Shown: piece after piece, positions 1 to 64,000 of the stretch
How the letters are laid out: each line of letters starts with the position of its first letter
Position numbering within the stretch: the stretch's first letter is position 1
Assembly (NCBI GenBank): GCA_026702615.1
Contig: JAPPBY010000017.1
Coordinates: 1-64,000, forward strand
Direction of reading: 5' to 3'
Source: Chloroflexota bacterium
GTDB lineage: Bacteria; Chloroflexota; Dehalococcoidia; Tepidiformales; Tepidiformaceae
DNA: 64,000 nt
The notes under the pieces: model-generated
Database searches by the model: none
Told to the model about the DNA's origin: nothing
What the model saw: only the letters and a program-made list of their open reading frames with translations
Made by a program: the position numbers and the translations under genes

Positions 1-412
1 CGTGGGCCCGCTCGAGGTCGAACTGGAGGAGGCGATCCATGACGTTGGCACGCAGGGCACCCCCCATCGTGTCGTGGGGGAAGAAGAAGCGCCGATAGAT
101 GCTCGTTATGTACTGTTCGTCGAGCACGAGGTGGGTGAGGTACCCGGCGACGAAGGCGCGGGTCTCCTCGTTGAGGCGGGCGGGGTCGGCGAGGCGCCCG
201 TGCGCCTCGAAGAAGCCCGCGACGGAATCCTGGTGCTCGAAGACGGAGAGGTCGAAGAAGTGGGTCGTGCGGCGGTCGGCACGGGTAAGGATACGGATGT
301 CGGGGGCCGTTGCGCCCAGCAGGTAGTGCCCGGACTCGGGGGAGAGTGCGTCCTCGGGGAGGGCCTCGCCGAGCCTCCGGGCGAGGATCATGTGGAGGGT
401 GATGGGCGGCAT
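1..412 (-). CDS. Zinc-dependent phospholipase C-like protein (N-terminal part, cut by window edge)
   Basis: The reverse strand gives an open frame from the ATG at 412 that runs off the window edge (137 codons visible). It begins MPPITLHMILARRLGEAL and contains YLLGATAPDIR and GYLTHLVLDEQY. The 'LLGaxaPDi' block and the later 'TH..lDe' block are typical of the zinc-dependent phospholipase C / S1-P1 nuclease fold (PF00882-like), where His and Asp residues bind zinc. In bacteria these proteins are often annotated only as putative metal-dependent hydrolases, so the substrate is unknown. The start codon shares one base with the stop of the upstream hisG gene (TGATG arrangement). This suggests translational coupling and makes it the third gene of a hisZ-hisG-hydrolase operon. 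The C-terminus is not visible. Confidence 0.7.
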   Translation of the reverse strand, partial: MPPITLHMILARRLGEALPEDALSPESGHYLLGATAPDIRILTRADRRTTHFFDLSVFEHQDSVAGFFEAHGRLADPARLNEETRAFVAGYLTHLVLDEQYITSIYRRFFFPHDTMGGALRANVMDRLLQFDLERAH

Positions 413-1878
413 CAGGCGCCTCCCTGGGCCCCCTGCGCCACCGCTTCGGCCTCCCCGGCAGCGGCAGCGCGAACGCCTTCGCGGAGCCGTTCGAGGAGCA
501 TGTCGAGCAGGTCACGGCGGGAGGTCCGGGGATTCGTGGCGGCGATGACGCAGTTGGTGGAGTCGAGGAACGGGTCGAGCATACGGAGGTTGTTCACGCG
601 CAGGCTGGTACCGGTCTCGGTGCCCTCGACGAGGATGTCGGCATCCTCGGGGACAAAGGCCTCGCTGGCGCCGGCGATGGGGATGATGGCGGTGTGGGGG
701 AGCCGGAGCTCGCGCGCCCACTCCTCGGCAAGGCCGGGGAACTCGCTGGCGATGCGCACGGGTCGACCGAGGCGCGACCAGATCGCGAGCGCTTCCTGCG
801 TGGTCTCGGCGGGGAAGTCGTTATGGACGACGGGACCGATGCGGTAGCGGCTGCGGCGCAGGTCGAGGGCCATCTCGACGGGGGAGCCGGGGAAGAAGGC
901 GAGGTGTTCGCGCAGCCGGTCGACGCCGCTCACGGCGATATCGAAGGCGCCCATCGCAACAAGTCCGGGCATGTCCTGGGGGCGCACGACCTTCACCTCA
1001 ATGCCCTCGATGGGAGAGGTGGGGCGACGCACGAAGTCGCGTTCGCCGTAGCCATCGAAGGCGAGCCCCGCATCGGCAAGGGCGGCGAAGGTGTGCCGCT
1101 GGGCGTGCCCGTCGGGAAGGGCGAGGCGAAGCACGCTCGTATCGCGCGCGACGCGGCCGAGAGGCACGTCGCTGGCGCGATCAGGCAGGGTCAGGGCGGC
1201 CTCGCTTGGGACGAACGCCGGCGTGAGCGGCTCGACGACGGCACTGCAGTCGCGCGTGCGGAGGGAGTCGGCGTTCGCAACGACGGCGACGCCGCCGTGG
1301 AAGAGGCGGTGGAGCGGTACGAGGCCAAGCGCCTCGACGCCGGCGGCATCGGGCGCGGCGACGACGGCGAGGTCGGCATCCTCGGGCGGGTAGGCCTCCA
1401 CGGAGCCGTAGAGGTCGAGAAGGGTGTAGCGGGGCAGGCGGAGGCGGGCGGCGAGGAGGTCGGTGAGGTTAGGGAGTTCCGTCGCGAGGCGGACACCGTC
1501 GAGGGAACGGGGGTTGGGGACCTCGCCGGGGGCGAGCCCGGAGCCGGGAGCGGCGCACAGCCAGACCTCTGTCGCGGGTCCAGGCAGGGCTCCCACGCGC
1601 ACGACCTGCTGTCCGGGGAAGCGCGCCTGCAGCTCGGCCACCCAGACGTCACTGCAGATGCCGAGGTCGTAGTTACCGAGGGCGACCTGGATAGGGATGT
1701 CACGTTCGCGGAAGACGCGGAAGCGGAAGCCGCGGTCGTTTACCTCGGAGCGGAGGAGGCGGGAGCCAGCCTCGTAGCCATCCATGACGAGGCCATGCGA
1801 GGCAAGCAGCTCGCCCACGGGCTCGCGCAGCGAACCGGTCGGCACGGCGAGGCCGAGCGGGGCTCCGGGGCTGCTCAT
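412..1878 (-). CDS. hisG: Tandem-domain ATP phosphoribosyltransferase (HisG-HisG fusion)
   Basis: Family role: first step of histidine synthesis, joining ATP and PRPP to form phosphoribosyl-ATP in the cytoplasm. Short HisG proteins are about 210 residues and need HisZ; this one is 488 residues and holds two HisG-like halves. Half 1 (about 8-235) has the family landmarks RERDIPIQVALGNYDLGI (57-74), RLATELPNL (130-138) and GSVEAYPPEDADL. Half 2 (about 249-450) has VVRPQDMPGLVAMGAFDIAV (297-316), RIASEFPGL and the PRPP-loop segment DILVEGTETGTSLRVNN (414-430). At the matching place half 1 reads DLAVVAAPDAAGVEALG, so its PRPP loop is lost. Half 2 is probably catalytic and half 1 structural or regulatory. 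The ATG overlaps the hisZ stop by 4 bp (ATGA), so the two are coupled. Confidence 0.8.
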   Translation of the reverse strand: MSSPGAPLGLAVPTGSLREPVGELLASHGLVMDGYEAGSRLLRSEVNDRGFRFRVFRERDIPIQVALGNYDLGICSDVWVAELQARFPGQQVVRVGALPGPATEVWLCAAPGSGLAPGEVPNPRSLDGVRLATELPNLTDLLAARLRLPRYTLLDLYGSVEAYPPEDADLAVVAAPDAAGVEALGLVPLHRLFHGGVAVVANADSLRTRDCSAVVEPLTPAFVPSEAALTLPDRASDVPLGRVARDTSVLRLALPDGHAQRHTFAALADAGLAFDGYGERDFVRRPTSPIEGIEVKVVRPQDMPGLVAMGAFDIAVSGVDRLREHLAFFPGSPVEMALDLRRSRYRIGPVVHNDFPAETTQEALAIWSRLGRPVRIASEFPGLAEEWARELRLPHTAIIPIAGASEAFVPEDADILVEGTETGTSLRVNNLRMLDPFLDSTNCVIAATNPRTSRRDLLDMLLERLREGVRAAAAGEAEAVAQGAQGGA

Positions 1879-3092
1879 TTGTGCTGCAGCACGAACTGCA
1901 CCACCTCGTCGAGGGTGGCGCGGTCGAGGGAGGAACCGGAGGACGAGGCGGAGATGCCCTCGGGGCCGACGATGAGGCGGATAGAGGCATCGCGGGCGTC
2001 GCCAAGGGCGGCGGAGATCCCGTGGCGGTGCAGGGAGCTGGCCAGGCGGAGGGCGCCGGCGAGGCCTGCCTCGCGCTCAGCGACGATGGCAACGGAGGCG
2101 CTGCGGGAAGGCGCGTCGGCGAAGTGGCCCGAGAGCCGGTCGGCATCAAGGGCGAAGCCGCAGGCGCTCTCGGGCGCGCCCGGACCGGCGGGCTGGTAGC
2201 GCCCGCCGCGTCCCCAGGCGCCACCCTCGCCGCGCAGCTCCCAGGTAACGCCGGAGTAGTAATCGAAGTCGAATGGCAGGGTGAAGTCGATGGCGACGGC
2301 GCGGCCAGTCGCGACGAGCGCGGCGGCAACCTCTCGCAACTCCTCCAGGGGGGCGGCGGCGCCGGGGAGGCCGGTGCGCGCCAGCGCGATCAGGTTGTCC
2401 ACGAGGGCGAGCTCGCCCGAGCCACCAAGCGCCGCCTGAACGAAGGCGAGCGCGGCAGGATCGCCGGTAAACGCGCCCTGGACGGCCGCGAGCCCGTTCC
2501 CGGCGACATCGTCGAGAAGGGCGCGGCGGGCAAGCACATCGGTGAGGCCGGCGGCATCGACAGCGGCGCGGGCAACGCCGGCGTGCGTGAGGCGGAGATC
2601 GACCGGCAGGGAGAGCGCCGCGAACGTGTCGGCGGCGACGGCGAGCACTTCGAGGTCACCGACGACGGGCGGGGCGCCGAGGTACTCGAGACCGCACTGC
2701 CAGTCCTCCCCCTCAGCTCCGCGGAAGACGCTCTGGACGTAGAGGAGACGCGCGGGCGGCTCAATGCCGGCGTCGGCAGCGGCGCGGGCAACGGGGATGG
2801 TCGAGTCGTAGCGGAGCATGACGCGTTCGCCGCTCCAGCCGTCCCAGTCGAGGAAGGTGTAGGCACCGGCGAGCATCTCCGGTGAGAGGGCGCCGGCGGA
2901 GGTGAAGAGGCTGTAGCTCTCGACCGTCGGTGTGCGAATCTCCTCGTAGCCCCAGTGCCGGGCAACCTCGCGGAACGCGTCCTCGACGTGGCGGAAGGCG
3001 CGCATCTGCTCGGGGAGCAGATCACGCATGCCGCGGGCACGCGGGACGGGGACCGCGGAGGGGGTCGCAACAGGGGTTACCTGGTCGGGCAT
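1875..3092 (-). CDS. hisZ: ATP phosphoribosyltransferase regulatory subunit HisZ
   Basis: Encodes 405 residues starting MPDQVTPVATP at the ATG 3092. The body resembles histidyl-tRNA synthetase catalytic cores: GMRDLLPEQMRAFRHVEDAF near residue 22, then GYEEIRTPTVE, a motif-2-like VMLRYDSTIPVAR, and FDFDYYSGVTWEL followed by GGRYQPAG. Proteins of this size that lack the anticodon-binding domain and sit beside hisG are HisZ, the allosteric partner needed by short HisG. The longer upstream open frame lacks family similarity and was not used. The stop overlaps the hisG ATG. Together with the duplicated HisG this suggests an unusual holoenzyme stoichiometry. A true histidyl-tRNA synthetase is less likely because of the length and the hisG neighbour. 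Confidence 0.85.
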   Translation of the reverse strand: MPDQVTPVATPSAVPVPRARGMRDLLPEQMRAFRHVEDAFREVARHWGYEEIRTPTVESYSLFTSAGALSPEMLAGAYTFLDWDGWSGERVMLRYDSTIPVARAAADAGIEPPARLLYVQSVFRGAEGEDWQCGLEYLGAPPVVGDLEVLAVAADTFAALSLPVDLRLTHAGVARAAVDAAGLTDVLARRALLDDVAGNGLAAVQGAFTGDPAALAFVQAALGGSGELALVDNLIALARTGLPGAAAPLEELREVAAALVATGRAVAIDFTLPFDFDYYSGVTWELRGEGGAWGRGGRYQPAGPGAPESACGFALDADRLSGHFADAPSRSASVAIVAEREAGLAGALRLASSLHRHGISAALGDARDASIRLIVGPEGISASSSGSSLDRATLDEVVQFVLQHK

Positions 3093-3154
3093 GGCTACTC
3101 GCCAGTGTAGCGGGTTCGCACGTAGCCGCCGCCACGGGAGGCAGCCACAGAGAA

Positions 3155-3178
3155 GGCCCCGGGGAAGTCCCCGGGGCC
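3155..3178 (-). terminator. Rho-independent-type terminator after the ABC receptor gene
   Basis: A perfect 10-bp GC stem (GGCCCCGGGG / CCCCGGGGCC) with a 4-nt loop lies 36 bp beyond the stop of the ABC receptor gene. On the minus strand it is followed by a short T-rich stretch (TTCTCT). It separates the importer operon from hisZ, whose start is 63 bp further on. The U-tract is weak, so it could also act only as a 3'-end stabilising hairpin. Confidence 0.65.
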
Positions 3179-3213
3179 CTCGGTCGATTCCGGTGCTACC
3201 GGCGGGAGCCGGT

Positions 3214-5133
3214 CTAGGCGTCGTCCAGCCAGGCCGCCTCGCGGCGTGGCGTGTTGTTGCCCGAGTAGCCGTTGAACCAGTCGTCCTTGCCGTAGTCACG
3301 CAGGCGCGAGCTGACGGCAAGGTAGGACTCGGCGGCCATCGGCATGGTGAAGATGCCCCAGGCGCGATCGAGGATCCAACGCTGCAGGTCGGTGATGATC
3401 TGCACGCGGGTCTCGTGGTCCAGCTCCTGCGTCTGCGCGAGCATCTGCTCGCCCACATGCGCGGAGCCTTCGGCGATCTCGGGGTGCGGCGAGTCGGTTC
3501 GGAAGTTGAAGGCGACACTGCCGTACTGCTGGGGATCGAACCACGAGAGGTAGGACGCATCGGGGGCGCCGTCGGTACCGCCGCCGACACCGGTGCCGCT
3601 CTGGAGCAGGCCCCAGGGCTTCACGTCGTCGGTGTTGTCGTTGGCGGCGCTCACCCAGGTCTGGATATCCGCGCTGGACACCTCGAAGGTGGTGCCGAGC
3701 ACCTCCGTGAGGTTGGTGGCGGCGAACTCGGCGATGGCGAGGTACGCCGGCCCCTGGATGGTGTGGATGTCGACGTACTCGTAGATGGAGTCGTACTTCG
3801 CCTGGTCCTCACCGCGGGAAGCGGCATCGCTCTTGGCAGCCTCCCAGAGAGCCCGGGCCTCGTCGGGGTCGTAATTGTAGTAGCCGGCCAGATCCTCCTG
3901 AGTGAGGCGCTGGAAGCGGGCGTTGATGATGGTGAGGGGAGCCTGCAACCTGGCGTTGCCGGCGTGGATGCTGTTGATGAAGGCCTGGTAGTTGAACGCG
4001 TTGCGGATTGCCTTCCGTGCCCGCTCGTCGCGCCACTTGCCGCCATCGAAGCCGAGGACGGCCCAGCCGCCGGCGGGCGCGCCCTCGACAGCCACGTTCG
4101 GGTTACCCTCCAGCCCCTCCGCCTCAAGGGCGTCGATGGAGCCGTAGGCGTCAAGATCGCCGCTTTCGAGGAGGGACCGCGCCGTCACGTTGTCGGCGAC
4201 GATGCGGACGTCGTACTCGTCGATGTAGGGCCCATCCTCGACGAAGCCGTCATCGGGGTTGGGATGGGCGTAGTAGTCCGGGTTGCGGACGAGGTGGGTT
4301 CCCTCGGCACTGCGCTCGGAGAGGATGAACGGCCCGGCGGCCATGCCGCGCACGTGCTCCTGGCCCGTCTGGTCGGGCTGGGCCAGCACCAGCTTCTTGT
4401 TGATCATGCCGAAGTACTGGCGGGAGCGATGGAGCAGGGCGTCGGCGCGAGGCCCGGTCCAATTCTCCTGGACGTGCGTGGCGTCGACCGGCACGACGCT
4501 GTCGAAGTAGTTGTAGATGCTGGCGGGCACGTGGGTGGCGCCCAGCGAGGCGAGCAGCTCGGGGGGCCGCTCGATGGTGAAGGCGACGTCCTCGGAGGTG
4601 ACGGGGTCGCCGTTGTGGAACTGCATTCCCTCGCGCAGGCTCCAGACGAGCGTGGTGTCGTCGACCTGCTCATAGCCGACGACGCCGTCGAGCGAGAAGG
4701 TGCCCTTGCTCACCTGGAAGTCGAGCAGGTGGTTGTAGACCTGGTAGACGACCTCCTGGTTGTCGGTGTGGAAGACCGCGGGGTCCATGCCCATGTCTTC
4801 CGTTCGCTTCCAGGAACGGTACGTCCCGCCGCGCTTCGGGCCGGCGGCAGGCGCTTCCTCCGCTGCAGCGGCGGCCTGCGTGGCTTCAGCCTCGCCGGCA
4901 TCGGCGGCCGCGTCGTCGTCATCAGCGGCGGCCTGTGTCGCGGCGGCGGCCTGCGTTGCGGCAGCCTGCGTGGCAGCCGGGGCCGCAGCGTCGTCGTCGT
5001 CATCGTCGTCGTCGCCGCAGCCGGCGAGGATTGCCGCCGACCCGGCAGCGGCTACGCCGGTGCTCGCCAGGAAACGGCGGCGGCTGAGCTTTCGCCCACG
5101 CAGGCGAAGCCAGTAGTTGTCTCGATCGCGCAT
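3214..5133 (-). CDS. Peptide-type ABC transporter substrate-binding lipoprotein (SBP family 5)
   Basis: A 639-residue extracytoplasmic receptor for a peptide/nickel-family ABC importer. The N-terminus has a twin-arginine motif SRRRFLAST (17-25), a hydrophobic stretch and a lipobox LAGC with the lipidated Cys at 39. Next come eight Asp residues (41-48) and an Ala/Thr/Gln-rich linker to about residue 95, probably a flexible tether. The mature part has family-5 features such as LVWSLREGMQFHNGDPVTSE and VAFTIE. The ATG is preceded by GGAGG at 8-nt spacing. The gene follows dppC and dppB in the same direction (118 bp from dppC) and ends in a terminator. The ligand cannot be read from sequence. Tat export of a family-5 receptor is seen in several Chloroflexota and Actinobacteria. 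Confidence 0.9.
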   Translation of the reverse strand: MRDRDNYWLRLRGRKLSRRRFLASTGVAAAGSAAILAGCGDDDDDDDDAAAPAATQAAATQAAAATQAAADDDDAAADAGEAEATQAAAAAEEAPAAGPKRGGTYRSWKRTEDMGMDPAVFHTDNQEVVYQVYNHLLDFQVSKGTFSLDGVVGYEQVDDTTLVWSLREGMQFHNGDPVTSEDVAFTIERPPELLASLGATHVPASIYNYFDSVVPVDATHVQENWTGPRADALLHRSRQYFGMINKKLVLAQPDQTGQEHVRGMAAGPFILSERSAEGTHLVRNPDYYAHPNPDDGFVEDGPYIDEYDVRIVADNVTARSLLESGDLDAYGSIDALEAEGLEGNPNVAVEGAPAGGWAVLGFDGGKWRDERARKAIRNAFNYQAFINSIHAGNARLQAPLTIINARFQRLTQEDLAGYYNYDPDEARALWEAAKSDAASRGEDQAKYDSIYEYVDIHTIQGPAYLAIAEFAATNLTEVLGTTFEVSSADIQTWVSAANDNTDDVKPWGLLQSGTGVGGGTDGAPDASYLSWFDPQQYGSVAFNFRTDSPHPEIAEGSAHVGEQMLAQTQELDHETRVQIITDLQRWILDRAWGIFTMPMAAESYLAVSSRLRDYGKDDWFNGYSGNNTPRREAAWLDDA

Positions 5134-5250
5134 CTCAATGCCCTCCCCGCTCCCGATAGTTTGCCGGAGCGTTCAGCAGATGCTGTGGCGCGCACACAAT
5201 AAGCCCTGCGGGGATCGCGTTTCAACGGGGTTCATCGGGGAAGTGCGGGG

Positions 5251-6198
5251 CTAGATTCGCCCCCGCAGCCGGGGGTCGAGGGTATCGCGGACGGAGTCGC
5301 CAAACATGTTGAAAGCGAACACCGTGAGCGCCAGAGCCGCGCCAGGGAAGATGGCGAGCCAGGGAGCGCGCCTGAAGAACTGGCGCGAGTCCCCACTCAA
5401 TTCGGCCCCCCACGACGGTGCGTCAGACCCGATCAGGAAGGAGAGGGTCGCCTCGGTGAGGATGGCGGCGGGCAGGCTGATGGTGGTGAGGACGATCATG
5501 AGGCCGGTGATGTTGGGCAGGATGTGGCGCAGCATGATGCGGAACTGGCCCGCGCCGATCAGCGTGGCCGCCTCCACGTATTGCGCGCTGCGCTGCTCCA
5601 GCACCGACCCCCGCATGATGCGGAAGGCGCCCGGCATGAAGAAGAACGCGATCGCCAGCACGCGCGCCAACTCCTCCGCCGGCAGGGCGGGTAAGTCGGG
5701 CAGCTTATCCACCAGGACAATGTCCATGATCATTGCTAACAGGAGGGAAGGGACGGCGAAGAGCATGTCAGCCAGGCGACTCAGGCCGAAGTCGACGGCG
5801 CCGGCGAGGAAGCCCGCGATGAGAGCCAGAAGCGTGCCCCCGACCGTCCCCACGAGCACGGTCGCCATACCGATCTTGAGGGAGATACGACCGCCGTAGA
5901 GCACGCTCGACCACAGATCCCTCCCCTGGCGATCGGTGCCGAAGTAGTAGTCACTGTTCGGCCCGACGAGAACGTGCGGTGTGAACGACTCCAGCGTGTC
6001 CGGATTCGTCGTATTCAGGACGGGCGCGGCGCCGGCCATAAACCCGACGATGATGATGACGATGACGCCGAGGGCGCCCGCCGGCTCACGGCGGGCCCAG
6101 CGCAGCGGATTGAACCGCTGCTGCGGCGGGATCGCGTACTCCTGCTCCAGGAGTGTGCCCGATGCCGAGGTGGTGGCCGCTTCCGACGCGTCGCTCAT
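5251..6198 (-). CDS. ABC transporter permease, DppC/OppC type
   Basis: A 315-residue inner-membrane permease. A cytoplasmic N-terminal tail is followed by a first membrane segment (about 40-60, GALGVIVIIIVGFMAGAAPV), then the DppC signature HVLVGPNSDYYFGTDRQGRDLWS and further hydrophobic segments. The EAA-like loop that contacts the ATPase is around EAATLIGAGQFRIMLRHILP. It ends with the typical VRDTLDPRLRGRI tail. Only 2 bp separate it from dppB, so the two permeases are co-translated. It pairs with the DppB-like protein to form the translocation channel for the receptor encoded downstream. Confidence 0.9.
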   Translation of the reverse strand: MSDASEAATTSASGTLLEQEYAIPPQQRFNPLRWARREPAGALGVIVIIIVGFMAGAAPVLNTTNPDTLESFTPHVLVGPNSDYYFGTDRQGRDLWSSVLYGGRISLKIGMATVLVGTVGGTLLALIAGFLAGAVDFGLSRLADMLFAVPSLLLAMIMDIVLVDKLPDLPALPAEELARVLAIAFFFMPGAFRIMRGSVLEQRSAQYVEAATLIGAGQFRIMLRHILPNITGLMIVLTTISLPAAILTEATLSFLIGSDAPSWGAELSGDSRQFFRRAPWLAIFPGAALALTVFAFNMFGDSVRDTLDPRLRGRI

Positions 6199-6200
6199 CG

Positions 6201-7145
6201 CTAGTACCTGATCCGCGGGTCGACGTAGGTGTAGAGGACGTCAACCAGGAGAGTCACGACCATGAACATCGCGGCGAAGATCATCGTGACCATGAGGACA
6301 GCGGGGTAGTCCCGCGCGATAAGCCGCTCCAGGGCGAAGAGGCCCATCCCGGGAATGGCGAAGATCTGCTCGGCCACGATGGCTCCGCCGAGGATGGCCC
6401 CGAGCTGCAGGCCCACCACCGTAAGCACGGGGATGAGGGCGCTCCGGAAGACGTGCCGGAAGATGACGACGCGCTCCCGCAACCCCTTCGCGCGGGCCGT
6501 GCGTACGTGGTCCGAGTGGAGCACCTCGAGCATGGCCGAGCGCATGATGCGGGCCGTGTAGGCCGCCCCCGCATAGGCCAGCACGCCCGCTGGGAAGATG
6601 ACGATGGCGAGGTTCTTGAGGGGGTCCTCGGTGAAGTCGACCCAGTCCTGGATTGGATTCCAGTCGAACCACACGAAGGCGTAGATGATGATCAGCGTTC
6701 CCGTCCAGAAGTTGGGGACGGAGATGCCGAGGATCGTACCCGCCCTGAGCAGGTAGTCCTCGGGCTTGTTGCGCCTCACCGCCGAGATCACGCCCACGGG
6801 CACGCTGAGGACCGCGGACAGGAGGATCGTCAACAGGCCAACCTCGAGGGTCTTCGGCAGGCGCTCCTTGACGGAGCCCATGATCGAGTCGTGCGGAGGC
6901 GTCAGCGACTCGCCGAGGTCACCCACGAAGATGCCGCCAAGCCAGTCCCCGTACTGAACGTACCAGGGGCGGTCCAGCCCCAGCCTCTCGCGGGCGACTT
7001 CGAGATTGGGGACGTCCGAGATGCTCAGCGCAGCGGAGAAGGAGGCGTCGCCCGGCAGTGTCCAGATGAGCAGGAAAAGGACCAGGGAGAGAAGCAGCAG
7101 CATGAGGGGAATGGCGATGAGGCGGCGGAGGATGTAAGTCCGCAT
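6201..7145 (-). CDS. ABC transporter permease, DppB/OppB type
   Basis: A 314-residue inner-membrane permease with the standard DppB start: MRTYILRRLIAIPLMLLL, then a periplasmic loop with LGLDRPWYVQYGDWL and GDLGES. The EAA-type loop is HVRTARAKGLRERVVIFRHV, and the C-terminus ends VDPRIRY. It is the first gene of a dppB-dppC-receptor operon on the minus strand, with GGGGGAG just before the ATG. No ATP-binding subunit (DppD/DppF) follows inside the window, so this importer must use ATPases encoded elsewhere. Confidence 0.9.
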   Translation of the reverse strand: MRTYILRRLIAIPLMLLLLSLVLFLLIWTLPGDASFSAALSISDVPNLEVARERLGLDRPWYVQYGDWLGGIFVGDLGESLTPPHDSIMGSVKERLPKTLEVGLLTILLSAVLSVPVGVISAVRRNKPEDYLLRAGTILGISVPNFWTGTLIIIYAFVWFDWNPIQDWVDFTEDPLKNLAIVIFPAGVLAYAGAAYTARIMRSAMLEVLHSDHVRTARAKGLRERVVIFRHVFRSALIPVLTVVGLQLGAILGGAIVAEQIFAIPGMGLFALERLIARDYPAVLMVTMIFAAMFMVVTLLVDVLYTYVDPRIRY

Positions 7146-7240
7146 GTCTCCCCCTCACGCTCCCCGGCCAGCGATCGCTGACCACAAGGCGCGGCGATTC
7201 TGGCGGATGCGCATAGCGCTTGGCAATACGTTCGGCGGGG

Positions 7241-7648
7241 TTACGCCCCTGCGCGGAGTGCCCTCCACCAGTCCTGAACGTCGGGCTGGAAGTTGGCGTG
7301 GTACTGCTTCTGCAGGTCGTTGGCGCCCTCGAAGAGGGGCTCGGTGTCGGTGGTGGCGAGGTCGGAGGCGCTGGGAACGGGGTCGATCCACTCAAGCTGG
7401 ATGCCCTCGATCACCTCGCCCAGGCCGGAGTCCTCGTGGTGGGGGCTGGCCTGGTGCTCGATGAAGCCGTTGTAGCTGTTGAAGGAGAGCAGGCCGTAGT
7501 ACGAGCCCTTCTCGGCACCGCGCCAGAACTCGTAGCGGCGGACGTTCGACTCGTTGGCGTGGGTATCGCGCCAGAGCTCGCCTTCGAGCTCCTCGAAGCG
7601 AGCTTCCTTGCCTTCCTTGATCTTGATGTGGGCCAGAATCGTCGCCAT
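7241..7648 (-). CDS. ABM-fold (antibiotic biosynthesis monooxygenase-like) small protein
   Basis: A 135-residue protein starting MATILAHIKIKEGKEARFEELEGEL. This is the first strand-helix of the dimeric alpha/beta-barrel (ABM/EthD) fold. The later segments GSYYGLLSFNSYNGFIEHQASPHHED fit the same fold, where small oxygenases and heme- or quinol-handling proteins belong. I chose the ATG at 7648 rather than upstream in-frame codons because the ABM fold starts there and a purine-rich AGAG lies 5-6 nt before it. It sits alone between the ABC operon and the first P450 gene, both also on the minus strand. The enzymatic role is unproven. Confidence 0.65.
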   Translation of the reverse strand: MATILAHIKIKEGKEARFEELEGELWRDTHANESNVRRYEFWRGAEKGSYYGLLSFNSYNGFIEHQASPHHEDSGLGEVIEGIQLEWIDPVPSASDLATTDTEPLFEGANDLQKQYHANFQPDVQDWWRALRAGA

Positions 7649-7830
7649 GTTTTCTCTGGGCCGGCTGAATTTGGCGCCCCGGACGGCTGTCGCCGCGTGG
7701 GAAGAACGCCTGCGCCGCGCGGGCATGATAGAGGGTTGCTCCTGCCGTCGCGCGCCCTGCCATCGGCCACCGGGCGCCACTTCACCCCTCGTGGCGGGAA
7801 CCGGGAGAGGGGCAACCGACGCGGCCGGGC

Positions 7831-9150
7831 TCAGGAAACGTCGAACTGGATCTCCAGGTGGGTCACGCCGCGGACGCCCCCCTTGCCCGGGGGCGGGAAG
7901 ACGATGCCGTCGTTGGGGACGTCCTTGAGGCGCGGGTTCTTGAGCACCTGGAGGAGCATCTTGCCAGCCATAACGGCCTCCTGGCGGGCCATGGCGTAGC
8001 CCATGCAGAAGTGCCGCTCCTGGCCGAAGCCGAGGTGGCTGGCGACGCCATCCTGCCAGTAGCCGACGCGCAGCTCCTTCCCGAAGTAGAGGTCCTCGCG
8101 GAAGATGTTGAACTGGTCCGGATCCTTGAACACACGCTCGTCGCGGTTGCCGGAGCCGAGGCAGAGGGCGACGTTGGCGCCGTAGGGGATGACCCGGTTG
8201 CCGAGCTGGGTCTCGCGGGTGGCGCGGCGGGGCTGATAGTGGTTCGACCCATCGAAACGGAGCATCTCAGTGAAGACACGGTCCATCAGCTCGGGATCGT
8301 CGCGGACAGCTTCGTACTGCTCGTAGTTGCTGAGCAGGTTCCACCACATGGAGTCGATGGCCTTGTGGGTGGTATCGCCGCCGCCGACGAGGAGGAGGGC
8401 GACGAACGACTTGATCTGGTGGTCGGTCATCATCTCGCCGGACATCTCGGCCTGGACGAACTTGGAGATGAGGTCGGTCCGGGGGTTGGCGCGACGGTCG
8501 GCGATGATGGGCGTGAGGTAGTCGTGGAGCGCGAACTTCGCCTTTTCGGCGGAGCGGAAGTAGGCGCGCCCGTAACCCATGCCGGCGAAGAGGGTGTTGT
8601 AGATGCTCTCGAAGTAGTCGAAGTCCTCGCGCGGGAGGCCGAGCATCCCGGCGATGACGCGGATGGGGAAACGCTGGCTGAACTGCGTGACGAGGTCGAT
8701 CTCGCCTGTCTTCGCGATGCCCGAGGCAAGGTCCTCGGCAGCCTCTTGCGAAAACTGCTCGATCATCTCGGCGGCGGTCTCCTCGATAACGGGGAGCCAG
8801 GTGACCAGCTTCTTGCCGACGAACTCACCGGCGACGATGCCGCGGCTCCAGCGGTGCTCGGGGCCCTCGCCCATATCGAGGATGGTCTCGCCGAGGGGCG
8901 ACTCGGAGCCGAAGTCGTACTTCCCCTGCATGTCGTACACGCCGCGGGTGAAGTCGCCGCCGGGACGGCTGCGCTTGTAGGCGTCCCAGATGTCCTCGTA
9001 GCGGCTGACGAAGAAGCGGTTCTGGAGGCGGTCGTGGTAGACGGGTTCCCAGTCGCGAATCTTCTTGTAGAGGGGGAAGGGGTCGAGGCGGTGATCCTCG
9101 GTGAGGAACTCGCCGGGTTCGATGATGGGAGCTTCAGTTGGAGCCGTCAT
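7831..9150 (-). CDS. Cytochrome P450
   Basis: A 439-residue soluble bacterial P450. The I-helix oxygen-activation motif is LLLVGGGDTTHKAID, the K-helix ExxR is EMLR, and the heme loop FGQERHFCMGYAMAR places the thiolate Cys at 382. Before the heme loop it carries DLYFGKELRVGY, a segment shared with two other P450s in this window (14008-15273 and 22654-23919), so these are paralogues. I chose the ATG at 9150 (GAGG five bases upstream) because the longer open frame adds unrelated sequence. It is transcribed divergently from the SnoaL-like gene. The substrate is unknown; soluble class I P450s need a ferredoxin and reductase, which are not in the window. Confidence 0.92.
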   Translation of the reverse strand: MTAPTEAPIIEPGEFLTEDHRLDPFPLYKKIRDWEPVYHDRLQNRFFVSRYEDIWDAYKRSRPGGDFTRGVYDMQGKYDFGSESPLGETILDMGEGPEHRWSRGIVAGEFVGKKLVTWLPVIEETAAEMIEQFSQEAAEDLASGIAKTGEIDLVTQFSQRFPIRVIAGMLGLPREDFDYFESIYNTLFAGMGYGRAYFRSAEKAKFALHDYLTPIIADRRANPRTDLISKFVQAEMSGEMMTDHQIKSFVALLLVGGGDTTHKAIDSMWWNLLSNYEQYEAVRDDPELMDRVFTEMLRFDGSNHYQPRRATRETQLGNRVIPYGANVALCLGSGNRDERVFKDPDQFNIFREDLYFGKELRVGYWQDGVASHLGFGQERHFCMGYAMARQEAVMAGKMLLQVLKNPRLKDVPNDGIVFPPPGKGGVRGVTHLEIQFDVS

Positions 9151-9309
9151 GGTCGCCTCGCCGCAGGGGGATGGTCTTGAGAGCGAGTCTAGGCCGCTCG
9201 CGGGGCGTGTCAACGCAACAATGAGGGGCAACGCGAGGGGATCGGGGTCTTGCGAAGGGTCGGCGGGCGGTCCATCCTCCGCGACAACCGGAAACAGGAG
9301 CGAATTGCA

Positions 9310-9861
9310 ATGTCGGACGAGCTTGCGGAACTGCGCGCGCGGGTCGCCCGCCTGGAGGCGGAGCGAGCGGTAATCAGCACCTTCAACGAGTACTTCTACA
9401 ACATGGATATCGGCTACACGGACGGGATCCTGGACGTGTTCCACGAGGACGCGGTGCTGGACGTGATCAACTTCCCGCCGGGGACGATGGATGACCTCCG
9501 GTTCGAGGGCCGCGAGGCGATGCGCGAGCTGTACGGGCCGCACTCGAGCGCGGAGCCGACGCTCTCGGGCGGGCACCACTCGGCGAACGTGCAGGTGAAC
9601 GTGGCGGAGGACTGCTCAAGCGCGGAGCTGAGTGCCTACTTCATGACGTCGGGCGGCCACGGCGGCCTGGGCGGGGGCCTGTACCAGGGAACGTTCGTGC
9701 CGGACGGCGACAAGTGGCGCATCTCGCACTACCGCATCATCAGCAACTGGGGCTGGTCACCGGACGAGTGGACGAAGCGGACGGAGTCGCTGCCGGCGAG
9801 CAAAGCGAAGCGGGGCGGCAAGCCGCCGGTCTACGAGTTCCCGAAGCAGCCGGTCGGGTAA
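9310..9861 (+). CDS. SnoaL-like / NTF2-fold protein
   Basis: A 183-residue protein starting MSDELAELRARVARLEAERAV with a good AGGAG before the ATG. A short coiled-coil-like helix is followed by an NTF2-type cone: FNEYFYNMDIGYTDGILDVFHEDAVLDV, then FEGREAMRELY and a C-terminal strand with KWRISHYRIISNWGW. Members of this fold include SnoaL polyketide cyclases, limonene epoxide hydrolases, steroid isomerases and small dioxygenase subunits. It is divergent from a P450 gene, so a role in the same catabolic module is plausible. The reaction cannot be assigned. Confidence 0.75.
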   Translation: MSDELAELRARVARLEAERAVISTFNEYFYNMDIGYTDGILDVFHEDAVLDVINFPPGTMDDLRFEGREAMRELYGPHSSAEPTLSGGHHSANVQVNVAEDCSSAELSAYFMTSGGHGGLGGGLYQGTFVPDGDKWRISHYRIISNWGWSPDEWTKRTESLPASKAKRGGKPPVYEFPKQPVG

Positions 9862-9882
9862 GCGAGGAAAGCGCGCCGCTGG

Positions 9883-11640
9883 CTAGATTAGCTCGCCCTG
9901 TGAGCCCTCCCGTCGGCGCTGGCGACGAGCACGTCGGAACGTGGCCTGCGGTGCTACCCGGGGATACTCAGCGCGTGCTTCGCCGGACAGCAATTCCTCA
10001 ATGGTGAGGATCTGAACCCGGGGGTAGAGCCGGCCGGGGTAGAGTTCGGGCTCATAGAAGCCAGCCGACACGGCCTCCTGCCTCATCGGCTCAGTAGGCT
10101 CGACCAGCGTTACGAACAGCCCAATGTCGGCCTTCTCACGCTCCATGTCACCCTTCAGGGTCGCAACGTCGCCCCGCTCCACCTGGCCACTCTTGACCTG
10201 CACGATGATGCGCTTGGCCTTGCCGCTGTTGTCATCGAAGAAATTGATAGACCCATCAATGCCTGCGTCGGCACCTCGCGTCTTCTTTGCAGGACGTGCG
10301 TCCACCAGACCAAGAGCCCACCACTCGAACTGGAACCGCCCATCATGTTGGCTCTCCGTAGCCAGGGCACGGGCACTCTCCACGTCCTTCGGGTCGCCAA
10401 TGACCTCGTACTCGGAGAGATCCTCGCCAAACGTGTCGTGAAGGCGACTCTTCATAAGAGCAATTGCGATGTGGGTGACGTCAATGCCAACCCACTTCCG
10501 CCCGAGCCCTTCTGCCACGGCCACCGCCGTCCCGCAGCCACAGAACGGGTCCAACACCACCCCGTCCGGAGGACACGAGGTCGCGATGATGCGGCGCAGT
10601 AGCCCCTCTGGCTTCTGTGTGGGGTAACTCAGCTTCTCAGGCCTCTGGGTCCACTTGACATCTTCGTCAATGGACTCATCTGTCTCCCAGAGAACGCCCT
10701 CCGTGTAAGGCTGGTAGGCCCAAATGTCCTGGAGGGGAGTGCCAGATCGACGACTGAGGTACCGCTTGACCTGGGGCTGCCCACCCTGCCCACTGGGGAG
10801 GTAGATCAGGTTGTGCTTGAGCGCGAGATCGAGCTTTTCTTGGCTGGACAGTCCTTCGGTGTATTCACCGCGGTCTTCGAGTTCCTCACGAAGGTAGGCG
10901 GGCATGGCCCAATGCCGTCCGGCGCTGGTGGGGTTGTAGCCCTTCCATGGCTGACCAGAATCCCCCGTTCTGACTCCCTCGGCGGTTGGGTCGGCGTGAC
11001 GATACCGGCCATTGGCATCCTCGTGGACGAACATCGACTCAACATACCCTCGGAGATACGGGCGGACCTGCGGGGAGAAGAAATACGAGGAACCCTTGGA
11101 ATAGAAGAATATGGTGTCGTGAATGCGGCCATATATGCGTGAGTTGTTGTGTGCGTTGGTCCGACGCCACACAATCTCATTCCGAAAGTTTCGCGAGCCG
11201 AAGACCGCATCCAACAGCAACTTGAGGTAGTGGCTGGCTGTTGGGTCGCAGTGCAGATAGAGGCTGCCTGTGGGTTTGAGCACGCGGTGCAACTCGACCA
11301 TGCGCTGCGCCATCATCGTGAGGTAGGCCATCATGTCGTTCTGGCCCAGGAACGACCTCATGGCCTGGAGTAGGTCCGCTAGCTTGCTAGGGCCGTTGGT
11401 GACCACATCGCGGTATGCGGCCTCGGAGCTCATGTCCCAGTGCCACGTGTCGTCGAAGGCCGTGATCTGGGCAGCCGACTCCTCGCCAGTCTTCTCGCGG
11501 AAGAGGACGTTGTAGGTCGCGTTCGAGTTGAAGGGAGGGTCGAGGTAAATGAGGTCGACGGTCTCGTCGGGGATGTATTCGCGAAGGATGTCGAGGTTGT
11601 CGCCGAAGTAGAGGGCGTTCTTCCACTCGGGGCTGGTCAT
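9883..11640 (-). CDS. DNA methyltransferase fused to a PD-(D/E)XK (Mrr-like) nuclease domain
   Basis: A 585-residue protein. The N-terminal part is an N6-adenine/N4-cytosine amino-methyltransferase in circularly permuted (beta-class) order: catalytic motif IV LIYLDPPFNSN (30-40) comes first, SAM motif I VVLDPFCGCGTAVAVAEGLG (361-380) comes last, with a variable target-recognition stretch about 140-330 between them. The C-terminal part has the Mrr/PD-(D/E)XK signature: GADAGIDGS (457-464, Asp462) then IIVQVKSG (478-485, Gln481 and Lys483). One chain may therefore carry both modification and restriction. I prefer the ATG at 11640; an in-frame ATG lies 12 codons upstream. Base composition is visibly less GC-rich than neighbouring genes, and no other restriction-modification gene is adjacent, which suggests transfer. 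Confidence 0.85.
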   Translation of the reverse strand: MTSPEWKNALYFGDNLDILREYIPDETVDLIYLDPPFNSNATYNVLFREKTGEESAAQITAFDDTWHWDMSSEAAYRDVVTNGPSKLADLLQAMRSFLGQNDMMAYLTMMAQRMVELHRVLKPTGSLYLHCDPTASHYLKLLLDAVFGSRNFRNEIVWRRTNAHNNSRIYGRIHDTIFFYSKGSSYFFSPQVRPYLRGYVESMFVHEDANGRYRHADPTAEGVRTGDSGQPWKGYNPTSAGRHWAMPAYLREELEDRGEYTEGLSSQEKLDLALKHNLIYLPSGQGGQPQVKRYLSRRSGTPLQDIWAYQPYTEGVLWETDESIDEDVKWTQRPEKLSYPTQKPEGLLRRIIATSCPPDGVVLDPFCGCGTAVAVAEGLGRKWVGIDVTHIAIALMKSRLHDTFGEDLSEYEVIGDPKDVESARALATESQHDGRFQFEWWALGLVDARPAKKTRGADAGIDGSINFFDDNSGKAKRIIVQVKSGQVERGDVATLKGDMEREKADIGLFVTLVEPTEPMRQEAVSAGFYEPELYPGRLYPRVQILTIEELLSGEARAEYPRVAPQATFRRARRQRRREGSQGELI

Positions 11641-11660
11641 CACCCCGAGTATACGGGGTG
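11641..11660. promoter_or_regulatory. 20-bp inverted repeat abutting the methyltransferase start codon
   Basis: CACCCCG-N6-CGGGGTG forms a perfect 7-bp inverted repeat directly upstream of the ATG at 11640 and covers the position of its ribosome binding site (GGGGTG). It could be an operator bound by the methyltransferase or by an unseen controller, or an RNA hairpin that hides the binding site. The geometry is seen directly; the function is inference. Confidence 0.4.
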
Positions 11661-11731
11661 AGCCTCCGCCTCCCATTCCCGGAGCCGCGCTACACTGCGC
11701 GCGGCCCGACGTGGGCCGTGGAGGTGGCGCT

Positions 11732-12175
11732 ATGCCGATGTCCCGTGAGGAGATGGATGCGTTCCTGGCGGAGCCGAGGAACGCGATCGTGGCGACGGTG
11801 AACCCGGACGGGTTCCCGCAGCTGACGCCGATCTGGTTCCACTGGGAGGACGGGACCGTCTACTTCAGCACGACCGCGCCGCGCCTGAAGACACGGAACC
11901 TGGAGCGCGACGGGCGCGTCTCGATCTGCGTCGACGAGCCGGGCGACCCGGACCAGCGCACGGTGGTGCTGGCAGCGGAGTCCTGCACGATTACGCCGGG
12001 TCTGGGAACGGTGACGGAGACGATCGCGCGCAAGTACGGCGGCGAGAACTGGGAGACCAGCTACGAGCACATCGCGAACACCCCGGATCGCGTGGTGGTG
12101 TCGTACAAGCCCACCCGGATCCTGACCTGGAGCTCGTCGGCCGACCGGCGGGAGCACGTCCAGAAGAACCGCTAG
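11732..12175 (+). CDS. PPOX-class (split beta-barrel) flavin/F420-dependent oxidoreductase
   Basis: A 147-residue protein: MPMSREEMDAFLAEPRNAIVATVNPDGFPQLTPIWFHWEDGTVYFST, the classic start of pyridoxamine-5'-phosphate-oxidase-like and F420-dependent reductases. TTAPRLKTRNLERDGRVSICVD is the cofactor-phosphate-contacting region. The ATG at 11732 has GGAGG at 7-nt spacing, which decides it over the GTG at 11711. It lies 116 bp upstream of two tandem SDR genes on the same strand. Members use FMN or F420 to reduce small organics or biliverdin; which cofactor is used here cannot be told. Confidence 0.8.
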   Translation: MPMSREEMDAFLAEPRNAIVATVNPDGFPQLTPIWFHWEDGTVYFSTTAPRLKTRNLERDGRVSICVDEPGDPDQRTVVLAAESCTITPGLGTVTETIARKYGGENWETSYEHIANTPDRVVVSYKPTRILTWSSSADRREHVQKNR

Positions 12176-12291
12176 TGGTCAGTGGCCGGCGATCGGTGGT
12201 GGGTCGCCATGCGAGGGACCGTCGAGGCTCGTAGGATGCGCGTGCATCGCGCTCCGTGATACGCAGCGGCGGGCGCGAGCCGGAGGCTGTC

Positions 12292-13113
12292 ATGGGATTT
12301 CTTGATGGGAAGGTGGCGCTCGTGACGGGTGCCGCCGAAGGACTCGGCGTCGCCTTTGCGAACGCCGCGGCGGCGGCGGGCGCGAAGGTCGCGATCTGCG
12401 ACATCCGCGACAACGTGGACGAGCGCGCGAGCCAGATCGGCGACGCGCACGGGGTCGAGACGGCCTCGTTCCACGCGGACACGGGCGTCCCGGAGGACTG
12501 CTGGCGCGTGGTCGACAGCACGATGGAGCGGTTCGGGCGGATAGACGTGCTGATCAACAACGCGGGCACGATCGCGATGACCTCGCCGACGGACCCGGTG
12601 GACAAGTCGATTGCGGACTACGACCTCGTGATGAACGTGAACAACCGCGCCTACTACCTGTTCGCGCGGGCAGTGTGGCCGATCATGCAGGAGCAGGGCG
12701 GGGGCGAGATCGTGAACATCGCCACCGACCACATCTTCACGCAGAAGAACCGGCCCACGGGCGGCGGCTGGGTGATGGACACCTACGACTCCTCGAAGTG
12801 GGGGCTGAACGGGTTCCTGCTGAGCTGGTCGAAGGCGGGGGAGCCGCACAACATCCGCGTGAACGGCATCTGCCTGGGGGCGACCGACTCGCACATGCTG
12901 CGCGGCTTCACGGGCGAGGAGAACCTGACGCCCGAGGTGATCGCGAGCTGGATGAAGCCGGCGGACGTGGCGCAGGTGGTAATGGACCTGATCGAAGACG
13001 GGCGCAGCGGCTACAACATTCCGGTCTGGGTGGACGACCCGGTGGTCCTGACACCCCAGACCGACGACTTCTCCCTGAAGGTCGGCGTCATGAAGTCGGC
13101 CTTCGAGGCGTAG
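12292..13113 (+). CDS. Short-chain dehydrogenase/reductase (SDR), TDHI subgroup, copy 1
   Basis: A 273-residue NAD(P)-dependent oxidoreductase. The Rossmann motif is TGAAEGLG, followed by NNAGTIA and the active-site segment TYDSSKWGLNGF (YxxxK). The residue matching the usual catalytic Ser is Thr in NIATDHIF, and an insertion of about seven residues separates it from the Tyr. The next gene shares the same features, so the two are tandem paralogues of an unusual subgroup. The ATG follows GGAGG by 5 nt. It starts a three-gene operon with the second SDR (11 bp gap) and a P450 (13 bp gap), consistent with hydroxylation followed by alcohol oxidation. Confidence 0.88.
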   Translation: MGFLDGKVALVTGAAEGLGVAFANAAAAAGAKVAICDIRDNVDERASQIGDAHGVETASFHADTGVPEDCWRVVDSTMERFGRIDVLINNAGTIAMTSPTDPVDKSIADYDLVMNVNNRAYYLFARAVWPIMQEQGGGEIVNIATDHIFTQKNRPTGGGWVMDTYDSSKWGLNGFLLSWSKAGEPHNIRVNGICLGATDSHMLRGFTGEENLTPEVIASWMKPADVAQVVMDLIEDGRSGYNIPVWVDDPVVLTPQTDDFSLKVGVMKSAFEA

Positions 13114-13124
13114 GAGGGAACATC

Positions 13125-13994
13125 ATGGGATTCCTGGACGGAAAGGTCGGAGTCGTGACGGGGGCGGCGCAGGGGCTGGGGACGGCCTACGCGCGCGCGC
13201 TCGCGAGCGAGGGAGCGGACGTCGCGGTGTGCGACGTGAAGCCGGAGGTGAGCGCAGTCGCGGACGAGATCGCGGCGACGTCGGGGCGGACCGTACGGGC
13301 GTACCCGTGCGACGTCTCGGACACGGAGGCGGTGCTCGGCTTCGTCGATGCGGTCCTGCGGGACTTCGGTGGAGTCGACGTGGTCGTCATGAACGCGGGC
13401 ATCTACGGCTCGACACCGATGGACCTGCCGCGCGATGAGGCGCTCTCGGAATACCAGCGCTTCATGGATACGAACGTGAAGAGCATCTACGTGCTGGAGC
13501 GGGCGTTCGCGCCCTCGCTGGTGGAGCGGGAGGGCGACATCGTCGTCATCTCGACGGACCACATCCTGCCTCCGCTGGAGCCGGGAGGGACGCGCGGGGG
13601 GCCGTCGACGGACCTGTACGACGCCTCGAAGTGGGTGCTGAACGGCTACATCCAGGCGTGGGCGCTGGGGTTCGCGGCGAACGGCCAGAACGTTCGCGTG
13701 AACGGCATCGCCATGGGGGCGACGGACACGCCGATGCTGCGGGGCGTCTTCCCGGGCGGCAGCCCCCCAGACGACGTCGTGGCGGGCTGGATGACGCCGG
13801 CGCAGCAGGCGCAGCTCATGCTCGACCTGCTGCAGGACGGGCGCACGGGCGACCTGATCTCATCGGAGCCGGGGCACCCGGTCGAGCTGCCGCCACGGTC
13901 GGGGATGGGGCAGCCCGTCTCGAACCTGCCGGCTGAGCAGTTCCACCACGGGCTGATGGGGCTCGAGCCCGCGATCTGGGAGCCGCCGAGCTAA
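13125..13994 (+). CDS. Short-chain dehydrogenase/reductase (SDR), TDHI subgroup, copy 2
   Basis: A 289-residue SDR starting MGFLDGKVGVVTGAAQGLGTAYA. It has the nucleotide motif TGAAQGLG, MNAGIYG in place of NNAG, and the active site LYDASKWVLNGYI. Like its upstream neighbour it reads STDHIL around the catalytic Ser position and has an extended insertion before Tyr. GGAGGG overlaps the upstream stop, so translation is coupled. The C-terminus is about 20 residues longer than classical SDRs (SGMGQPVSNLPAEQFHHGLMG). It probably oxidises the product of the adjacent P450; the substrate is unknown. Confidence 0.88.
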   Translation: MGFLDGKVGVVTGAAQGLGTAYARALASEGADVAVCDVKPEVSAVADEIAATSGRTVRAYPCDVSDTEAVLGFVDAVLRDFGGVDVVVMNAGIYGSTPMDLPRDEALSEYQRFMDTNVKSIYVLERAFAPSLVEREGDIVVISTDHILPPLEPGGTRGGPSTDLYDASKWVLNGYIQAWALGFAANGQNVRVNGIAMGATDTPMLRGVFPGGSPPDDVVAGWMTPAQQAQLMLDLLQDGRTGDLISSEPGHPVELPPRSGMGQPVSNLPAEQFHHGLMGLEPAIWEPPS

Positions 13995-14007
13995 CGGGAG
14001 GGACACG

Positions 14008-15273
14008 ATGACAACCGTGAGCTTCGACCCGGCCGTGTTCGATACGCCGGAGTACTGGCGCGACCCGTATCCGCACCTGAAGGTGCTGCGGGACCATTTC
14101 CCCGTGTACCACGATGAGATGCACGGGCTCTGGTACATCACGCGCTATGACGACGTGTGCAACGCCTTCAAGGACAACGTGCACTACTCGAGCAAGAACC
14201 TGGAGCGCTCGATGGCGCTGGTGTTCGGCACGACGATGATGCAGTTCGACGGGGAAGAGCACACGAAGCGGCGGAACATCGTGGCGCCGGAGTTCTCGGG
14301 ACGGCGGATGGACCCGCTGATCCCGATCATCGAGAAGAACACGCAGGACCTCGTCGACCGAATCACGGCGCAGGCGGCGGAGCGGCTGGCGCAAGGGTTC
14401 GCGGACAAGGGCGAGGTGGAGCTGATCGACGCGTTCAGCTCGCGGCTGCCGGTGATGGTGATCATCGACATGCTGGGTCTGCCGCAGAAGGACCATGACC
14501 TCTTCCACGAGTGGTACCCGGCGATGATGGCGGGCCTTACGGGCACGCCCGAGCAGCGCACGTACGGCATCGAGTGCAACCAGCAGTTCCACGCCTACAT
14601 CGACAAGCTGGTGGACGAGCGCAGCGTGAACCCGGGCGAGGACCTGATCTCGAAGCTCTGCACCGCGGAGGTGGACGGGGCGCGGATGTCGAAGGAAGAC
14701 ATCAAGGCGTTCTCGAGCCTGCTGCTCGTGGCCGGCGGGGAGACGACGGACAAGGCGATCGGGAACATGTGGGTGCACATGATGGAGAACCCCGATCAGT
14801 TCGCGGAGGTGAAGCGCGACCCGGAGCTGTTCGACCGCGTATTCACGGAGACGATGCGGATCACGCCGCCGGCGGGCAGCCAGCAGCGGGACGTGATCGA
14901 GCCGGTGGAGCTGTACGGCCAGACGATCCCGGTGGGGGCGGAGGCGCACTTCTCGATATTCGCGGCGAACCACGACGAGCGCGTGTTCGATCATCCGGAC
15001 GACTTCGACATCTTCCGGAACGACCTCTACTTCGGCCGGGAGCTACGGTCGGGGTACTTCGAGGGCGGACGCGCCGGGCACCTCGGCTTCGGGCTGGGCA
15101 AGCACTTCTGCGTGGGCTACCAGCTGGCGCGCTCGGAGGCGGTCATCGGCTCGAAGGCGCTGCTCCAGGCGATGGGGAACCCGCGCGTGAAGGCGGGCGG
15201 CGCGGCGCACATCCAGGTGGCCGGCCCGATGAACGAGCAGCCTCGGCTGGACCTCGAGTTCGAGGTGGTGTGA
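14008..15273 (+). CDS. Cytochrome P450
   Basis: A 421-residue bacterial P450: I-helix LLLVAGGETTDKAIG, ExxR as ETMR, heme loop LGFGLGKHFCVGYQLAR with Cys368. It carries DLYFGRELRSGYFEGGRAGHLGFG, nearly the same as the P450s at 7831-9150 and 22654-23919. The ATG has GGGAGGG five bases before it and lies 13 bp after the second SDR gene, making an SDR-SDR-P450 operon. No redox partner gene is adjacent. The next gene downstream is convergent. Confidence 0.93.
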   Translation: MTTVSFDPAVFDTPEYWRDPYPHLKVLRDHFPVYHDEMHGLWYITRYDDVCNAFKDNVHYSSKNLERSMALVFGTTMMQFDGEEHTKRRNIVAPEFSGRRMDPLIPIIEKNTQDLVDRITAQAAERLAQGFADKGEVELIDAFSSRLPVMVIIDMLGLPQKDHDLFHEWYPAMMAGLTGTPEQRTYGIECNQQFHAYIDKLVDERSVNPGEDLISKLCTAEVDGARMSKEDIKAFSSLLLVAGGETTDKAIGNMWVHMMENPDQFAEVKRDPELFDRVFTETMRITPPAGSQQRDVIEPVELYGQTIPVGAEAHFSIFAANHDERVFDHPDDFDIFRNDLYFGRELRSGYFEGGRAGHLGFGLGKHFCVGYQLARSEAVIGSKALLQAMGNPRVKAGGAAHIQVAGPMNEQPRLDLEFEVV

Positions 15274-15291
15274 GGGATTCGTCCGGGAGGT

Positions 15292-15972
15292 CTAGTCCTC
15301 TGCCCTCTTAGAAAATGGTCTCAGGACGAATCCTGCGGCAACGGCGAAGTCGCCCTGCGAAACGGTCATCTGTCCCCCCCTCTCTTGCAGACGAACAGTT
15401 ATGTCACCATATTCCAAGGGTTCCCGGACATCTTGGGAGTCCAATTGCCAATAGGCTCGTAGCCAGAGGGCATCAACGTCCGTGTCTTCGTCCTTGAGAT
15501 CTTCAATTGCATCCGCCAATGCCTTCACGTGGGCGAACTCATCTCGCCTCTTCTGAACCCGCATCCTGCGGATCCACCCTCCAACGGCCCTGCAGGGGAA
15601 GGAAAGCCACTCGATTGCACCGACACCAGGGTAGTCGGCCCTAATTCGATCCAGCTCCTCCTGAAGCTGAATTCTGTCCCCTCGGATTTCCTCCAGTTGC
15701 GATGCGAGTTCTACATATCTCTCATCCGTCTCCGGCGCACCGAGGGACACTCCGGAATTGGCAATGTAGTTCTCCAGCGTTTGCACACTGTAGTTTGCGC
15801 GACTCGACGCCAACTCTAGCTTCCCCTTGGTCCGACGGTAGAGCCGCCTTCCTCCTCTCGTCCTCCACGCCGCCGTCCACACCACTATCAAGACTGCAAG
15901 GCCTGAGAACGTCACGGCGAGGCATGAGAGGACCAGCGCTTCGCCAGCCCCATTTCCTCCCGCTGCGAGCAA
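15292..15972 (-). CDS. Unknown membrane-anchored coiled-coil protein
   Basis: A 226-residue protein I cannot place in a family. One N-terminal membrane segment (about residues 11-34, EALVLSCLAVTFSGLAVLIV) is followed by a basic stretch (RTRGGRRLYRRTKGK), then a heptad-like Glu/Leu/Arg-rich helix around ELASQLEEIRGDRIQLQEEL, then a soluble C-terminus. The only in-frame start is a TTG preceded by a G-rich stretch. Codon use and GC are visibly lower than in neighbouring genes, which may mean recent acquisition. It lies 12 bp downstream of the flavin split-barrel gene on the same strand and is convergent with a P450. Confidence 0.5.
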   Translation of the reverse strand: MLAAGGNGAGEALVLSCLAVTFSGLAVLIVVWTAAWRTRGGRRLYRRTKGKLELASSRANYSVQTLENYIANSGVSLGAPETDERYVELASQLEEIRGDRIQLQEELDRIRADYPGVGAIEWLSFPCRAVGGWIRRMRVQKRRDEFAHVKALADAIEDLKDEDTDVDALWLRAYWQLDSQDVREPLEYGDITVRLQERGGQMTVSQGDFAVAAGFVLRPFSKRAED

Positions 15973-15984
15973 CGCTAAGGCCCC

Positions 15985-16578
15985 CTAACGGGCGTCCGGG
16001 TCGAGGCCGCGACGCTCGCGCTCGGCGCGCATGCGGACGGCGTCCGACTCGAGGCGCGGGCCGCGCTCCTCGTCGGTAAGGGTCCCAGCGACGTCCTTGC
16101 CGGACTTCCCGCTGTCGAACGTGATCCACTTCTCGGGGGTGGCCTCGATGATGATGCGCAGGGGCGAGTCGAGGCGCTCGACGAAGTCGTCCTCGGCGGC
16201 CTTGTCGTCGGGGTTGGCCTTGTGCGCGAGGGCGCGATAGAACCAGTCCTTGGTCTCCTGGTCCTCGCGGACGATGGCGCGGCACTTGGCGGTGGCGGCG
16301 CCACGGGGGGAGTCCGGGCTCTGTGCGGAGATGCCGCTGACGGCGACGGAGACGCGCCCGTCGCGACGGATGGCGGCGACGCGATGACGGTGGGCGGCGC
16401 AGGTAATCCAGAACTTGCCGTCCCTCCAGACGAAGGAGTGGTAGACGCCCACGGGCCAGCCGTCCTTGGTGCCCCACATCAGGATGCACTCGCTGGCGTC
16501 GTTCATGAGCTGGTCGATCTGCTCTTCGCTGTAGGGGTAGATGGAAACGACCTCGTGGTCGCGCGTTCCTTCGGGCAC
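15985..16578 (-). CDS. Pyridoxamine 5'-phosphate oxidase-family (FMN split-barrel) protein
   Basis: A 197-residue protein with the FMN-binding split-barrel pattern: SEEQIDQLMNDASECILMWGTKDGWPVGVYHSFVWRDGKFWITC, then HRHRVAAIRRDGRVSVAVSG. The start is a GTG at 16578 with a near-perfect ribosome binding site (AAGGAGG, 6 nt away). The C-terminal 40 residues are charged and extend beyond the usual fold. Family members oxidise or reduce small organics or bind flavin or F420. It is 66 bp downstream of an SDR gene on the same strand. The specific reaction is unknown. Confidence 0.75.
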   Translation of the reverse strand: MPEGTRDHEVVSIYPYSEEQIDQLMNDASECILMWGTKDGWPVGVYHSFVWRDGKFWITCAAHRHRVAAIRRDGRVSVAVSGISAQSPDSPRGAATAKCRAIVREDQETKDWFYRALAHKANPDDKAAEDDFVERLDSPLRIIIEATPEKWITFDSGKSGKDVAGTLTDEERGPRLESDAVRMRAERERRGLDPDAR

Positions 16579-16644
16579 GGGAAACCTCCTTGGAGTCAGA
16601 CGCGTACGGTAGCCAGCGGGCGGCGCGTTCGCAAAGGGGCGGGG

Positions 16645-17418
16645 CTAGGGGTGGCCGGCGACCTTGAGCAGCGTGCCGGTCACCCAGCTCGAGGCGTCGG
16701 AAGCGAGGTAGACCGCGGCAGCGCCAAAGTCTTCCTCCTTGCCGAGGCGCTTGAGGGGCTCGGCCTCGGCCATCTTCTCGAAATAGTCGTCGCCGCCGCC
16801 GGAGGCGTCCTCGTAGTCCTCCGTGCGCACGGAGCCGGGGAGGATGGCGTTGACGCGGATGTTGAAGGGGGCCATCTCGAGGGCGAGGGTCTTGGTGAGG
16901 TGGTTGAGGCCCGCCTTGGATGCGGTGTAGACGCCGTTCGTGGGAGCGCCCCGGGCGAGCGCGCCGACCGAGCTGACGTTGATGATGGAGCCGCCTCCGG
17001 TGCTGCGCATCGCGGGCCACACGGCCTTGGCGCACATCCAGGGGGCCTTGAAGTTGAGGGTGGTGGTGGCGTCCCAGGACTCCTCGGGAGTCTTGACGAG
17101 GAAGTTGACGCTCTGCTCCTGCAGGCCCCCGGCGTTGCTGACCCAGACATCGATGCGACCGAAGTGGTCCATCATCGACTGGACGAGGCCCTCGACGTTG
17201 GACCAGTCGCGAATATCGGTTGGGAGGGCGAGGGTGCGGCGACCGCGATCCTCTATCTCCTTGCCAACGTCCTTGAGGAGCTGCTCGCGGCGTCCGGCGA
17301 CAGCGACGTCAGCGCCGGCTTCGGCGAGGCCGAGGGCGATGCCGCGGCCGATGCCGCCCCCACCGCCCGTCACCATTGCGATCTTTCCTTCCAGGCTGAA
17401 CAGATCGAGGATGCCCAT
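16645..17418 (-). CDS. Classical short-chain dehydrogenase/reductase
   Basis: A 257-residue SDR with all classical residues: TGGGGGIGRG nucleotide loop, SNAGG in place of NNAG, catalytic Ser in NVSSVGAL, and YTASKAGLNHL (Tyr and Lys). The C-terminus VYLASDASSWVTGTLLKVAG is typical of 3-oxoacyl-ACP reductase/FabG-like and polyol dehydrogenases. The ATG at 17418 has GGAG at 7 nt; a GTG two codons upstream is less likely. Unlike the two TDHI-type SDRs nearby it has the standard Ser. Substrate not assignable. Confidence 0.9.
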   Translation of the reverse strand: MGILDLFSLEGKIAMVTGGGGGIGRGIALGLAEAGADVAVAGRREQLLKDVGKEIEDRGRRTLALPTDIRDWSNVEGLVQSMMDHFGRIDVWVSNAGGLQEQSVNFLVKTPEESWDATTTLNFKAPWMCAKAVWPAMRSTGGGSIINVSSVGALARGAPTNGVYTASKAGLNHLTKTLALEMAPFNIRVNAILPGSVRTEDYEDASGGGDDYFEKMAEAEPLKRLGKEEDFGAAAVYLASDASSWVTGTLLKVAGHP

Positions 17419-17600
17419 GCGCACGCTCCCGCGAAAAGATTTCCGGAAGTGTACGCGAGGCCGGTCTGTGCGGCTGCACGCCCCGGGAATCAGGCCAGCA
17501 ATCCGATAGCGTTTTCGGAAACTGTTGTCATCTTAAATGTATGCTTTCACGCGGCACGAAACAGGGGTGGCGCTGACCGTCCCGTTCTCAGGGGCGTCCC

Positions 17601-20237
17601 GTGGAGCTCCGCATCCTCGTCGCAGCGGCTGGCCTCTCACTTACGCTGGGAGTGGTAACCGCAGCCCTCTGTGCCCGGCCACCGTTCAGCGCGGGAGCCG
17701 GCTCGCTCGCGCCCGAGTTCATCGACGTGAAGACCACGGAGAAGCGAACGAGCGGCGGCCAGCAGCGTATCGAGGTCGAGACGCCGGCGGGCGAGGCGGG
17801 TGACCTGCTCATCGCGGTGGTGGCGCTGGCCCGGGACCGCACGATCGCCGCTCCGGCGGGGTGGACCCTCATCGACAGCGGGGTGGCGGACGAGGACGAG
17901 GCGCGGCTGGGTGTCTGGTACCGCGTGGCAGACAGCTCGGAGGGCGAGGCGTATGCCTTCACCTGGGAAGGGAGGGCACGGGGCGGGGCGGCGATCCTGC
18001 GATATCGCGGTGTCGACCCGGGGACGCCTCTGGGGCCGAGCAATTTCGCGACCGGGGAGACTCGCGATCCTCCAACGGCCCCGGATGTGGCCACAACGGG
18101 CGGGGCAGTCCGCGTGTTGCGGGTTTTCGCGGTGTTCGGGGCCTCGATCAGGGCGACCGATGGTCCCCCAACGGGCCACGAGGAACGCTTCTTCGTGGGC
18201 GCCCAGGGCAGCAACGGCATCATCGCGGGCGGCGCGGACTCGGCCCTCACGGTGGCCGGGAGCACCGGCTCGGCGGTCTTCAACCTGGACCTGCCAAAGG
18301 GGAGGGCCTGGCGGACCGGGACCATCGTCTTGAATCCTGCGCCGTCGCCGGCACCAACTCCCACACCGACCCCCACGCCTACGCCGACACCTACTCCTAC
18401 GCCAACACCGACCCCCACGCCAACGCCAACCCCCACGCCGACGCCAACCCCTACGCCAACGCCGACTCCCACGCCAACGCCGACGCCTACTCCCACGCCC
18501 ACGCCTACTCCCACGCCCACGCCAACCCCCACGCCAACGCCAACCCCAACCCCCACGCCAACGCCAACCCCCACGCCACCGCCAACCCCCACGCCGACGC
18601 CAACCCCCACGCCAACGCCGACTCCCACGCCAACCCCCACGCCAACGCCAACCCCCACGCCAACGCCGACTCCCACGCCAACCCCGACTCCCACTCCCAC
18701 GCCGACGCCCCAAAGCCCGAAGTTCCTCGGGAGCGAGTCAGAGGCGAAGACCCGGAGCGGAGGGAGTCAGGAGCTCACAATCAGCACGCCACAGGGACAG
18801 CCGGGCGACCTGGTCGTGGCCATCCTCGCGACCCGCCATGAACGGTCGCCGAGCGCGCCGGACGGCTGGACGCTCATTGACAGCGGGCTGGCTCACGAGA
18901 AGGAAGCGACGCTCGCCGTGTGGTACCGCCTGGCAGACGGGACGGAGTTGACGAACCACACGCTGAGCTGGCTGTGGGGGGAGAGCCAGGCCGTGGGAGC
19001 CATCCTCCGCTACGGCGACGTCAACCCGGACGAGCCCATCGGACCGGCCGCTTCGAGTGCAGGGGAGGGCAACGCGCCCCTCGCGCCCGGCATCACGGTG
19101 GCGGAGGCCGGGACACGAGTCCTGTACCTGTACGCAGTGGGTGACGGGGACCGAACGGTCAGTGCGCCCCGCGAGGCAGCGGGCCGTTTCTCAAGGACCA
19201 GCAGGGGAAGCACGGGCGTCCAGGCCGGCGCGGCCGACGCGCTGCAGGGCGGTCCCGGCAGCAGCGGAACCGCGGAGTTCTCGTTCGTGGAAGGGACGAC
19301 GCGGTCGTGGCGAACCGTCACGCTTGCCATCAACCCTCTGCCCGCGACTACGCCTACACCGACTCCTACACCGACGCCCACGCCTACTCCGACACCAACA
19401 CCAACTCCGACACCCACGCCGACGCCCACACCAACACCAACTCCGACACCCACGCCGACTGCGACTCCGACACCTACTCCGACACCGACGCCAACACCTA
19501 CGCCTACGCCAACGTCGACTCCGACGCCGCGTCCGCGGCCCGCCTTCGTCTACGTTCCGCCGGCAAGGGTGACGCCCACGCCGACGCCTACACCCACTCC
19601 TACACCAACGCCCACGCCTACTCCAACACCAACGCCGACTCCGACAGCAACTCCGACGCCCACACCCACCCCAACACCCGCACCGACCGCGACACCGACG
19701 CCAACGCCTACCCCGACAGCGGCGCCAACTCCAACTCCTACGCCCACACCCAGCCCGAGCCCTACTCCCACGCCGACAGGTACGCCTACTCCAACCCCAA
19801 CGCCGGCAGCCACTCCATCCCCGAGGCCAACACCCACACCCGCACCCAGAGCGATCCCCTCGCCAGCCGCATCGGCAGCACCGGAGACTTCGCGGACGGC
19901 GCTTCGCTCTCCTGCTCATACCCAGGCGCCGACGGCCACAGAGACACCGACCCGAATCCCCGCGCCCGCCCCGGCTCCCGCCCCGACAGCCACTCCGGAG
20001 GCCCCGCCACCGACCGCAACACCGGCTCCGACTGCGCAGACCCCAGAGTCGGTTGAGGGATACGCCTCACGGCCAGGGCTGAACGAGATCTATGTTGCGG
20101 ACGCTAGTTCGGGGAGCGATCTGGCGACGAACATCGCCGCGGCAGTCACATCGTTCACGGCCAGCGCTGGGGTGACGTCACTGGTCGTGCGCCTGCTCGG
20201 GCATGCTCCGGGGCGCCGGGGCGCAGGTGGGCGTTGA
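17601..20237 (+). CDS. Secreted Pro-Thr-repeat protein with two GWTL beta-sandwich modules
   Basis: An 878-residue protein of low-complexity linkers and two related folded modules. An N-terminal signal-like segment ([23 protein letters not shown]) leads to module 1 (about 38-246; [25 protein letters not shown]), then a (Pro-Thr)n linker (about 247-371), module 2 (about 372-577; [25 protein letters not shown]), a second Pro-Thr linker, a short [10 protein letters not shown] island, a third Pro/Thr/Ala tract to about 818, and a 60-residue tail. Such GWTL modules recur in bacterial secreted proteins as beta-sandwich domains of unknown ligand. The Pro-Thr linkers probably form extended, possibly glycosylated stalks. 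The start is a GTG with a weak ribosome binding site. The tail ends abruptly (GRRGAGGR) and may be a truncated third domain. Confidence 0.7.
18349..18713 (+). repeat. Hexanucleotide-type repeat encoding (Pro-Thr)n, tract 1
   Basis: About 365 bp built from degenerate ACN-CCN units, encoding alternating Thr and Pro. The plus strand is almost free of G except as third-position CCG/ACG, giving extreme strand asymmetry. Changes by whole 6-bp units keep the frame, so stalk length can vary by slippage without loss of the protein. Confidence 0.9.
19344..19830 (+). repeat. Hexanucleotide-type repeat encoding Pro-Thr, tracts 2 and 3
   Basis: Two further Pro-Thr coding tracts separated by a short non-repeat island at about 19531-19568. 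They are more degenerate than tract 1 (ACA, ACT and GCN codons mixed in), suggesting they are older or expanded independently. The Pro/Thr/Ala bias continues to about 20050. Confidence 0.85.
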
Positions 20238-20273
20238 CCCGGCGGTCGCCGGAAAGCAGGCTGGCCACTGCCG

Positions 20274-21224
20274 ATGTCGATACACGCCACCCGACTCGTT
20301 GACGCCCCCATCATCCGGCCCGACATGGACGCCCGGATGGGCGCCAACGTGAACGGCCCCTCGCTTATTCGCGCGCCGGAGTGGCTCTCGGACACGGACG
20401 TGGGGCGGCTTGGGGAGTACTACCTGTACTTCGCCCACCACAAGGGCCGTTACATCCGCCTTGCTTACGCAGACGATCTGGCAGGTCCCTGGTCGACCTA
20501 TGAGCCCGGCACGCTCCAGCTGGAGGAGTCGTACTTTCCGGCGGCGCTCGAGGACTTCGCCCCGGGCGTGGCGGACCGGTTTGGAGCGCAGTGGGTCTAC
20601 CCCCACGTCGCATCTCCCGATGTCCACGTCGACGACGAGTCACGACAGGTCCGGCTCTATTTCCACGGGCAGTTGCGAGACGGCCGCCAGGTCTCCCGCC
20701 TCGCCCTGTCCAGCGACGGCATCCACTTCGAGGCGCGCGAGGAAATCCTGTCGACCAGCTACCTGCGCATGATCCGGCTCGACGCCGTTGCGGAGCCGGG
20801 GTGGTACGGCATGTCGATGCCGGGCATCGTCTACCGCTCGGACGACGGCCTGGGTGGATTCGAACGCGGGCCGCAGCTCTTCCCCGACACGATGCGACAC
20901 TGCGCCCTGCTCCGGCGCGGCGACACGCTCTGGGTCTTCTGGAGCAACGTTGGAGACGCGCCCGAACGCATCCTCGTGTCGCCGGTGTCACTCGAGAGGG
21001 ACTGGCGGAAGTGGGAGGCAGGGCCCGCCGAAGAGGTCCTGCGACCCGAGCGCGACTGGGAGGGCGCGACCCTTCCCCTCGTTCCGAGCCTGCGCGGCTA
21101 CGCCCCGGAGCTGGTCAACCAGCTACGCGACCCGGCGGTCTTCGAGGAAGGCGGCCGGGTCTGGCTGCTGTACGCCGTGGAGGGCGAACACGGGATTGGC
21201 ATCGCCGAACTCGATGTTTCCTGA
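20274..21224 (+). CDS. Five-bladed beta-propeller glycoside hydrolase-like protein (GH43/GH130-type fold)
   Basis: A 316-residue protein with recurring blade features: GEYYLYFAHHKGRYIRLAYADDLAGPW, VRLYFHGQLRDGRQVSRLALSSDGIHFE, GMSMPGIVYRSDDGLGGFERG and ALLRRGDTLWVFWSNVGDAPERI. 'SxDGxxF' and 'xxsdDLxGPW' are hallmarks of GH32/43/68/130-like propellers. I see no secretion signal, and the catalytic acids cannot be assigned with confidence. It follows the Pro-Thr repeat gene by 36 bp on the same strand and is convergent with the VOC gene. Hydrolase, phosphorylase or binding protein all remain possible. Confidence 0.65.
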   Translation: MSIHATRLVDAPIIRPDMDARMGANVNGPSLIRAPEWLSDTDVGRLGEYYLYFAHHKGRYIRLAYADDLAGPWSTYEPGTLQLEESYFPAALEDFAPGVADRFGAQWVYPHVASPDVHVDDESRQVRLYFHGQLRDGRQVSRLALSSDGIHFEAREEILSTSYLRMIRLDAVAEPGWYGMSMPGIVYRSDDGLGGFERGPQLFPDTMRHCALLRRGDTLWVFWSNVGDAPERILVSPVSLERDWRKWEAGPAEEVLRPERDWEGATLPLVPSLRGYAPELVNQLRDPAVFEEGGRVWLLYAVEGEHGIGIAELDVS

Positions 21225-21236
21225 CCTGCCCCTGCG

Positions 21237-21614
21237 CTAGCCGCCGAGCGCCCGCGTCTCGGGTGTCTCGATGAGCTGGCAGTAATTGCCGTCCGGGTCG
21301 AGGAAGGTGGAGATGCGGCCGCCCCAGGGTTCCTCGCCCTTGCTTCGCACGAACTCGACTCCGGCTGCCTCAAGGCGCGCCTGCTCCGCGTCGAGGTCAT
21401 CGACGACGAAGTTGATGAGATAGCGCACGGGGTCGGTAGCGGGGCCCGTGACCTCGCTGTGGCCGCTGACGATGAGGAAGCCGCTGCCGAGCGCGAAGGC
21501 ACCGGGGCTCATCTCGGGGGCGGGGGTAAGCCCGAGGGTGTCGCGATAGAACGCGATCAACCGCTCGGGCTCTGGACTCCCGAGGTTGAGCGAGAGCGCT
21601 GGCAGAATTGCCAA
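21237..21614 (-). CDS. VOC-family (glyoxalase/dioxygenase fold) protein
   Basis: A 125-residue protein: SLNLGSPEPERLIAFYRDTLGLTPAPE, later VDDLDAEQARLEAAGVEFV and ISTFLDPDGNYCQLIETP. These are the paired beta-alpha-beta modules of the vicinal oxygen chelate fold, and the terminal Glu of CQLIE is the usual metal ligand. The start is a TTG located 3 bp after the stop of the aldo/keto reductase gene, so it is the last gene of a five-gene operon. Could be a lyase, isomerase, extradiol-like enzyme or resistance protein. Confidence 0.8.
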   Translation of the reverse strand: MAILPALSLNLGSPEPERLIAFYRDTLGLTPAPEMSPGAFALGSGFLIVSGHSEVTGPATDPVRYLINFVVDDLDAEQARLEAAGVEFVRSKGEEPWGGRISTFLDPDGNYCQLIETPETRALGG

Positions 21615-21617
21615 CGG

Positions 21618-22577
21618 CTAGCTCGCGAAGGCGTTGATGGCGGCCACGTCGTCGCTGCTGAGGCTCCAGCCGCCGGCAGCGACGTTCGACTCGAGCTGGT
21701 CGGGGCGGGTAGCTCCGGAGATGACGCTGGGGACGCCGTCCTGGGCGAGCAGCCAGGCGATCGCCAGATCGAGCACGGAGTGACCCTGGTCGGCGGCGTA
21801 CGCCTCGGCGGCGTGGAGGATGCCCCAGTTCTTGTCGTTGATGTATTTGCCCGCGAGGCCAGCGAGGGCGCCCTCGGTGAGGCGGCCTCCGGCCGGCATC
21901 TCCTCGCCCTGCTTGTACTTACCGGTGAGGAAGCCGCCCGCGAGGGGGAAGTAGGGGAAGATGCCGTAGCCGCACTCGACGGCAGCGGGGGCCGCATCGG
22001 CCTCGATGTTGCGGTCGACGAGGCTCCACTCGTTCTCGACGGAGATGTAGGGGGCGAAGCCGTTCGACTCAGTGACCTGCTTCGCTTCGCGGATCTGGTC
22101 GCCGGAGACGTTGGAGATGCCGGCGTTTCGGATCTTCCCTTCCTTCACGAGATCATCGAGCACGCCCGCGGTCTCGGCGGCGGGGGTGTCGGGATCGGGG
22201 AAGTGGACCATGTAGAGGTCGATGTAGTCGGTCCCAAGCCGCTGCAGGCTGTTGTTGAGGGCGTTGGTGATGTACTCGCGGGTGCCGCTGCCGGGGGACT
22301 CGATGCCGGTTGCGGTCATCGACGTGGGCATGCCGAACTTGGTGGCGATGATGACGTCGCCACGACGGTCGCCGAGGGCCTTGCCGAGGATCTCCTCGGA
22401 GGGGCCGTGCTCGCCGGCGTACATCTCGGCGGTGTCGAAGAAATTGACGCCAAGCTCAATCGCCTTGTCGACGACGGCGTTGGCGCCGTCCTGGCCGATG
22501 CGCATGCCGAAGTTGTTGCAGCCGAGTCCAACGACCGAGACCTGCAGGTCCGAGCTGCCTATGTTGCGGTATTCCAT
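21618..22577 (-). CDS. Aldo/keto reductase
   Basis: A 319-residue NADPH-dependent (beta/alpha)8 oxidoreductase. The catalytic tetrad is visible: Asp and Tyr in NFFDTAEMYAGEHG, Lys in VIIATKFG, His in DLYMVHFPDP. The C-terminal cofactor segment is SVISGATRPDQLESNV. The longer open frame adds 17 residues upstream with no support; the ATG at 22577 follows an AGGAGG at 11 nt, a slightly long spacing. It sits 76 bp downstream of a P450 and 3 bp upstream of a VOC gene, which suggests reduction of a carbonyl made in the same pathway. Confidence 0.92.
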   Translation of the reverse strand: MEYRNIGSSDLQVSVVGLGCNNFGMRIGQDGANAVVDKAIELGVNFFDTAEMYAGEHGPSEEILGKALGDRRGDVIIATKFGMPTSMTATGIESPGSGTREYITNALNNSLQRLGTDYIDLYMVHFPDPDTPAAETAGVLDDLVKEGKIRNAGISNVSGDQIREAKQVTESNGFAPYISVENEWSLVDRNIEADAAPAAVECGYGIFPYFPLAGGFLTGKYKQGEEMPAGGRLTEGALAGLAGKYINDKNWGILHAAEAYAADQGHSVLDLAIAWLLAQDGVPSVISGATRPDQLESNVAAGGWSLSSDDVAAINAFAS

Positions 22578-22653
22578 AAGGGGGTACGCCTCCTGAGGGT
22601 TTCGTTCGCGTGGGGCAGTGTAGGGCAACGGGGCGCGGGGCGCGCCCGTGGGC

Positions 22654-23919
22654 TCAGGCGGGGTCGAACTCGATATCGAGGGAGGTGACGGAGCGCATGC
22701 CGGCGTTCCCGCCCATGACGGGATTACGGCCCGGCTTGATGCGCACGTCGGAGATGGCTTCGAGGATCATGCGGGTCCCCACGACGGCCTCGGTGCGGGC
22801 GAGCTGGTAGCCGACGCAGAAGTGCTTGCCGAGACCGAAGCCGATGTGGCTGGCCCTGCCTCCCTCGCGGTAGCCGACGCGCATCTCGCGACCGATGTGG
22901 AGGTCGTCGCGGAAGATGTCGAATGTGGCCGGGTCGCTGAAGACGCGCTCGTCGTGGTTGGCGCCGTGGATGGAGAGGTTCACGACGCTCCCGGCGGGAA
23001 CGGTCACGCCACGCATCTCCCAGTCCTGCATGACGAGGCGGACCTCGCCGCCAACGGGGGCTTCGCAGCGCATGGTCTCGGTGAAGGCCTGGTCGATGAG
23101 GGAGTGGTCCTGGCGCACAGCTTCGAACTGCTCGGGGTGGTTGAGGAGGAGCCACCAGAGGTTGGCGATGGCGCGGTCGGTGGTCTCGCCCCCCGCGGTG
23201 AGGAGCAGGCTCACGAACGACTTGATGTCGTGGACGGTCAGCTTCTCGCCGTCGACCTCGGCCTCGCAGAGCCTGGAGATGAGGTCGTCGCCGGGGTTGC
23301 GGAGGCGCTCCTGGACGAACGGTTCGAGGTAGTCGTGGAACTCGGCGTTGGCCTCGATGCCCTTCTTGCGGAGGACGGGGTCGGGAGCGAGGCCGGCGAG
23401 GAAGGTGGGGTACCAGTAGTGGAAGCGGTCGTGGTCGGACTGGGGGAGGGCGAGCATGTCGACGATGACGTTGACGGGGAGGCGCGTGCTAAAGGTATCG
23501 ACGAGGTCCGTCTCGCGGCGATCGATGAAGCCCTCGACAAGCTCGCGGGCGGCCTTCTCGGTGAAACCGACGATGAGGCGGCGCACGTTGTCCTCGATGA
23601 CAGGGAGGAAGGCCTCGAGCTTCCGGCCGACGAACTCGGGGGCGATGATGGCCCGCTTCTGGGAGTGCTCGTCGCCGTCCATGGCCGTGAGGGATGGTCC
23701 GAAGACGGCGCTGTGGGAGGACTCGAAGATGGTGCTGGAGAGCGCGTCGTGGTCGAGGAAGCCAGCCACAACGTCTTCGTACCGCGTGACGAACCACATC
23801 TTTTCGCGGGGGTGCTGCCAGACGGGGTGCTCATCGCGCAGGCGCTTGAGCGCCGGGTAGGGGTTGAGGTGGAACTCCTCGCCCTCGAGGAGAGCGGGGT
23901 CGAAGGTGTCGGCAGTCAT
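22654..23919 (-). CDS. Cytochrome P450
   Basis: A 421-residue P450: I-helix LLLTAGGETTDRAIA, ExxR as ETMR, heme loop IGFGLGKHFCVGYQLAR with Cys368. It has the DLHIGREMRVGYREGGRASH segment shared with two other P450s in the window and is closest to the one at 14008-15273. Its ATG overlaps the stop of the DUF2283 gene by 4 bp (ATGA), so its translation is coupled to a two-gene cassette of small proteins, which is odd for a P450. Operon order is DUF4258-like, DUF2283, P450, AKR, VOC. Confidence 0.93.
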   Translation of the reverse strand: MTADTFDPALLEGEEFHLNPYPALKRLRDEHPVWQHPREKMWFVTRYEDVVAGFLDHDALSSTIFESSHSAVFGPSLTAMDGDEHSQKRAIIAPEFVGRKLEAFLPVIEDNVRRLIVGFTEKAARELVEGFIDRRETDLVDTFSTRLPVNVIVDMLALPQSDHDRFHYWYPTFLAGLAPDPVLRKKGIEANAEFHDYLEPFVQERLRNPGDDLISRLCEAEVDGEKLTVHDIKSFVSLLLTAGGETTDRAIANLWWLLLNHPEQFEAVRQDHSLIDQAFTETMRCEAPVGGEVRLVMQDWEMRGVTVPAGSVVNLSIHGANHDERVFSDPATFDIFRDDLHIGREMRVGYREGGRASHIGFGLGKHFCVGYQLARTEAVVGTRMILEAISDVRIKPGRNPVMGGNAGMRSVTSLDIEFDPA

Positions 23920-24134
23920 GTCAGGGTCGTCAGTTGCCCCTGACGCTCCACAACCGCCTGCAGTCTCTCCAAGTCAACCTGCTCTGAAGCGTTCTCGATT
24001 TCGATACCCGCGACGTTCTCCTCCGCGTCCAGGTGAACGACCACCCCGTCGCACAGGTCGAAACCCTCCACCTCGACTCGCTGTCCGAACGAGATGTGGA
24101 GCATGTCGGTCTCGCGGTCGTAGCGGAGCTTCAC
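23916..24134 (-). CDS. DUF2283 small protein
   Basis: A 72-residue protein: KLRYDRETDMLHISFGQRVEVEGFDLCDGVVVHLDAEENVAGIEIENAS. This is the compact DUF2283 fold ('YDpeaDaLyi...G..v..d.dG.vvGiEi'). DUF2283 genes are commonly paired with DUF4258 genes and suspected to act as toxin-antitoxin-like pairs, but the function is not established. The start is a GTG overlapping the upstream small gene by 4 bp, and the stop overlaps the P450 start by 4 bp, so three genes are chained by overlaps. Confidence 0.75.
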   Translation of the reverse strand: MKLRYDRETDMLHISFGQRVEVEGFDLCDGVVVHLDAEENVAGIEIENASEQVDLERLQAVVERQGQLTTLT

Positions 24135-24376
24135 TGCGCCTCCCTCCGAAAACTGCGATCGAAGAACGCATTATGGACGGTTTCGCCGTCTTCCAGTGTA
24201 ACTACGCGAAGCACGCGCGTGGAGTCCCCGAAGGGCACTTCTCCCCAGAAACGCATCCGGCCGTTGGGCTGAGCCTCGGTCGCCATGGGTGCAGCGAGCA
24301 CCGAGAGGCAGGTTTCAACGTCCACTTCAGGCCGACCGGGAAGCACGATGTTGTCGAAGTACCAGGTGGTCTTCAC
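24131..24376 (-). CDS. DUF4258-like small protein (possible toxin partner of DUF2283)
   Basis: An 81-residue protein ending RMRFWGEVPFGDSTRVLRVVTLEDGETVHNAFFDRSFRR. The 'GR.rfwG.vp...RVV.ledGetvhnAfFDR.f' pattern matches small proteins encoded next to DUF2283, usually called DUF4258-like. The start is a GTG at 24376 with a weak ribosome binding site. It is the first gene of the operon leading to the P450 at 22654-23919. Family placement is from memory of the pattern and moderately sure; function unknown. Confidence 0.6.
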   Translation of the reverse strand: MKTTWYFDNIVLPGRPEVDVETCLSVLAAPMATEAQPNGRMRFWGEVPFGDSTRVLRVVTLEDGETVHNAFFDRSFRREAQ

Positions 24377-24506
24377 CTACTGTGTTGTCCCTCCTGACAG
24401 GGAATAGTCGCCGCAGTACTTGCCATGCGCAAGCTACTACCCTCCCAATCGCACCAGCGTAGAATCGTCGGCACGAACGGCCTCGGCGGCCGGTGGGGGT
24501 TCGACC

Positions 24507-26195
24507 ATGCGAAGTGAAGTGCATGCCATCAGTGGCGCGACTTATGACGACCTTGGCGATGGGCGCGTGCGCGTCCACAAGGGCGAAAGCTACGGCATCT
24601 TCGACTGGGAGGGGCGCTGGGAAGAAGGCGACATCACGCGCGCCGACCCACACCTGCTCCAGTACGTGGGCGGGCCGGACCTGCCGCCGGGCGTCGACGA
24701 GATGGCGGCGCAGCTCGATGCAGCGCGCGAGAAGGCGGCGCAGGAAGAAGCGCAACAGCAGGAACTGAGCGCCGGCGACCTGGCCGAGGACGCCTACACG
24801 GGCTCGGTGCGCGACCCCCGCTACGGGGTTCGCAACATGATCATGGCGCAGGGCCAGACGACGGTCGCGAAATACGTGGGCGACCCCGGACGGGAGACGG
24901 AGAAGGGCCCGCGTTCGAAGGGCATCTCGTTCCACGAGGTGCTGGCGGGCGATACCTACCCGGAGCGCATCCCGCCGGAGCTGTGGGAGGACTCGCCCAT
25001 GCCGGGCGGCGTCACGCGCGTGCCCACGGAGCGCTTCACGAGCCAGGCGTGGCACGACCTCGAGGTCGAGAAGCTGTGGAAGAAGGTGTGGCAGTACGCC
25101 GCCCACGTCGACGACATCCCTGAGGTCGGGGACTACATCGTCTACGACATCGCCCACCTCTCGTACATCGTCGTGCGGACGGGCGAGAACGAGTTCAAGG
25201 CCTACAACAACGCCTGCCTCCATCGTGGCCGCCAGATCCGTGAGTTTGACGGGAAGAAAGCGACGGAGTTCCGCTGCCCCTTCCACGGCTGGTGCTGGGA
25301 GATCGACGGCTCGCTGCGCGAGATTCCCTCGGAGTGGGACTTCCCGGAGGTACGCGAGGACGCCAGCCACCTGCGCGAGGCGAAGACGGGCACGTGGGGC
25401 GGGTTCGTGTTCATCAACCCGGATCCGGACTGCGAGCCGTTCGAGGACTTCATCGGGTCGCTGCCCCAGCACTACGCGAAGTACGAGTACGAGAAGCGCT
25501 ACAAACAGATGCACGTGGCGAAGGTGATCGCGGCGAACTGGAAGATCACGCAGGAGGCCTTCATGGAGGGCTACCACGTGATGGCGACGCACCCGCAGGC
25601 GATGGCCTTCGGTGGCGACGGCGCGAACATGCAGTACGACATCTTCGGGAACTGGTGCCGGGCGATCACGGTCGGCGCCAACACGAGCCCGCAGCGCGGC
25701 ATCTACCCGGACAACGAGGAGATCTTCGCGATGCGCAGGGGCGGCGCGGAGATGGCTCGCGAGGGTCTACGGCAGGTGATGGGCGACAAGGCCGACATCT
25801 TCTGCGACGCGGAGGTGCTCGACGGGTACTTCAATAACCTGTTCCCGAACTTCCACCCGTGGGGCTGCTTCAGCCGCATCGTGTATCGCTTCCGCCCGTA
25901 CGGCGACGACCCGGACCGCAGCATCATGGAGGTCTTGTACCTGGTGCCGTGGCCGGAGGGCGAGGAGATGCCCCCGGCGGCTCCGATGCACTGGCTGGAG
26001 GAAGACGAGGACTTCACGCTCGCCCCGGAGATGGGCGGGCTGGCACGCGTCCTGAACCAGGACTGCTACAACCTGCCCAAGATCCAGAAGGGCCTGAAGA
26101 CGAAGCAGGACCCGTACGTCTACTTCTCCGCCTACTCGGAGGGAAAAATCCGGCACTTCCACGAGCTGTACGACCAGTGGCTCGGGGTTGAGTAG
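24507..26195 (+). CDS. Rieske non-heme iron oxygenase, alpha-subunit type, with N-terminal extension
   Basis: A 562-residue protein. The Rieske [2Fe-2S] site is C237-x-H239 (CLHRGR) and C257-x2-H260 (CPFHGW), with the standard 17-residue spacing. The mononuclear iron site is in EAFMEGYHVMATHP (His357 and His362). Typical alpha subunits are 400-460 residues; about 170 extra residues precede the Rieske domain, including GRVRVHKGESYGIFDWEGRW and an Ala/Glu/Gln-rich helix. I chose the ATG at 24507, preceded by GGGGGT. It sits 3 bp before a P450 gene, so the two oxygenases are co-translated. It needs an electron donor not encoded here. Confidence 0.9.
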   Translation: MRSEVHAISGATYDDLGDGRVRVHKGESYGIFDWEGRWEEGDITRADPHLLQYVGGPDLPPGVDEMAAQLDAAREKAAQEEAQQQELSAGDLAEDAYTGSVRDPRYGVRNMIMAQGQTTVAKYVGDPGRETEKGPRSKGISFHEVLAGDTYPERIPPELWEDSPMPGGVTRVPTERFTSQAWHDLEVEKLWKKVWQYAAHVDDIPEVGDYIVYDIAHLSYIVVRTGENEFKAYNNACLHRGRQIREFDGKKATEFRCPFHGWCWEIDGSLREIPSEWDFPEVREDASHLREAKTGTWGGFVFINPDPDCEPFEDFIGSLPQHYAKYEYEKRYKQMHVAKVIAANWKITQEAFMEGYHVMATHPQAMAFGGDGANMQYDIFGNWCRAITVGANTSPQRGIYPDNEEIFAMRRGGAEMAREGLRQVMGDKADIFCDAEVLDGYFNNLFPNFHPWGCFSRIVYRFRPYGDDPDRSIMEVLYLVPWPEGEEMPPAAPMHWLEEDEDFTLAPEMGGLARVLNQDCYNLPKIQKGLKTKQDPYVYFSAYSEGKIRHFHELYDQWLGVE

Positions 26196-26198
26196 GGC

Positions 26199-27473
26199 AT
26201 GACCCAGGCGCTGGAGAACTATGGTTTCCTCAAGCTGAACGAGGAGATCCTGGCCAATCCGTACCCGTTCTACCGGGCGCTGCGTGAGCAGTCGCCCATC
26301 TACCGGGAGCCAGACTACGACGTGTTCCTGCTCAGCCGGTACGAGGACATCCTGGAGGTGAACGCGCAGCCCGAGGTGTTCTCCAGCATCCTCGTGGCGA
26401 ACGCGCCGTACACGGACCCGCCGGCGGCACTCGAGGACCTGCCGGCGTGGCGCGACTCGCAGCCGTTCAGCGACAAGATCCTGTCGAACGACCCGCCCGA
26501 CCACACGCGCCACAAGCGGCTCATCAACCGCTTCTTCACGCCGAGGCACGTGGCGGGGCTGGAGCCGCGGGTACGCGAGATCACGAACGAGATCATCGAC
26601 ACCTTCATCGACGAAGGCGAAGTCGAGTTCGTCACCCAGTTCTCGCACATGCTGCCCCGGCTCGTCGTCGGCGAGCTGATCGGCCTGCCACCCGAGGACC
26701 ACGACTACTTCAAGCAGTACTTCATGGACCGGCTCGCCGTGATGGCGAAGGCGGCGGCAGACCCCACGGGCTCCTACAAGCAGCAGGAAGAAGAGCGCGA
26801 GGAGATCACCGAGAACGAGTTCCTCACGGACTACTTCATGAAGGCGATGGCGGAGCGGAGGGAGCAGCCGCGGGGCGACATCATGAGCGACCTCGCGAAC
26901 GCCACCTTCGTGGATTCGGGCGAGCCGGTGGCGCTGGAGTCGCTCGTGAGCATGATCACGCTGCTGTACGCGGCGGGTGGGGACGCGAACACGCCCGAGC
27001 TGATGACGAACGCGATGCTCGTGCTGCTACGGCAGCCGGACGTGATGCAGGCGCTCCGGGACGACCCCTCGCTCGCGGGCGGATTCATCGAAGAGGTCCT
27101 GCGGTACGACACGCCCGTGCCGGGCGTATTTCGTATCGCGCTGCAGGACACGAGCGTCGGCGGCGTGCCCGTGAAGCGGGGCGAGAAGCTGATGGTCATC
27201 TACGGGTCGGGGAACCACGACGCGGAGAAGTTCGATGACGGCGAGGTGTTCGACCTTGGCCGCGAGCAGACCTGCCCGCACCTGGGCTTCGGGCACGGGG
27301 TGCACTACTGCCCGGGGGCCGGCCTGGCACGGCAGGAGGGTCGCGTGGCGATGCAGGAGCTGCTGCGGCGCATGGGCGACATCCGCATGATGGAGGGCGA
27401 TCCGCCCTATGTGCCGAGCGTGATCCAGCGCATCCCGATCAGGCTGAAGCTGGGCTTCACCAAGCTCGCGTAG
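26199..27473 (+). CDS. Cytochrome P450 with atypical I-helix
   Basis: A 424-residue P450 distinct from the other three. Heme loop HLGFGHGVHYCPGAGLAR (Cys371) and ExxR (EEVLR) are normal. The I-helix reads LLYAAGGDANTPELM, so the acid is kept but the conserved Thr that follows it is Ala-Asn, with a Thr one turn later. This often marks P450s with altered oxygen activation or substrate-assisted chemistry. It starts 3 bp after the Rieske oxygenase stop, with the ribosome binding site inside the upstream gene. Convergent with the molybdoenzyme gene. Confidence 0.92.
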   Translation: MTQALENYGFLKLNEEILANPYPFYRALREQSPIYREPDYDVFLLSRYEDILEVNAQPEVFSSILVANAPYTDPPAALEDLPAWRDSQPFSDKILSNDPPDHTRHKRLINRFFTPRHVAGLEPRVREITNEIIDTFIDEGEVEFVTQFSHMLPRLVVGELIGLPPEDHDYFKQYFMDRLAVMAKAAADPTGSYKQQEEEREEITENEFLTDYFMKAMAERREQPRGDIMSDLANATFVDSGEPVALESLVSMITLLYAAGGDANTPELMTNAMLVLLRQPDVMQALRDDPSLAGGFIEEVLRYDTPVPGVFRIALQDTSVGGVPVKRGEKLMVIYGSGNHDAEKFDDGEVFDLGREQTCPHLGFGHGVHYCPGAGLARQEGRVAMQELLRRMGDIRMMEGDPPYVPSVIQRIPIRLKLGFTKLA

Positions 27474-27479
27474 GCGCTC

Positions 27480-28727
27480 CTAGCCCACCCGGATGGGGTG
27501 GGGTACAGGCTGGTTGAAGAGGTAGCCCTTCCGGTTGAAGGGAACCGTTTCGGGCTGGCTTGTGCCGAAGGCGTCGGTGGCGCGGGTCATGATGGTGCGC
27601 TCTCCCGGGCGCGCGTCCCACACAAACTCGAAGCGCGACCAGGAGTAGCGAAACTGCGGTTCCAGAACGGACGCCTCGCGCCAGGTTCGGCCTGAGTCGT
27701 CGCTCCACTGGACGCGGGCAATGGGACCGTCGGGGGAGTGGGCAAAGCCATGAAGGCGCTGGGGGCCGGGGGCCAGCCTGGCGGGCCAGGGGAGGACAAG
27801 CGCGCTTTTCACGGTCTGGGTCGTGACGGGCTGGCCGAGCGCTTCGCCCTCGGGCGGGTAGTCATCGCCGATGAGGACGTAGGAGGTGGTGTTGTTTCGC
27901 GTCCAGTGCTGCTCCGAGGAGACGACGATGCGGCCCAGCCACTTGATGTTCGAGGCGCCCACCCAGCCCGGGATGACGGCCCGCAAGGGGAAGCCGTGAT
28001 CACGGGTGAGGGGCTCGCCATTGAGGGCGTAGGCGAGAAGGGTATCGGGGTGCATGGCCTTCTCGACCGGGAGGGCGCGGCGGAAGCCGTCCTCGGGCGA
28101 CTCCTGGTCGAGGCCGACGAGGAGGACGCTGACGGCGTCGTCCCGTATCCCGGCCAGCTCCAGGACGTCGCGGAGGGCGACGCCGGTCCACTCGCCGTTG
28201 CCGACCCCGCCGGTTCCCCACTGGGTCCCCTCGGCAGGGCGTCCCTGGACGCGGTCGAACATGGCGCGGTGGTTCCCGGCGCATTCGAGGTAGGAGATGA
28301 AGGCCCTACTCGGCAACTGGCGGATGGCGTCGTAGGAGAGCTCGACCCGGTCGGAGACCGCGTCCCCTTCCACCACGAGTCGCCAGCTACCGGCATCCAC
28401 ATCGACGCTCACGGAGTTGTTGCGGACGAAGAAGAGGGGAACGGGGGTTACCAGACCCCGCATGTTCTCGAGGCGGGCTTCGAGGCTCTTGCCATCGGCG
28501 TGGGCGATGAAGGGTCCCGTGTCCTTGAACCAGCCCGAACGCTCGGCGGAGCGCGCTCCTGAACCCTCGGGACCGGTGGCCTCGTCGCCGGAGGTGTCGG
28601 CGCCGCATGCCGCGAGGACGGCGGTCGCGCCGCCCGCGGCAAGGAGCTGGAGGAAGCGGCGGCGCGGCATCCCTCGTCGCTGGACCAGCTCCCAGAGGGG
28701 TCCCTGAGCGTTCGGCGTGTTCACCAT
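27480..28727 (-). CDS. Sulfite oxidase-like molybdopterin oxidoreductase, Tat lipoprotein
   Basis: A 415-residue exported molybdoenzyme. The N-terminus has twin-arginine MPRRRFLQLLAAGG (20-33) and a lipobox LAAC (Cys41). The molybdopterin domain includes YLECAGNHR with the metal-ligand Cys149, and the later GVALRDVLELAG and GFPLRAVIPGWVGASNIKWL are strongly conserved in the sulfite oxidase family. The C-terminal Mo-co dimerisation domain has IARVQWSDDSGRTW. No partner cytochrome gene is adjacent. Sulfite, sulfoxide or another substrate is possible. Confidence 0.9.
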   Translation of the reverse strand: MVNTPNAQGPLWELVQRRGMPRRRFLQLLAAGGATAVLAACGADTSGDEATGPEGSGARSAERSGWFKDTGPFIAHADGKSLEARLENMRGLVTPVPLFFVRNNSVSVDVDAGSWRLVVEGDAVSDRVELSYDAIRQLPSRAFISYLECAGNHRAMFDRVQGRPAEGTQWGTGGVGNGEWTGVALRDVLELAGIRDDAVSVLLVGLDQESPEDGFRRALPVEKAMHPDTLLAYALNGEPLTRDHGFPLRAVIPGWVGASNIKWLGRIVVSSEQHWTRNNTTSYVLIGDDYPPEGEALGQPVTTQTVKSALVLPWPARLAPGPQRLHGFAHSPDGPIARVQWSDDSGRTWREASVLEPQFRYSWSRFEFVWDARPGERTIMTRATDAFGTSQPETVPFNRKGYLFNQPVPHPIRVG

Positions 28728-28747
28728 GACAGTAAGGGCGCAGGGCC

Positions 28748-29143
28748 CTACAGAAGCCTCGAACCGGGCAGGTTTGCCATCCTGCGGTCCAGGGTCAGGG
28801 TCTCGATGTCGTTCCGGGAGTAGCCGTCGACAATGAGGCGGTCGACGAGGCCGGGGCCACCCGGTTCGCGCAGCAGTTCGAGGACGGGCTCGCCATTCAG
28901 GGGCTCAACTACCCCGCTTTCAAATACATCCAACAGCGTGGCGCGCGCAGCAACCTTGGTGACGCCGTAGTGGTGCTGAATCGCCACATAGGCCTCTCCT
29001 ATCACCTGGTTCGAGGCGACAATCTCGGCGCCGCCTACTAACAGGTCACGAAGCTCCCCGACGCAGCGCAGAAATTCCGACTCGGGCTGCCTGCTGGTCA
29101 GCCGGACGAGGACAGACGTGTCAATCCCGAAGCGACCAGTCAT
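28748..29143 (-). CDS. vapC: PIN-domain toxin (VapC-type)
   Basis: A 131-residue PIN ribonuclease-like protein: FGIDTSVLVRL (first catalytic Asp8), VIGEAYVAIQHHYGV (conserved Glu) and DIETLTLDRRMANLPGSRLL (C-terminal acids). I chose the ATG at 29143, which overlaps the end of the AbrB-type antitoxin gene by 23 bp, as usual for vapBC. The target RNA is unknown. Convergent or adjacent genes do not suggest a link beyond the pair. Confidence 0.85.
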   Translation of the reverse strand: MTGRFGIDTSVLVRLTSRQPESEFLRCVGELRDLLVGGAEIVASNQVIGEAYVAIQHHYGVTKVAARATLLDVFESGVVEPLNGEPVLELLREPGGPGLVDRLIVDGYSRNDIETLTLDRRMANLPGSRLL

Positions 29144-29357
29144 AGCTTTCTTCACGGAACTTCGCGATATCAAAGGGCGGAGTGCCGGGCGGAATCTTCA
29201 GCGTCCCCAACTTCTCGAACTTGATGCGCCGCGGACGGAGGATGAAGCCGTCGGGGTGTTCTTCCAGTTCGATCTGGTCGCCGGGACCTACGCCGAGCGC
29301 TTCGAGGACGCGCTTGGGGAACGTGACCTGGCGTTTCGAGGTGACCTTGACGATCAT
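29121..29357 (-). CDS. vapB: AbrB/MazE-type antitoxin (VapB)
   Basis: A 78-residue protein with an N-terminal swapped-hairpin AbrB DNA-binding domain: MIVKVTSKRQVTFPKRVLEALGVGPGDQIELEEHPDGFILRPRRI. The C-terminus (TPPFDIAKFREESYDWSLRD) would wrap the toxin. GGAG lies before the ATG at 29357, within a perfect palindrome that starts 12 bp upstream, consistent with autorepression. Confidence 0.88.
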   Translation of the reverse strand: MIVKVTSKRQVTFPKRVLEALGVGPGDQIELEEHPDGFILRPRRIKFEKLGTLKIPPGTPPFDIAKFREESYDWSLRD

Positions 29358-29368
29358 CGCATGAAGCT

Positions 29369-29395
29369 CCTTACCGAAAGGATACTTCGGTAAGG
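29369..29395. promoter_or_regulatory. Palindromic operator upstream of vapBC
   Basis: A perfect inverted repeat CCTTACCGAA-N7-TTCGGTAAGG begins 12 bp before the vapB ATG and overlaps its ribosome binding site. Arm length and position fit the autoregulatory operator bound by AbrB-type VapB dimers. The symmetry is seen directly; the binding protein is inferred. Confidence 0.7.
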
Positions 29396-29405
29396 AGGAG
29401 CGCGT

Positions 29406-30329
29406 CTACACCATCAGGAGGCGCTCGAACTCTTCGTCGGGCATGCCCTCGGGGACTGGGTTGCCGGGGCCGAAGACGAGGGCGTCACCGCCTCCGGTCG
29501 TCACGGACATCCTGCCGAGGTTGACGAGATGCCGGACGGCGCGGTCGGCGGCGCGAGCGTCGTGCAGGACGGGCAGCCCGAGGCGAGTGCGGAAGACCGA
29601 ACGGGCCGTTACCACCTCGCCGCCAAAGAGCTCGCGTTCCGTCGACTGCAGCTCAGCAAGGGCGACATCGAAGCTCTGCTGGGGGAAGCACTCGTAGAGC
29701 AAGGGCAGAAGGTGGACGGAGAGGGTGTCGGAGGAGCCGGCCAGGCGCAGGGGCTCCTCTCGCGAACGGCCATGGGGAAGGGGTTCGTCCCACCATACCC
29801 AGCGTCCGTACAGCTCCCGAAGCCGCTCACCGAGGGGCGTGCGCGCTGTCCAGGGCTCGTCCGGCCTGCCATCGGGGGGTTCGACGCTTGCTGCGCGCCG
29901 GCAGAGATCGCGGACCTCGGACGCAATGGGTGAGCGAGGGTCGGTGAGATCGCAGCCGGGCTCGATGGGCTCGACGAGCAAGAAAGAGTTCGCGTGGGCG
30001 GTGCCCCAGTCGACGACAAGCCGGCGCTCGTCTTCCGGCAACTGGCGAAGGGACAGGAGCAGGGTCAGGTGGCCGTCATCCAGGGCGCGACGGGTCCGCA
30101 GGAAGCGTCTCCACGACGACGACCCCTCGAGGTAGACGGGGCTGAGGGGCAGTCGCAGGGGACGTTCGGCGCGGGACACGTCGTAGATAACGCCACGAGC
30201 GGCGCCCGCGAGGTCCTGGAGGGCGCGCAGGAGGATGCGTTCTTCCTCATCGGACGGCCCCGGCGCTTCGACCGCGCTTCCGAAGCCCCAGTGCCTTCGC
30301 TTCCAGAGTCCACGGATGGCCACGGGCAC
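29406..30329 (-). CDS. Conserved-looking protein of unknown function
   Basis: A 307-residue soluble protein starting at a GTG (MPVAIRGLWKRRHWGFGSAVEAPGPSDEEERILLRALQDL). It is rich in Trp, Arg and Leu with no signal peptide or membrane segment. Recognisable stretches include RRFLRTRRALDDGHLTLLLSLRQLPEDERR and YGRWVWWDEPLPHGRSREEPLRLAGS, but I cannot assign a family. It lies 10 bp beyond the vapBC operator on the same strand and is divergent from gcvT. The coding bias fits a real gene. Confidence 0.55.
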   Translation of the reverse strand: MPVAIRGLWKRRHWGFGSAVEAPGPSDEEERILLRALQDLAGAARGVIYDVSRAERPLRLPLSPVYLEGSSSWRRFLRTRRALDDGHLTLLLSLRQLPEDERRLVVDWGTAHANSFLLVEPIEPGCDLTDPRSPIASEVRDLCRRAASVEPPDGRPDEPWTARTPLGERLRELYGRWVWWDEPLPHGRSREEPLRLAGSSDTLSVHLLPLLYECFPQQSFDVALAELQSTERELFGGEVVTARSVFRTRLGLPVLHDARAADRAVRHLVNLGRMSVTTGGGDALVFGPGNPVPEGMPDEEFERLLMV

Positions 30330-30440
30330 AGCCTAGCGCATCGCCTGCCAGGTGCGACGCTCCCAGCAGCAACCGGGGAGGGCGGCGGCCTTTACCCGGG
30401 AGCTAGCGGCCCCGGCAGGCAGTGGGCTACAGTCGCAAGC

Positions 30441-31556
30441 ATGGCTGGATCCGATCACTCCGGCAGCAACGGCGTGCTCACGAGGCTGGCCCTTCACGCC
30501 CGCCACGAGGCGCTCGGCGCCCGGTTCGCGCCGTTCGCGGGCTGGGAGATGCCGCTCCAGTACGAAGGGATCGTGGGCGAACACCACGCCGTGCGTGAGC
30601 GCGTAGGGGTCTTCGACGTCTCGCACCTGGCGCGCGCCTGGGTGGAGGGGCCGGATGCTGCGGCGCTGCTGCGCTCGGTGACGACGTTCGACGTGACCAC
30701 GCTGCCCGTGGGGAAGGCCCACTACTCGCTCTACTGCACCGAGGATGGCGGCATCGAAGACGACATCTTTCTGTACCACCTGCCCGGAGACCGCTGGCTG
30801 GTCATCCACAACGCCGCCAACGCGGACAAGGACTTCGAACGGCTGCGCGCCGTCGCCGGAGACGCCGCCTCGGAGGTGACGCCGGAGACGGTGATGCTGG
30901 CCGTGCAGGGACCTGAGGCCGTCGCGCTACTAAGCAGCGTCCTCGGCGAGGATTTTGCGGACCTGGAGCAGCGTGACTGCGCCGAGATCGACTGGAACGG
31001 CACGCCCGTGCTCGTCGCTCGCACCGGCTATACCGGCGAGGACGGGGGCGAGTGCATCGTGGGCGCAGACCACGCGGCGGCCCTGTGGGACGCCTTCACC
31101 GAGGGGGGCGCCACTCCCGCCGGGCTGGGGGCGCGCGACACGCTTCGGCTGGAGGCAGCGCTACCGCTGCACGGCAACGACATCGACACAACTACGCATC
31201 CCTACGAGGCCGGACTCGGGTTCGCGGTGACGCTCGACGATGGCGCGCCGTTCACGGGCCGGGATGCCCTGGTGGAGGGGAAGGCACAGCCTCGCACCCG
31301 ACGCCTTGCCCATGTCGTCGCCAAAGAGCGGGGCGTTCTGCGCGCCCACTACGCGGTGCGCGAGCCGGGGATCGACGAGCCGGTGGCACAGCTGACGAGC
31401 GGGGCGTTCAGCCCCAGCTTGCGCCTCGGCATCGGCATGGCCTACCTTCCCGTGCGGCTTGCGAAACCCGGCGTCATGCTCGAGGTGGACGTGCGCGGTC
31501 GCGCGCTTCCCGTCGAGGTAGTGCGCCGGCCCTTCTACCGAAAAACGAAGGACTAA
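30441..31556 (+). CDS. gcvT: Glycine cleavage system T protein (aminomethyltransferase)
   Basis: A 371-residue tetrahydrofolate-dependent aminomethyltransferase that takes the methylamine from lipoyl-H protein to give 5,10-methylene-THF and ammonia. GcvT landmarks: LHARHEALGARFAPFAGWEMPLQY, GVFDVSHLAR, YTGEDGGECIV, RDTLRLEAALPLHGNDID and FSPSLRLGIGMAYLP. The length fits the family (about 365-375). The ATG at 30441 matches the family N-terminus; the much longer open frame upstream overlaps a divergent gene and was rejected. No obvious glycine riboswitch is visible in the 111-bp leader. First gene of gcvT-gcvH-gcvPA-gcvPB. Confidence 0.95.
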   Translation: MAGSDHSGSNGVLTRLALHARHEALGARFAPFAGWEMPLQYEGIVGEHHAVRERVGVFDVSHLARAWVEGPDAAALLRSVTTFDVTTLPVGKAHYSLYCTEDGGIEDDIFLYHLPGDRWLVIHNAANADKDFERLRAVAGDAASEVTPETVMLAVQGPEAVALLSSVLGEDFADLEQRDCAEIDWNGTPVLVARTGYTGEDGGECIVGADHAAALWDAFTEGGATPAGLGARDTLRLEAALPLHGNDIDTTTHPYEAGLGFAVTLDDGAPFTGRDALVEGKAQPRTRRLAHVVAKERGVLRAHYAVREPGIDEPVAQLTSGAFSPSLRLGIGMAYLPVRLAKPGVMLEVDVRGRALPVEVVRRPFYRKTKD

Positions 31557-31560
31557 GACG

Positions 31561-31959
31561 ATGGACCACGAAACCCCCGAGGAGCTGCTCTATTCCGCGA
31601 ACCACGAGTGGCTGCGCCGTGACGCCGGCAGCCCCGACGAGGGCACGATCGGCATCACCGACTTCGCCCAGGACCAGGTAGGGGACGTGGTCTACCTCGA
31701 CCTGCCTGCCGAGGGCGACGCGGTGACAGCGGGCGAGCGGTGCGGCGAGATCGAGTCGGCGAAGACGGTCTCCGACCTGTACTCGCCGGTCAGCGGCGAG
31801 GTTATCGCGGCGAACGGGGCTCTGGAGGACCAACCGGAGCTGGTCAACTCCTCCCCCTACGACGAGGGCTGGATGATCCGCGTGCGCATCGCCGACGAGG
31901 GCGAGCTGGAGGCTTTGCTCGACGCCGCCGGCTACCGCGCGCAACTCCCGGAGGACTAG
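31561..31959 (+). CDS. gcvH: Glycine cleavage system H protein
   Basis: A 132-residue lipoyl carrier protein. It begins LYSANHEWLRR, has GITDFAQDQVGDVVYLDLP, and the lipoylation site GEIESAKTVSDLYSPVSG with Lys68. It shuttles the aminomethyl group between P, T and L proteins. Four bp separate it from gcvT and 2 bp from gcvPA. Confidence 0.96.
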   Translation: MDHETPEELLYSANHEWLRRDAGSPDEGTIGITDFAQDQVGDVVYLDLPAEGDAVTAGERCGEIESAKTVSDLYSPVSGEVIAANGALEDQPELVNSSPYDEGWMIRVRIADEGELEALLDAAGYRAQLPED

Positions 31960-31961
31960 CG

Positions 31962-33329
31962 TTGGCATCGCCGGCGCCGGGCGGGGCGCCTCATCCATAC
32001 ATTCCCGCCACTGAGGCTGATCGCGCGCGCATGCTGGAGCGAGTCGGCGTTGACGACCTCGACGCGCTGTTCGCGGACCTGCCGGCGGCGATGCGAGACC
32101 CCGCCATCGACCTTCCCCCCGCGCTCACGGAGCCGGAGCTGATCGCCTTGCTGGAGGAGCGCGCCGGCGAGAACGCCGACGCCTCGAAGCCGAATTTTCT
32201 GGGCGCGGGCGCGTACCGGCGCTCGATCCCAGCCGTTGCCGCGCACCTGACCTCGCGATCCGAGTTTGTCACGGCCTACACGCCGTACCAGCCGGAGATC
32301 AGCCAGGGGACGCTGCAATCGGCGTTCGAATACCAGTCGGTGGTGTGCGAGCTGACGGGGATGAACGTGTCGAACACGGGCCTCTACGATGTTGCCAGCG
32401 CGACGGCGGAGGCCTGCCTGCTGGCGACGCGGGCGACGAGGCGCGGGGCAGTCGCACTGCTTGAGCCGATCCACCCCGGGACCATCGAGGTGGTTCGCAC
32501 GTACACCCGCGGCGCCGGGTTGCGCGTCGACACCCTGACGTCGGCGGATGCGGTGAGCGAAGAGCATGCCTGCCTCGTGGTCCAGCAGCCGGACTTCCTC
32601 GGGACGATCGTGGACCTCGAACCGCTGGCCGAGGCGGCGCACGCCAACGGCGTGCTGCTGGTCACGGTCGCCGACCCGTTCGCGCTGGGGCTGCTGCGCT
32701 CGCCGGGCGACGCGGGCGCCGACATCGTGACGGGCGAGGGACGCGACCTGGCGGGAGCGCCTGCCTTCGGGGGGCCGTCGCTCGGGCTGTTCGCCGCGCG
32801 AACGCCGTTCATGCGGCAGATGCCCGGGCGCATCGTGGGACGCACGCAGGAACTGCACGAGCCGCCCGAGGGAGGGGAGCCCCGCACGGGCTATGTGCTC
32901 ACGCTGCAGGCGCGGGAGCAGTTCATCCGGCGCGAGCGCGCGACCTCGAACGTCTCGACGGCGCAGTCGCTCATCGCGCTCGCGTTCACCATCACGGTGC
33001 AGGCGCTCGGACCGCAGGGACTGCGCGAGGCGGCGGAGCTGTGCTACCAGCGCGCGCATGACGCCGCAGCACGTATCGCGGCGCTGCCCGGTTACGAGAC
33101 GCCCGACCGCGGGCCGTGGTTCCAGGAGTTCCTCGTTCGCGGGCCGGTTCCCGCGGCGGAGCTGTCCCAGCGGCTCAGGGAACGGGGTATTGGGCCCGGG
33201 CTCGACGTCTCATCGCGAGCCGAGCCGGAGGCGCGGGAGGCGCTGCTCTTCGCCGTGACGGAGGCGACGCCGGACGCGCACATCGACGCATTGGTCGAGA
33301 CGCTGGCGGCGATCGGGGCGGACGCATGA
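31962..33329 (+). CDS. gcvPA: Glycine decarboxylase subunit 1 (P-protein alpha)
   Basis: A 455-residue subunit of the split PLP-dependent glycine decarboxylase. The family N-terminus 'YIPATEADRARMLERVGVDDLDALFADLP' lies upstream of the first ATG, so the start is the TTG at 31962, which has GGAGG at 7-nt spacing inside the gcvH end. Other landmarks: GAGAYRRSIPAVAAHL, YTPYQPEISQGTLQSAFEYQ and RATSNVSTAQSLIAL. It pairs with GcvPB encoded immediately downstream with a 4-bp overlap. Confidence 0.94.
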   Translation: MASPAPGGAPHPYIPATEADRARMLERVGVDDLDALFADLPAAMRDPAIDLPPALTEPELIALLEERAGENADASKPNFLGAGAYRRSIPAVAAHLTSRSEFVTAYTPYQPEISQGTLQSAFEYQSVVCELTGMNVSNTGLYDVASATAEACLLATRATRRGAVALLEPIHPGTIEVVRTYTRGAGLRVDTLTSADAVSEEHACLVVQQPDFLGTIVDLEPLAEAAHANGVLLVTVADPFALGLLRSPGDAGADIVTGEGRDLAGAPAFGGPSLGLFAARTPFMRQMPGRIVGRTQELHEPPEGGEPRTGYVLTLQAREQFIRRERATSNVSTAQSLIALAFTITVQALGPQGLREAAELCYQRAHDAAARIAALPGYETPDRGPWFQEFLVRGPVPAAELSQRLRERGIGPGLDVSSRAEPEAREALLFAVTEATPDAHIDALVETLAAIGADA

Positions 33330-34813
33330 GCGCGCTGCGACCGGGCGGCGAGGACTTCGGAGCGCGCCTCAGCTTCGACCGCGGCGGGCCCGGACGGCGA
33401 GCGGTGGATGTGCCCGCGTGGACCGGGGAACCGACGCCGCTACCCGACGCCCACCTGCTGCGGGACTCGCTGCAGCTGCCGGAGCTAAGCCAGGGCGAAC
33501 TCGTGCGCTACTACACAGCGCTCTCGGCGCGGAACTACGGCATCGACTCGGGAACGTACCCGCTCGGTTCCTGCACGATGAAGTACAACCCCAAGGTCGA
33601 TGACCTCGTGGCCTCGCTGCCGGGGTTCGCAGCCGCTCATCCTCAGGCACCGGCGGAGGACGCGCAGGGCACGCTGCGCACCCTGCTGGAGCTGCGTCGC
33701 GGGCTGGCCGAGGCGACGGGCCTGCCGGCCGTGAGCCTGGCGCCCGCCGCGGGGGCGCAGGGCGAGCTGGCAGGCGTCCTGATGATCACGCGAGCGCTGG
33801 AGGACCGGGGCGAGCTGGAGACGCGCCGCCGCATCCTCGTGCCGGACTCGGCACACGGAACGAATCCGGCGACGGCGGCGATGGCGGGCTTCACTGTGAC
33901 CCAGATCCCGACGGCGGCCGACGGGTCGCTCGACCGGGCCACGATCGAGCAGGAGCTGGACGAGAGCGTCGCGGCGGTCATGGTCACGGCGCCGAACACG
34001 CTGGGGCTCTGGGAGCAGGGCATCGAGGAGGTGGCGCAACTGATCCACGAGGCGGGCGCTTACCTGTACGGGGACGGGGCGAACTTCAACGCGATCATGG
34101 GGCGGATGCGGTACGGCGACCTTGGCTTCGACGTGGTGCACCTGAACCTGCACAAGAGCTTCAGCACACCGCACGGCGGCGGGGGGCCGGGCGCGGGACC
34201 GGTCTGCTGCAGCGAGGAGCTGGCCCCGTACCTCCCGACGCCGGTCGTCGAGGAGTGCGAGGACGGGGTGGTTCGGCTGACAGCGCCGAAGCGCAGCATC
34301 GGGCAACTGCAGCAGTTCCACGGCAACGTGGGTGTTCTGATTCGCGCGTACGCCTACATGCGGGCACTCGGCCTCGAGGGGTTGCGGGCCGTCTCCGGAC
34401 AGGCGGTGCTCAATGCGAACTACCTGCGCGTGCTCCTCCATGGCTACTACGACCTGCCCTACGACCGGCCGGTGCTGCACGAGGTCGTCTTCTCCGGGTC
34501 GCGCCAGCGGCGCGAGCACGGCGTACGCACCTACGACATCGCGAAGCGGCTGATCGACCACGGCTTCCACCCCCCGACGGTCTACTTTCCGCTGATCGTC
34601 GAAGAGGCGCTCATGATGGAGCCGACCGAGACGGAGCCGCCCGAGGCAATCGAAGCGCTGGCGGAGGCGATGATCGCCATCGCGGAGGAGGCTGAGCGCG
34701 ACCCCGACACGCTGCACGCCGCTCCCCTCACCGCTCCCATCGGGCGCCTCGACGAGGCGAAGGCCGCGCGACGCCCCGTGCTCCGCTGGCAAGAGGCGGA
34801 GGCCGAGGAATAG
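33326..34813 (+). CDS. gcvPB: Glycine decarboxylase subunit 2 (P-protein beta)
   Basis: A 495-residue PLP-binding subunit. Landmarks: NYGIDSGTYPLGSCTMKYNP, SAHGTNPATAAMAGF, YGDGANFNAIMGRMRYGDLG and the Schiff-base Lys277 in LNLHKSFSTPHGGGGPGAGP. It overlaps gcvPA by 4 bp (ATGA). The C-terminus is convergent with the PKS gene, 7 bp away. No L-protein (dihydrolipoamide dehydrogenase) gene is in the window; it is usually shared with other complexes. Confidence 0.96.
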   Translation: MSALRPGGEDFGARLSFDRGGPGRRAVDVPAWTGEPTPLPDAHLLRDSLQLPELSQGELVRYYTALSARNYGIDSGTYPLGSCTMKYNPKVDDLVASLPGFAAAHPQAPAEDAQGTLRTLLELRRGLAEATGLPAVSLAPAAGAQGELAGVLMITRALEDRGELETRRRILVPDSAHGTNPATAAMAGFTVTQIPTAADGSLDRATIEQELDESVAAVMVTAPNTLGLWEQGIEEVAQLIHEAGAYLYGDGANFNAIMGRMRYGDLGFDVVHLNLHKSFSTPHGGGGPGAGPVCCSEELAPYLPTPVVEECEDGVVRLTAPKRSIGQLQQFHGNVGVLIRAYAYMRALGLEGLRAVSGQAVLNANYLRVLLHGYYDLPYDRPVLHEVVFSGSRQRREHGVRTYDIAKRLIDHGFHPPTVYFPLIVEEALMMEPTETEPPEAIEALAEAMIAIAEEAERDPDTLHAAPLTAPIGRLDEAKAARRPVLRWQEAEAEE

Positions 34814-34820
34814 GGCTCGG

Positions 34821-37800
34821 CTAGAACCAGTGCCGCTTGCGCTGGAAGGGGTACGTCGGGAGGGCAACGCGGCGACGGGCCTCACCGGCGAACAGCCCCG
34901 CGAAGGCAAGGTCGAGCCCGGCGTCGTACGCGGCGGCGACAGCGTTCATGAAGCCGTCACCGGGCTCCGCTGACGCACCCTCGGCAGCCGGGCACTCGAG
35001 GGTCAAGACCACGACGGGCGCGTCGGAGGAATCGGGCCAGGCCTCGCAGAGGGCTGGCGCCAGCGCTGCATCGGGGCCGACCTCAATGACGATGTCGACG
35101 CCGAGCGCAGCAAGTGCCTTCGCGCAGGTGCCGGGCTCTACGGGATCGCGGGCCTGGGTGCGCCAGTAGTCCGCGCCAAGCTCGTCGGCCGACTCGACGA
35201 CGCGGCCGGTCACGCCGTTGACCAGCGCGCCAGAGGGGACCTCGGGCGACAAGGCGGCGAGCGCGGCTTCCAGACCCTCAAGCGCGCCCTCGTCCGGGCT
35301 CGCCTCCAGGACTCCAAACGCTGCCGAAAGCCGCAGGCCCTCCTCCAGGCTAATGGCTCCGGCAGCCTGAGCCGCTGCCAGCCCTCCGGGACGGCTCCCG
35401 ACGACCGCGTTCGGACGGATGCCGACACTCGCCCACTGGGCCGCCAGGGCACACTCGATCGCGTACACGGCGGGCTGCGCCCAGGCGGGGTCGTCCAGAT
35501 CCTGCTCCGCGCCGAACAGGATGTCGAGCAGGGAGGCGCCGCGTTCTTCCCGCATCAGCTCGTCGCAGCGGTCCAGAACGGCGCGTGCGACCGGCTCGCT
35601 GCGATAGAGCGATTCGCCCATGCCTGCCCACTGGCTCCCGTGGGCGCTGAACGCGAACGCCACGCGGGTCGCGGGTTCGGGTGGCGGCTGGTCGGGGGCG
35701 TCGTAGGTGTTGGCGACCGTCTCCAGTCCCTGCCGGAGCTGCGCCGTGTCGGTGAACACGACGCCGGCGCGGTGGGGGAAGTGGCCCCGGCCGGTGCTGG
35801 CGGTCCAGGCAAGGTCGGAGAGTGCTTCGGAGGCGGCGGAGCCATCTTCGCCATCCAGCCAGGAGCGGTAGCGCGCCGCCAGGTCGCGGAGCGAACCCGC
35901 CGACCTCGCCGAGAGGGGCAGGAAGCGGGCTGAGCGCTCCGGTGAATCCTCACCGGCTGGCGGAAGGGAGTCCGGCAGGGTAACGGGTACGGGCCGGGAA
36001 CTGCCTTCGGGCAGAGCAGCGCCGTTGCTCTCAGACGCTCCCAGCGGCGGCTCGTAGCCCTCGACGAGGACGTGGGCATTCGCGCCGGAGAGCCCGAAGG
36101 CATTGACGCCTGCAAGCGGCCGGCGGCCGGACACGTCCGGCCAGTCGGTCGCGGCCGAGGCCACGCGCAGGGGAATGTCGTCCCACTCGACGTGGCGATT
36201 CGGGTCGTCGAAGTGGAGGTGCTGAGGGATAACTCCTCGGTTCATGGCGAGGACGGTCTTGATAAGAGCCGCCATCCCGGCCGCCGACTCGGTGTGGCCG
36301 ATGTTCGACTTGACGGAGCCGACCAGAAGGGGGCGGTCGGGGTCGCGACCCTTGCCGTAGACGGAGGCGGCGGCGTTCAGCTCGATCGGGTCGCCGAGCT
36401 GCGAGCCCGTCGCGTGCGCTTCGAGGTAGTCGACTTCGGAGGGCAGGACACCGGCCTGGGCCAGCGCCTCGGCCATGATGCGTTCCTGGGCGGGTCCGTT
36501 GGGGACCGTCAGGGCGGCACTGGCGCCGTTCTGGTTGACGGCGGAGCCCCGGATCACACCCCAGATGCGGTCGCCGTCCGCCTCGGCGTCGCGCAAACGC
36601 TTGAGCACGACCATCCCGCAGCCCTCGCCGCGGACGTAGCCGTTAGCGGAGGCGTCGAAGGGGCGGCACTCGCCCGTGGGCGACAGCATCCCGAGCTCCA
36701 TCATGAATCGGGAAACCTCGGGCGAGAGGACGACGTTGACGCCGCCGGCAAGCGCGAGGTCGACCTCGCCACGCTGCAGGGCGACGCCCGCCTGGTGAAC
36801 CGCCGCCAGCGAGGACGCGCAGGCGAGGTCGATGGGCATGGCGGGGCCTTCCAGGCCAAGCACGAACGCGATCCGGCCAACGGTGACGCTGCCGGTGGTG
36901 CCGAGGTAGCTCTGGTCCTTGTCGCTGGCCGCAACCAGGTCGCGGTATTCGCTCCCGCCAAGGCCGGCGTAGACGCCGGTGCGGCTGCCACGAAGCTGGT
37001 TCGGGTCGAAACCAGCGTCTTCGAAGGCTTCCCAGCTCGTCTCAAGCATCATCCGCTGGCGCGGGTCCATCGCCCGCGCCTCGATGGGAGAGATACGGAA
37101 GAAGCGCGCATCGAACCGGTCGATCTCGTCGACGAACCCGCCACGCAGGTTGGTGACGTCCTTCGCGGCGGGGTCTCCGACGGCGCCGCTCCACTCGCCG
37201 GCGTCCCGGCGGCCATCGGTGACCGCGTCGGCGCCGGACTCCAGGAGCTCCCAGAATGCCGCCATGTCGGCGGCGCCGGGGAAGCGGCAGGCCATGCCGA
37301 CCACGGCGATGCCGTCGTCGCTGGTCCGGCCGGGCACGAGTCGTTCGGGGGCGGCGGGCTCGGGGGCGGGCGGCGCTTCGCGCGCTTCCCCGGGTTCGCC
37401 GAGCTCCCCGGCGATGTGACGCGCGAGGCTGGAGATGTCGGGGTAGTCGAAGACGACCGTGTTGGAAGCGACGTACTCGCCGGTGAAGGCGCGGTTGAGG
37501 CGATTCCGAAGCTCGACCGCCATGAGGGAGTCCATGCCGAGGTCGAAGAAGCCGATCGTCGGCGAGGGGGCCGTCGGCAACCGGAGCACGGCTCGCACCT
37601 CCTGCTGGAGGAAGGACACAAGCAATTCCTCGTGCCCGGCAGCGGAGGCCATGCGCAGCTGTGACAGCACGTCTTCGGACGAAGCCGCGTCGTCGGCCTC
37701 GTCATCGGAGCTCGACAGCATGTCCTCGAGGAACGCGGGGCGCTCTTCGACGGCCTCCTCGAACACAGACCAGTCCATCGACATGACGACCGAGGTGGTG

Positions 37801-40800
37801 GCGTCCTGACGCACGATGCGTTCGAGGGCCCTGATGCCCTGTTGCGGGGTGAACCAGCGCCCGCCGCGGGACGCGCGCTGGCGTTCGATGCGCTCGCGCT
37901 GTTCGGCGGCCTCGCCGATCTCGGACCAGGCTCCCCAGGCGATGGCCTGCCCGGGCAGGCCGAGCGCACGCCGGTGGCCGGCGAGCTGGTCGAGGAAGGC
38001 GTTGGCGGCGGCGTGGTTCGCCTGGCCGGGATTGCCCATGACGCCGACCCGGCTGGAGAAGAGCAGGAACATGTGCAGGTCGCGGTCGAGGGTCGCGCGG
38101 TGCAGGTGCCAGGCGCCGACGATCTTGGGCGAGAGGACGGTCTCGAAGCTCTCCCAGGTCTGGTTGCCGAGGGCGGCATCGGAGAGCACGCCGACGCTAT
38201 GGATGACGCCGCCGAGGGGCGGGAGGCTCTCATCTATGCGAGCAAGCATCGCGTCGATAGCGGCGGGGTCGGTCACGTCGGCGAGCTCGACCTCGATGCG
38301 GACGCCACGGGCGCGCAGGGCCTCGATGGCCTCGACCGCCTCGGGGTCGGGATCGCGGCGGCCGTTGAGCACGATGGCGCCGGCGTCGTTGTCGGCGAGC
38401 CAGTTGGCGACGGCGATGCCGATGCCGCCGAGGCCACCGGTCACGAGGTAGGTGCGGTCCTGCCGCAGCTGGCCGTCCACGATGGGGGGCGCGGTCAGGA
38501 CGATCTTGCCCATGTGCCGGGCCGACCGCATGAACCCGAGCGCCGATCCCGCCTCGGCCAGCGGCCACCGGCTATGGATGATGGGTCTCAGCCTCCCCGT
38601 CGCGAAGCGCGCCATGAGCTCGGTCAGGACGACGCCGACGTGGGCGGGGTCGGTCTTCTTGAGGACGTCGAGCTCGAGGATGTGGTAGGGCACATCGGGA
38701 CGGAGCGCGGCCATCTCCTCGTAGCTGAGGATGTCCCGGCGGGCCATCTCGACGAAGCGGCCACCCTTCGCCAGGCAGGCGAGGCTGGCGTCGATAAAGC
38801 CCTCGCTCGTGAGGCTGTTGAGGACGACGTGGACGCCCTCGCCGCCGGTGGCTTCGAGGATCGCCTCGCCGAAGTCGGTGGTGCGGCTGTCGAAGATGTG
38901 CTCGACACCGAGGGAGCGGAGGTAGTCCTGCTTGAGGGCGCTGGCGGTGGCGAACACCTCCGCGCCGGCGGCCTGCGCGAGCTGGATGGCTGCGAGTCCG
39001 ACGCCCCCCGCACCGGCGTGGATCAGCACGCGCTCGCCGGGCTCAAGACCGGTGAAGCGGAAGGAGAGGTCGGCCGAGACAAACGCGCTCGGGATGGTGG
39101 CGAGCGCGGACACGGATACGCCCTCAGGCGCGGGAGCGACCAGCTCCTCGCGAGTCACCATCTCCTGTGCGAAGGCACCGAATCCCAACCCCACGACGTG
39201 GTCGCCGGGGGAGACGGTCGAGACCTCGGAGCCGGTATCGACGACGAAGCCGCAGAGCTCGCGGCCGAGGTCACCTTCCTCGATGAAGCCGAGCGAACGG
39301 AACACGTCCCAGAAGTTGAGGCCCGAGGCCTCAACGGCGACGCGCACCTCCTTCGGCTCCAGCGGGCGTGCGGGGAGCTGCTTCACTTCAGGGCGCTCGA
39401 AGACACCGGCGCGGTCGGGAGCCAGGACCCACTCTGAGTCCTCGGGCAGGGCGAGGCGCTGGGCGGCGTCCTCGGGCCGCACGAGTCGCGCGGCGAGGCG
39501 GCGTCCGAGGCGGTAGGCGATGTGGTTCTCCTCGTCAGGATGGAGCAGCTCGTTCACGAGGTCGGAGAGCGCGCCTGTCCCGGCGGGGTCGAGGTCGATC
39601 ATGCGCGGCTGGAGGTGTGGGGCCTCCAGGGCGACGACCTTGCCAAGGCCCCAGAGCACGGCGCCGGCGAGCTCTCCGCCGCGCTCGCGCTCGAGGACCT
39701 GCGCCCCGCGCGTGACGAACCAAATGCCCTTCTCGGGGATGACGTCGGAGTCGGAAATGGCCTGTACGAGCGCGAGCCCGCTCGCGCCGGCGTCCTTGAC
39801 GTCCTGCGTGATCTCTTCGGTGGTCGCCTCTTCGCCGTGGCCCGCAAGCGCCTGGAGGTGCACGACGCCGTTGAGGGGAAGGTCGGCGGGGAGGCCCTCG
39901 ATGAGCGCCGCCCAGGATTCGCGGCTCTCAGGATCGACAACTTCCTCGCCGGCCAGCACGACCGTCTGGTTGCGCTCGGCGAGCTCGGCGGCGAGCTGTT
40001 CGGCGAGGCCACCCTGATCGGGGGACAGGATCCATGCGCCCGGCGGCTCGGTGATCTGCGCCGGTCCCCGGGCCACGATCACGCCCTTGTCCAGCTTCTC
40101 GGTCGGGGCGTCTTCTCCGACACCGATGACCTCGGCCTCCTCGAACCCGGCGTTGCGAAGCGCCTGGCGCCACATGGTCGGGCCCATAAGGGCGTGCTCG
40201 GTGCGGAACGGGTCGGCGAACCGCCACCAGCCGTCGAGCTGGCCGAAGGTCAGGTCCATCCAGCCGAGGCCGCGAAGGTTCTCGAGCGCGACGAGGTGCC
40301 CGGCCGGCGAGAGCACGTCCAGGCAGTGAGTCAGCGTCTCGCCGAGGTACCGCGTGGCATGCAGGACATTAGAGGCGATGATCAGGTCGTAGCCGTGGGA
40401 GTCGAAGCCCTGCGGGATCGGATCCTTCTCGATGTCCAGGGGGCGGTAGTCGATGCTTCCGCCGCCGTCGCCGAAGCGCTCCTCCGCTTCCGCGAAGAAG
40501 CCGGCGGAAATGTCGGTGTAGACGTAGTCGAATCGACCTTCGGGCAACTCCGGCAGGACGGAGGCCGTGGCCGATCCGGTGCCGGCTCCGACCTCCAGCA
40601 CGCGCAGCCGCCGTCCCTCGGGCAGCTCGGCGACGATCGCACGGACGGCGTCGGCGAGCATGCCGTTGGCGGCGCGGGCGACGGGCGCCTTCAGGTAGAG
40701 GTCGCCGGCGGTCGGCTCACCGCTGCTGAAGAGGAGCGTGAGGGGGTCCATCTCGCCGCGTAGCACATCGGCGAGGGCGCCGGCGGAGCGGCTAAACAGG

Positions 40801-43800
40801 CCGACTTCGGTAACCCCGTGGGAGTAGCGGGCCTCCATCTCGGCGGCGTATCCCTCGGGGTCGGCGGGCAGCTGTTCGGGGAGGGGATCGTCGGCCCCGA
40901 CCACGACGACGAAGCTTCCGTCCTTCTCCTCGACGACGCCCGCCCTGGCGAGCATCTCGAACATGCGGCGGAAGAGGCGGTCGTGCTCCTCGACAACGCC
41001 GAGGCGCTCCCTCAGCTCCTCTGCGTCGACGACATCGCCCGACCGGCGCTGCCAGCCAAGCTTCTCCAGGTTCAGCAGGGCGTAGGCGTGCGACCAGCGT
41101 TCGAGATCGGCAAGGAGCGAAACGCGGTCGTCTGGGTCGACTTCGGCGGCGGCAAGGTACTCGGAGAAAGAGTCCGAGGCGGCTGCGACGCTGGCAGCGC
41201 TCGGGAAGAAGTCCGCGGGCTGGATACCCGACTCGAGGGCGCGATCCCGCCAGGTGACCTCGTAGAGCAGGTCGCGTACGCCTTCGACGGCCGAGAGGAG
41301 GGCGGCGCGGGTGGCGCGCTTGACGGTGTACCCGCCGAGCCCGCCAAGGAGGACGCCATTCGTGTCGTAGATGCGCACCTCGCCGGTCAGGACCTCGGGG
41401 GTCTCGCTCGACTCCGCGTCCTGAGCGGACTCGCTCATGACCACGTGGCAGAGCACGCGGTCGGGAAGCCGGCCGTTGAGCCACATCCGGTCCCAGCCGA
41501 AGGGCAGGTAGGTGGCCTCGCCGGGCGCGCCGGACATGTTTCTGGCCACGCCCACGACCTGGAAGCAGCCGTCGAGCACAAGCGGGTGGATGTCCAGTTC
41601 GTTCCGGCCAAGGGCGTCCGGGAGGGTGACCTCACCGAGCGCCTCACCCGGCGCGGACCAGACCCTTCCCAGCGTGCGGAAGAACGGCCCGAGATTGATG
41701 CCGGTCGCGGCCTTGGCGCGGTAGTAGTCGGACACGTCCGACTGTGAGAGGCGGGCTTTCAGCTCATCGAGGTCGATGCGTTCTCCGGCCTCGGGCATCA
41801 GGGCGCCCGGCAACACGCGACCTTCGAGGTGGACCGTCCAGCCTTCCTCTGTCCCCTTGCTGAAGACGGTGACCTGTCGCGCGGACGCTCCCTCGGCAAC
41901 GTCGAGCACGACCTGCATCCTGCGGCCCTCTTCAGGCGCGCCATCCTCGGGGTTCTGCTCCGCAAAGACGAGGGGGTTGTGCAGTTGCATGTCCTCGATC
42001 ACGAGCGAGCTGCTGCCCTCCTCGACGAGCGAGGCGGTGGCTGCCATGGCGCCGTAGAGCGCGCCCGGGGCCACGTAGCGGCCGAACACACGGTGGTCCT
42101 CCAGCCAGGCCGGATCGGAGGGGAAGACTTCCGTCTCGAACGCGACCTCGCCGCGGGCCGACTCGTGACGGGCGCCCAGCAGCGGGTGACCCGCACCGAG
42201 GCGCCGCTGCTTCGTCGCCTCGACCCAGTGCAGCTCGCGCTGGAAGGGGTAGCTCGGCAGGGAGATTCGCCGGCGGGCTTCTCCGGCGAAGAGTCCCTCG
42301 AAGGCGATGTCCAGCCCCGCCTCGTAACCGGCGGCCACCGCGTCGACGAAACCGGCCTCGGGGTCGGGCGATGAACCGTCCCTGGGCGGACGCCGAAGGC
42401 TGGCGAGGGCCGCAGGGGCGGCATTGCCGGAGGGCCAGCAGAGCGTCGCCATCGTGCCGAGGACGGAGTCCGGGCCTATCTCCACGACGAGGTCGACGCC
42501 AAGCTCGGCGAGTGACTCGACGCCGCCGGCGAAGGCCACCGCGTGCCGCGCGTGGCGCTTCCAGTAGGCGGCGTCGAGGAGCGTGCCGGGCTCGACCGGG
42601 CGGCCAGTGACGTTGCTGATCACGGTCAGGTCGGGCGAGCGGATCTCCACGCCTTCGAGCGAGGCCTCCAGCCCTTCCAGAACCGGTTCGACGAGGGCGC
42701 TGTGGAAGGCCTTGGCGGTGTTGAGCCGCCGGACCCTGAGCTCTTGCGCCTCCAGCTGCTCCGAGATGGTCTCGATGTCCGCAACCGGTCCACTGACGAC
42801 CTGGTGGGCGCCGTTGTCGGCCGCGATGCTCAGCCCGACGCCATCCGACTCCGCGTTGAAGGCCTCGACCGCGGCCGCCACCTCATCCGGCGGCGCGAAG
42901 ACGGCGGCCATGCCGCCGCCTTCCATCCCGGACAGCAGCGAGCCGCGTGCCTCGGCGAAGCGCATACCGTCTTCGAGGCTGAACACCCCCGCCGCCTGCG
43001 CCGCTGCGATCTCGCCGACGCTATGGCCAACCACCACCTCGGGCCGGATGCCGACGCTGGACCAGAGGGCAGTCAGCGCGCATTCCAGCGCATAGAGGGC
43101 GGGCTGTTCCCAGGCGGTATCGCCGAGGTCGCCCTGGCCTGTCGCCCGACCGAACATGACGTCGAGCAGGGAAGCGCCCCGCGCCTCGCGGAACACGGCC
43201 TCGCAGCGGTCGAGGACGGCCCTGGCGACGGGCTCGGTCTCGTAGAGGGCCTGGCCCATGCCAGCCCACTGGCTGCCCTGTCCGGTGTAGACGAAGGCGA
43301 CCGTCCTCGCGGCGCCCGGCTCCACCGGATCTGCTCCTTCAGCCAACTCGCCAAGGCGCTCGCGCAGTGAGGAAACATCCTCGAAAGCAACGCCCGTTCG
43401 GTAGTCGAAGTGACTGCGCCCGACGGCTGCCGTCCAGGCCGCGTCCGACAGCAAGGGAGTGGAGGCAGCCTCTGCGGGCTCGGTCGTCTGTTCGTCGAGC
43501 CACGCAAGGTAGCCCCGGGCGAGGTCCCGAAGGGCGCTCTCGGACTTGGCCGAGAGCGGCAGGAGGCGCGCCGGGCGCGGATCCAGGGACTCGTCCGGCA
43601 AGGGAAGTCCGGCCAGGGGCGCGGACAGCGATGTAGAGACGATCTGCGCGGCGCCTTCGGTCCCTGCGCCGTCGCCATCGGGACGGCAATACTCCTCGAC
43701 GACAACGTGGGCGTTCGTTCCGGAGATGCCGAAGGAGTTCACGCCCGCGAGGCGGGGACGGCCGTTGCGCTGCGGGAGCTCCATGCTCTCGGACGTCACC

Positions 43801-45032
43801 TGGAGGGGCAGGTGCTCCCAGTCGAGGCTCGGGTTGGGGTCGTTGAAGTGCAGGTGCCGGGGGATCACGCCCCGCTTCAGGACCAGGGCAGCCTTCATCA
43901 GGCCCGCGATTCCGGCGGCCGACTCGAGGTGCCCGATGTTCGTCTTGACGGACCCGACGAGGAGCGGGTGGTCGGGGTCGCGGCCCTCGCTGTACACGGT
44001 GGCGGCGGCATTGATCTCGATGGGGTCGCCGACAGCGGTTCCGGTGCCGTGCGCCTCCAGGTAGTCGACCTCGGAGGGGGGAATGCCGGCATCGGCGTGC
44101 GCGGCCTTGATGACCGCTTCCAGCGCCGGGGTGTGGGGGACGGTCAGGCCGACGCTGGCGCCGCCGTGGTTGACGGCAGCGCCGCGGATGACAGCCCAGA
44201 TGCGGTCGCCGTCGGCCTCCGCCTCGCTCAGCCGCTTGAGCACGACTACGCCGCAGCCCTCGCCCCGCACGTAGCCGTTCGCGGAGGCGTCGAACGCCTT
44301 GCACTGCCCATCAGGGGACAACATCATCGAGTCGGCGCGCAGCTCGTAGATGCGACCGTTGAGGATGGCCTGGACGCCGCCGGCGATGGCGAGGTCGGCC
44401 TTCCCCGCCTGGAGGTCGGCGACGGCGTCGTGCACGGCCACGAGCGCGGACGCGCAGGCGGCGTCGACGGCCTTGGCGGGCCCCATCAGGCCGAGGACGA
44501 AGGAGACTCGGCCGCTGGTGCCGTTCAGGTTGGTGCCGCTGAGGGCATAGAGGGAGCCGGCGGCCTCGGTGGGCCTGGTTGTATCGAGGACGAGCATGCG
44601 GTACTCGTCGTTGCTGATGCCGGTGTAGACGCCAGTGCGCGTCTCCCGCAGTCGTTCGGGGTCGATTCCGGCGTCCTCGAGCGCCAGCCAGGTCGTCTCC
44701 AGCATCATGCGCTGCTGGGGGTCGAGGAGCTGCGCCTCGACGGGAGAGATGCGGAAGAAGGCGGCGTCGAATTGCTCGATGTCGTCGACGAAGGCGCCGA
44801 AGCGGCACGCCTCGTTCGGGAGCTCGGCATCGCCGAAGAGCGTCCCCATCCGCCCCCCGGTGGCGCCGGGGACGTTCTCGGTAATCGCGTTCCCGCCCTC
44901 TTCGAGGAGCTTCCAGAAGGAATCGAGGTCGTTCGCTCCAGGGAACCGGCAGGCCATCCCGACGATAGCGATGGGCACGCCACCGGCGGAGTGAGGTTGC
45001 ATCGTGGGGCTGGACTGCTCGTTGGCCGACAT
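34821..45032 (-). CDS. Type I polyketide synthase: KS-AT-DH-cMT-psiKR-ER-KR-ACP-KS-AT(inactive)
   Basis: A 3403-residue multienzyme. Domains (residues): KS1 20-445 (Cys193 in DAACASALVA, His328 in EAHGTGT, His368 in NIGH); AT1 578-880 (Ser671 in GHSVGE; AKAFHS at 773-778, the malonyl-type motif); DH about 945-1200 (His980, HxxxGxxxxP; Asp1154); C-methyltransferase about 1300-1640 (VLEVGAGTGSAT at 1478); structural psi-KR 1660-1850; ER 1885-2182 (HAGAGGVGLAAIQLA); KR 2190-2375 (GGLGGIG; His2340 where the catalytic Tyr is expected); ACP 2465-2545 (Ser2502 in GMDSLMAV); KS2 2572-2992 (Cys2738, HATGS with His2873, NIGH His2913); AT2 3122-3345, degenerate. It ends at the post-AT linker YPFQRKRHWF, without ACP or thioesterase. 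A fully reducing, methylating module suggests a branched fatty-acyl-like product. Confidence 0.95.
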   Translation of the reverse strand: MSANEQSSPTMQPHSAGGVPIAIVGMACRFPGANDLDSFWKLLEEGGNAITENVPGATGGRMGTLFGDAELPNEACRFGAFVDDIEQFDAAFFRISPVEAQLLDPQQRMMLETTWLALEDAGIDPERLRETRTGVYTGISNDEYRMLVLDTTRPTEAAGSLYALSGTNLNGTSGRVSFVLGLMGPAKAVDAACASALVAVHDAVADLQAGKADLAIAGGVQAILNGRIYELRADSMMLSPDGQCKAFDASANGYVRGEGCGVVVLKRLSEAEADGDRIWAVIRGAAVNHGGASVGLTVPHTPALEAVIKAAHADAGIPPSEVDYLEAHGTGTAVGDPIEINAAATVYSEGRDPDHPLLVGSVKTNIGHLESAAGIAGLMKAALVLKRGVIPRHLHFNDPNPSLDWEHLPLQVTSESMELPQRNGRPRLAGVNSFGISGTNAHVVVEEYCRPDGDGAGTEGAAQIVSTSLSAPLAGLPLPDESLDPRPARLLPLSAKSESALRDLARGYLAWLDEQTTEPAEAASTPLLSDAAWTAAVGRSHFDYRTGVAFEDVSSLRERLGELAEGADPVEPGAARTVAFVYTGQGSQWAGMGQALYETEPVARAVLDRCEAVFREARGASLLDVMFGRATGQGDLGDTAWEQPALYALECALTALWSSVGIRPEVVVGHSVGEIAAAQAAGVFSLEDGMRFAEARGSLLSGMEGGGMAAVFAPPDEVAAAVEAFNAESDGVGLSIAADNGAHQVVSGPVADIETISEQLEAQELRVRRLNTAKAFHSALVEPVLEGLEASLEGVEIRSPDLTVISNVTGRPVEPGTLLDAAYWKRHARHAVAFAGGVESLAELGVDLVVEIGPDSVLGTMATLCWPSGNAAPAALASLRRPPRDGSSPDPEAGFVDAVAAGYEAGLDIAFEGLFAGEARRRISLPSYPFQRELHWVEATKQRRLGAGHPLLGARHESARGEVAFETEVFPSDPAWLEDHRVFGRYVAPGALYGAMAATASLVEEGSSSLVIEDMQLHNPLVFAEQNPEDGAPEEGRRMQVVLDVAEGASARQVTVFSKGTEEGWTVHLEGRVLPGALMPEAGERIDLDELKARLSQSDVSDYYRAKAATGINLGPFFRTLGRVWSAPGEALGEVTLPDALGRNELDIHPLVLDGCFQVVGVARNMSGAPGEATYLPFGWDRMWLNGRLPDRVLCHVVMSESAQDAESSETPEVLTGEVRIYDTNGVLLGGLGGYTVKRATRAALLSAVEGVRDLLYEVTWRDRALESGIQPADFFPSAASVAAASDSFSEYLAAAEVDPDDRVSLLADLERWSHAYALLNLEKLGWQRRSGDVVDAEELRERLGVVEEHDRLFRRMFEMLARAGVVEEKDGSFVVVVGADDPLPEQLPADPEGYAAEMEARYSHGVTEVGLFSRSAGALADVLRGEMDPLTLLFSSGEPTAGDLYLKAPVARAANGMLADAVRAIVAELPEGRRLRVLEVGAGTGSATASVLPELPEGRFDYVYTDISAGFFAEAEERFGDGGGSIDYRPLDIEKDPIPQGFDSHGYDLIIASNVLHATRYLGETLTHCLDVLSPAGHLVALENLRGLGWMDLTFGQLDGWWRFADPFRTEHALMGPTMWRQALRNAGFEEAEVIGVGEDAPTEKLDKGVIVARGPAQITEPPGAWILSPDQGGLAEQLAAELAERNQTVVLAGEEVVDPESRESWAALIEGLPADLPLNGVVHLQALAGHGEEATTEEITQDVKDAGASGLALVQAISDSDVIPEKGIWFVTRGAQVLERERGGELAGAVLWGLGKVVALEAPHLQPRMIDLDPAGTGALSDLVNELLHPDEENHIAYRLGRRLAARLVRPEDAAQRLALPEDSEWVLAPDRAGVFERPEVKQLPARPLEPKEVRVAVEASGLNFWDVFRSLGFIEEGDLGRELCGFVVDTGSEVSTVSPGDHVVGLGFGAFAQEMVTREELVAPAPEGVSVSALATIPSAFVSADLSFRFTGLEPGERVLIHAGAGGVGLAAIQLAQAAGAEVFATASALKQDYLRSLGVEHIFDSRTTDFGEAILEATGGEGVHVVLNSLTSEGFIDASLACLAKGGRFVEMARRDILSYEEMAALRPDVPYHILELDVLKKTDPAHVGVVLTELMARFATGRLRPIIHSRWPLAEAGSALGFMRSARHMGKIVLTAPPIVDGQLRQDRTYLVTGGLGGIGIAVANWLADNDAGAIVLNGRRDPDPEAVEAIEALRARGVRIEVELADVTDPAAIDAMLARIDESLPPLGGVIHSVGVLSDAALGNQTWESFETVLSPKIVGAWHLHRATLDRDLHMFLLFSSRVGVMGNPGQANHAAANAFLDQLAGHRRALGLPGQAIAWGAWSEIGEAAEQRERIERQRASRGGRWFTPQQGIRALERIVRQDATTSVVMSMDWSVFEEAVEERPAFLEDMLSSSDDEADDAASSEDVLSQLRMASAAGHEELLVSFLQQEVRAVLRLPTAPSPTIGFFDLGMDSLMAVELRNRLNRAFTGEYVASNTVVFDYPDISSLARHIAGELGEPGEAREAPPAPEPAAPERLVPGRTSDDGIAVVGMACRFPGAADMAAFWELLESGADAVTDGRRDAGEWSGAVGDPAAKDVTNLRGGFVDEIDRFDARFFRISPIEARAMDPRQRMMLETSWEAFEDAGFDPNQLRGSRTGVYAGLGGSEYRDLVAASDKDQSYLGTTGSVTVGRIAFVLGLEGPAMPIDLACASSLAAVHQAGVALQRGEVDLALAGGVNVVLSPEVSRFMMELGMLSPTGECRPFDASANGYVRGEGCGMVVLKRLRDAEADGDRIWGVIRGSAVNQNGASAALTVPNGPAQERIMAEALAQAGVLPSEVDYLEAHATGSQLGDPIELNAAASVYGKGRDPDRPLLVGSVKSNIGHTESAAGMAALIKTVLAMNRGVIPQHLHFDDPNRHVEWDDIPLRVASAATDWPDVSGRRPLAGVNAFGLSGANAHVLVEGYEPPLGASESNGAALPEGSSRPVPVTLPDSLPPAGEDSPERSARFLPLSARSAGSLRDLAARYRSWLDGEDGSAASEALSDLAWTASTGRGHFPHRAGVVFTDTAQLRQGLETVANTYDAPDQPPPEPATRVAFAFSAHGSQWAGMGESLYRSEPVARAVLDRCDELMREERGASLLDILFGAEQDLDDPAWAQPAVYAIECALAAQWASVGIRPNAVVGSRPGGLAAAQAAGAISLEEGLRLSAAFGVLEASPDEGALEGLEAALAALSPEVPSGALVNGVTGRVVESADELGADYWRTQARDPVEPGTCAKALAALGVDIVIEVGPDAALAPALCEAWPDSSDAPVVVLTLECPAAEGASAEPGDGFMNAVAAAYDAGLDLAFAGLFAGEARRRVALPTYPFQRKRHWF

Positions 45033-45046
45033 GGGCTCCTACCCGC

Positions 45047-45075
45047 GACAGGGTCTCCCTGCGCAGGAGCCTGTC
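45047..45075 (-). promoter_or_regulatory. Hairpin in the PKS leader
   Basis: A nested inverted repeat, GACAGG / CCTGTC enclosing CTCC / GGAG with a 7-nt loop, lies 15-43 bp upstream of the PKS start codon, just before the TAGGAG ribosome binding site. It could modulate translation or mRNA stability. The pairing is seen; any role is inference. Confidence 0.3.
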
Positions 45076-45173
45076 TGGGTCATTATGAAGAAGCGCCCGC
45101 CTGTTGGTGGCGCACTCCGAATCGCGGTGTGAGTCGGCTTACCCCACAGGGCCAACCGACAGCCTGGAGCGGG

Positions 45174-45494
45174 TCAGGCGCCGGGAGGTCGGTAAGGCAC
45201 GTTCATGGAGACGGCCTGGTCCACGGTCTCGGCGGTCAGCAGCACGGTGACGCTCACGCCAAGAGCCCCGGCGGAGCTGATGGCGAGCGAGACGGCGGTC
45301 GCGGCGGCGTCATCGGGAAGGTCCGCCGTGATGAAGAGGTCGTTCTTGCCGAACGCGAAGTAGAGGGACTCCAGAGAGCCGCCAACACCCTCGATGGTCT
45401 CCGTCAGGGCCGCCCGGCGGCTCGTTCCGCCTTCCTTGACCAGGCCCGCAAGGCCGGTCTGCGTGTAGCTCGCCTGAAGCAGGTACTTCCCCAT
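45174..45494 (-). CDS. GYD-domain protein
   Basis: A 106-residue small protein of the GYD family (dimeric alpha/beta-barrel-like): MGKYLLQASYTQTGLAGLVKEGGTSRRAALTETIEGVGGSLESLYFAFGKNDLFITADLPD. This family is common in Actinobacteria, Chloroflexota and Proteobacteria; its function is not established. It has an excellent ribosome binding site (GGAGG, 6 nt). It lies 142 bp upstream of the PKS gene on the same strand and may share a transcript with it. Confidence 0.85.
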   Translation of the reverse strand: MGKYLLQASYTQTGLAGLVKEGGTSRRAALTETIEGVGGSLESLYFAFGKNDLFITADLPDDAAATAVSLAISSAGALGVSVTVLLTAETVDQAVSMNVPYRPPGA

Positions 45495-45577
45495 GTTCTT
45501 CCTCCAACTGGTAGTGCTGTATGCCTACCAGTGGCGGGCAGGGGCGGTCAAGGCATTATCGGAGCGGGGTCACTCGC

Positions 45578-46009
45578 TCAGGGCAGGACCGCCTCGATCT
45601 GGGCGACATGGTCCTCGCGGTGCCGCCAGCGTTCGATCGCGTACGCGAAGCCGGTTTGACGGAGCGACTCGAGCTGGTCGCCGGTGAGGGCTTCCAGGGT
45701 CGCGTCGAGCTGTTCCGCCGCCTGCACGGCGATGGCGCCGGCCTCCCCGGCGTCGAACAGGGGGGCGATCGCCTCCAGGGTTGCGTTAGTCGTCACGTCC
45801 TCGGCCGGAAACTCGTCACCGCGCATGTAGCGGTGGAGGGCAACGTGCTGGCGCACATCCCAGAACGCCAGATGGACGAGGGCGAAGGCCACCGTCCATC
45901 CACCGCCGAGCGAACGGGACAACGCCGATTCGTCCAGCCGGGACACGAGGTCACGCAGACGGCTCGTGGCCCGGGCATTGCTCTCCAGGTCGCGGTCTTG
46001 CGTGTTCAT
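45578..46009 (-). CDS. DinB-like metal-dependent four-helix-bundle protein
   Basis: A 143-residue protein: LRDLVSRLDESALSRSLGGGWTVAFALVHLAFWDVRQHVAL and ERWRHREDHVAQIEAVL. The DinB/YfiT fold has three His metal ligands; His in LVHLAFWD and the HREDH pair at the end fit. Members include thiol-transferases (mycothiol or bacillithiol-dependent) and uncharacterised stress proteins. The ATG at 46009 has GAGG upstream; the longer open frame is unsupported. Divergent from the amidohydrolase gene. Confidence 0.8.
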   Translation of the reverse strand: MNTQDRDLESNARATSRLRDLVSRLDESALSRSLGGGWTVAFALVHLAFWDVRQHVALHRYMRGDEFPAEDVTTNATLEAIAPLFDAGEAGAIAVQAAEQLDATLEALTGDQLESLRQTGFAYAIERWRHREDHVAQIEAVLP

Positions 46010-46230
46010 GTGACACCCTCGGGTCGGGAACGGGGGACGGCTTCGCACCAGGGTGCGGACCCACCAATCGGCATGCGTTGCATAGGTTCTCCTGGTGGGC
46101 CTACACGTACTGTACTGCGAACTTTCCGCTGGGCGGTGACGCTGCACGCTGAGTCCTCTGGAGGTGATACCGTGCCGCCGGGTGAGATGGCTGGCGACCC
46201 GGTGGCGGGCCCACAGGAAGGACTCGAGAA

Positions 46231-47073
46231 TTGCTCACGATCGACTGTCAGGTTCACGCGTACGAACGCGACCGCCCCGAGCGACCCTGGGCCGGGACGC
46301 TCGTGGGCCCCTCCGAGGTGACCGGTGACGACATGGTCTCGGCGATGGATGCCCTTGGCGTCGACGGCGCGCTCCTGGTCTCGCCGCACAGCATGTACCG
46401 CTACGACGCGAGCTACGCGCTCGAAGTGCACGCCCGGCATCCCGGGCGCTTCGGCCTGATCAAGCCGATCGACCCGGAAGCCTCCGACATCGGCGACGAA
46501 GTTGCCCGCTGGGCGGCGATCCCTGGGGTCGTCGGGGCACGCATGATGTTGAGCTATTTGGAGCCCGACGCGACGGCCGATCACCCCGGGCTCAATCAGA
46601 TCCTGGCCGCGGGAGCGGCGAACGACATTCCGATCAACGTGTTGTGCTGGCGGAAGCTCGATCTGATCAGGGAGCTCGCCCGGCGCCATCCCAACACCCG
46701 GGTCGTGATCGACCACCTGGGCCTCCCCCAGCCCTTCGAGCCGCCGCTACTCGAGCAACCGTTCGCCGACCTGCCCGCCGTCCTCGAACTGGCGGAACTC
46801 GACAACGTCGCCATCAAGGTGTCGGGGGCGTGCACGCTGTCGCGGGAACCGTATCCCTACGACGACATCTGGGAGCCTCTGGGTCAGGTCTTCCGGGCAT
46901 TCGGGTTCGAGCGGTGCATGTGGGGAACCGACTGGACCCGCGCGGTCGAGCTCCTGACCTACGAGCAGGGTGTCGAGGCGTTCCGCGTCACCGACCAACT
47001 CACGGAGTCAGAGCGAGCGGCCCTCATGGGGGGCAGCCTCGCGCAGATCTACTCGTGGACGCCGGGTAGCTAG
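46231..47073 (+). CDS. Amidohydrolase 2-family metal-dependent hydrolase
   Basis: A 280-residue TIM-barrel hydrolase (PF04909-like): TIDCQVHAYERDRPERPW near the N-terminus, GALLVSPHSMYRYDASYALE, VVIDHLGLP (His ligand) and RCMWGTDWTR (catalytic Asp). These enzymes include decarboxylases and lactonases of aromatic and sugar-acid pathways. The first in-frame start is a TTG at 46231 with AGGAAGGA upstream; the family starts at about this point. A short frame with a very strong ribosome binding site (GGAGGTGAT before a GTG at 46172) overlaps the start in another frame. Confidence 0.85.
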   Translation: MLTIDCQVHAYERDRPERPWAGTLVGPSEVTGDDMVSAMDALGVDGALLVSPHSMYRYDASYALEVHARHPGRFGLIKPIDPEASDIGDEVARWAAIPGVVGARMMLSYLEPDATADHPGLNQILAAGAANDIPINVLCWRKLDLIRELARRHPNTRVVIDHLGLPQPFEPPLLEQPFADLPAVLELAELDNVAIKVSGACTLSREPYPYDDIWEPLGQVFRAFGFERCMWGTDWTRAVELLTYEQGVEAFRVTDQLTESERAALMGGSLAQIYSWTPGS

Positions 47074-47098
47074 GGGGCGGAGGGGTGGCGCTCGCTGC

Positions 47099-47188
47099 CT
47101 ACGGATCCGGCTGACGGACGACCAAGCGCTGGTTCGCCTCGACGTCGGGGGCCACGGTTTCGCTGCCGTCGGGCCACTGCACAGGCAG
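47099..47188 (-). pseudogene. Remnant of an ASPIC/UnbV-type domain C-terminus
   Basis: In the otherwise geneless 47074-47462 stretch, one minus-strand frame ends VQWPDGSETVAPDVEANQRL followed by VVRQPDP and a stop. 'v.WPdG..q...dv.aNq.l.vr' is the signature tail of ASPIC/UnbV domains, which end FG-GAP surface proteins. The rest of the domain (the usual FGLG segment) is not recognisable upstream, so this is probably a decayed 3' fragment. Confidence 0.4.
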
Positions 47189-47251
47189 TCCTTCAGCGAC
47201 GGGCGATGTCTTCCAGCCGCGGCAGCCAGGGGAGGGTAGCGTTCGGTTCGC

Positions 47252-47332
47252 GGTACGCTGGGCGTAGCCGGAAGTGGTGGGCCTAGCTTGACGGTAGGCA
47301 GTACCACCTTCGACCTGCTGTTCAGCCTGTAA
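47252..47332 (+). pseudogene. Remnant resembling a histidine-kinase C-terminus, copy 1
   Basis: A 26-codon plus-strand frame includes GSGGPSLTVGSTTFDLLFSL and a stop. 'SGG...v.S..G.GTtF.v.FpL' is the end of the HATPase domain of sensor kinases. A second, similarly short copy lies at 53726-53838, on the other side of the giant surface-protein gene. The tail of the two copies shares a 13-bp identity (TGCTGTTCAGCCT) plus flanking matches. Nothing upstream is intact. Confidence 0.35.
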
Positions 47333-47462
47333 CGGCTGGCATCCACCGTTTCTGAGGCCGCTTCGCGCCGCCGCACCAACACGGGCTTGACTGTGCGTTC
47401 GTGCGAAGTGGGGCGTGCCCGGTTCTCCGTGGTGCTGTCGTTCTGGCACTGGCGGCCAGCAC

Positions 47463-49571
47463 CTACTCTTCGTCTGCTTCGGACCTCCCCAGCGTCCAGA
47501 TGACGGCCTTCTCAGCCACGACCCAGTAGGTCGCACCGGAGGAGAACGTGGTCAGGGTGTTCAGCCCGGGCACGTCCTCCAGGCCGGGGAAGTAGCCCAA
47601 CCATGAGCCAGTGCTCTCGTCCCAGGTGTAGACGGCGACCACCCCTTCCGGAAGGCCGGCCTCGGCGATTGGCGCGCCGTCGGGGCCGGGCCACTCGAAC
47701 GAGGTCCACGTGGGGCCCAGCGCGAGCGTCTTCACCGTGGGCTCGAAGGTCACCCGGTACACCCTCTGGCGGCTGCCGTCGGACGAGGTGACGGTGACGG
47801 TGACATCCTCGAGGCCCTGTAGGGCGACCTGATGACCGTTTGTGTCGTCGCCGTCGGCATCGTCCGGCTTGACCTCGCTCTCCGTGCGGCGCTGCACCGC
47901 CTCCGCCACGACCGTCGTCTCCGTCACACCCTCCCGGATCACGCCTCGATAGTCGGTCCGGGCCGGGTCGAACGCCCCTATCTCGATGCCGCTGAGCGTG
48001 AGCGACGCGAGGCGTGCGTCGATCGCGTCGGGCATGTTGTAGCTGTAGACCTTGCCGTCGCTCGCATCGGCGACGTACAGGAAGTCGCCGTCGGACCAGA
48101 TGCCGCGGGGGCTGTTGTTGCTGGCCTGACTGAGCCCGTCGAACTCCTCGTCCCTGACCCGTTCGAGGCTGGCGTCTTCACCTGCCGCTTCCACCTCCTC
48201 GCGTGTGGGGAGGCGGTAGGCGAAGAGGCGCCGGGGACTTGAGCCGGGGTCGGAGACCCAGAGAGTGACGCCGTCGGACCACATGCCGCGCGGGTCGCTG
48301 TCGCGCGAGTCGAGGGCGTACTCAGCGAGGAAGTCGCCGGTGGCGAGGTCGTAGGCGAAGAGGCTGTCCTTCCCGCCGTCGAGCACCCACATGGTCTCGC
48401 CGTCGGACCAGATGCCGCGGGCATCGGCGTTCCGTTCGGCCAGCTCCAGGTCACGGTCTTCGAGGCGGTCGCCGGTGGCGATGTCGTAGGCGAAGAGCTT
48501 GTCCCGGCCGCTGTCCGAGACCCACACGTTCCCCTTGCCGTCGGACCAGATGCCGCGGGGCGCGCGGTTGCGCTCGTCCAGGGCGAACTCGCGGTCCTCG
48601 GCGCGCTCGCCGGTCTCGAGGTCGTAGGCGTAGACGGCGTCGTCGGCGCCGTCGCCGTTGTGGAGGAGCCAGAGTGTGGCGCCGTCGGACCACATCCCGG
48701 TGGGGGAATCGTGGCCGCTGGCCAGGGCCTCGATGTCGTGCTTCACGGTCCACTCGAAGTCGGCCTTGCTCGGAGTTGGACCGGTCGGGCCGCCCCCGCC
48801 ACCTCCACCGCCGCCCCCGCCGGTGATGGGTAATCCCACGGGTCCGGTCGTGACGGTGATGGTCACTTCGACGCTCGCCCTGCCGCCGTTTGTGTCGTCC
48901 GCTTCCACGGTGACGGTGTAGGCGTCCCTGACCACGATGTCGAAAGCGACTCCCGTGCCGACGGTGATCTGGCCGCTGCGGAGATCGATGTCGAAGGAGC
49001 CGGCGTCCACGCCGAAGAGGCTGTACGCGAGCCTGTCCCCATCTACGTCGCTGGCGGTTACGGGGGCCCCGACGTTTTCGCCCTCGCCTGAGCTCTCCGG
49101 CACGGAGCGAGCCGCGGCCCCGGGCCCGAACGTGGGGTCGTCGTTGACGCTGATGACGTTGACGCTGACGTTCGCACTGTCTGAGCGGGAGGGGCTACCG
49201 CCATCCCGGACCGTGTAGGTGAACGTGTCCGCACCGTGGTAATCGGCTCTGGGGGTATACGTGATGGTGTAGCGCTCGCCCGGATTCTGCGGGACGTTGA
49301 TCACGACCTGCCCGTTGCGCGCAGTCCCCGCGCTCACCGTCAGATCGCTCGGGGCGTCCTCGGGGTCGCTGTCGTTGGCGAGCACATCTATCGTCACCGA
49401 CTCGTCTTCGGTCACAGTGGCGCTGTCGTCCTCGGCCTCCGGCGGTTCGTTTACATCCGTGACGGTAATGGTGACGGTGATGGTGTCGAATGCATTCGAA
49501 TCGTCGCTGGCCCTGACGGTGACCGTGTGGGATGCCGCCGACTCGTGGTCGAGCGAGCCCGCCTCCTTCAC
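47463..49571 (-). CDS. Giant surface protein, C-terminal part (cadherin-like, WSDG propeller, beta-sandwich); downstream of a frameshift
   Basis: A 702-codon frame that continues the next entry after a one-base frameshift at about 49602-49605. It has cadherin/VCBS-like repeats (TITVTVTDVNEPPEAEDDSA; NDDPTFGPGAAARSVPES), a Gly-rich hinge, then five propeller-like blades of about 48 residues ('GIWSDGxTxWVxDxxxDxLFAYDLATG'), a cadherin-like beta-sandwich (SLTLSGIEIGAFDPARTDYRG) and a terminal domain (VYTWDESTGSWLGYFPG, then TLTTFSSGATYWVV) found at the ends of secreted Chloroflexota proteins. The GTG at 49571 is only the first start codon after the shift, not a likely true start. No membrane anchor or sorting signal is visible at the end. 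Confidence 0.75.
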   Translation of the reverse strand: MKEAGSLDHESAASHTVTVRASDDSNAFDTITVTITVTDVNEPPEAEDDSATVTEDESVTIDVLANDSDPEDAPSDLTVSAGTARNGQVVINVPQNPGERYTITYTPRADYHGADTFTYTVRDGGSPSRSDSANVSVNVISVNDDPTFGPGAAARSVPESSGEGENVGAPVTASDVDGDRLAYSLFGVDAGSFDIDLRSGQITVGTGVAFDIVVRDAYTVTVEADDTNGGRASVEVTITVTTGPVGLPITGGGGGGGGGGGPTGPTPSKADFEWTVKHDIEALASGHDSPTGMWSDGATLWLLHNGDGADDAVYAYDLETGERAEDREFALDERNRAPRGIWSDGKGNVWVSDSGRDKLFAYDIATGDRLEDRDLELAERNADARGIWSDGETMWVLDGGKDSLFAYDLATGDFLAEYALDSRDSDPRGMWSDGVTLWVSDPGSSPRRLFAYRLPTREEVEAAGEDASLERVRDEEFDGLSQASNNSPRGIWSDGDFLYVADASDGKVYSYNMPDAIDARLASLTLSGIEIGAFDPARTDYRGVIREGVTETTVVAEAVQRRTESEVKPDDADGDDTNGHQVALQGLEDVTVTVTSSDGSRQRVYRVTFEPTVKTLALGPTWTSFEWPGPDGAPIAEAGLPEGVVAVYTWDESTGSWLGYFPGLEDVPGLNTLTTFSSGATYWVVAEKAVIWTLGRSEADEE

Positions 49572-52500
49572 CCGGATCTGGCCGGTGGCGCCGTCGATCG
49601 TAAAAGGTCTGACACCGGGTCGAGTTCGTAGCGCACCGTGTCGCCGCTGTCCGTGTCGGTCGCGGTTACGCGCGCACCCACCGGGGCGTTCGCCCCTGCG
49701 GTTTCGGCGACGCTGCGGGTCGTGGTCTCATCAGCGAACTCCGGCGAGGCGTTAGTGCCGGGCTTCTCCCGCACCGTGTTCGGTGAGACGACGGCGAGGC
49801 TCTTCCCCGGGCTGTAGCGGTCCTCGTAGGCTGCGATGGCCCGCAAGTAGTAGCCGATGTCGGCTACGAGGGGCGCGTAGCTGCTCGTCGTGGTGCCGCT
49901 GACCGCACCGCTCACTGCCGTCCACCCGCTGCTGCGACTCGTCGAGCGCTCCCACGTCCATACTGTCGAGACCACGCCATCCGGGTCGCTAAGGGTGGCG
50001 GTGTATTGCACCTCCGCCAGCGGGCGGCTCGGGGGGAAGGAGAGCGCTCCGGGCTCTTCCCTGTTCGTGACGGTGACGGCGACACCCAGGGAGGTGGCGT
50101 CGCCACCCGCCGAAACACTCAGGATGACGTTGTATACGTTGTCGGTACCCGAGTCCTGCGCGTCCTCGAAGTCTGGCGCCACCTTCAGGGTGAGGCGGCC
50201 GTTCCTGGTGCTGAACTCGAACTTGTCGCTGTCGACGCCAGCGAGCGGCTGCCAGGCGAGAGTCGCGCCCTCGGGATCGCTGGCGGTGTAGGTACCCACG
50301 AGCACAGCGCCCTCCTCCTCGATCGCGGGAGCCGTCCCGCCGGTGACTGTGGGCGGCTCGTTGACGGGGTCGACGGTGACCGTTACGTCGAGGCGGCCCG
50401 TCTTCCCGTCGCTGTCGAGGGCGTTGACGGTGATGTCGTAGACGTTGTTCCCGCTGGAGTCGGCAGGGTCCTCGTAGTCGGGTGTGGCGGCAAAGGTCAG
50501 AACGCCGGCGGACGTGATGGCGAAGTCGAGCCCGTCGGTTCCGCTAACCGACCACTGGTACGTCAAGCCAGCCTTGTTCTCCGGGTCGCTCGCGTTAAAG
50601 GTCGCGACTGTTCCGGCGTGATTCTCGTCGACGGCGAGGTCGTGTTCGGTTGCAGTGACAGAGCTGGCAGCCGTGAAGGAGACGGTCGCCGGCTCATCGA
50701 TGTCGTTGATGGTGATCGTCACTTCGATGGTGTCGTCGATCGCCGTGTCGGCGAAGCCGAAAGTGTCCACTCCGTCGGTGACAGACAGCGTGAACGAATA
50801 GCTGTCGCGGCCCTCGCGGTCGAGGTCGGCCTTCGTGCGCAACTGGCCGCTCGTCGACGCCACGTCGAAGAAGGCTGCGTCGGTTCCCGCAATGGAATAG
50901 GTGCGCTGGTCGTTGTCGGCGTCGTCGGCAGCGATTGGGGCGCCAATGTTCCGTCCCGCAGGCGTGTTCTCGTCCACGCTGCGAGCGCCGTCTTCAGTCG
51001 AGGGGAACTCGGCCGGGCTGTTCGGATTCCGGGTGATGGTGACAGGGAAGGCGATGGTCTCCGCCGCGTAGTTGCCGACCGTGTCCTTCAATGGCTTCAA
51101 AGACGGCGTTCTGAAGGAGACGATGATGTCGCCAGTGGCCGCGACAGTCGATGGAAGCGTCAGCGTGACACGTCTGCCCAGAATCGTGGTCATGCTGGGC
51201 ACGAGCTGCTGTTTCGCGATCTTGTCCCACACGTAGAAGCCCACATCGCTGAAGTGTGGAACCGAGGTTTCGTCCAGGGTCTTGTCCCAGGTCAGTGTCA
51301 GGTCGCTCTGACCTGCCACGATGCCTGCGGAGAGCAGCACCGGACGGACGGCGTCGACGAGGTGCCCGGAATCAGGGCTGAGCTCCACACCTGCCGGCGC
51401 CACGGCCTTGGTCGACACATAGCGGACCAGGCCCTCGATCGATCCCCGTACGACCTCGACGCCGTCGTCATCCTCGTCGTCTTCAGTTACGAGGAAGCGA
51501 AAGATGAGGGAGCTGGTTCCCGATCCGCTGTGATACACCGCCTGGTGGGGCTTGTCGCCGATCAGCAAGCTCAGTTCCGGCGTACCACCGACAAGAACGG
51601 GTTCGCTGAAGGTCACGGTGACCTCGATGACGTCCTGGTCACCGGCTCCTCCGTTCCAGCTATAGGTGTCGTCTGTTCCCGGATCCGAAGTGAAAGCGGC
51701 CTGAGTGCTGTCGTTGCGAACGGCCTCGGCCGCGAAGTCGGCGGCGTGATTGCCGGCGGAGTCCTTGAGCGGCTGAGCATTGGCTCCGGTCGGAACTGAG
51801 TAGGTCACCGTCAGCACATCGGACGGACTGCGGTTGCCAGAGGTCGTGAGCGTGACCACGTTGTCCTCGATGTCGATGGAGGGGGTGTGGCTCACGCCGT
51901 TGATGGAGACCGTGAGGGCCGAGTCGGGAGGCACCGATGATTCATCGAGCGGCTCGTTGTAGGTCAAGCGCACACTTGAGTCGAACGTGTCGAGCCGGGC
52001 CGTCAGCAGTAACGGCGCGGACGAATCCACGCTGGTTGGCGTCAGTGTCGTCTCCGCTCCTTCGCCACCGCCGTTGTGGTTGTAGGCCAGCACCCGGAAC
52101 GTGTGGCTTTGATCGACGGTCAAGCCTGAGATTGCGGCTTGCAGATCGGTCAGGTCGGTGACCACGACCATGCGGGACGGGGCATAGTTCTGGCCGGCCG
52201 ACTTCCAATGGACCCGGTAACCCTCGATCGGCGAGCCGCCGTCGCCGGGCGATTCTTGCCAGGACACCGTCACCTTGCCGCTACCGGACGTGGTGGCCGA
52301 CACGCTGGTTGGCGCATCGGGGACACAACCGCCGTCCATCCACGGATTGCGCGTCTTGCCGTTGCCGAACACCGACTGCGTCGCACGCCTGTTGTCGCAG
52401 TAGCCACCGAACGAATCCCGCAACTGAAAGACGATGGCCTGCCGATCGTCGTCTTGCGGTATCGACTTCACCTTGAGCCAGAAACGCTCGTGGTCGGGAT

Positions 52501-53590
52501 TCCCCTCTGAGTCGTTGTACGTATCGGCAAACCAGGTGGGCATGTTGCCCGCGGCGGCGCTGGTGACCACTGCCAACGCTTCGGCGGCCACCGTGGTGGT
52601 GATCAGCTCACAGGTGTTCCAGTAGGTGGTGTTCTGGCGATTGCCGCTGCCAAGCGTTATCAGCGACAGCGCATCGGCGTACAACTCGCTCGGCCTGCAG
52701 CCGCTCGCAAACAGTTCGGCGGACGACAGAAACAGGTAGTCGCGAGGCAGCAGGGCATGGAAATAGACGAAGGCGACGCCCAGCGGACCCGGGGTGTCGG
52801 CCACGCCGTTCGCCAGCGTGTAGACGTGCGCCAGTTCATGGACAATGAGGTTAACCAGCACAGGGTCGGATCGTCCGAGCGTGACTTTCGTCGCCTCGCA
52901 TTTGTGCAGGTTCATGTCGATTGGTCGGTCGCTGCACTCTCTTTCGATGAAGCCGCCGTGCGCTCTGGTAAAGGTCACGGTTACGTTCTGCGTGGTGATG
53001 TAATCCCACGTTGCTCTCAGCCAGGGGTGCGAGCTCTCAAACAGTTCGATCACTTCGGTCTCGATGAATTCCTTCACCTGACCGGGGCTCGACTGAGGCG
53101 TGCCGGCGTCCTCGTTCGACGGATCGCTGTCGCCGTTCGAGTTCGTCGCGAGCACGCGCACCGTGTACTCAGTGCCGTCGGTAAGCCCGGTGATTGTCGC
53201 TACATAGCGCTTGGTGGCAGCGGTCGACTGCAACTCTTCGATGCTCGTCGACGGGTCGGTGGTCAGTTGCCGGTTGGAGTCGAACTCCTCGCTGCCGGAC
53301 TTCCACTGGATCTTGAACGAGGTGGTGTTGGCCGCGTCGGACGAGGACCATCGCACCTCCAGCTTTTCACTCTCGATGCTGTACACCGCGACCGACGTGG
53401 GAGCATCGGGAGCTGTCCCCTGGGCCAATGTCGTTGGCGCTACAGTCCCCTGCAGCAGAAGAGCGGAAACACCGAAGAGAAGGGCAACCGCCACCGCCCA
53501 TGCCGGCACCACGGCAGTCCGGGCGCGTGCGAGCAGGTGGAAGAGACACTGGGCGGCGGACACTCGCGGATCCCGCACGTGTGTCGGCAC
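49568..53590 (-). CDS. Giant surface protein, N-terminal part (signal, FN3, HExxH zincin-like region, SwmB-like and cadherin repeats)
   Basis: A 1340-codon frame. A signal segment (about 28-57) leads to FN3 domain 1 (APDAPTSVAVYSIES), then a zincin-like region with VNLIVHELAHVYTLANG (His251, Glu252, His255; possible third ligand Glu302 in SELYADAL), FN3 domain 2, SwmB-like domains (LLLTARLDTFDSSVRLTYNEPLDESSV) and cadherin-like repeats. It stops at ELDPVSDLLRSTAPP, but adding one T to the TTTT run restores DPVSDLFTIDGATGQIRVKE, a standard cadherin strand joining the next frame. The intact protein would be about 2030 residues. The start is a GTG with no clear ribosome binding site, 5 bp after a dispersed promoter-bearing repeat. 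Role: probably cell-surface adhesion or peptidase. Confidence 0.8.
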   Translation of the reverse strand: MPTHVRDPRVSAAQCLFHLLARARTAVVPAWAVAVALLFGVSALLLQGTVAPTTLAQGTAPDAPTSVAVYSIESEKLEVRWSSSDAANTTSFKIQWKSGSEEFDSNRQLTTDPSTSIEELQSTAATKRYVATITGLTDGTEYTVRVLATNSNGDSDPSNEDAGTPQSSPGQVKEFIETEVIELFESSHPWLRATWDYITTQNVTVTFTRAHGGFIERECSDRPIDMNLHKCEATKVTLGRSDPVLVNLIVHELAHVYTLANGVADTPGPLGVAFVYFHALLPRDYLFLSSAELFASGCRPSELYADALSLITLGSGNRQNTTYWNTCELITTTVAAEALAVVTSAAAGNMPTWFADTYNDSEGNPDHERFWLKVKSIPQDDDRQAIVFQLRDSFGGYCDNRRATQSVFGNGKTRNPWMDGGCVPDAPTSVSATTSGSGKVTVSWQESPGDGGSPIEGYRVHWKSAGQNYAPSRMVVVTDLTDLQAAISGLTVDQSHTFRVLAYNHNGGGEGAETTLTPTSVDSSAPLLLTARLDTFDSSVRLTYNEPLDESSVPPDSALTVSINGVSHTPSIDIEDNVVTLTTSGNRSPSDVLTVTYSVPTGANAQPLKDSAGNHAADFAAEAVRNDSTQAAFTSDPGTDDTYSWNGGAGDQDVIEVTVTFSEPVLVGGTPELSLLIGDKPHQAVYHSGSGTSSLIFRFLVTEDDEDDDGVEVVRGSIEGLVRYVSTKAVAPAGVELSPDSGHLVDAVRPVLLSAGIVAGQSDLTLTWDKTLDETSVPHFSDVGFYVWDKIAKQQLVPSMTTILGRRVTLTLPSTVAATGDIIVSFRTPSLKPLKDTVGNYAAETIAFPVTITRNPNSPAEFPSTEDGARSVDENTPAGRNIGAPIAADDADNDQRTYSIAGTDAAFFDVASTSGQLRTKADLDREGRDSYSFTLSVTDGVDTFGFADTAIDDTIEVTITINDIDEPATVSFTAASSVTATEHDLAVDENHAGTVATFNASDPENKAGLTYQWSVSGTDGLDFAITSAGVLTFAATPDYEDPADSSGNNVYDITVNALDSDGKTGRLDVTVTVDPVNEPPTVTGGTAPAIEEEGAVLVGTYTASDPEGATLAWQPLAGVDSDKFEFSTRNGRLTLKVAPDFEDAQDSGTDNVYNVILSVSAGGDATSLGVAVTVTNREEPGALSFPPSRPLAEVQYTATLSDPDGVVSTVWTWERSTSRSSGWTAVSGAVSGTTTSSYAPLVADIGYYLRAIAAYEDRYSPGKSLAVVSPNTVREKPGTNASPEFADETTTRSVAETAGANAPVGARVTATDTDSGDTVRYELDPVSDLLRSTAPPARSG

Positions 53591-53594
53591 GGCC

Positions 53595-53690
53595 GAACGA
53601 TAGCGGGCTGAATCCGAGGAGATGTGAGGGCTCTATGAGACCGGCCCCTTGGCGCGTAATATTTCTGTGAGGCACTGGCGTCAAGCGTCT
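53595..53690 (-). repeat. 96-bp dispersed promoter/leader repeat, copy A
   Basis: Aligned without gaps to 58394-58489, 78 of 96 positions match by my count; the first 22 plus-strand bases (GAACGATAGCGGGCTGAATC and two more) are identical. On the minus strand the copy reads into the giant surface-protein gene, ending 5 bp before its GTG. It includes the promoter described separately and about 60 bp of leader. It may be a shared cis-regulatory leader or a remnant of a mobile element. Confidence 0.85.
53656..53684 (-). promoter_or_regulatory. Sigma70-type promoter for the giant surface protein
   Basis: On the minus strand TTGACG (53684-53679), a 17-bp spacer, then TATTAC (53661-53656). The -35 matches 5/6 and the -10 matches 4/6 of consensus with ideal spacing. 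The same arrangement is conserved in copy B of the repeat. Predicted start is about 7 bp downstream, giving a leader of about 60 nt. Confidence 0.6.
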
Positions 53691-53725
53691 CCTCGTGCGT
53701 CCGCCGCCTCGACGAGGCCGAGAGT

Positions 53726-53838
53726 GGACTCGTCGCCACGATCGCGATGCCGAAGGACAGTCCCCTGCGCGGTGGCGAGGCCGAGGAAGTGGCCCTTGGC
53801 AGTCCGGTACTGCCTTCGAGGTGCTGTTCAGCCTCTAG
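53726..53838 (+). pseudogene. Remnant resembling a histidine-kinase C-terminus, copy 2
   Basis: One plus-strand frame gives GLVATIAMPKDSPLRGGEAE then EVALGSP, and after a shift near 53805 a second frame gives GTAFEVLFSL and a stop. Together they resemble the end of a HATPase domain ('GLATvygivkqSGGe..v.S.pG.GTaF.vlFpL'). A similar shorter copy is at 47252-47332. The remainder, 53839-53987, holds nothing recognisable apart from the ribosome binding site of the next gene. Confidence 0.35.
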
Positions 53839-53987
53839 CCGTGGGCTCGACGACGACGCGCCCACCGCCCTGACTTCGATGTACTGGCTGCGGCCGTCGA
53901 GGAGCCGCATACCAGCCGGCCACCCAACTTCACTCTGATACACATGAGCGGTACCGTGAGGAGCCCCCAGTACGGAGGCCCGACAGC

Positions 53988-55079
53988 ATGCGTTACAAGA
54001 TTCTTGGCCGAAGCGGACTGCGCGTGTCCGAAGTCGCTCTCGGAACGATGATGATGGGCCCCGAAGGGCCAGGCCGCGCCGGACCGCTCGAGAGTCGCCG
54101 GATCATGGAAGCGTACGCCGAGCAGGGGGGCAACTTCTTTGACTCGGCGCCGGTCTATAACGACGGAGAGAGCGAGAAGGTGCTGGGCGAGTTCGTCAAC
54201 ACCGATCGCGAGCGCTATGTCGTCACCACCAAGTACACCAACGCCATGCACAGCGGCCTTGACCCTCGAATCTCCAACGATCCCAATCGCGGAGGCAACC
54301 ACAAGAAGAGCATGGTCCAGTCGGTTGAGGGCAGTCTGCGCCGAATGAACCTCGACTACATCGACCTGCTCTGGATTCACCTGTGGGACTTCTCGGTCGA
54401 CATCGAGGACGTCATGCGCGCGGTCAACGACCTCGTGCAGCAGGGCAAGGTGCTGCACTTCGGCCTGTGCAACACGCCGGGCTGGGTGGTGGCGCGAGGT
54501 CAGACGGCAGCGACGATACGCGGCTGGGAACCGATCTCGGCCCTGCAGTATCAATACAATCTCGTCTCACGCGATCTGGAACTCGAGGTCATCCCCTGCG
54601 CCAATGCCCTGGGCATCTCCGTGACGGCGTTCTCACCGTTGAGCGGCGGTTTCCTCACCGGGAAGTACACCAGAGCTGTCGAACGAGAAGGCAGCCGCCT
54701 GGACGGCGGCTGGTTCAGTTCGTTGGAGGACTACAGCGAACGCGACTTCGCCGCTGCCAGAAAGGTAGACGAGATTGCCGACAAGCTGGGGACCAGCTCG
54801 GCGGCGGTCGCTATTTCCTGGGTGCAGCAGCGTGGAGTGCTGCCGCTGGTGGGCGCGCGAACGACGGATCAGATTGTGGACAGCCTGGCCTGCCTGTCAG
54901 TTGAGCTCAGCGACGAGGACATTGTGGAGCTCAACCAGATCAGCGCCGCAGAACTGCCCTGGCTCTACAGCCTCATGCAGGGAGAGGGGAGTGGCGTCAT
55001 TCGCCAGATGGCCGCCGGAGGCATGCTGGAGCACCTCGACAATCCTGGTTTCCCGGGCCAGGTCTCCCACAGCAACTGA
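53988..55079 (+). CDS. Aldo/keto reductase
   Basis: A 363-residue NADPH-dependent reductase: MRYKILGRSGLRVSEVALGTM, catalytic Asp/Tyr in NFFDSAPVYNDGE, Lys in YVVTTKYT, His in DLLWIHLWD and cofactor loop PLVGARTTDQIVDSL. GGAGG lies 9 nt before the ATG. The C-terminal 30 residues (GSGVIRQMAAGGMLEHLDNPG) extend the usual fold. It belongs to the YakC/AKR11-13-like subgroup of general carbonyl reductases. A single gene between debris and a convergent cupin. Confidence 0.92.
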   Translation: MRYKILGRSGLRVSEVALGTMMMGPEGPGRAGPLESRRIMEAYAEQGGNFFDSAPVYNDGESEKVLGEFVNTDRERYVVTTKYTNAMHSGLDPRISNDPNRGGNHKKSMVQSVEGSLRRMNLDYIDLLWIHLWDFSVDIEDVMRAVNDLVQQGKVLHFGLCNTPGWVVARGQTAATIRGWEPISALQYQYNLVSRDLELEVIPCANALGISVTAFSPLSGGFLTGKYTRAVEREGSRLDGGWFSSLEDYSERDFAAARKVDEIADKLGTSSAAVAISWVQQRGVLPLVGARTTDQIVDSLACLSVELSDEDIVELNQISAAELPWLYSLMQGEGSGVIRQMAAGGMLEHLDNPGFPGQVSHSN

Positions 55080-55253
55080 AGCACGTCCCGACTCAGTGGC
55101 GACGTGGACGATGCCGGGTGATGGAAGCAGAGATATCTCGATTGCGTCGGATCTGGTGGACCTTGGGGCGTAGTTCGAATGCAGGTTGGCGTATCAGTCG
55201 GCCGGCAATTCGCAGGCGGCTTCCAACCGCAAGGCCGGTGCTGATCCCTTCTC

Positions 55254-55610
55254 TTACCGGGCAGACTCTTGCAGGGCCTTGTGCTCGCGTACGCTGCGCT
55301 GCTCCGTCGACGGACCCGGCGTCGCGAAGAGGAGATCACCCGGCTCCCGGACTAGGAGACGGTGCCAGACGCCTCTCGGGACGACGCACATGCGTCCCTC
55401 ACTCAGGGCCACGACCTCGGTTTCATCTCCGCGGTCGAGCGCGAGTTCGAGCGAGCCGTTCAGGAGGAACAGGACCTCGTCGCCGTCAGGGTGCATTTCC
55501 CAGCCGCTGTGCCGACGCATGTGCGTGACCCCCAACAGCCGACCTTCCAGGCGTCGCTCGCCCAGGGACGGCCAGAACCCTGGCTTGGCATGCCCGTGCA
55601 CACAGAGCAT
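55254..55610 (-). CDS. Cupin-domain protein
   Basis: A 118-residue single-cupin protein: HMRRHSGWEMHPDGDEVLFLLNGSLELAL (cupin motif 1, with His/Asp/Glu metal-ligand pattern) and GRMCVVPRGVWHRLLV (motif 2, with His). The C-terminal strand is GDLLFATPGPSTEQR. Usual roles are metal-dependent isomerases, dioxygenases or sensors. It lies 61 bp downstream of the MMPL transporter gene on the same strand and may be co-transcribed. The 175 bp between it and the aldo/keto reductase holds nothing I recognise. Confidence 0.8.
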   Translation of the reverse strand: MLCVHGHAKPGFWPSLGERRLEGRLLGVTHMRRHSGWEMHPDGDEVLFLLNGSLELALDRGDETEVVALSEGRMCVVPRGVWHRLLVREPGDLLFATPGPSTEQRSVREHKALQESAR

Positions 55611-55671
55611 GACCGCCTGGCCCTTCTCGGAAGGGCTGCACGTGTCGCAACGGCCCGGTGACTGGCCAAGC

Positions 55672-58305
55672 TCAGGTAGTCGCCCGGTGACTGTCAGGAG
55701 TGACCAGCAGGAGCAGAGATGGCAGTACCAGCAGCGCTGCGGCCGTCGCCATCACGATCATGAGCGCTGTGAGAATGCCGTACGCGGAGAACATCGGCAT
55801 CGGCGCGAACGCCATGATTGCGAAGCCGCACACGCTGGAAGAGGCCGACGCCAGGAGGGCCATGCCCGTGCTCCTGGCTGTCAGCTCTATCGCGTGCGGC
55901 CCGTTCCCTCCGCGCGCCACCTCTTCCCGGAATCGCTGAGTGAGGTGGATAGAGAAGTCTATGCCAACTCCAACGGATACGGCGCCGATGGTGGCTGTGA
56001 CGAAGTTCAGGTCAAATCCCAGCAGGTACATGAGGGCGTAGAGCCAGGCCACCACGAGGCCTATGGGAATGATCGTCACGAAGGCGTAGCGCAGCGAGCG
56101 CATGAACGCCGCGGCCACGAGGAAACACGACGTGATGGCGACCGGCAGGGAGATAAGCAGGGAGCGCACCGCCGCATCCAGAGAGGCGGCCCTGGTGAGA
56201 GCCGAGCCGGTGAGACCGGCCGCGGAGATCGAGGGCACGTCCTCAAGAAACGCCAGGTCACTCTCGATGGCCTGGCGGGCTTTCGCTACGACAGATTGTT
56301 CCCTGGTGCCGGGGAGGCCAACCCGGATGTGGACAGCACTGGGATAGCGCCCGGCGGGATCGTGGAAGAGGCTCCCCCGCACGCGAGTAGGCGTGAACAC
56401 GAAGGTCGACGCGTCGAGTGGAACGCCGTGCTCCACGATGTAGTCGAGGGCAGCCCGGACCTGGGCCGGGGTGTCCGGCATCTTGTCGCCGTCGGAATCA
56501 GTGATGTCCCGCCCCGTGACACGCTTCACCTGGGAGCGGGCGTACTCGCTGCCGACGATCCCCTCCATCAACTCAAAGACAGTCTGGCTATACAGGGTGG
56601 GCTCTCCGTCGACACCCTTGGCGACGTACGGGTTGGCCTGCAGCCTGGCGTAAAGGTGTCGGAGCGCCTCACGAGCCTCGGCGGACGGCAAATCGCCCTC
56701 CACATAAATGCTCGCGGGCTCGCCCTGTATGGCACCGGAATGCTGATCAAGCTTGTCCAGTCCAACCACGAAGTCCGAGTCGTTGTCGAAGAAGTCCTTG
56801 ACGTCCAGCTGGGCCTCGAGCCTGAGGGCGAGGACGAGGGCTAGGCACGTCACTACCGCCACAGCAGGGAGCAATATCAGACGGCGCCGAGCCAGCGTCC
56901 CCACAACCCACTCCGCCGCAGTCTTGCCGGGTTGGTTGTCGGTTGACATGGGGCCTGCGTGGGATGCTGGTTCGGAGTGGTCCTTTCCCTTCTCCTCTCG
57001 CGCATCCAGTCGCATAAGCGCGAGAGGTACAAAGACCCCCATGACGATGAAGGAGGAGATGACGGCTATCCCGGCGGCGATTCCAAACCCGACTATCGAC
57101 TCTATGCCAGAGACCGTGTTGGACAGGAACGCCACGCCATCGGTGAGCGTGGCAAGGATCAGGGCGCCCATTACTCCTGCGAGTCCCACTCGCAAGGCGA
57201 TGCGTGGCCCAAGTCCCCTGACTCTCTCTTCCCTGTAGCGATGAAGGGCGTGGATTGCGAAGTCGACTCCAAGGGAAATCATGGCAATGGGCACGATGAG
57301 CTCGACTACGAGCCCGGCCTTGAGACCCACGAGGTTTGACATGCCCTTGAGCCACACAAGCATCATTGCCAGGCCGAGTGCGGTAAGGAGCACCACTCGC
57401 CAGGAGCGCAGGCTTATCCCTGCCACTGCCAGCACGGCCACCACTGTTGCAGCGATGAAGGGGATAGCAGTTCGCCCTTGATCCTGGGACTCCAGGTTGG
57501 GGTCTATCGCAACGCCCCACAGCCGATAGTTGCGCTCCTCGCCCCTGAGGATGCTCTGAACGGTTCGCCCAAAGTGCTCCTTCTGGACGGCCGTCTCATC
57601 CCCTCCGATATTGAGAGTGAGCGGCCCTCCACCGAGCCGCTCGTTCTCGGCCATAACGAGGCTGATGATCGCCGGAGAGCGCCAGCGTCTGTAGGGTCCG
57701 ACCCCCTCGGATACCTCAAGGGTGAAGGTCGCCTTCTCCGAGAGGGAGTCAACGAGGCTGGAGGTCGGGGAGCCTTCCAAGAGCGCGTAGTGGAGAGCCA
57801 GCTTGACCTCCTCGTCGCTGGCGTGCTCCAGTTCCGTGCCCATCTCGGCTAGGACCGCCTGGGCGGCGTCGGCGACCGTAAAGATTCCGTGAATGGGGAG
57901 TTGCGTGTAGGGATTGTTCCCCTTGAACAAGTAGGGTTGCGGTTCAAGCGCGGGTGGGCGCAGTTGCCCTCGCTCATCTGCGCGGCGGAGAGCCTCCTCG
58001 TTCTGGTACAGCTCCCAGAGGACCGCTTGAGTAAGAACGTCGCCGTCCGGTCCATCAACGGACTCCACCATGTAGGGGGGGACGTAGAGGGCGGGGGGAA
58101 ATCGCTTGTCCACCAGGTCTCGGAGAGCGAAGACGGGCCCGCCCGGCTCCGTTGAAGCTTGTTCGTTCGGTGCCAGGGTCAAGAGAGGTATGAGAAACAA
58201 GAGAGTTGTTAGTGGAACTACAACCAGTATCCACCCGGAACGTCTCTCCAGAAAGCCGCTCAGTTTGTCCGAAGCCGTCAGTCCTGAAACCCTATGTGTG
58301 TGCAT
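55672..58305 (-). CDS. MMPL/RND-family transporter
   Basis: An 877-residue membrane protein made of two similar halves, each with one membrane helix, a large extracytoplasmic domain and a bundle of about five helices. Half 1 has GWILVVVPLTTLLFLIPLL (about 29-47) and the helix bundle near LVGLKAGLVVELIVPIAMIS, LGVDFAIHALHRYRE. Half 2 restarts with RRRLILLPAVAVVTCLALVL and has the matching VSVGVGIDFSIHLTQRFREE. The 'G(V/I)DF(A/S)IH' motif is diagnostic for MMPL/hopanoid-RND exporters that move lipids or hydrophobic molecules using proton motive force. Its promoter lies in the dispersed repeat, copy B. Confidence 0.9.
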   Translation of the reverse strand: MHTHRVSGLTASDKLSGFLERRSGWILVVVPLTTLLFLIPLLTLAPNEQASTEPGGPVFALRDLVDKRFPPALYVPPYMVESVDGPDGDVLTQAVLWELYQNEEALRRADERGQLRPPALEPQPYLFKGNNPYTQLPIHGIFTVADAAQAVLAEMGTELEHASDEEVKLALHYALLEGSPTSSLVDSLSEKATFTLEVSEGVGPYRRWRSPAIISLVMAENERLGGGPLTLNIGGDETAVQKEHFGRTVQSILRGEERNYRLWGVAIDPNLESQDQGRTAIPFIAATVVAVLAVAGISLRSWRVVLLTALGLAMMLVWLKGMSNLVGLKAGLVVELIVPIAMISLGVDFAIHALHRYREERVRGLGPRIALRVGLAGVMGALILATLTDGVAFLSNTVSGIESIVGFGIAAGIAVISSFIVMGVFVPLALMRLDAREEKGKDHSEPASHAGPMSTDNQPGKTAAEWVVGTLARRRLILLPAVAVVTCLALVLALRLEAQLDVKDFFDNDSDFVVGLDKLDQHSGAIQGEPASIYVEGDLPSAEAREALRHLYARLQANPYVAKGVDGEPTLYSQTVFELMEGIVGSEYARSQVKRVTGRDITDSDGDKMPDTPAQVRAALDYIVEHGVPLDASTFVFTPTRVRGSLFHDPAGRYPSAVHIRVGLPGTREQSVVAKARQAIESDLAFLEDVPSISAAGLTGSALTRAASLDAAVRSLLISLPVAITSCFLVAAAFMRSLRYAFVTIIPIGLVVAWLYALMYLLGFDLNFVTATIGAVSVGVGIDFSIHLTQRFREEVARGGNGPHAIELTARSTGMALLASASSSVCGFAIMAFAPMPMFSAYGILTALMIVMATAAALLVLPSLLLLVTPDSHRATT

Positions 58306-58393
58306 CAGTGAGTCCGCAGACCGGCCAAGAGCTTGTCCGGGCAGTGACGCGACGCGAACGACAGCACTAGCGAGGCCGCAACCCCCAACGGGG

Positions 58394-58489
58394 GAACGAT
58401 AGCGGGCTGAATCCGTAGAGCTGTGAGGGGACCATGAGAACAGTCCCTTGGCGCGTAATGTTTCTGTTAGGACAACCCGTCAAGCATCT
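58394..58489 (-). repeat. 96-bp dispersed promoter/leader repeat, copy B
   Basis: The second copy of the repeat described at 53595-53690, in the same orientation and ending 89 bp upstream of the MMPL transporter ATG. Past its promoter this copy contains an 18-codon frame (MVPSQLYGFSPLSFPRW and four more codons). Copy A encodes the similar EPSHLLGFSPLSF but without an ATG. Similarity weakens beyond 58502. The rest of 58503-58871 holds nothing recognisable apart from a lone GATTGAAAC (see rejected). Confidence 0.85.
58455..58483 (-). promoter_or_regulatory. Sigma70-type promoter for the MMPL transporter
   Basis: Minus-strand TTGACG (58483-58478), 17-bp spacer, CATTAC (58460-58455). Same -35, spacer length and near-identical -10 as copy A. 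Predicted leader to the MMPL ATG is about 143 nt. Confidence 0.55.
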
Positions 58490-58871
58490 ACCGTCGTCCG
58501 CCCCGCCTGGGCACCAGCTGCTCCAGGAGTGCGAGCGAAGCTGCCGGAATGTGAACCACGGGCATTCGAATGGCGTCACACCCAGCCCGTTGACAGCCCC
58601 CTTCGCCACGCCCCTGCACCGGGGCGTGACGGGAACCGTGAGTTCGCTCGCCTCGCCGAAGACCGCCAACTGGCGGAGCAACCGCACTGGTGGGGCGCTC
58701 CCCAGCCTCACAGTGGCGAGGATTGAAACCCGCCCGGCATGCTGGGGATGACGCCGGGGACGTTCGCCTCCTGCGGCGCGAGCGTCCCGTAGTACGCTCC
58801 CCCGCCCGGACGTGGCCCACCTAGAGCTGAAGTTGAAGCGCCAGAGTGAAGGTTCGCGATTTTGTCCAGTC

Positions 58872-58947
58872 TGGTGGAGCTGGGGGGATTCGAACCCCCT
58901 ACCTTTTGACTGCCAGTCAAACGCTCTCCCAATTGAGCTACAGCCCC
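58872..58947 (-). tRNA. tRNA-Ala(GGC)
   Basis: A complete cloverleaf on the minus strand, 76 nt including an encoded CCA. The acceptor stem GGGGCTG / CAGCTCC contains the G3-U70 wobble pair that is the alanine identity element. The anticodon arm TTTGA-CTGGCAG-TCAAA gives anticodon GGC, and the T-arm GGGGG-TTCGAAT-CCCCC is perfect. It decodes GCC and GCU codons, heavily used in this high-GC genome. tRNA genes are common integration sites, but I see no integrase or second CCA-end copy here. Confidence 0.97.
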
Positions 58948-59129
58948 ACGGGAGCGCGATCGTAGCAGGCGACCGGCTCTCGGTCCCGTGGCGGCTCGGC
59001 ACCGGGATCGGAGGCGCCGAGGGCACATAAGGCATGGCAAGGCGTCGAGGACCCGCGTACACTGCGGTAGTGGTGGGGTGTCGACCGATCCTCGCGTCGA
59101 CTGCCTTGGTTTAGCACAAGGAGAGCTTG

Positions 59130-59549
59130 ATGCGAGCAGAGACCAACGATGTCGCCTTTCGACTCCTTCTCGCCCTCGGTGAGAACTGGGACGCTCTCCA
59201 ACGAGCCTCGATAGACCCCTCCGCCAAAGGCCTCTACCTGACCAAGGAATATCTCGGCGGCTACACCCGCTTCAGTGCCGGTCCCTCGACAAGCCCCCGC
59301 CTGATCGTCGAGTGGAACGAGTCGACCCGCCACCTGCGCGTGCTGCGTTGCCACGAGTGGCCCGGATTCGAAGCCACGATCTCGAGCACGGTCGCGTACG
59401 TCCGCGACGAGGCTCGCGACCACGGCATCATCGACAGCGTCGACAACGTATTCGTGCGCGCCTGCCAGGAGCCCTCGGCGCCGGCCCGGCGCACGGTGCT
59501 CCCGGGAGCGATGGATAGCGACAACGAGCCAGTCCGGCGGCGCGCCTAA
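59130..59549 (+). CDS. Small soluble protein of unknown function
   Basis: A 139-residue protein starting MRAETNDVAFRLLLALGENWD with an excellent AAGGAG six bases before the ATG at 59130 and a terminator 35 bp after the stop. It looks like a single alpha/beta domain (YLGGYTRFSAGPSTSPRLIVEWNESTRHLRVLRC) with a disordered C-terminus. I do not recognise the family. A monocistronic gene, judging from its ribosome binding site and terminator. Confidence 0.65.
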   Translation: MRAETNDVAFRLLLALGENWDALQRASIDPSAKGLYLTKEYLGGYTRFSAGPSTSPRLIVEWNESTRHLRVLRCHEWPGFEATISSTVAYVRDEARDHGIIDSVDNVFVRACQEPSAPARRTVLPGAMDSDNEPVRRRA

Positions 59550-59583
59550 CGAAACGCAACAGGCCACGGTTCGACCAGCACCA

Positions 59584-59610
59584 GCCCGGGTTCATTGCCC
59601 GGGCGGTTTT
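59584..59610 (+). terminator. Rho-independent terminator
   Basis: GCCCGGG - TTCATTG - CCCGGGC, a perfect 7-bp stem and 7-nt loop followed by GGTTTT on the plus strand. It lies 35 bp after the small unknown gene and may also stop readthrough from accDA on the other strand. Confidence 0.8.
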
Positions 59611-59614
59611 GTGC

Positions 59615-61417
59615 TTAGCGCATGATCTCCGGGTCGGCGGGGGTCTCGGCGAGGCGCGGGGCGTTGCGGGGATGGCGGCCCATGCGACGGCGCCAGTGGG
59701 CGAATCGGTCGGTGAGGTCGGCGACGCGGCGTTCGATGCGTCCGCGCACCCAGGCGTGGGTCTGGCCGGTGTTCCGGTAGCGATCGCGACGGCTGTTCAG
59801 TCGGCGCTTCTGGCGCTCGCGCTGGATGGCAGTGAGGGAACGCACGACCGAGCGCCGCAGCAGCAGCGAGGCCTCGTCGTGGTTCGTGTGGGCGCCCTCG
59901 CCGGGCTCGGGCACGACGCTATCGACGATGCCGAGGCGGAGGCAGTCGTGCGAGGTGAGGCGCAGACGCTCGGCGACCTCGTCGACATGGGAGGAGGCGT
60001 CGCCGTAGAGGCGCCGGGCGGCATCTTCGGGTGAGACCACCTCGTAGACGGCGTTCTCCAGCATGAGCACGCGGTCGGCCACGCCCATGGCCACGGCGGC
60101 CTCGGAAGCCCCTTCGCCGGTAATCACGGCCAAGGAGGGCGAGGGCACACGGAGCATCTCACGCATGCAGCGGGCGATGGCGTCGCCGAGCCCGGCTTCC
60201 TCGGCGGCGAGGTCGGGCCGGGCGCCGGCGGAATCGAGGAACGTGATGAGGGGAAGCCGGAACTTGCGTGCGAGGCGCATGGCCCGCCGCGCCTTGTGGA
60301 ATCCCGAGGGCCCGATAGTTCCCGGCCCGGCGAGCCCCTGGAGACGGTTCTGGCTGATGAGCATTACCGCTTCCCCCCCGAGCAAACCAATGCCGGCGCT
60401 GACGGAGGGGTCATCCTCGCCGCTGCGGTCCCCGTGGATCTCAACGAAGGTGGTGGTGATGCGCCGGACGAAGTCGGGTGCGGTGGGGCGGTTCTCGTGC
60501 CGGGAAAGCTGCACCTGGCGCCAGGCCTCGAGGCGCGCGTACTCGCGCGGCTCCCGCTCGGGGCGCCCAACCGGCCGGAGCTCGTAGTTGCTCATGAGCA
60601 GGTCGATGAGGAGGCCAAGGGAGGGGCGCAGGTCTTCGCGCTTCACGATCGCGTCGATGAGGCCGCGCCGCAGGTGCGACTCGGAGGTATGCGCATCGGC
60701 GGGGAGCTCCTCGCCCGTGCGTTCGCGCATCTCGCGCAGGGCGGAGTACCCGACGAGGGCGTTGGGCTCGGCGATGATGAAGTCGGCAAGGTTGGCGAGG
60801 CCCGCGAAAGCGGACCCGGTCGAGGGGTCGGCGAGCAGGGTGACGTGGGGGAGGCCCTTCTCGGCGAGCTTCTGGTGAGCGGTGGCGAGGCGGGGCAGCT
60901 GCATGAGCGCGAGCAGTCCTTCGCGCATGCGCACGCCAGAGGTCGAGAGCACGGTCACGACGGCGAGGCCGCGGCTGGCGGCGCGCTCAAAGGCGCGCGC
61001 GAGGCGCTCGCCGCTGGCGACGCCGATCGACCCGCCGAGGAAGCTGAAGTCGAGGGCGGCCACGACGACCTCGCGGCCGTAGAGGGTGCCGGTACCGGTG
61101 AGGGCGGCTTCGGCGAGGCCGGTGCGCCGTTGCGCCGCGAGGACCCGGTGGCGGTAGGACTGGCGCTCGCGGAACTGGATCGGGTCGAGGGCGGTCACGC
61201 TGCGGTCGGTCTCGCGGAAGCTGGCCGGGTCGAGGATGCCCGTGACGCGCTCGCGCGCGTTGAGGTGGTAGTGGTGGCCGCAAGCGTGGCAGACGCGGTG
61301 CCGTTCGTAGCTGCGGGAGTCCCTCAGATCGGCGTCGCAGGCAAAGCAGCGCTCGAGCCGTTCCTCCCCGGAACGGTCTCCAGCCCCATCGCGACGAAGC
61401 AGCCCACGCAGCGTCAT
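59615..61417 (-). CDS. accDA: Fused acetyl-CoA carboxylase carboxyltransferase (AccD-AccA)
   Basis: A 600-residue fusion of both carboxyltransferase subunits that transfer CO2 from carboxybiotin to acetyl-CoA in fatty-acid synthesis. The AccD half has the four-Cys zinc ribbon (Cys24, Cys27, Cys43, Cys46) and FLGGSIGVASGERLARAFE. The AccA half begins near residue 300 (PDFVRRITTTFVEIHGDRSG) and includes GPSGFHKARRAMRLA, SAGARPDLAAEEAGLGDAIA and VITGEGASEAAVAMGVAD. In many bacteria these are separate genes. I chose the ATG at 61417 because the zinc ribbon follows normally; upstream codons would overlap ftsK. It is 13 bp downstream of ftsK. Confidence 0.93.
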   Translation of the reverse strand: MTLRGLLRRDGAGDRSGEERLERCFACDADLRDSRSYERHRVCHACGHHYHLNARERVTGILDPASFRETDRSVTALDPIQFRERQSYRHRVLAAQRRTGLAEAALTGTGTLYGREVVVAALDFSFLGGSIGVASGERLARAFERAASRGLAVVTVLSTSGVRMREGLLALMQLPRLATAHQKLAEKGLPHVTLLADPSTGSAFAGLANLADFIIAEPNALVGYSALREMRERTGEELPADAHTSESHLRRGLIDAIVKREDLRPSLGLLIDLLMSNYELRPVGRPEREPREYARLEAWRQVQLSRHENRPTAPDFVRRITTTFVEIHGDRSGEDDPSVSAGIGLLGGEAVMLISQNRLQGLAGPGTIGPSGFHKARRAMRLARKFRLPLITFLDSAGARPDLAAEEAGLGDAIARCMREMLRVPSPSLAVITGEGASEAAVAMGVADRVLMLENAVYEVVSPEDAARRLYGDASSHVDEVAERLRLTSHDCLRLGIVDSVVPEPGEGAHTNHDEASLLLRRSVVRSLTAIQRERQKRRLNSRRDRYRNTGQTHAWVRGRIERRVADLTDRFAHWRRRMGRHPRNAPRLAETPADPEIMR

Positions 61418-61430
61418 CCCTGTGAGTGTA

Positions 61431-63851
61431 TCAAGCGTCCTCTTCGGGGGCTGTGCCGGCGAGGACTTCGCGGGACTCTCCCTCGATCCTCGGGCCGAGG
61501 ACGCCCTCACGCTCAAGGGCGGTTATGAGGCGCTCAGCCTTGAGGAAGCCAACGTTCAGGCGGCGCTGCAGGAGCGACGGCGAGAGGCGCTTGTGGCGGC
61601 TGGCGAGGTCGCGCGCGTCGTCGAGGAGGGGGTCTTCCTCTTCGAGCTCGATGTCATCGCTGCCGTTCTGGGCGATGAGGGCTTCCTCGAGGAGGTCGTC
61701 GGCGGTGTCGGGACGGAGCGCGTGGAAGCGCTCGTCGGCCCAGAACTCGACGAGCCGCTCCACCTCGGCGTCGGAGACGTACACGCCCTGGATGCGCTTC
61801 GGCTTCCCGGCGTCGGTGGGCAGATAGAGCATGTCGCCCTGGCCGAGCAGCTTCTCGGCGCCGCCCATGTCGAGGATGGTGCGGGAATCGGTGATGGAGG
61901 TGACGGCGAAGGCGACGCGGGTCGGGAAGTTCGCCTTGATGAGGCCGGTCACAACATCGACCGAGGGGCGCTGGGTCGCGACGACGAGGTGGATGCCGGT
62001 GGCGCGCGCCAGCTGGGCGAGGCGGCAAAGCAGCTTCTCGACCTCGAAGGGCGCGACCATCATGAGGTCGGCGAGCTCATCGATGATGAGCACCCAGTAG
62101 GGGAGCTTCTTCAGAACGCGGGCGTGGCGGTTGTAGGCCTCGATGTTGCGCACCCCGACCTCGGAGAACTTGCGGTAGCGCGCCTCCATCTCGGAGACGA
62201 CGGCCTGGAGCGTGCCCACGACCTTGTCGAGGTCGACGATGACCTCGCTGAAGGCCAGGTGCGGGAGACGCCCGTAGGTCGTCATCTCGACCCGCTTGGG
62301 GTCGATCATGATGAAGCGCACCTGGTCGGGCGTGGCGTTGGTGATGAGGTTGGTGACGATGGCGTTCAGGCAGACGCTCTTGCCGCTGCCGGTGGCGCCG
62401 GCGATGAGGAGGTGGGGCATCTTGGCAAGGTCGGCGACGACGGGCACACCGGAGACACCCTTGCCCAGCGAGATCGCGAGCTTCGACTTCGCGCTCATGT
62501 CCTGGTACTCCAAGCTCTCCATGACGTTTCGCAGGGTGACGACCGTGGCGGTCTCATTGGGGACTTCGATGCCGACGATGGCGCGGCCGGGCACAGGCGC
62601 CTCAATGCGAAGGCTGGGAGCGGCGAGGGCGAGGGCGAGGTCGCTCTGGAGGGCGGTGATCTTGTTGACGCGCACGCGGGTGCGGCCAGTCTCGACGCGC
62701 TCCTTCGTGGGGCGGCCGTTCGCATCGAGCATCGGCTTGTTATCGGCGTCCTTGACGGGCACGTCCTTGTACTTGATCTCCCAGCCCGGCTCGACCCCGA
62801 ACTGCGTGACGGCGGGACCCTCGTTGATCTCGACGACGGAGGCATCGACGCCAAAGCTCGCGAGGGTATCGACGATGAGCTGGGCGCGAGCGGCGTTGTC
62901 GTGCTTGTGGTTGCGGCTGGGCTTGGGTTCCTGCAGCAGCTCGATGGGCGGGAGCTGCCAGCCGCTCTTGTCCTCGAAGGCGAGCTGGTGGGGCTCTTCC
63001 CCTTCGTCAGGTTCGGGCACCTCGTCCGGATCCTCTTCGTACGAGTCAACGGGGTCTGGCTGGACGGAGGCTTCGGTTTCGTCCTCGTACTGAGCGGTGG
63101 GGGCTTCGGCGACCTCGTCGGCGTGGGGCGCGCCGGGCTCGACGCGCGGGCGGAAGATGATGGGAGAGGGGTCGAACTCGACGGCGGATTGCGACTCAGC
63201 GCCGCCGATGACGGCCGTCCCGTTGCGCTTCCGGCGGCGGAAGAGGCGGGCGATGGTCGTGAGGCCGCGCCAGAAGGAGGCCAGCACCTGGTGTGGCCAG
63301 CGCCTCTCCCACGCGTAGGCAACACCGCGACCGGAGTACCGGAGAGCCGTGAGAGAGAAGTGAGGCGCGAGGAGGGCGAGGGCGACAACCGCCGAGGCGA
63401 GCCAGACGAGCACGTTGACCCAGCCGGTGACGATCGTGTGGCCGATCTCGCCGCCGAGGGTGAAGTCGCGGAGCTGGACGCCGGCGACGGTCCAGTCGGC
63501 GGAGTTCAGGCCAAGGGCGCCCCAGGCGAACAGGGCAAGGACGGGGTAGCCAAGGATGCGCCGCCAGAAGAGCAGGCGCTCCTCGCCGCTGTGACGCCAG
63601 GCGGTGACCGCCCAGGCGAGGAGCACGGCGGCCACGATGATGAGACCGAGCCCGAACGTTTCGATCACCCAGGTGCGGACATCCTGCGCGATGCCGACGA
63701 CATCGAAGAACCAGGGGAGGGCGGCAATCGCCGCCGCCAGCACTACGACAAGCACGATCTGCGCGCGGAACATGCGCGACCGCGGAAGGGCAAAGCGGGA
63801 GGGCGCATCTTTGGGCCCGGACGTGGACCGGGCCTGGGAGCGACCAGCCAT
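61431..63851 (-). CDS. ftsK: FtsK/SpoIIIE-family DNA translocase
   Basis: An 806-residue membrane-anchored ATPase that pumps chromosome ends through the septum. N-terminal membrane helices (about 29-200, four segments) are followed by a short acidic linker (SYEEDPDEVPEPDEGEEP), the alpha/beta motor with Walker A GATGSGKS (Lys491), Walker B LIIDELADL, and a C-terminal gamma winged helix (LLQRRLNVGFLKAERLITALE) that reads polarity sequences. The length fits compact FtsK/SpoIIIE proteins. It lies 62 bp downstream of rnj, a conserved neighbourhood in Chloroflexota, Firmicutes and Actinobacteria. Confidence 0.95.
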   Translation of the reverse strand: MAGRSQARSTSGPKDAPSRFALPRSRMFRAQIVLVVVLAAAIAALPWFFDVVGIAQDVRTWVIETFGLGLIIVAAVLLAWAVTAWRHSGEERLLFWRRILGYPVLALFAWGALGLNSADWTVAGVQLRDFTLGGEIGHTIVTGWVNVLVWLASAVVALALLAPHFSLTALRYSGRGVAYAWERRWPHQVLASFWRGLTTIARLFRRRKRNGTAVIGGAESQSAVEFDPSPIIFRPRVEPGAPHADEVAEAPTAQYEDETEASVQPDPVDSYEEDPDEVPEPDEGEEPHQLAFEDKSGWQLPPIELLQEPKPSRNHKHDNAARAQLIVDTLASFGVDASVVEINEGPAVTQFGVEPGWEIKYKDVPVKDADNKPMLDANGRPTKERVETGRTRVRVNKITALQSDLALALAAPSLRIEAPVPGRAIVGIEVPNETATVVTLRNVMESLEYQDMSAKSKLAISLGKGVSGVPVVADLAKMPHLLIAGATGSGKSVCLNAIVTNLITNATPDQVRFIMIDPKRVEMTTYGRLPHLAFSEVIVDLDKVVGTLQAVVSEMEARYRKFSEVGVRNIEAYNRHARVLKKLPYWVLIIDELADLMMVAPFEVEKLLCRLAQLARATGIHLVVATQRPSVDVVTGLIKANFPTRVAFAVTSITDSRTILDMGGAEKLLGQGDMLYLPTDAGKPKRIQGVYVSDAEVERLVEFWADERFHALRPDTADDLLEEALIAQNGSDDIELEEEDPLLDDARDLASRHKRLSPSLLQRRLNVGFLKAERLITALEREGVLGPRIEGESREVLAGTAPEEDA

Positions 63852-63913
63852 TCGGACGGTACCCCGGCGCGGACGGACTCCCCACCGGCGCTGCTTAGGT
63901 CCAGGGTTCTCGA

Positions 63914-64000
63914 CTACACCTCGACCGTGACGGGCAGCACCATCGGCCGTCGCCGTGTCTCATCGTACAAGAACTTGCTCAAAGCGTCCTTCAAACGAGC
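63914..64000 (-). CDS. rnj: Ribonuclease J, C-terminal end (cut by window edge)
   Basis: The last 28 codons of a minus-strand gene running in from beyond the window: RLKDALSKFLYDETRRRPMV then LPVTVEV and a stop. 'L.daL..fLy..T.RRPmvlPv..ev' is the characteristic tail of RNase J, the metallo-beta-lactamase-fold exo/endoribonuclease. The ftsK neighbour supports the call. Confidence 0.8.
   Translation of the reverse strand, partial: ARLKDALSKFLYDETRRRPMVLPVTVEV

Follow-up and report, generated by a model that had tools for sequence, protein, structure and literature searches.

Near the start of the window (the whole stretch of DNA analysed, 64,000 nucleotides) lies a hisG gene confirmed to encode one chain of 488 residues with two HisG folds, here termed half 1 and half 2, only the second of which carries the PRPP-binding loop. 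Ordinary HisG is a dimer, each active site of which is completed by an arginine of the partner, and, although its allostery has been studied thoroughly, the two sites related by the dimer axis normally change together. In a naturally fused pair either half can be mutated by itself, which makes it directly testable what the cross-dimer arginine does and how HisZ acts on it. We regard it as fairly probable that the protein is a covalent, asymmetric HisG pseudo-dimer with one active site, located in half 2, to which half 1 would contribute R40 in trans, HisZ still being the partner. One of two active sites would then have been lost throughout the lineage, and this loss would have remained stable while the class diversified. 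The family is HisG itself, and two unequal HisGs in one chain were not found described in the open-licence literature searched.

Two HisG folds in a single chain

Residues 1-233 and 234-488 were submitted separately to Pfam model PF01634 (cut-off 25.5 bits), and both scored above the cut-off: half 1 matched over residues 57-209 at 37.8 bits and half 2 covered profile positions 1-157 at 86 bits. With TIGR00070 half 2 reached 96.9 bits and half 1 63.7 bits, the latter below that model's cut-off of 75.75. A profile built from 38 half-1 sequences retrieved only HisG chains from the PDB, with 20 different sequences among them and a best E of 1.2e-18. The full chain, modelled by AlphaFold2 from 38 aligned tandem chains, gave a pLDDT of 92.7 and a pTM of 0.88, so that the halves are confidently placed relative to each other in the model. 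In a structure search with this model HisG chains aligned to half 2 (Z 15.3-18.1), and half 1 was hence folded and searched separately. Alone, it was modelled with a pLDDT of 88.9 and a pTM of 0.86 and matched 35 HisG entries at Z 17.7-21.2, the first non-HisG structure being Thi5 at Z 10.9. Since each half passes the Pfam model and matches solved HisG chains, the tandem duplication proposed in the preliminary description of this DNA is borne out. A whole-genome search (genome 95% complete) found HisG in two places only, both within this single frame. The features of the locus are listed in the table.

Features of the tandem hisG locus, with positions in the window
Feature	Positions	Strand	Evidence or remark
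Tandem hisG, whole gene including stop	412..1878	minus	ATG start, 488 aa; Pfam and TIGR00070 matches
Half 1, HisG fold without PRPP loop, residues 8-221	1216..1857	minus	Profile, alignment and model evidence
R40 codon, half 1, equivalent of P. arcticus Arg56	1759..1761	minus	Alignment; R in 149 and K in 4 of 157 chains; Arg56 role from passages of PMC9734150
APDAAGVEALG, residues 175-185, half 1, at the expected place of the PRPP loop	1324..1356	minus	Alignment
Linker, residues 222-249	1132..1215	minus	12% mean identity among relatives; model
Half 2, HisG fold with PRPP loop, residues 250-470	469..1131	minus	Profile and structure matches
D256-G257-H258, half 2, in place of the short-HisG K-G-R motif	1105..1113	minus	H258 in 157 of 157 chains
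R284-R285-P286, half 2, remodelled Arg56 loop	1021..1029	minus	R at 284 or 285 in 155 of 157 chains
R299, half 2, equivalent of P. arcticus Arg73	982..984	minus	157 of 157 chains
PRPP-binding loop, half 2, residues 418-425	604..627	minus	157 of 157 chains
HisZ-like protein, 405 aa from the chosen ATG (open frame to 3590)	1875..3092	minus	PF13393, TIGR00443
Next gene, start only (contig ends here)	2..412	minus	TGATG coupling to hisG

Compared with half 1 modelled alone, pLDDT in the full chain rises by 14 for half-1 residues 151-160, by 26 for residues 161-170 and by 4 to 6 per block for residues 31-50, as if these residues packed on half 2; the greater number of aligned columns could also contribute. 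After half 2 the model has one predicted helix only (residues 455-486), and not the C-terminal regulatory domain of long-form HisG. The long form (E. coli, M. tuberculosis, C. jejuni) has the same catalytic fold, at Z about 17-18 to half 2, but combines one catalytic unit with a regulatory domain in each chain, whereas the second unit of the tandem is another HisG fold. With the short form (HisGS plus HisZ, as in P. arcticus, A. baumannii, T. maritima and L. lactis) the tandem shares the HisG fold, the lack of a C-terminal regulatory domain, an adjacent HisZ, the PRPP loop in half 2 and, as R or K in 153 of 157 chains, the equivalent of the dimer-crossing Arg56 in half 1. It differs in having two HisG units per chain, one of them without the PRPP loop, in the replacement of Arg32 by His in half 2 and in its predicted single active site per pair; where short forms have one catalytic unit of about 200-230 aa per chain and two identical subunits per dimer, the two units here are unequal. 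Short-form enzymes are HisG4HisZ4 hetero-octamers that HisZ activates and histidine inhibits.

Occurrence in the class and origin

The suspicion that the arrangement might occur across related uncultured Chloroflexota proved well founded. A HisG match was present in 356 of 393 genomes of the same class (Dehalococcoidia, by record titles); about 244 of the 356, counted by eye, have the tandem, either complete or as contig fragments, and about 112 have single HisGs, while an alternative count by E-value gap gives the tandem in about 243 of 338. The tandem is the majority form of HisG in its own class. In a survey of 400 genomes of the phylum, the full-length matches among those listed all fall in this class; the matches listed for other classes span about 190-250 residues and lie on half 2. 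Among 52 genomes of other classes, hand-picked from that survey and searched with the Pfam model, 46 bear HisG and none has two HisG matches in one frame; one of them (G416) has two matches on two separate contigs. The named records that carry the tandem, found with search patterns derived from the protein itself, are Chloroflexota MAGs, mostly titled Dehalococcoidia, and the tandem is also carried by one-contig genomes (1.4-2.1 Mb) of family f14.

After 13 partial matches had been dropped, the collection comprised 199 full tandem frames, from which the removal of 42 near-copies left the 157 chains used for the alignment; a smaller set of 65 chains was obtained by removing 34 near-copies from 99. 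Every third chain of the latter (22 half 1s and 22 half 2s) was placed in a tree together with 20 single HisGs from hand-picked places and two PDB sequences. In this tree, which is unrooted and in which half 1 is long-branched, the half 1s and the half 2s each occupy one side of a branch (support 100/100 and 99/96), a topology that fits a single duplication predating the divergence of the sampled lineages. Within the family to which the window belongs, two genomes (G118 and G259, at loci L124 and L132) have, in addition to the tandem, a single HisG that belongs to another lineage, and other relatives in this family have a single HisG only, which together suggests replacement.

Tandem duplication and fusion of a histidine-pathway gene has precedents, for passages of PMC7284861 propose that gene elongation in HisA, HisF, HisB and HisD predated LUCA, and describe the internal similarity of the remaining his enzymes analysed there as insufficient. 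The tandem HisG is likewise a duplicated and fused pathway gene, but, as far as searched, it is confined to one class.

Active-site residues and the probable pairing of the halves

All 157 non-redundant chains have the PRPP motif, scored as [DE]xxx[ST]Gx[TS], in half 2 (E-G-T-E-T-G-T-S in the window), and none has it in the C-terminal part of its half 1, which agrees with the earlier reading of an intact loop in half 2 and of APDAAGVEALG at its place in half 1. A relocated half-1 loop was not found in this C-terminal part in the 157 chains; the chain possesses the loop of a HisG through half 2, and half 1 by itself does not. The equivalent of E163 (E406, half 2) is likewise present in 157 of 157. 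At the Arg32 position half 2 has His throughout, and half 1 is mixed (D in 60, R in 53 and others). P-D-G-H is nearly invariant in half 2 where short HisGs have K-G-R, a charge change in the catalytic half. By alignment, the PRPP apparatus lies in half 2, and half 1 retains one of the two trans arginines. The unequal halves and the distribution of the motif lend support to the earlier proposal of one catalytic and one loop-less half, with a probable change of symmetry.

That half 1 is degenerate, as also proposed, holds for its PRPP loop and not for the rest of it. Thirteen of its columns are invariant among 38 sequences, E82 is found in 38 of 38, and Q64, Y70 and E134 are near-invariant among the 157 (156, 156 and 147, respectively). 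In the 65-chain set half 1 has a mean pairwise identity of 43%, half 2 of 51% and the linker of 12%. dS could be measured in four close pairs and was saturated in a fifth; in the four, dN/dS is 0.074, 0.081, 0.106 and 0.153 for half 1 and 0.054, 0.045, 0.053 and 0.138 for half 2. Half 1 is, to judge from these substitution rates, under strong purifying selection.

In P. arcticus, according to passages of PMC9734150, Arg56 reaches across the dimer interface from its own HisG subunit to the PPi of the PRPP in the partner subunit, and passages of PMC10998830 describe Arg73 as reaching the ATP gamma-phosphate of the adjacent subunit. With the register of the alignment fixed by the R56A structure (entry 7z6r), the Arg56 equivalent in half 1 is R40, which is R or K in 153 of 157 chains and H, S, C or G in one each. 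At the corresponding place half 2 has lost about three residues and has R-R-P instead. The R-x-Y context of this position in half 1 is also seen in 15 of 20 single HisGs (counted by eye).

According to the mechanism that we consider fairly probable, a single ancient duplication would have fused two HisG partners into one chain. Half 2, having kept the PRPP-binding loop, would be the catalytic half; half 1 has lost its loop and its own site should therefore not bind PRPP, but it retains R40, which it would offer to the half-2 site. In this picture, as we infer it, the halves would pack as in a normal dimer, whether inside one chain or by exchange between two; R40 would act on the half-2 site, and the usual HisG4HisZ4 would give way to a (HisGG)2(HisZ)4 complex. 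Each pair of HisG folds would thus have a single active site, with HisZ still as partner. In favour of this mechanism are the distribution of the PRPP motif and of E406, the conservation of R40, the association of positions 42 and 425 described below, the confident placement of the halves and the pLDDT gains in the full-chain model, the low dN/dS of both halves, the his operon context and the finding of no other HisG in the genome. A more far-reaching version, in which the class makes its histidine with an obligately asymmetric enzyme whose silenced half provides the trans arginine and has converted its own pocket into a regulatory site acting jointly with HisZ, seems doubtful to us.

Several findings count against a fused pair with half 1 acting in trans. 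The strongest is the distribution of the Arg73 equivalent: all 157 half 2s have R there but only 48 of the 157 half 1s do, and a simple model in which half 1 serves half 2 predicts the reverse; that half 1 supplies both canonical trans arginines is thus ruled out for Arg73. Half 2 has arginines of its own near the Arg56 position, the four half 1s with H, S, C or G tell against the role of R40, and the replacement of Arg32 by an invariant His in half 2 finds no explanation in a fused pair.

The arginines of half 2 are what a self-sufficient homodimer would need; 155 of 157 chains have one at 284 or 285, and all have R299. They are congruent with an ordinary symmetric dimer with two sites, formed by the half 2s of different chains, in which half 1 would be an outside scaffold or a HisZ-docking domain. 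We consider this arrangement unlikely, though worth weighing, because the canonical Arg56 position and its R-x-Y are kept in half 1 while half 2 lacks about three residues there, because the AlphaFold2 model of the chain holds the halves together, and because half-1 position 42, two residues after R40, covaries with position 425 in the half-2 PRPP loop. The combinations at 42 and 425 are Y with T in 132 chains and L or M with S in 25, with no mixed case among the 157. Of 380 columns that change three times or more, no other two are perfectly associated, and this is also the top DCA pair. Each position has four changes, and two independent pairs lie on well supported branches (sign test p 0.5), and Y with S occurs at the equivalent positions in three of 20 single HisGs (by eye). 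Covariation was dropped as proof of contact because so few changes cannot make the sign test significant. In the DCA list overall, within-half pairs are not visibly enriched, so most DCA pairs reflect noise or ancestry.

The invariance of R299 in half 2, although the half-1 site that it should face has no PRPP loop, would be accommodated somewhat differently if half 1 had ceased to bind PRPP and become an allosteric site where a nucleotide or histidine binds to tune half 2, R299 completing the half-1 pocket in the manner of Arg73 in normal dimers. Half 1 has invariant or near-invariant residues of its own (Q64, Y70, E134 and E82), but they could be structural, the ligand site is putative, and HisZ, where passages of PMC9734150 place the histidine site of the short form, is present in 96 of 97 loci; we judge this explanation improbable, slightly more so than the half-2 dimer. 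Finally, an assembly error or a decaying fusion in one genome is practically ruled out by the 199 full frames (157 non-redundant), the well supported separate groups of half 1s and half 2s and the low dN/dS.

HisZ and the operon context

The start of the tandem hisG overlaps the stop of the HisZ-like gene by four bases (ATGA), and its own stop overlaps the start of the next gene (TGATG). The HisZ-like product scores 135.9 bits with PF13393 and 136.1 bits with TIGR00443, below the latter's cut-off of 271.65. A HisZ frame was found directly upstream, ending at most 120 bases from the tandem hisG start, in 96 of 97 tandem loci, the exception (L045) being a contig that starts inside hisG. As in the short form, the HisZ partner is thus encoded alongside, and the HisZ-independence suggested in the preliminary description is not upheld.

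Two loci (L022 and L040) have the gene order hisZ-hisGG-hisD-hisC-hisB. In the relative L004, which is 98% identical, the order is hisZ-hisGG-x-hisD, where x encodes a protein of 252 aa (L004:6467-7225) that weakly resembles zinc-dependent phospholipase C (Zn_dep_PLPC, 25.7 bits, cut-off 26.8). The partial gene at the beginning of the window is the counterpart of x and is coupled to hisG through its overlapping start. Elsewhere in the same genome HisI and HisA/HisF lie side by side. PF01503 (HisE) has two weak places there (22 bits), within one frame of 271 aa (C17:72529-73110) that is perhaps MazG and no convincing HisE. Three loci (L118, L119 and L129) contain single HisGs (open frames of 255, 343 and 445 aa), each immediately preceded by a HisZ-like frame; these represent a different HisG lineage that is paired with HisZ as well.
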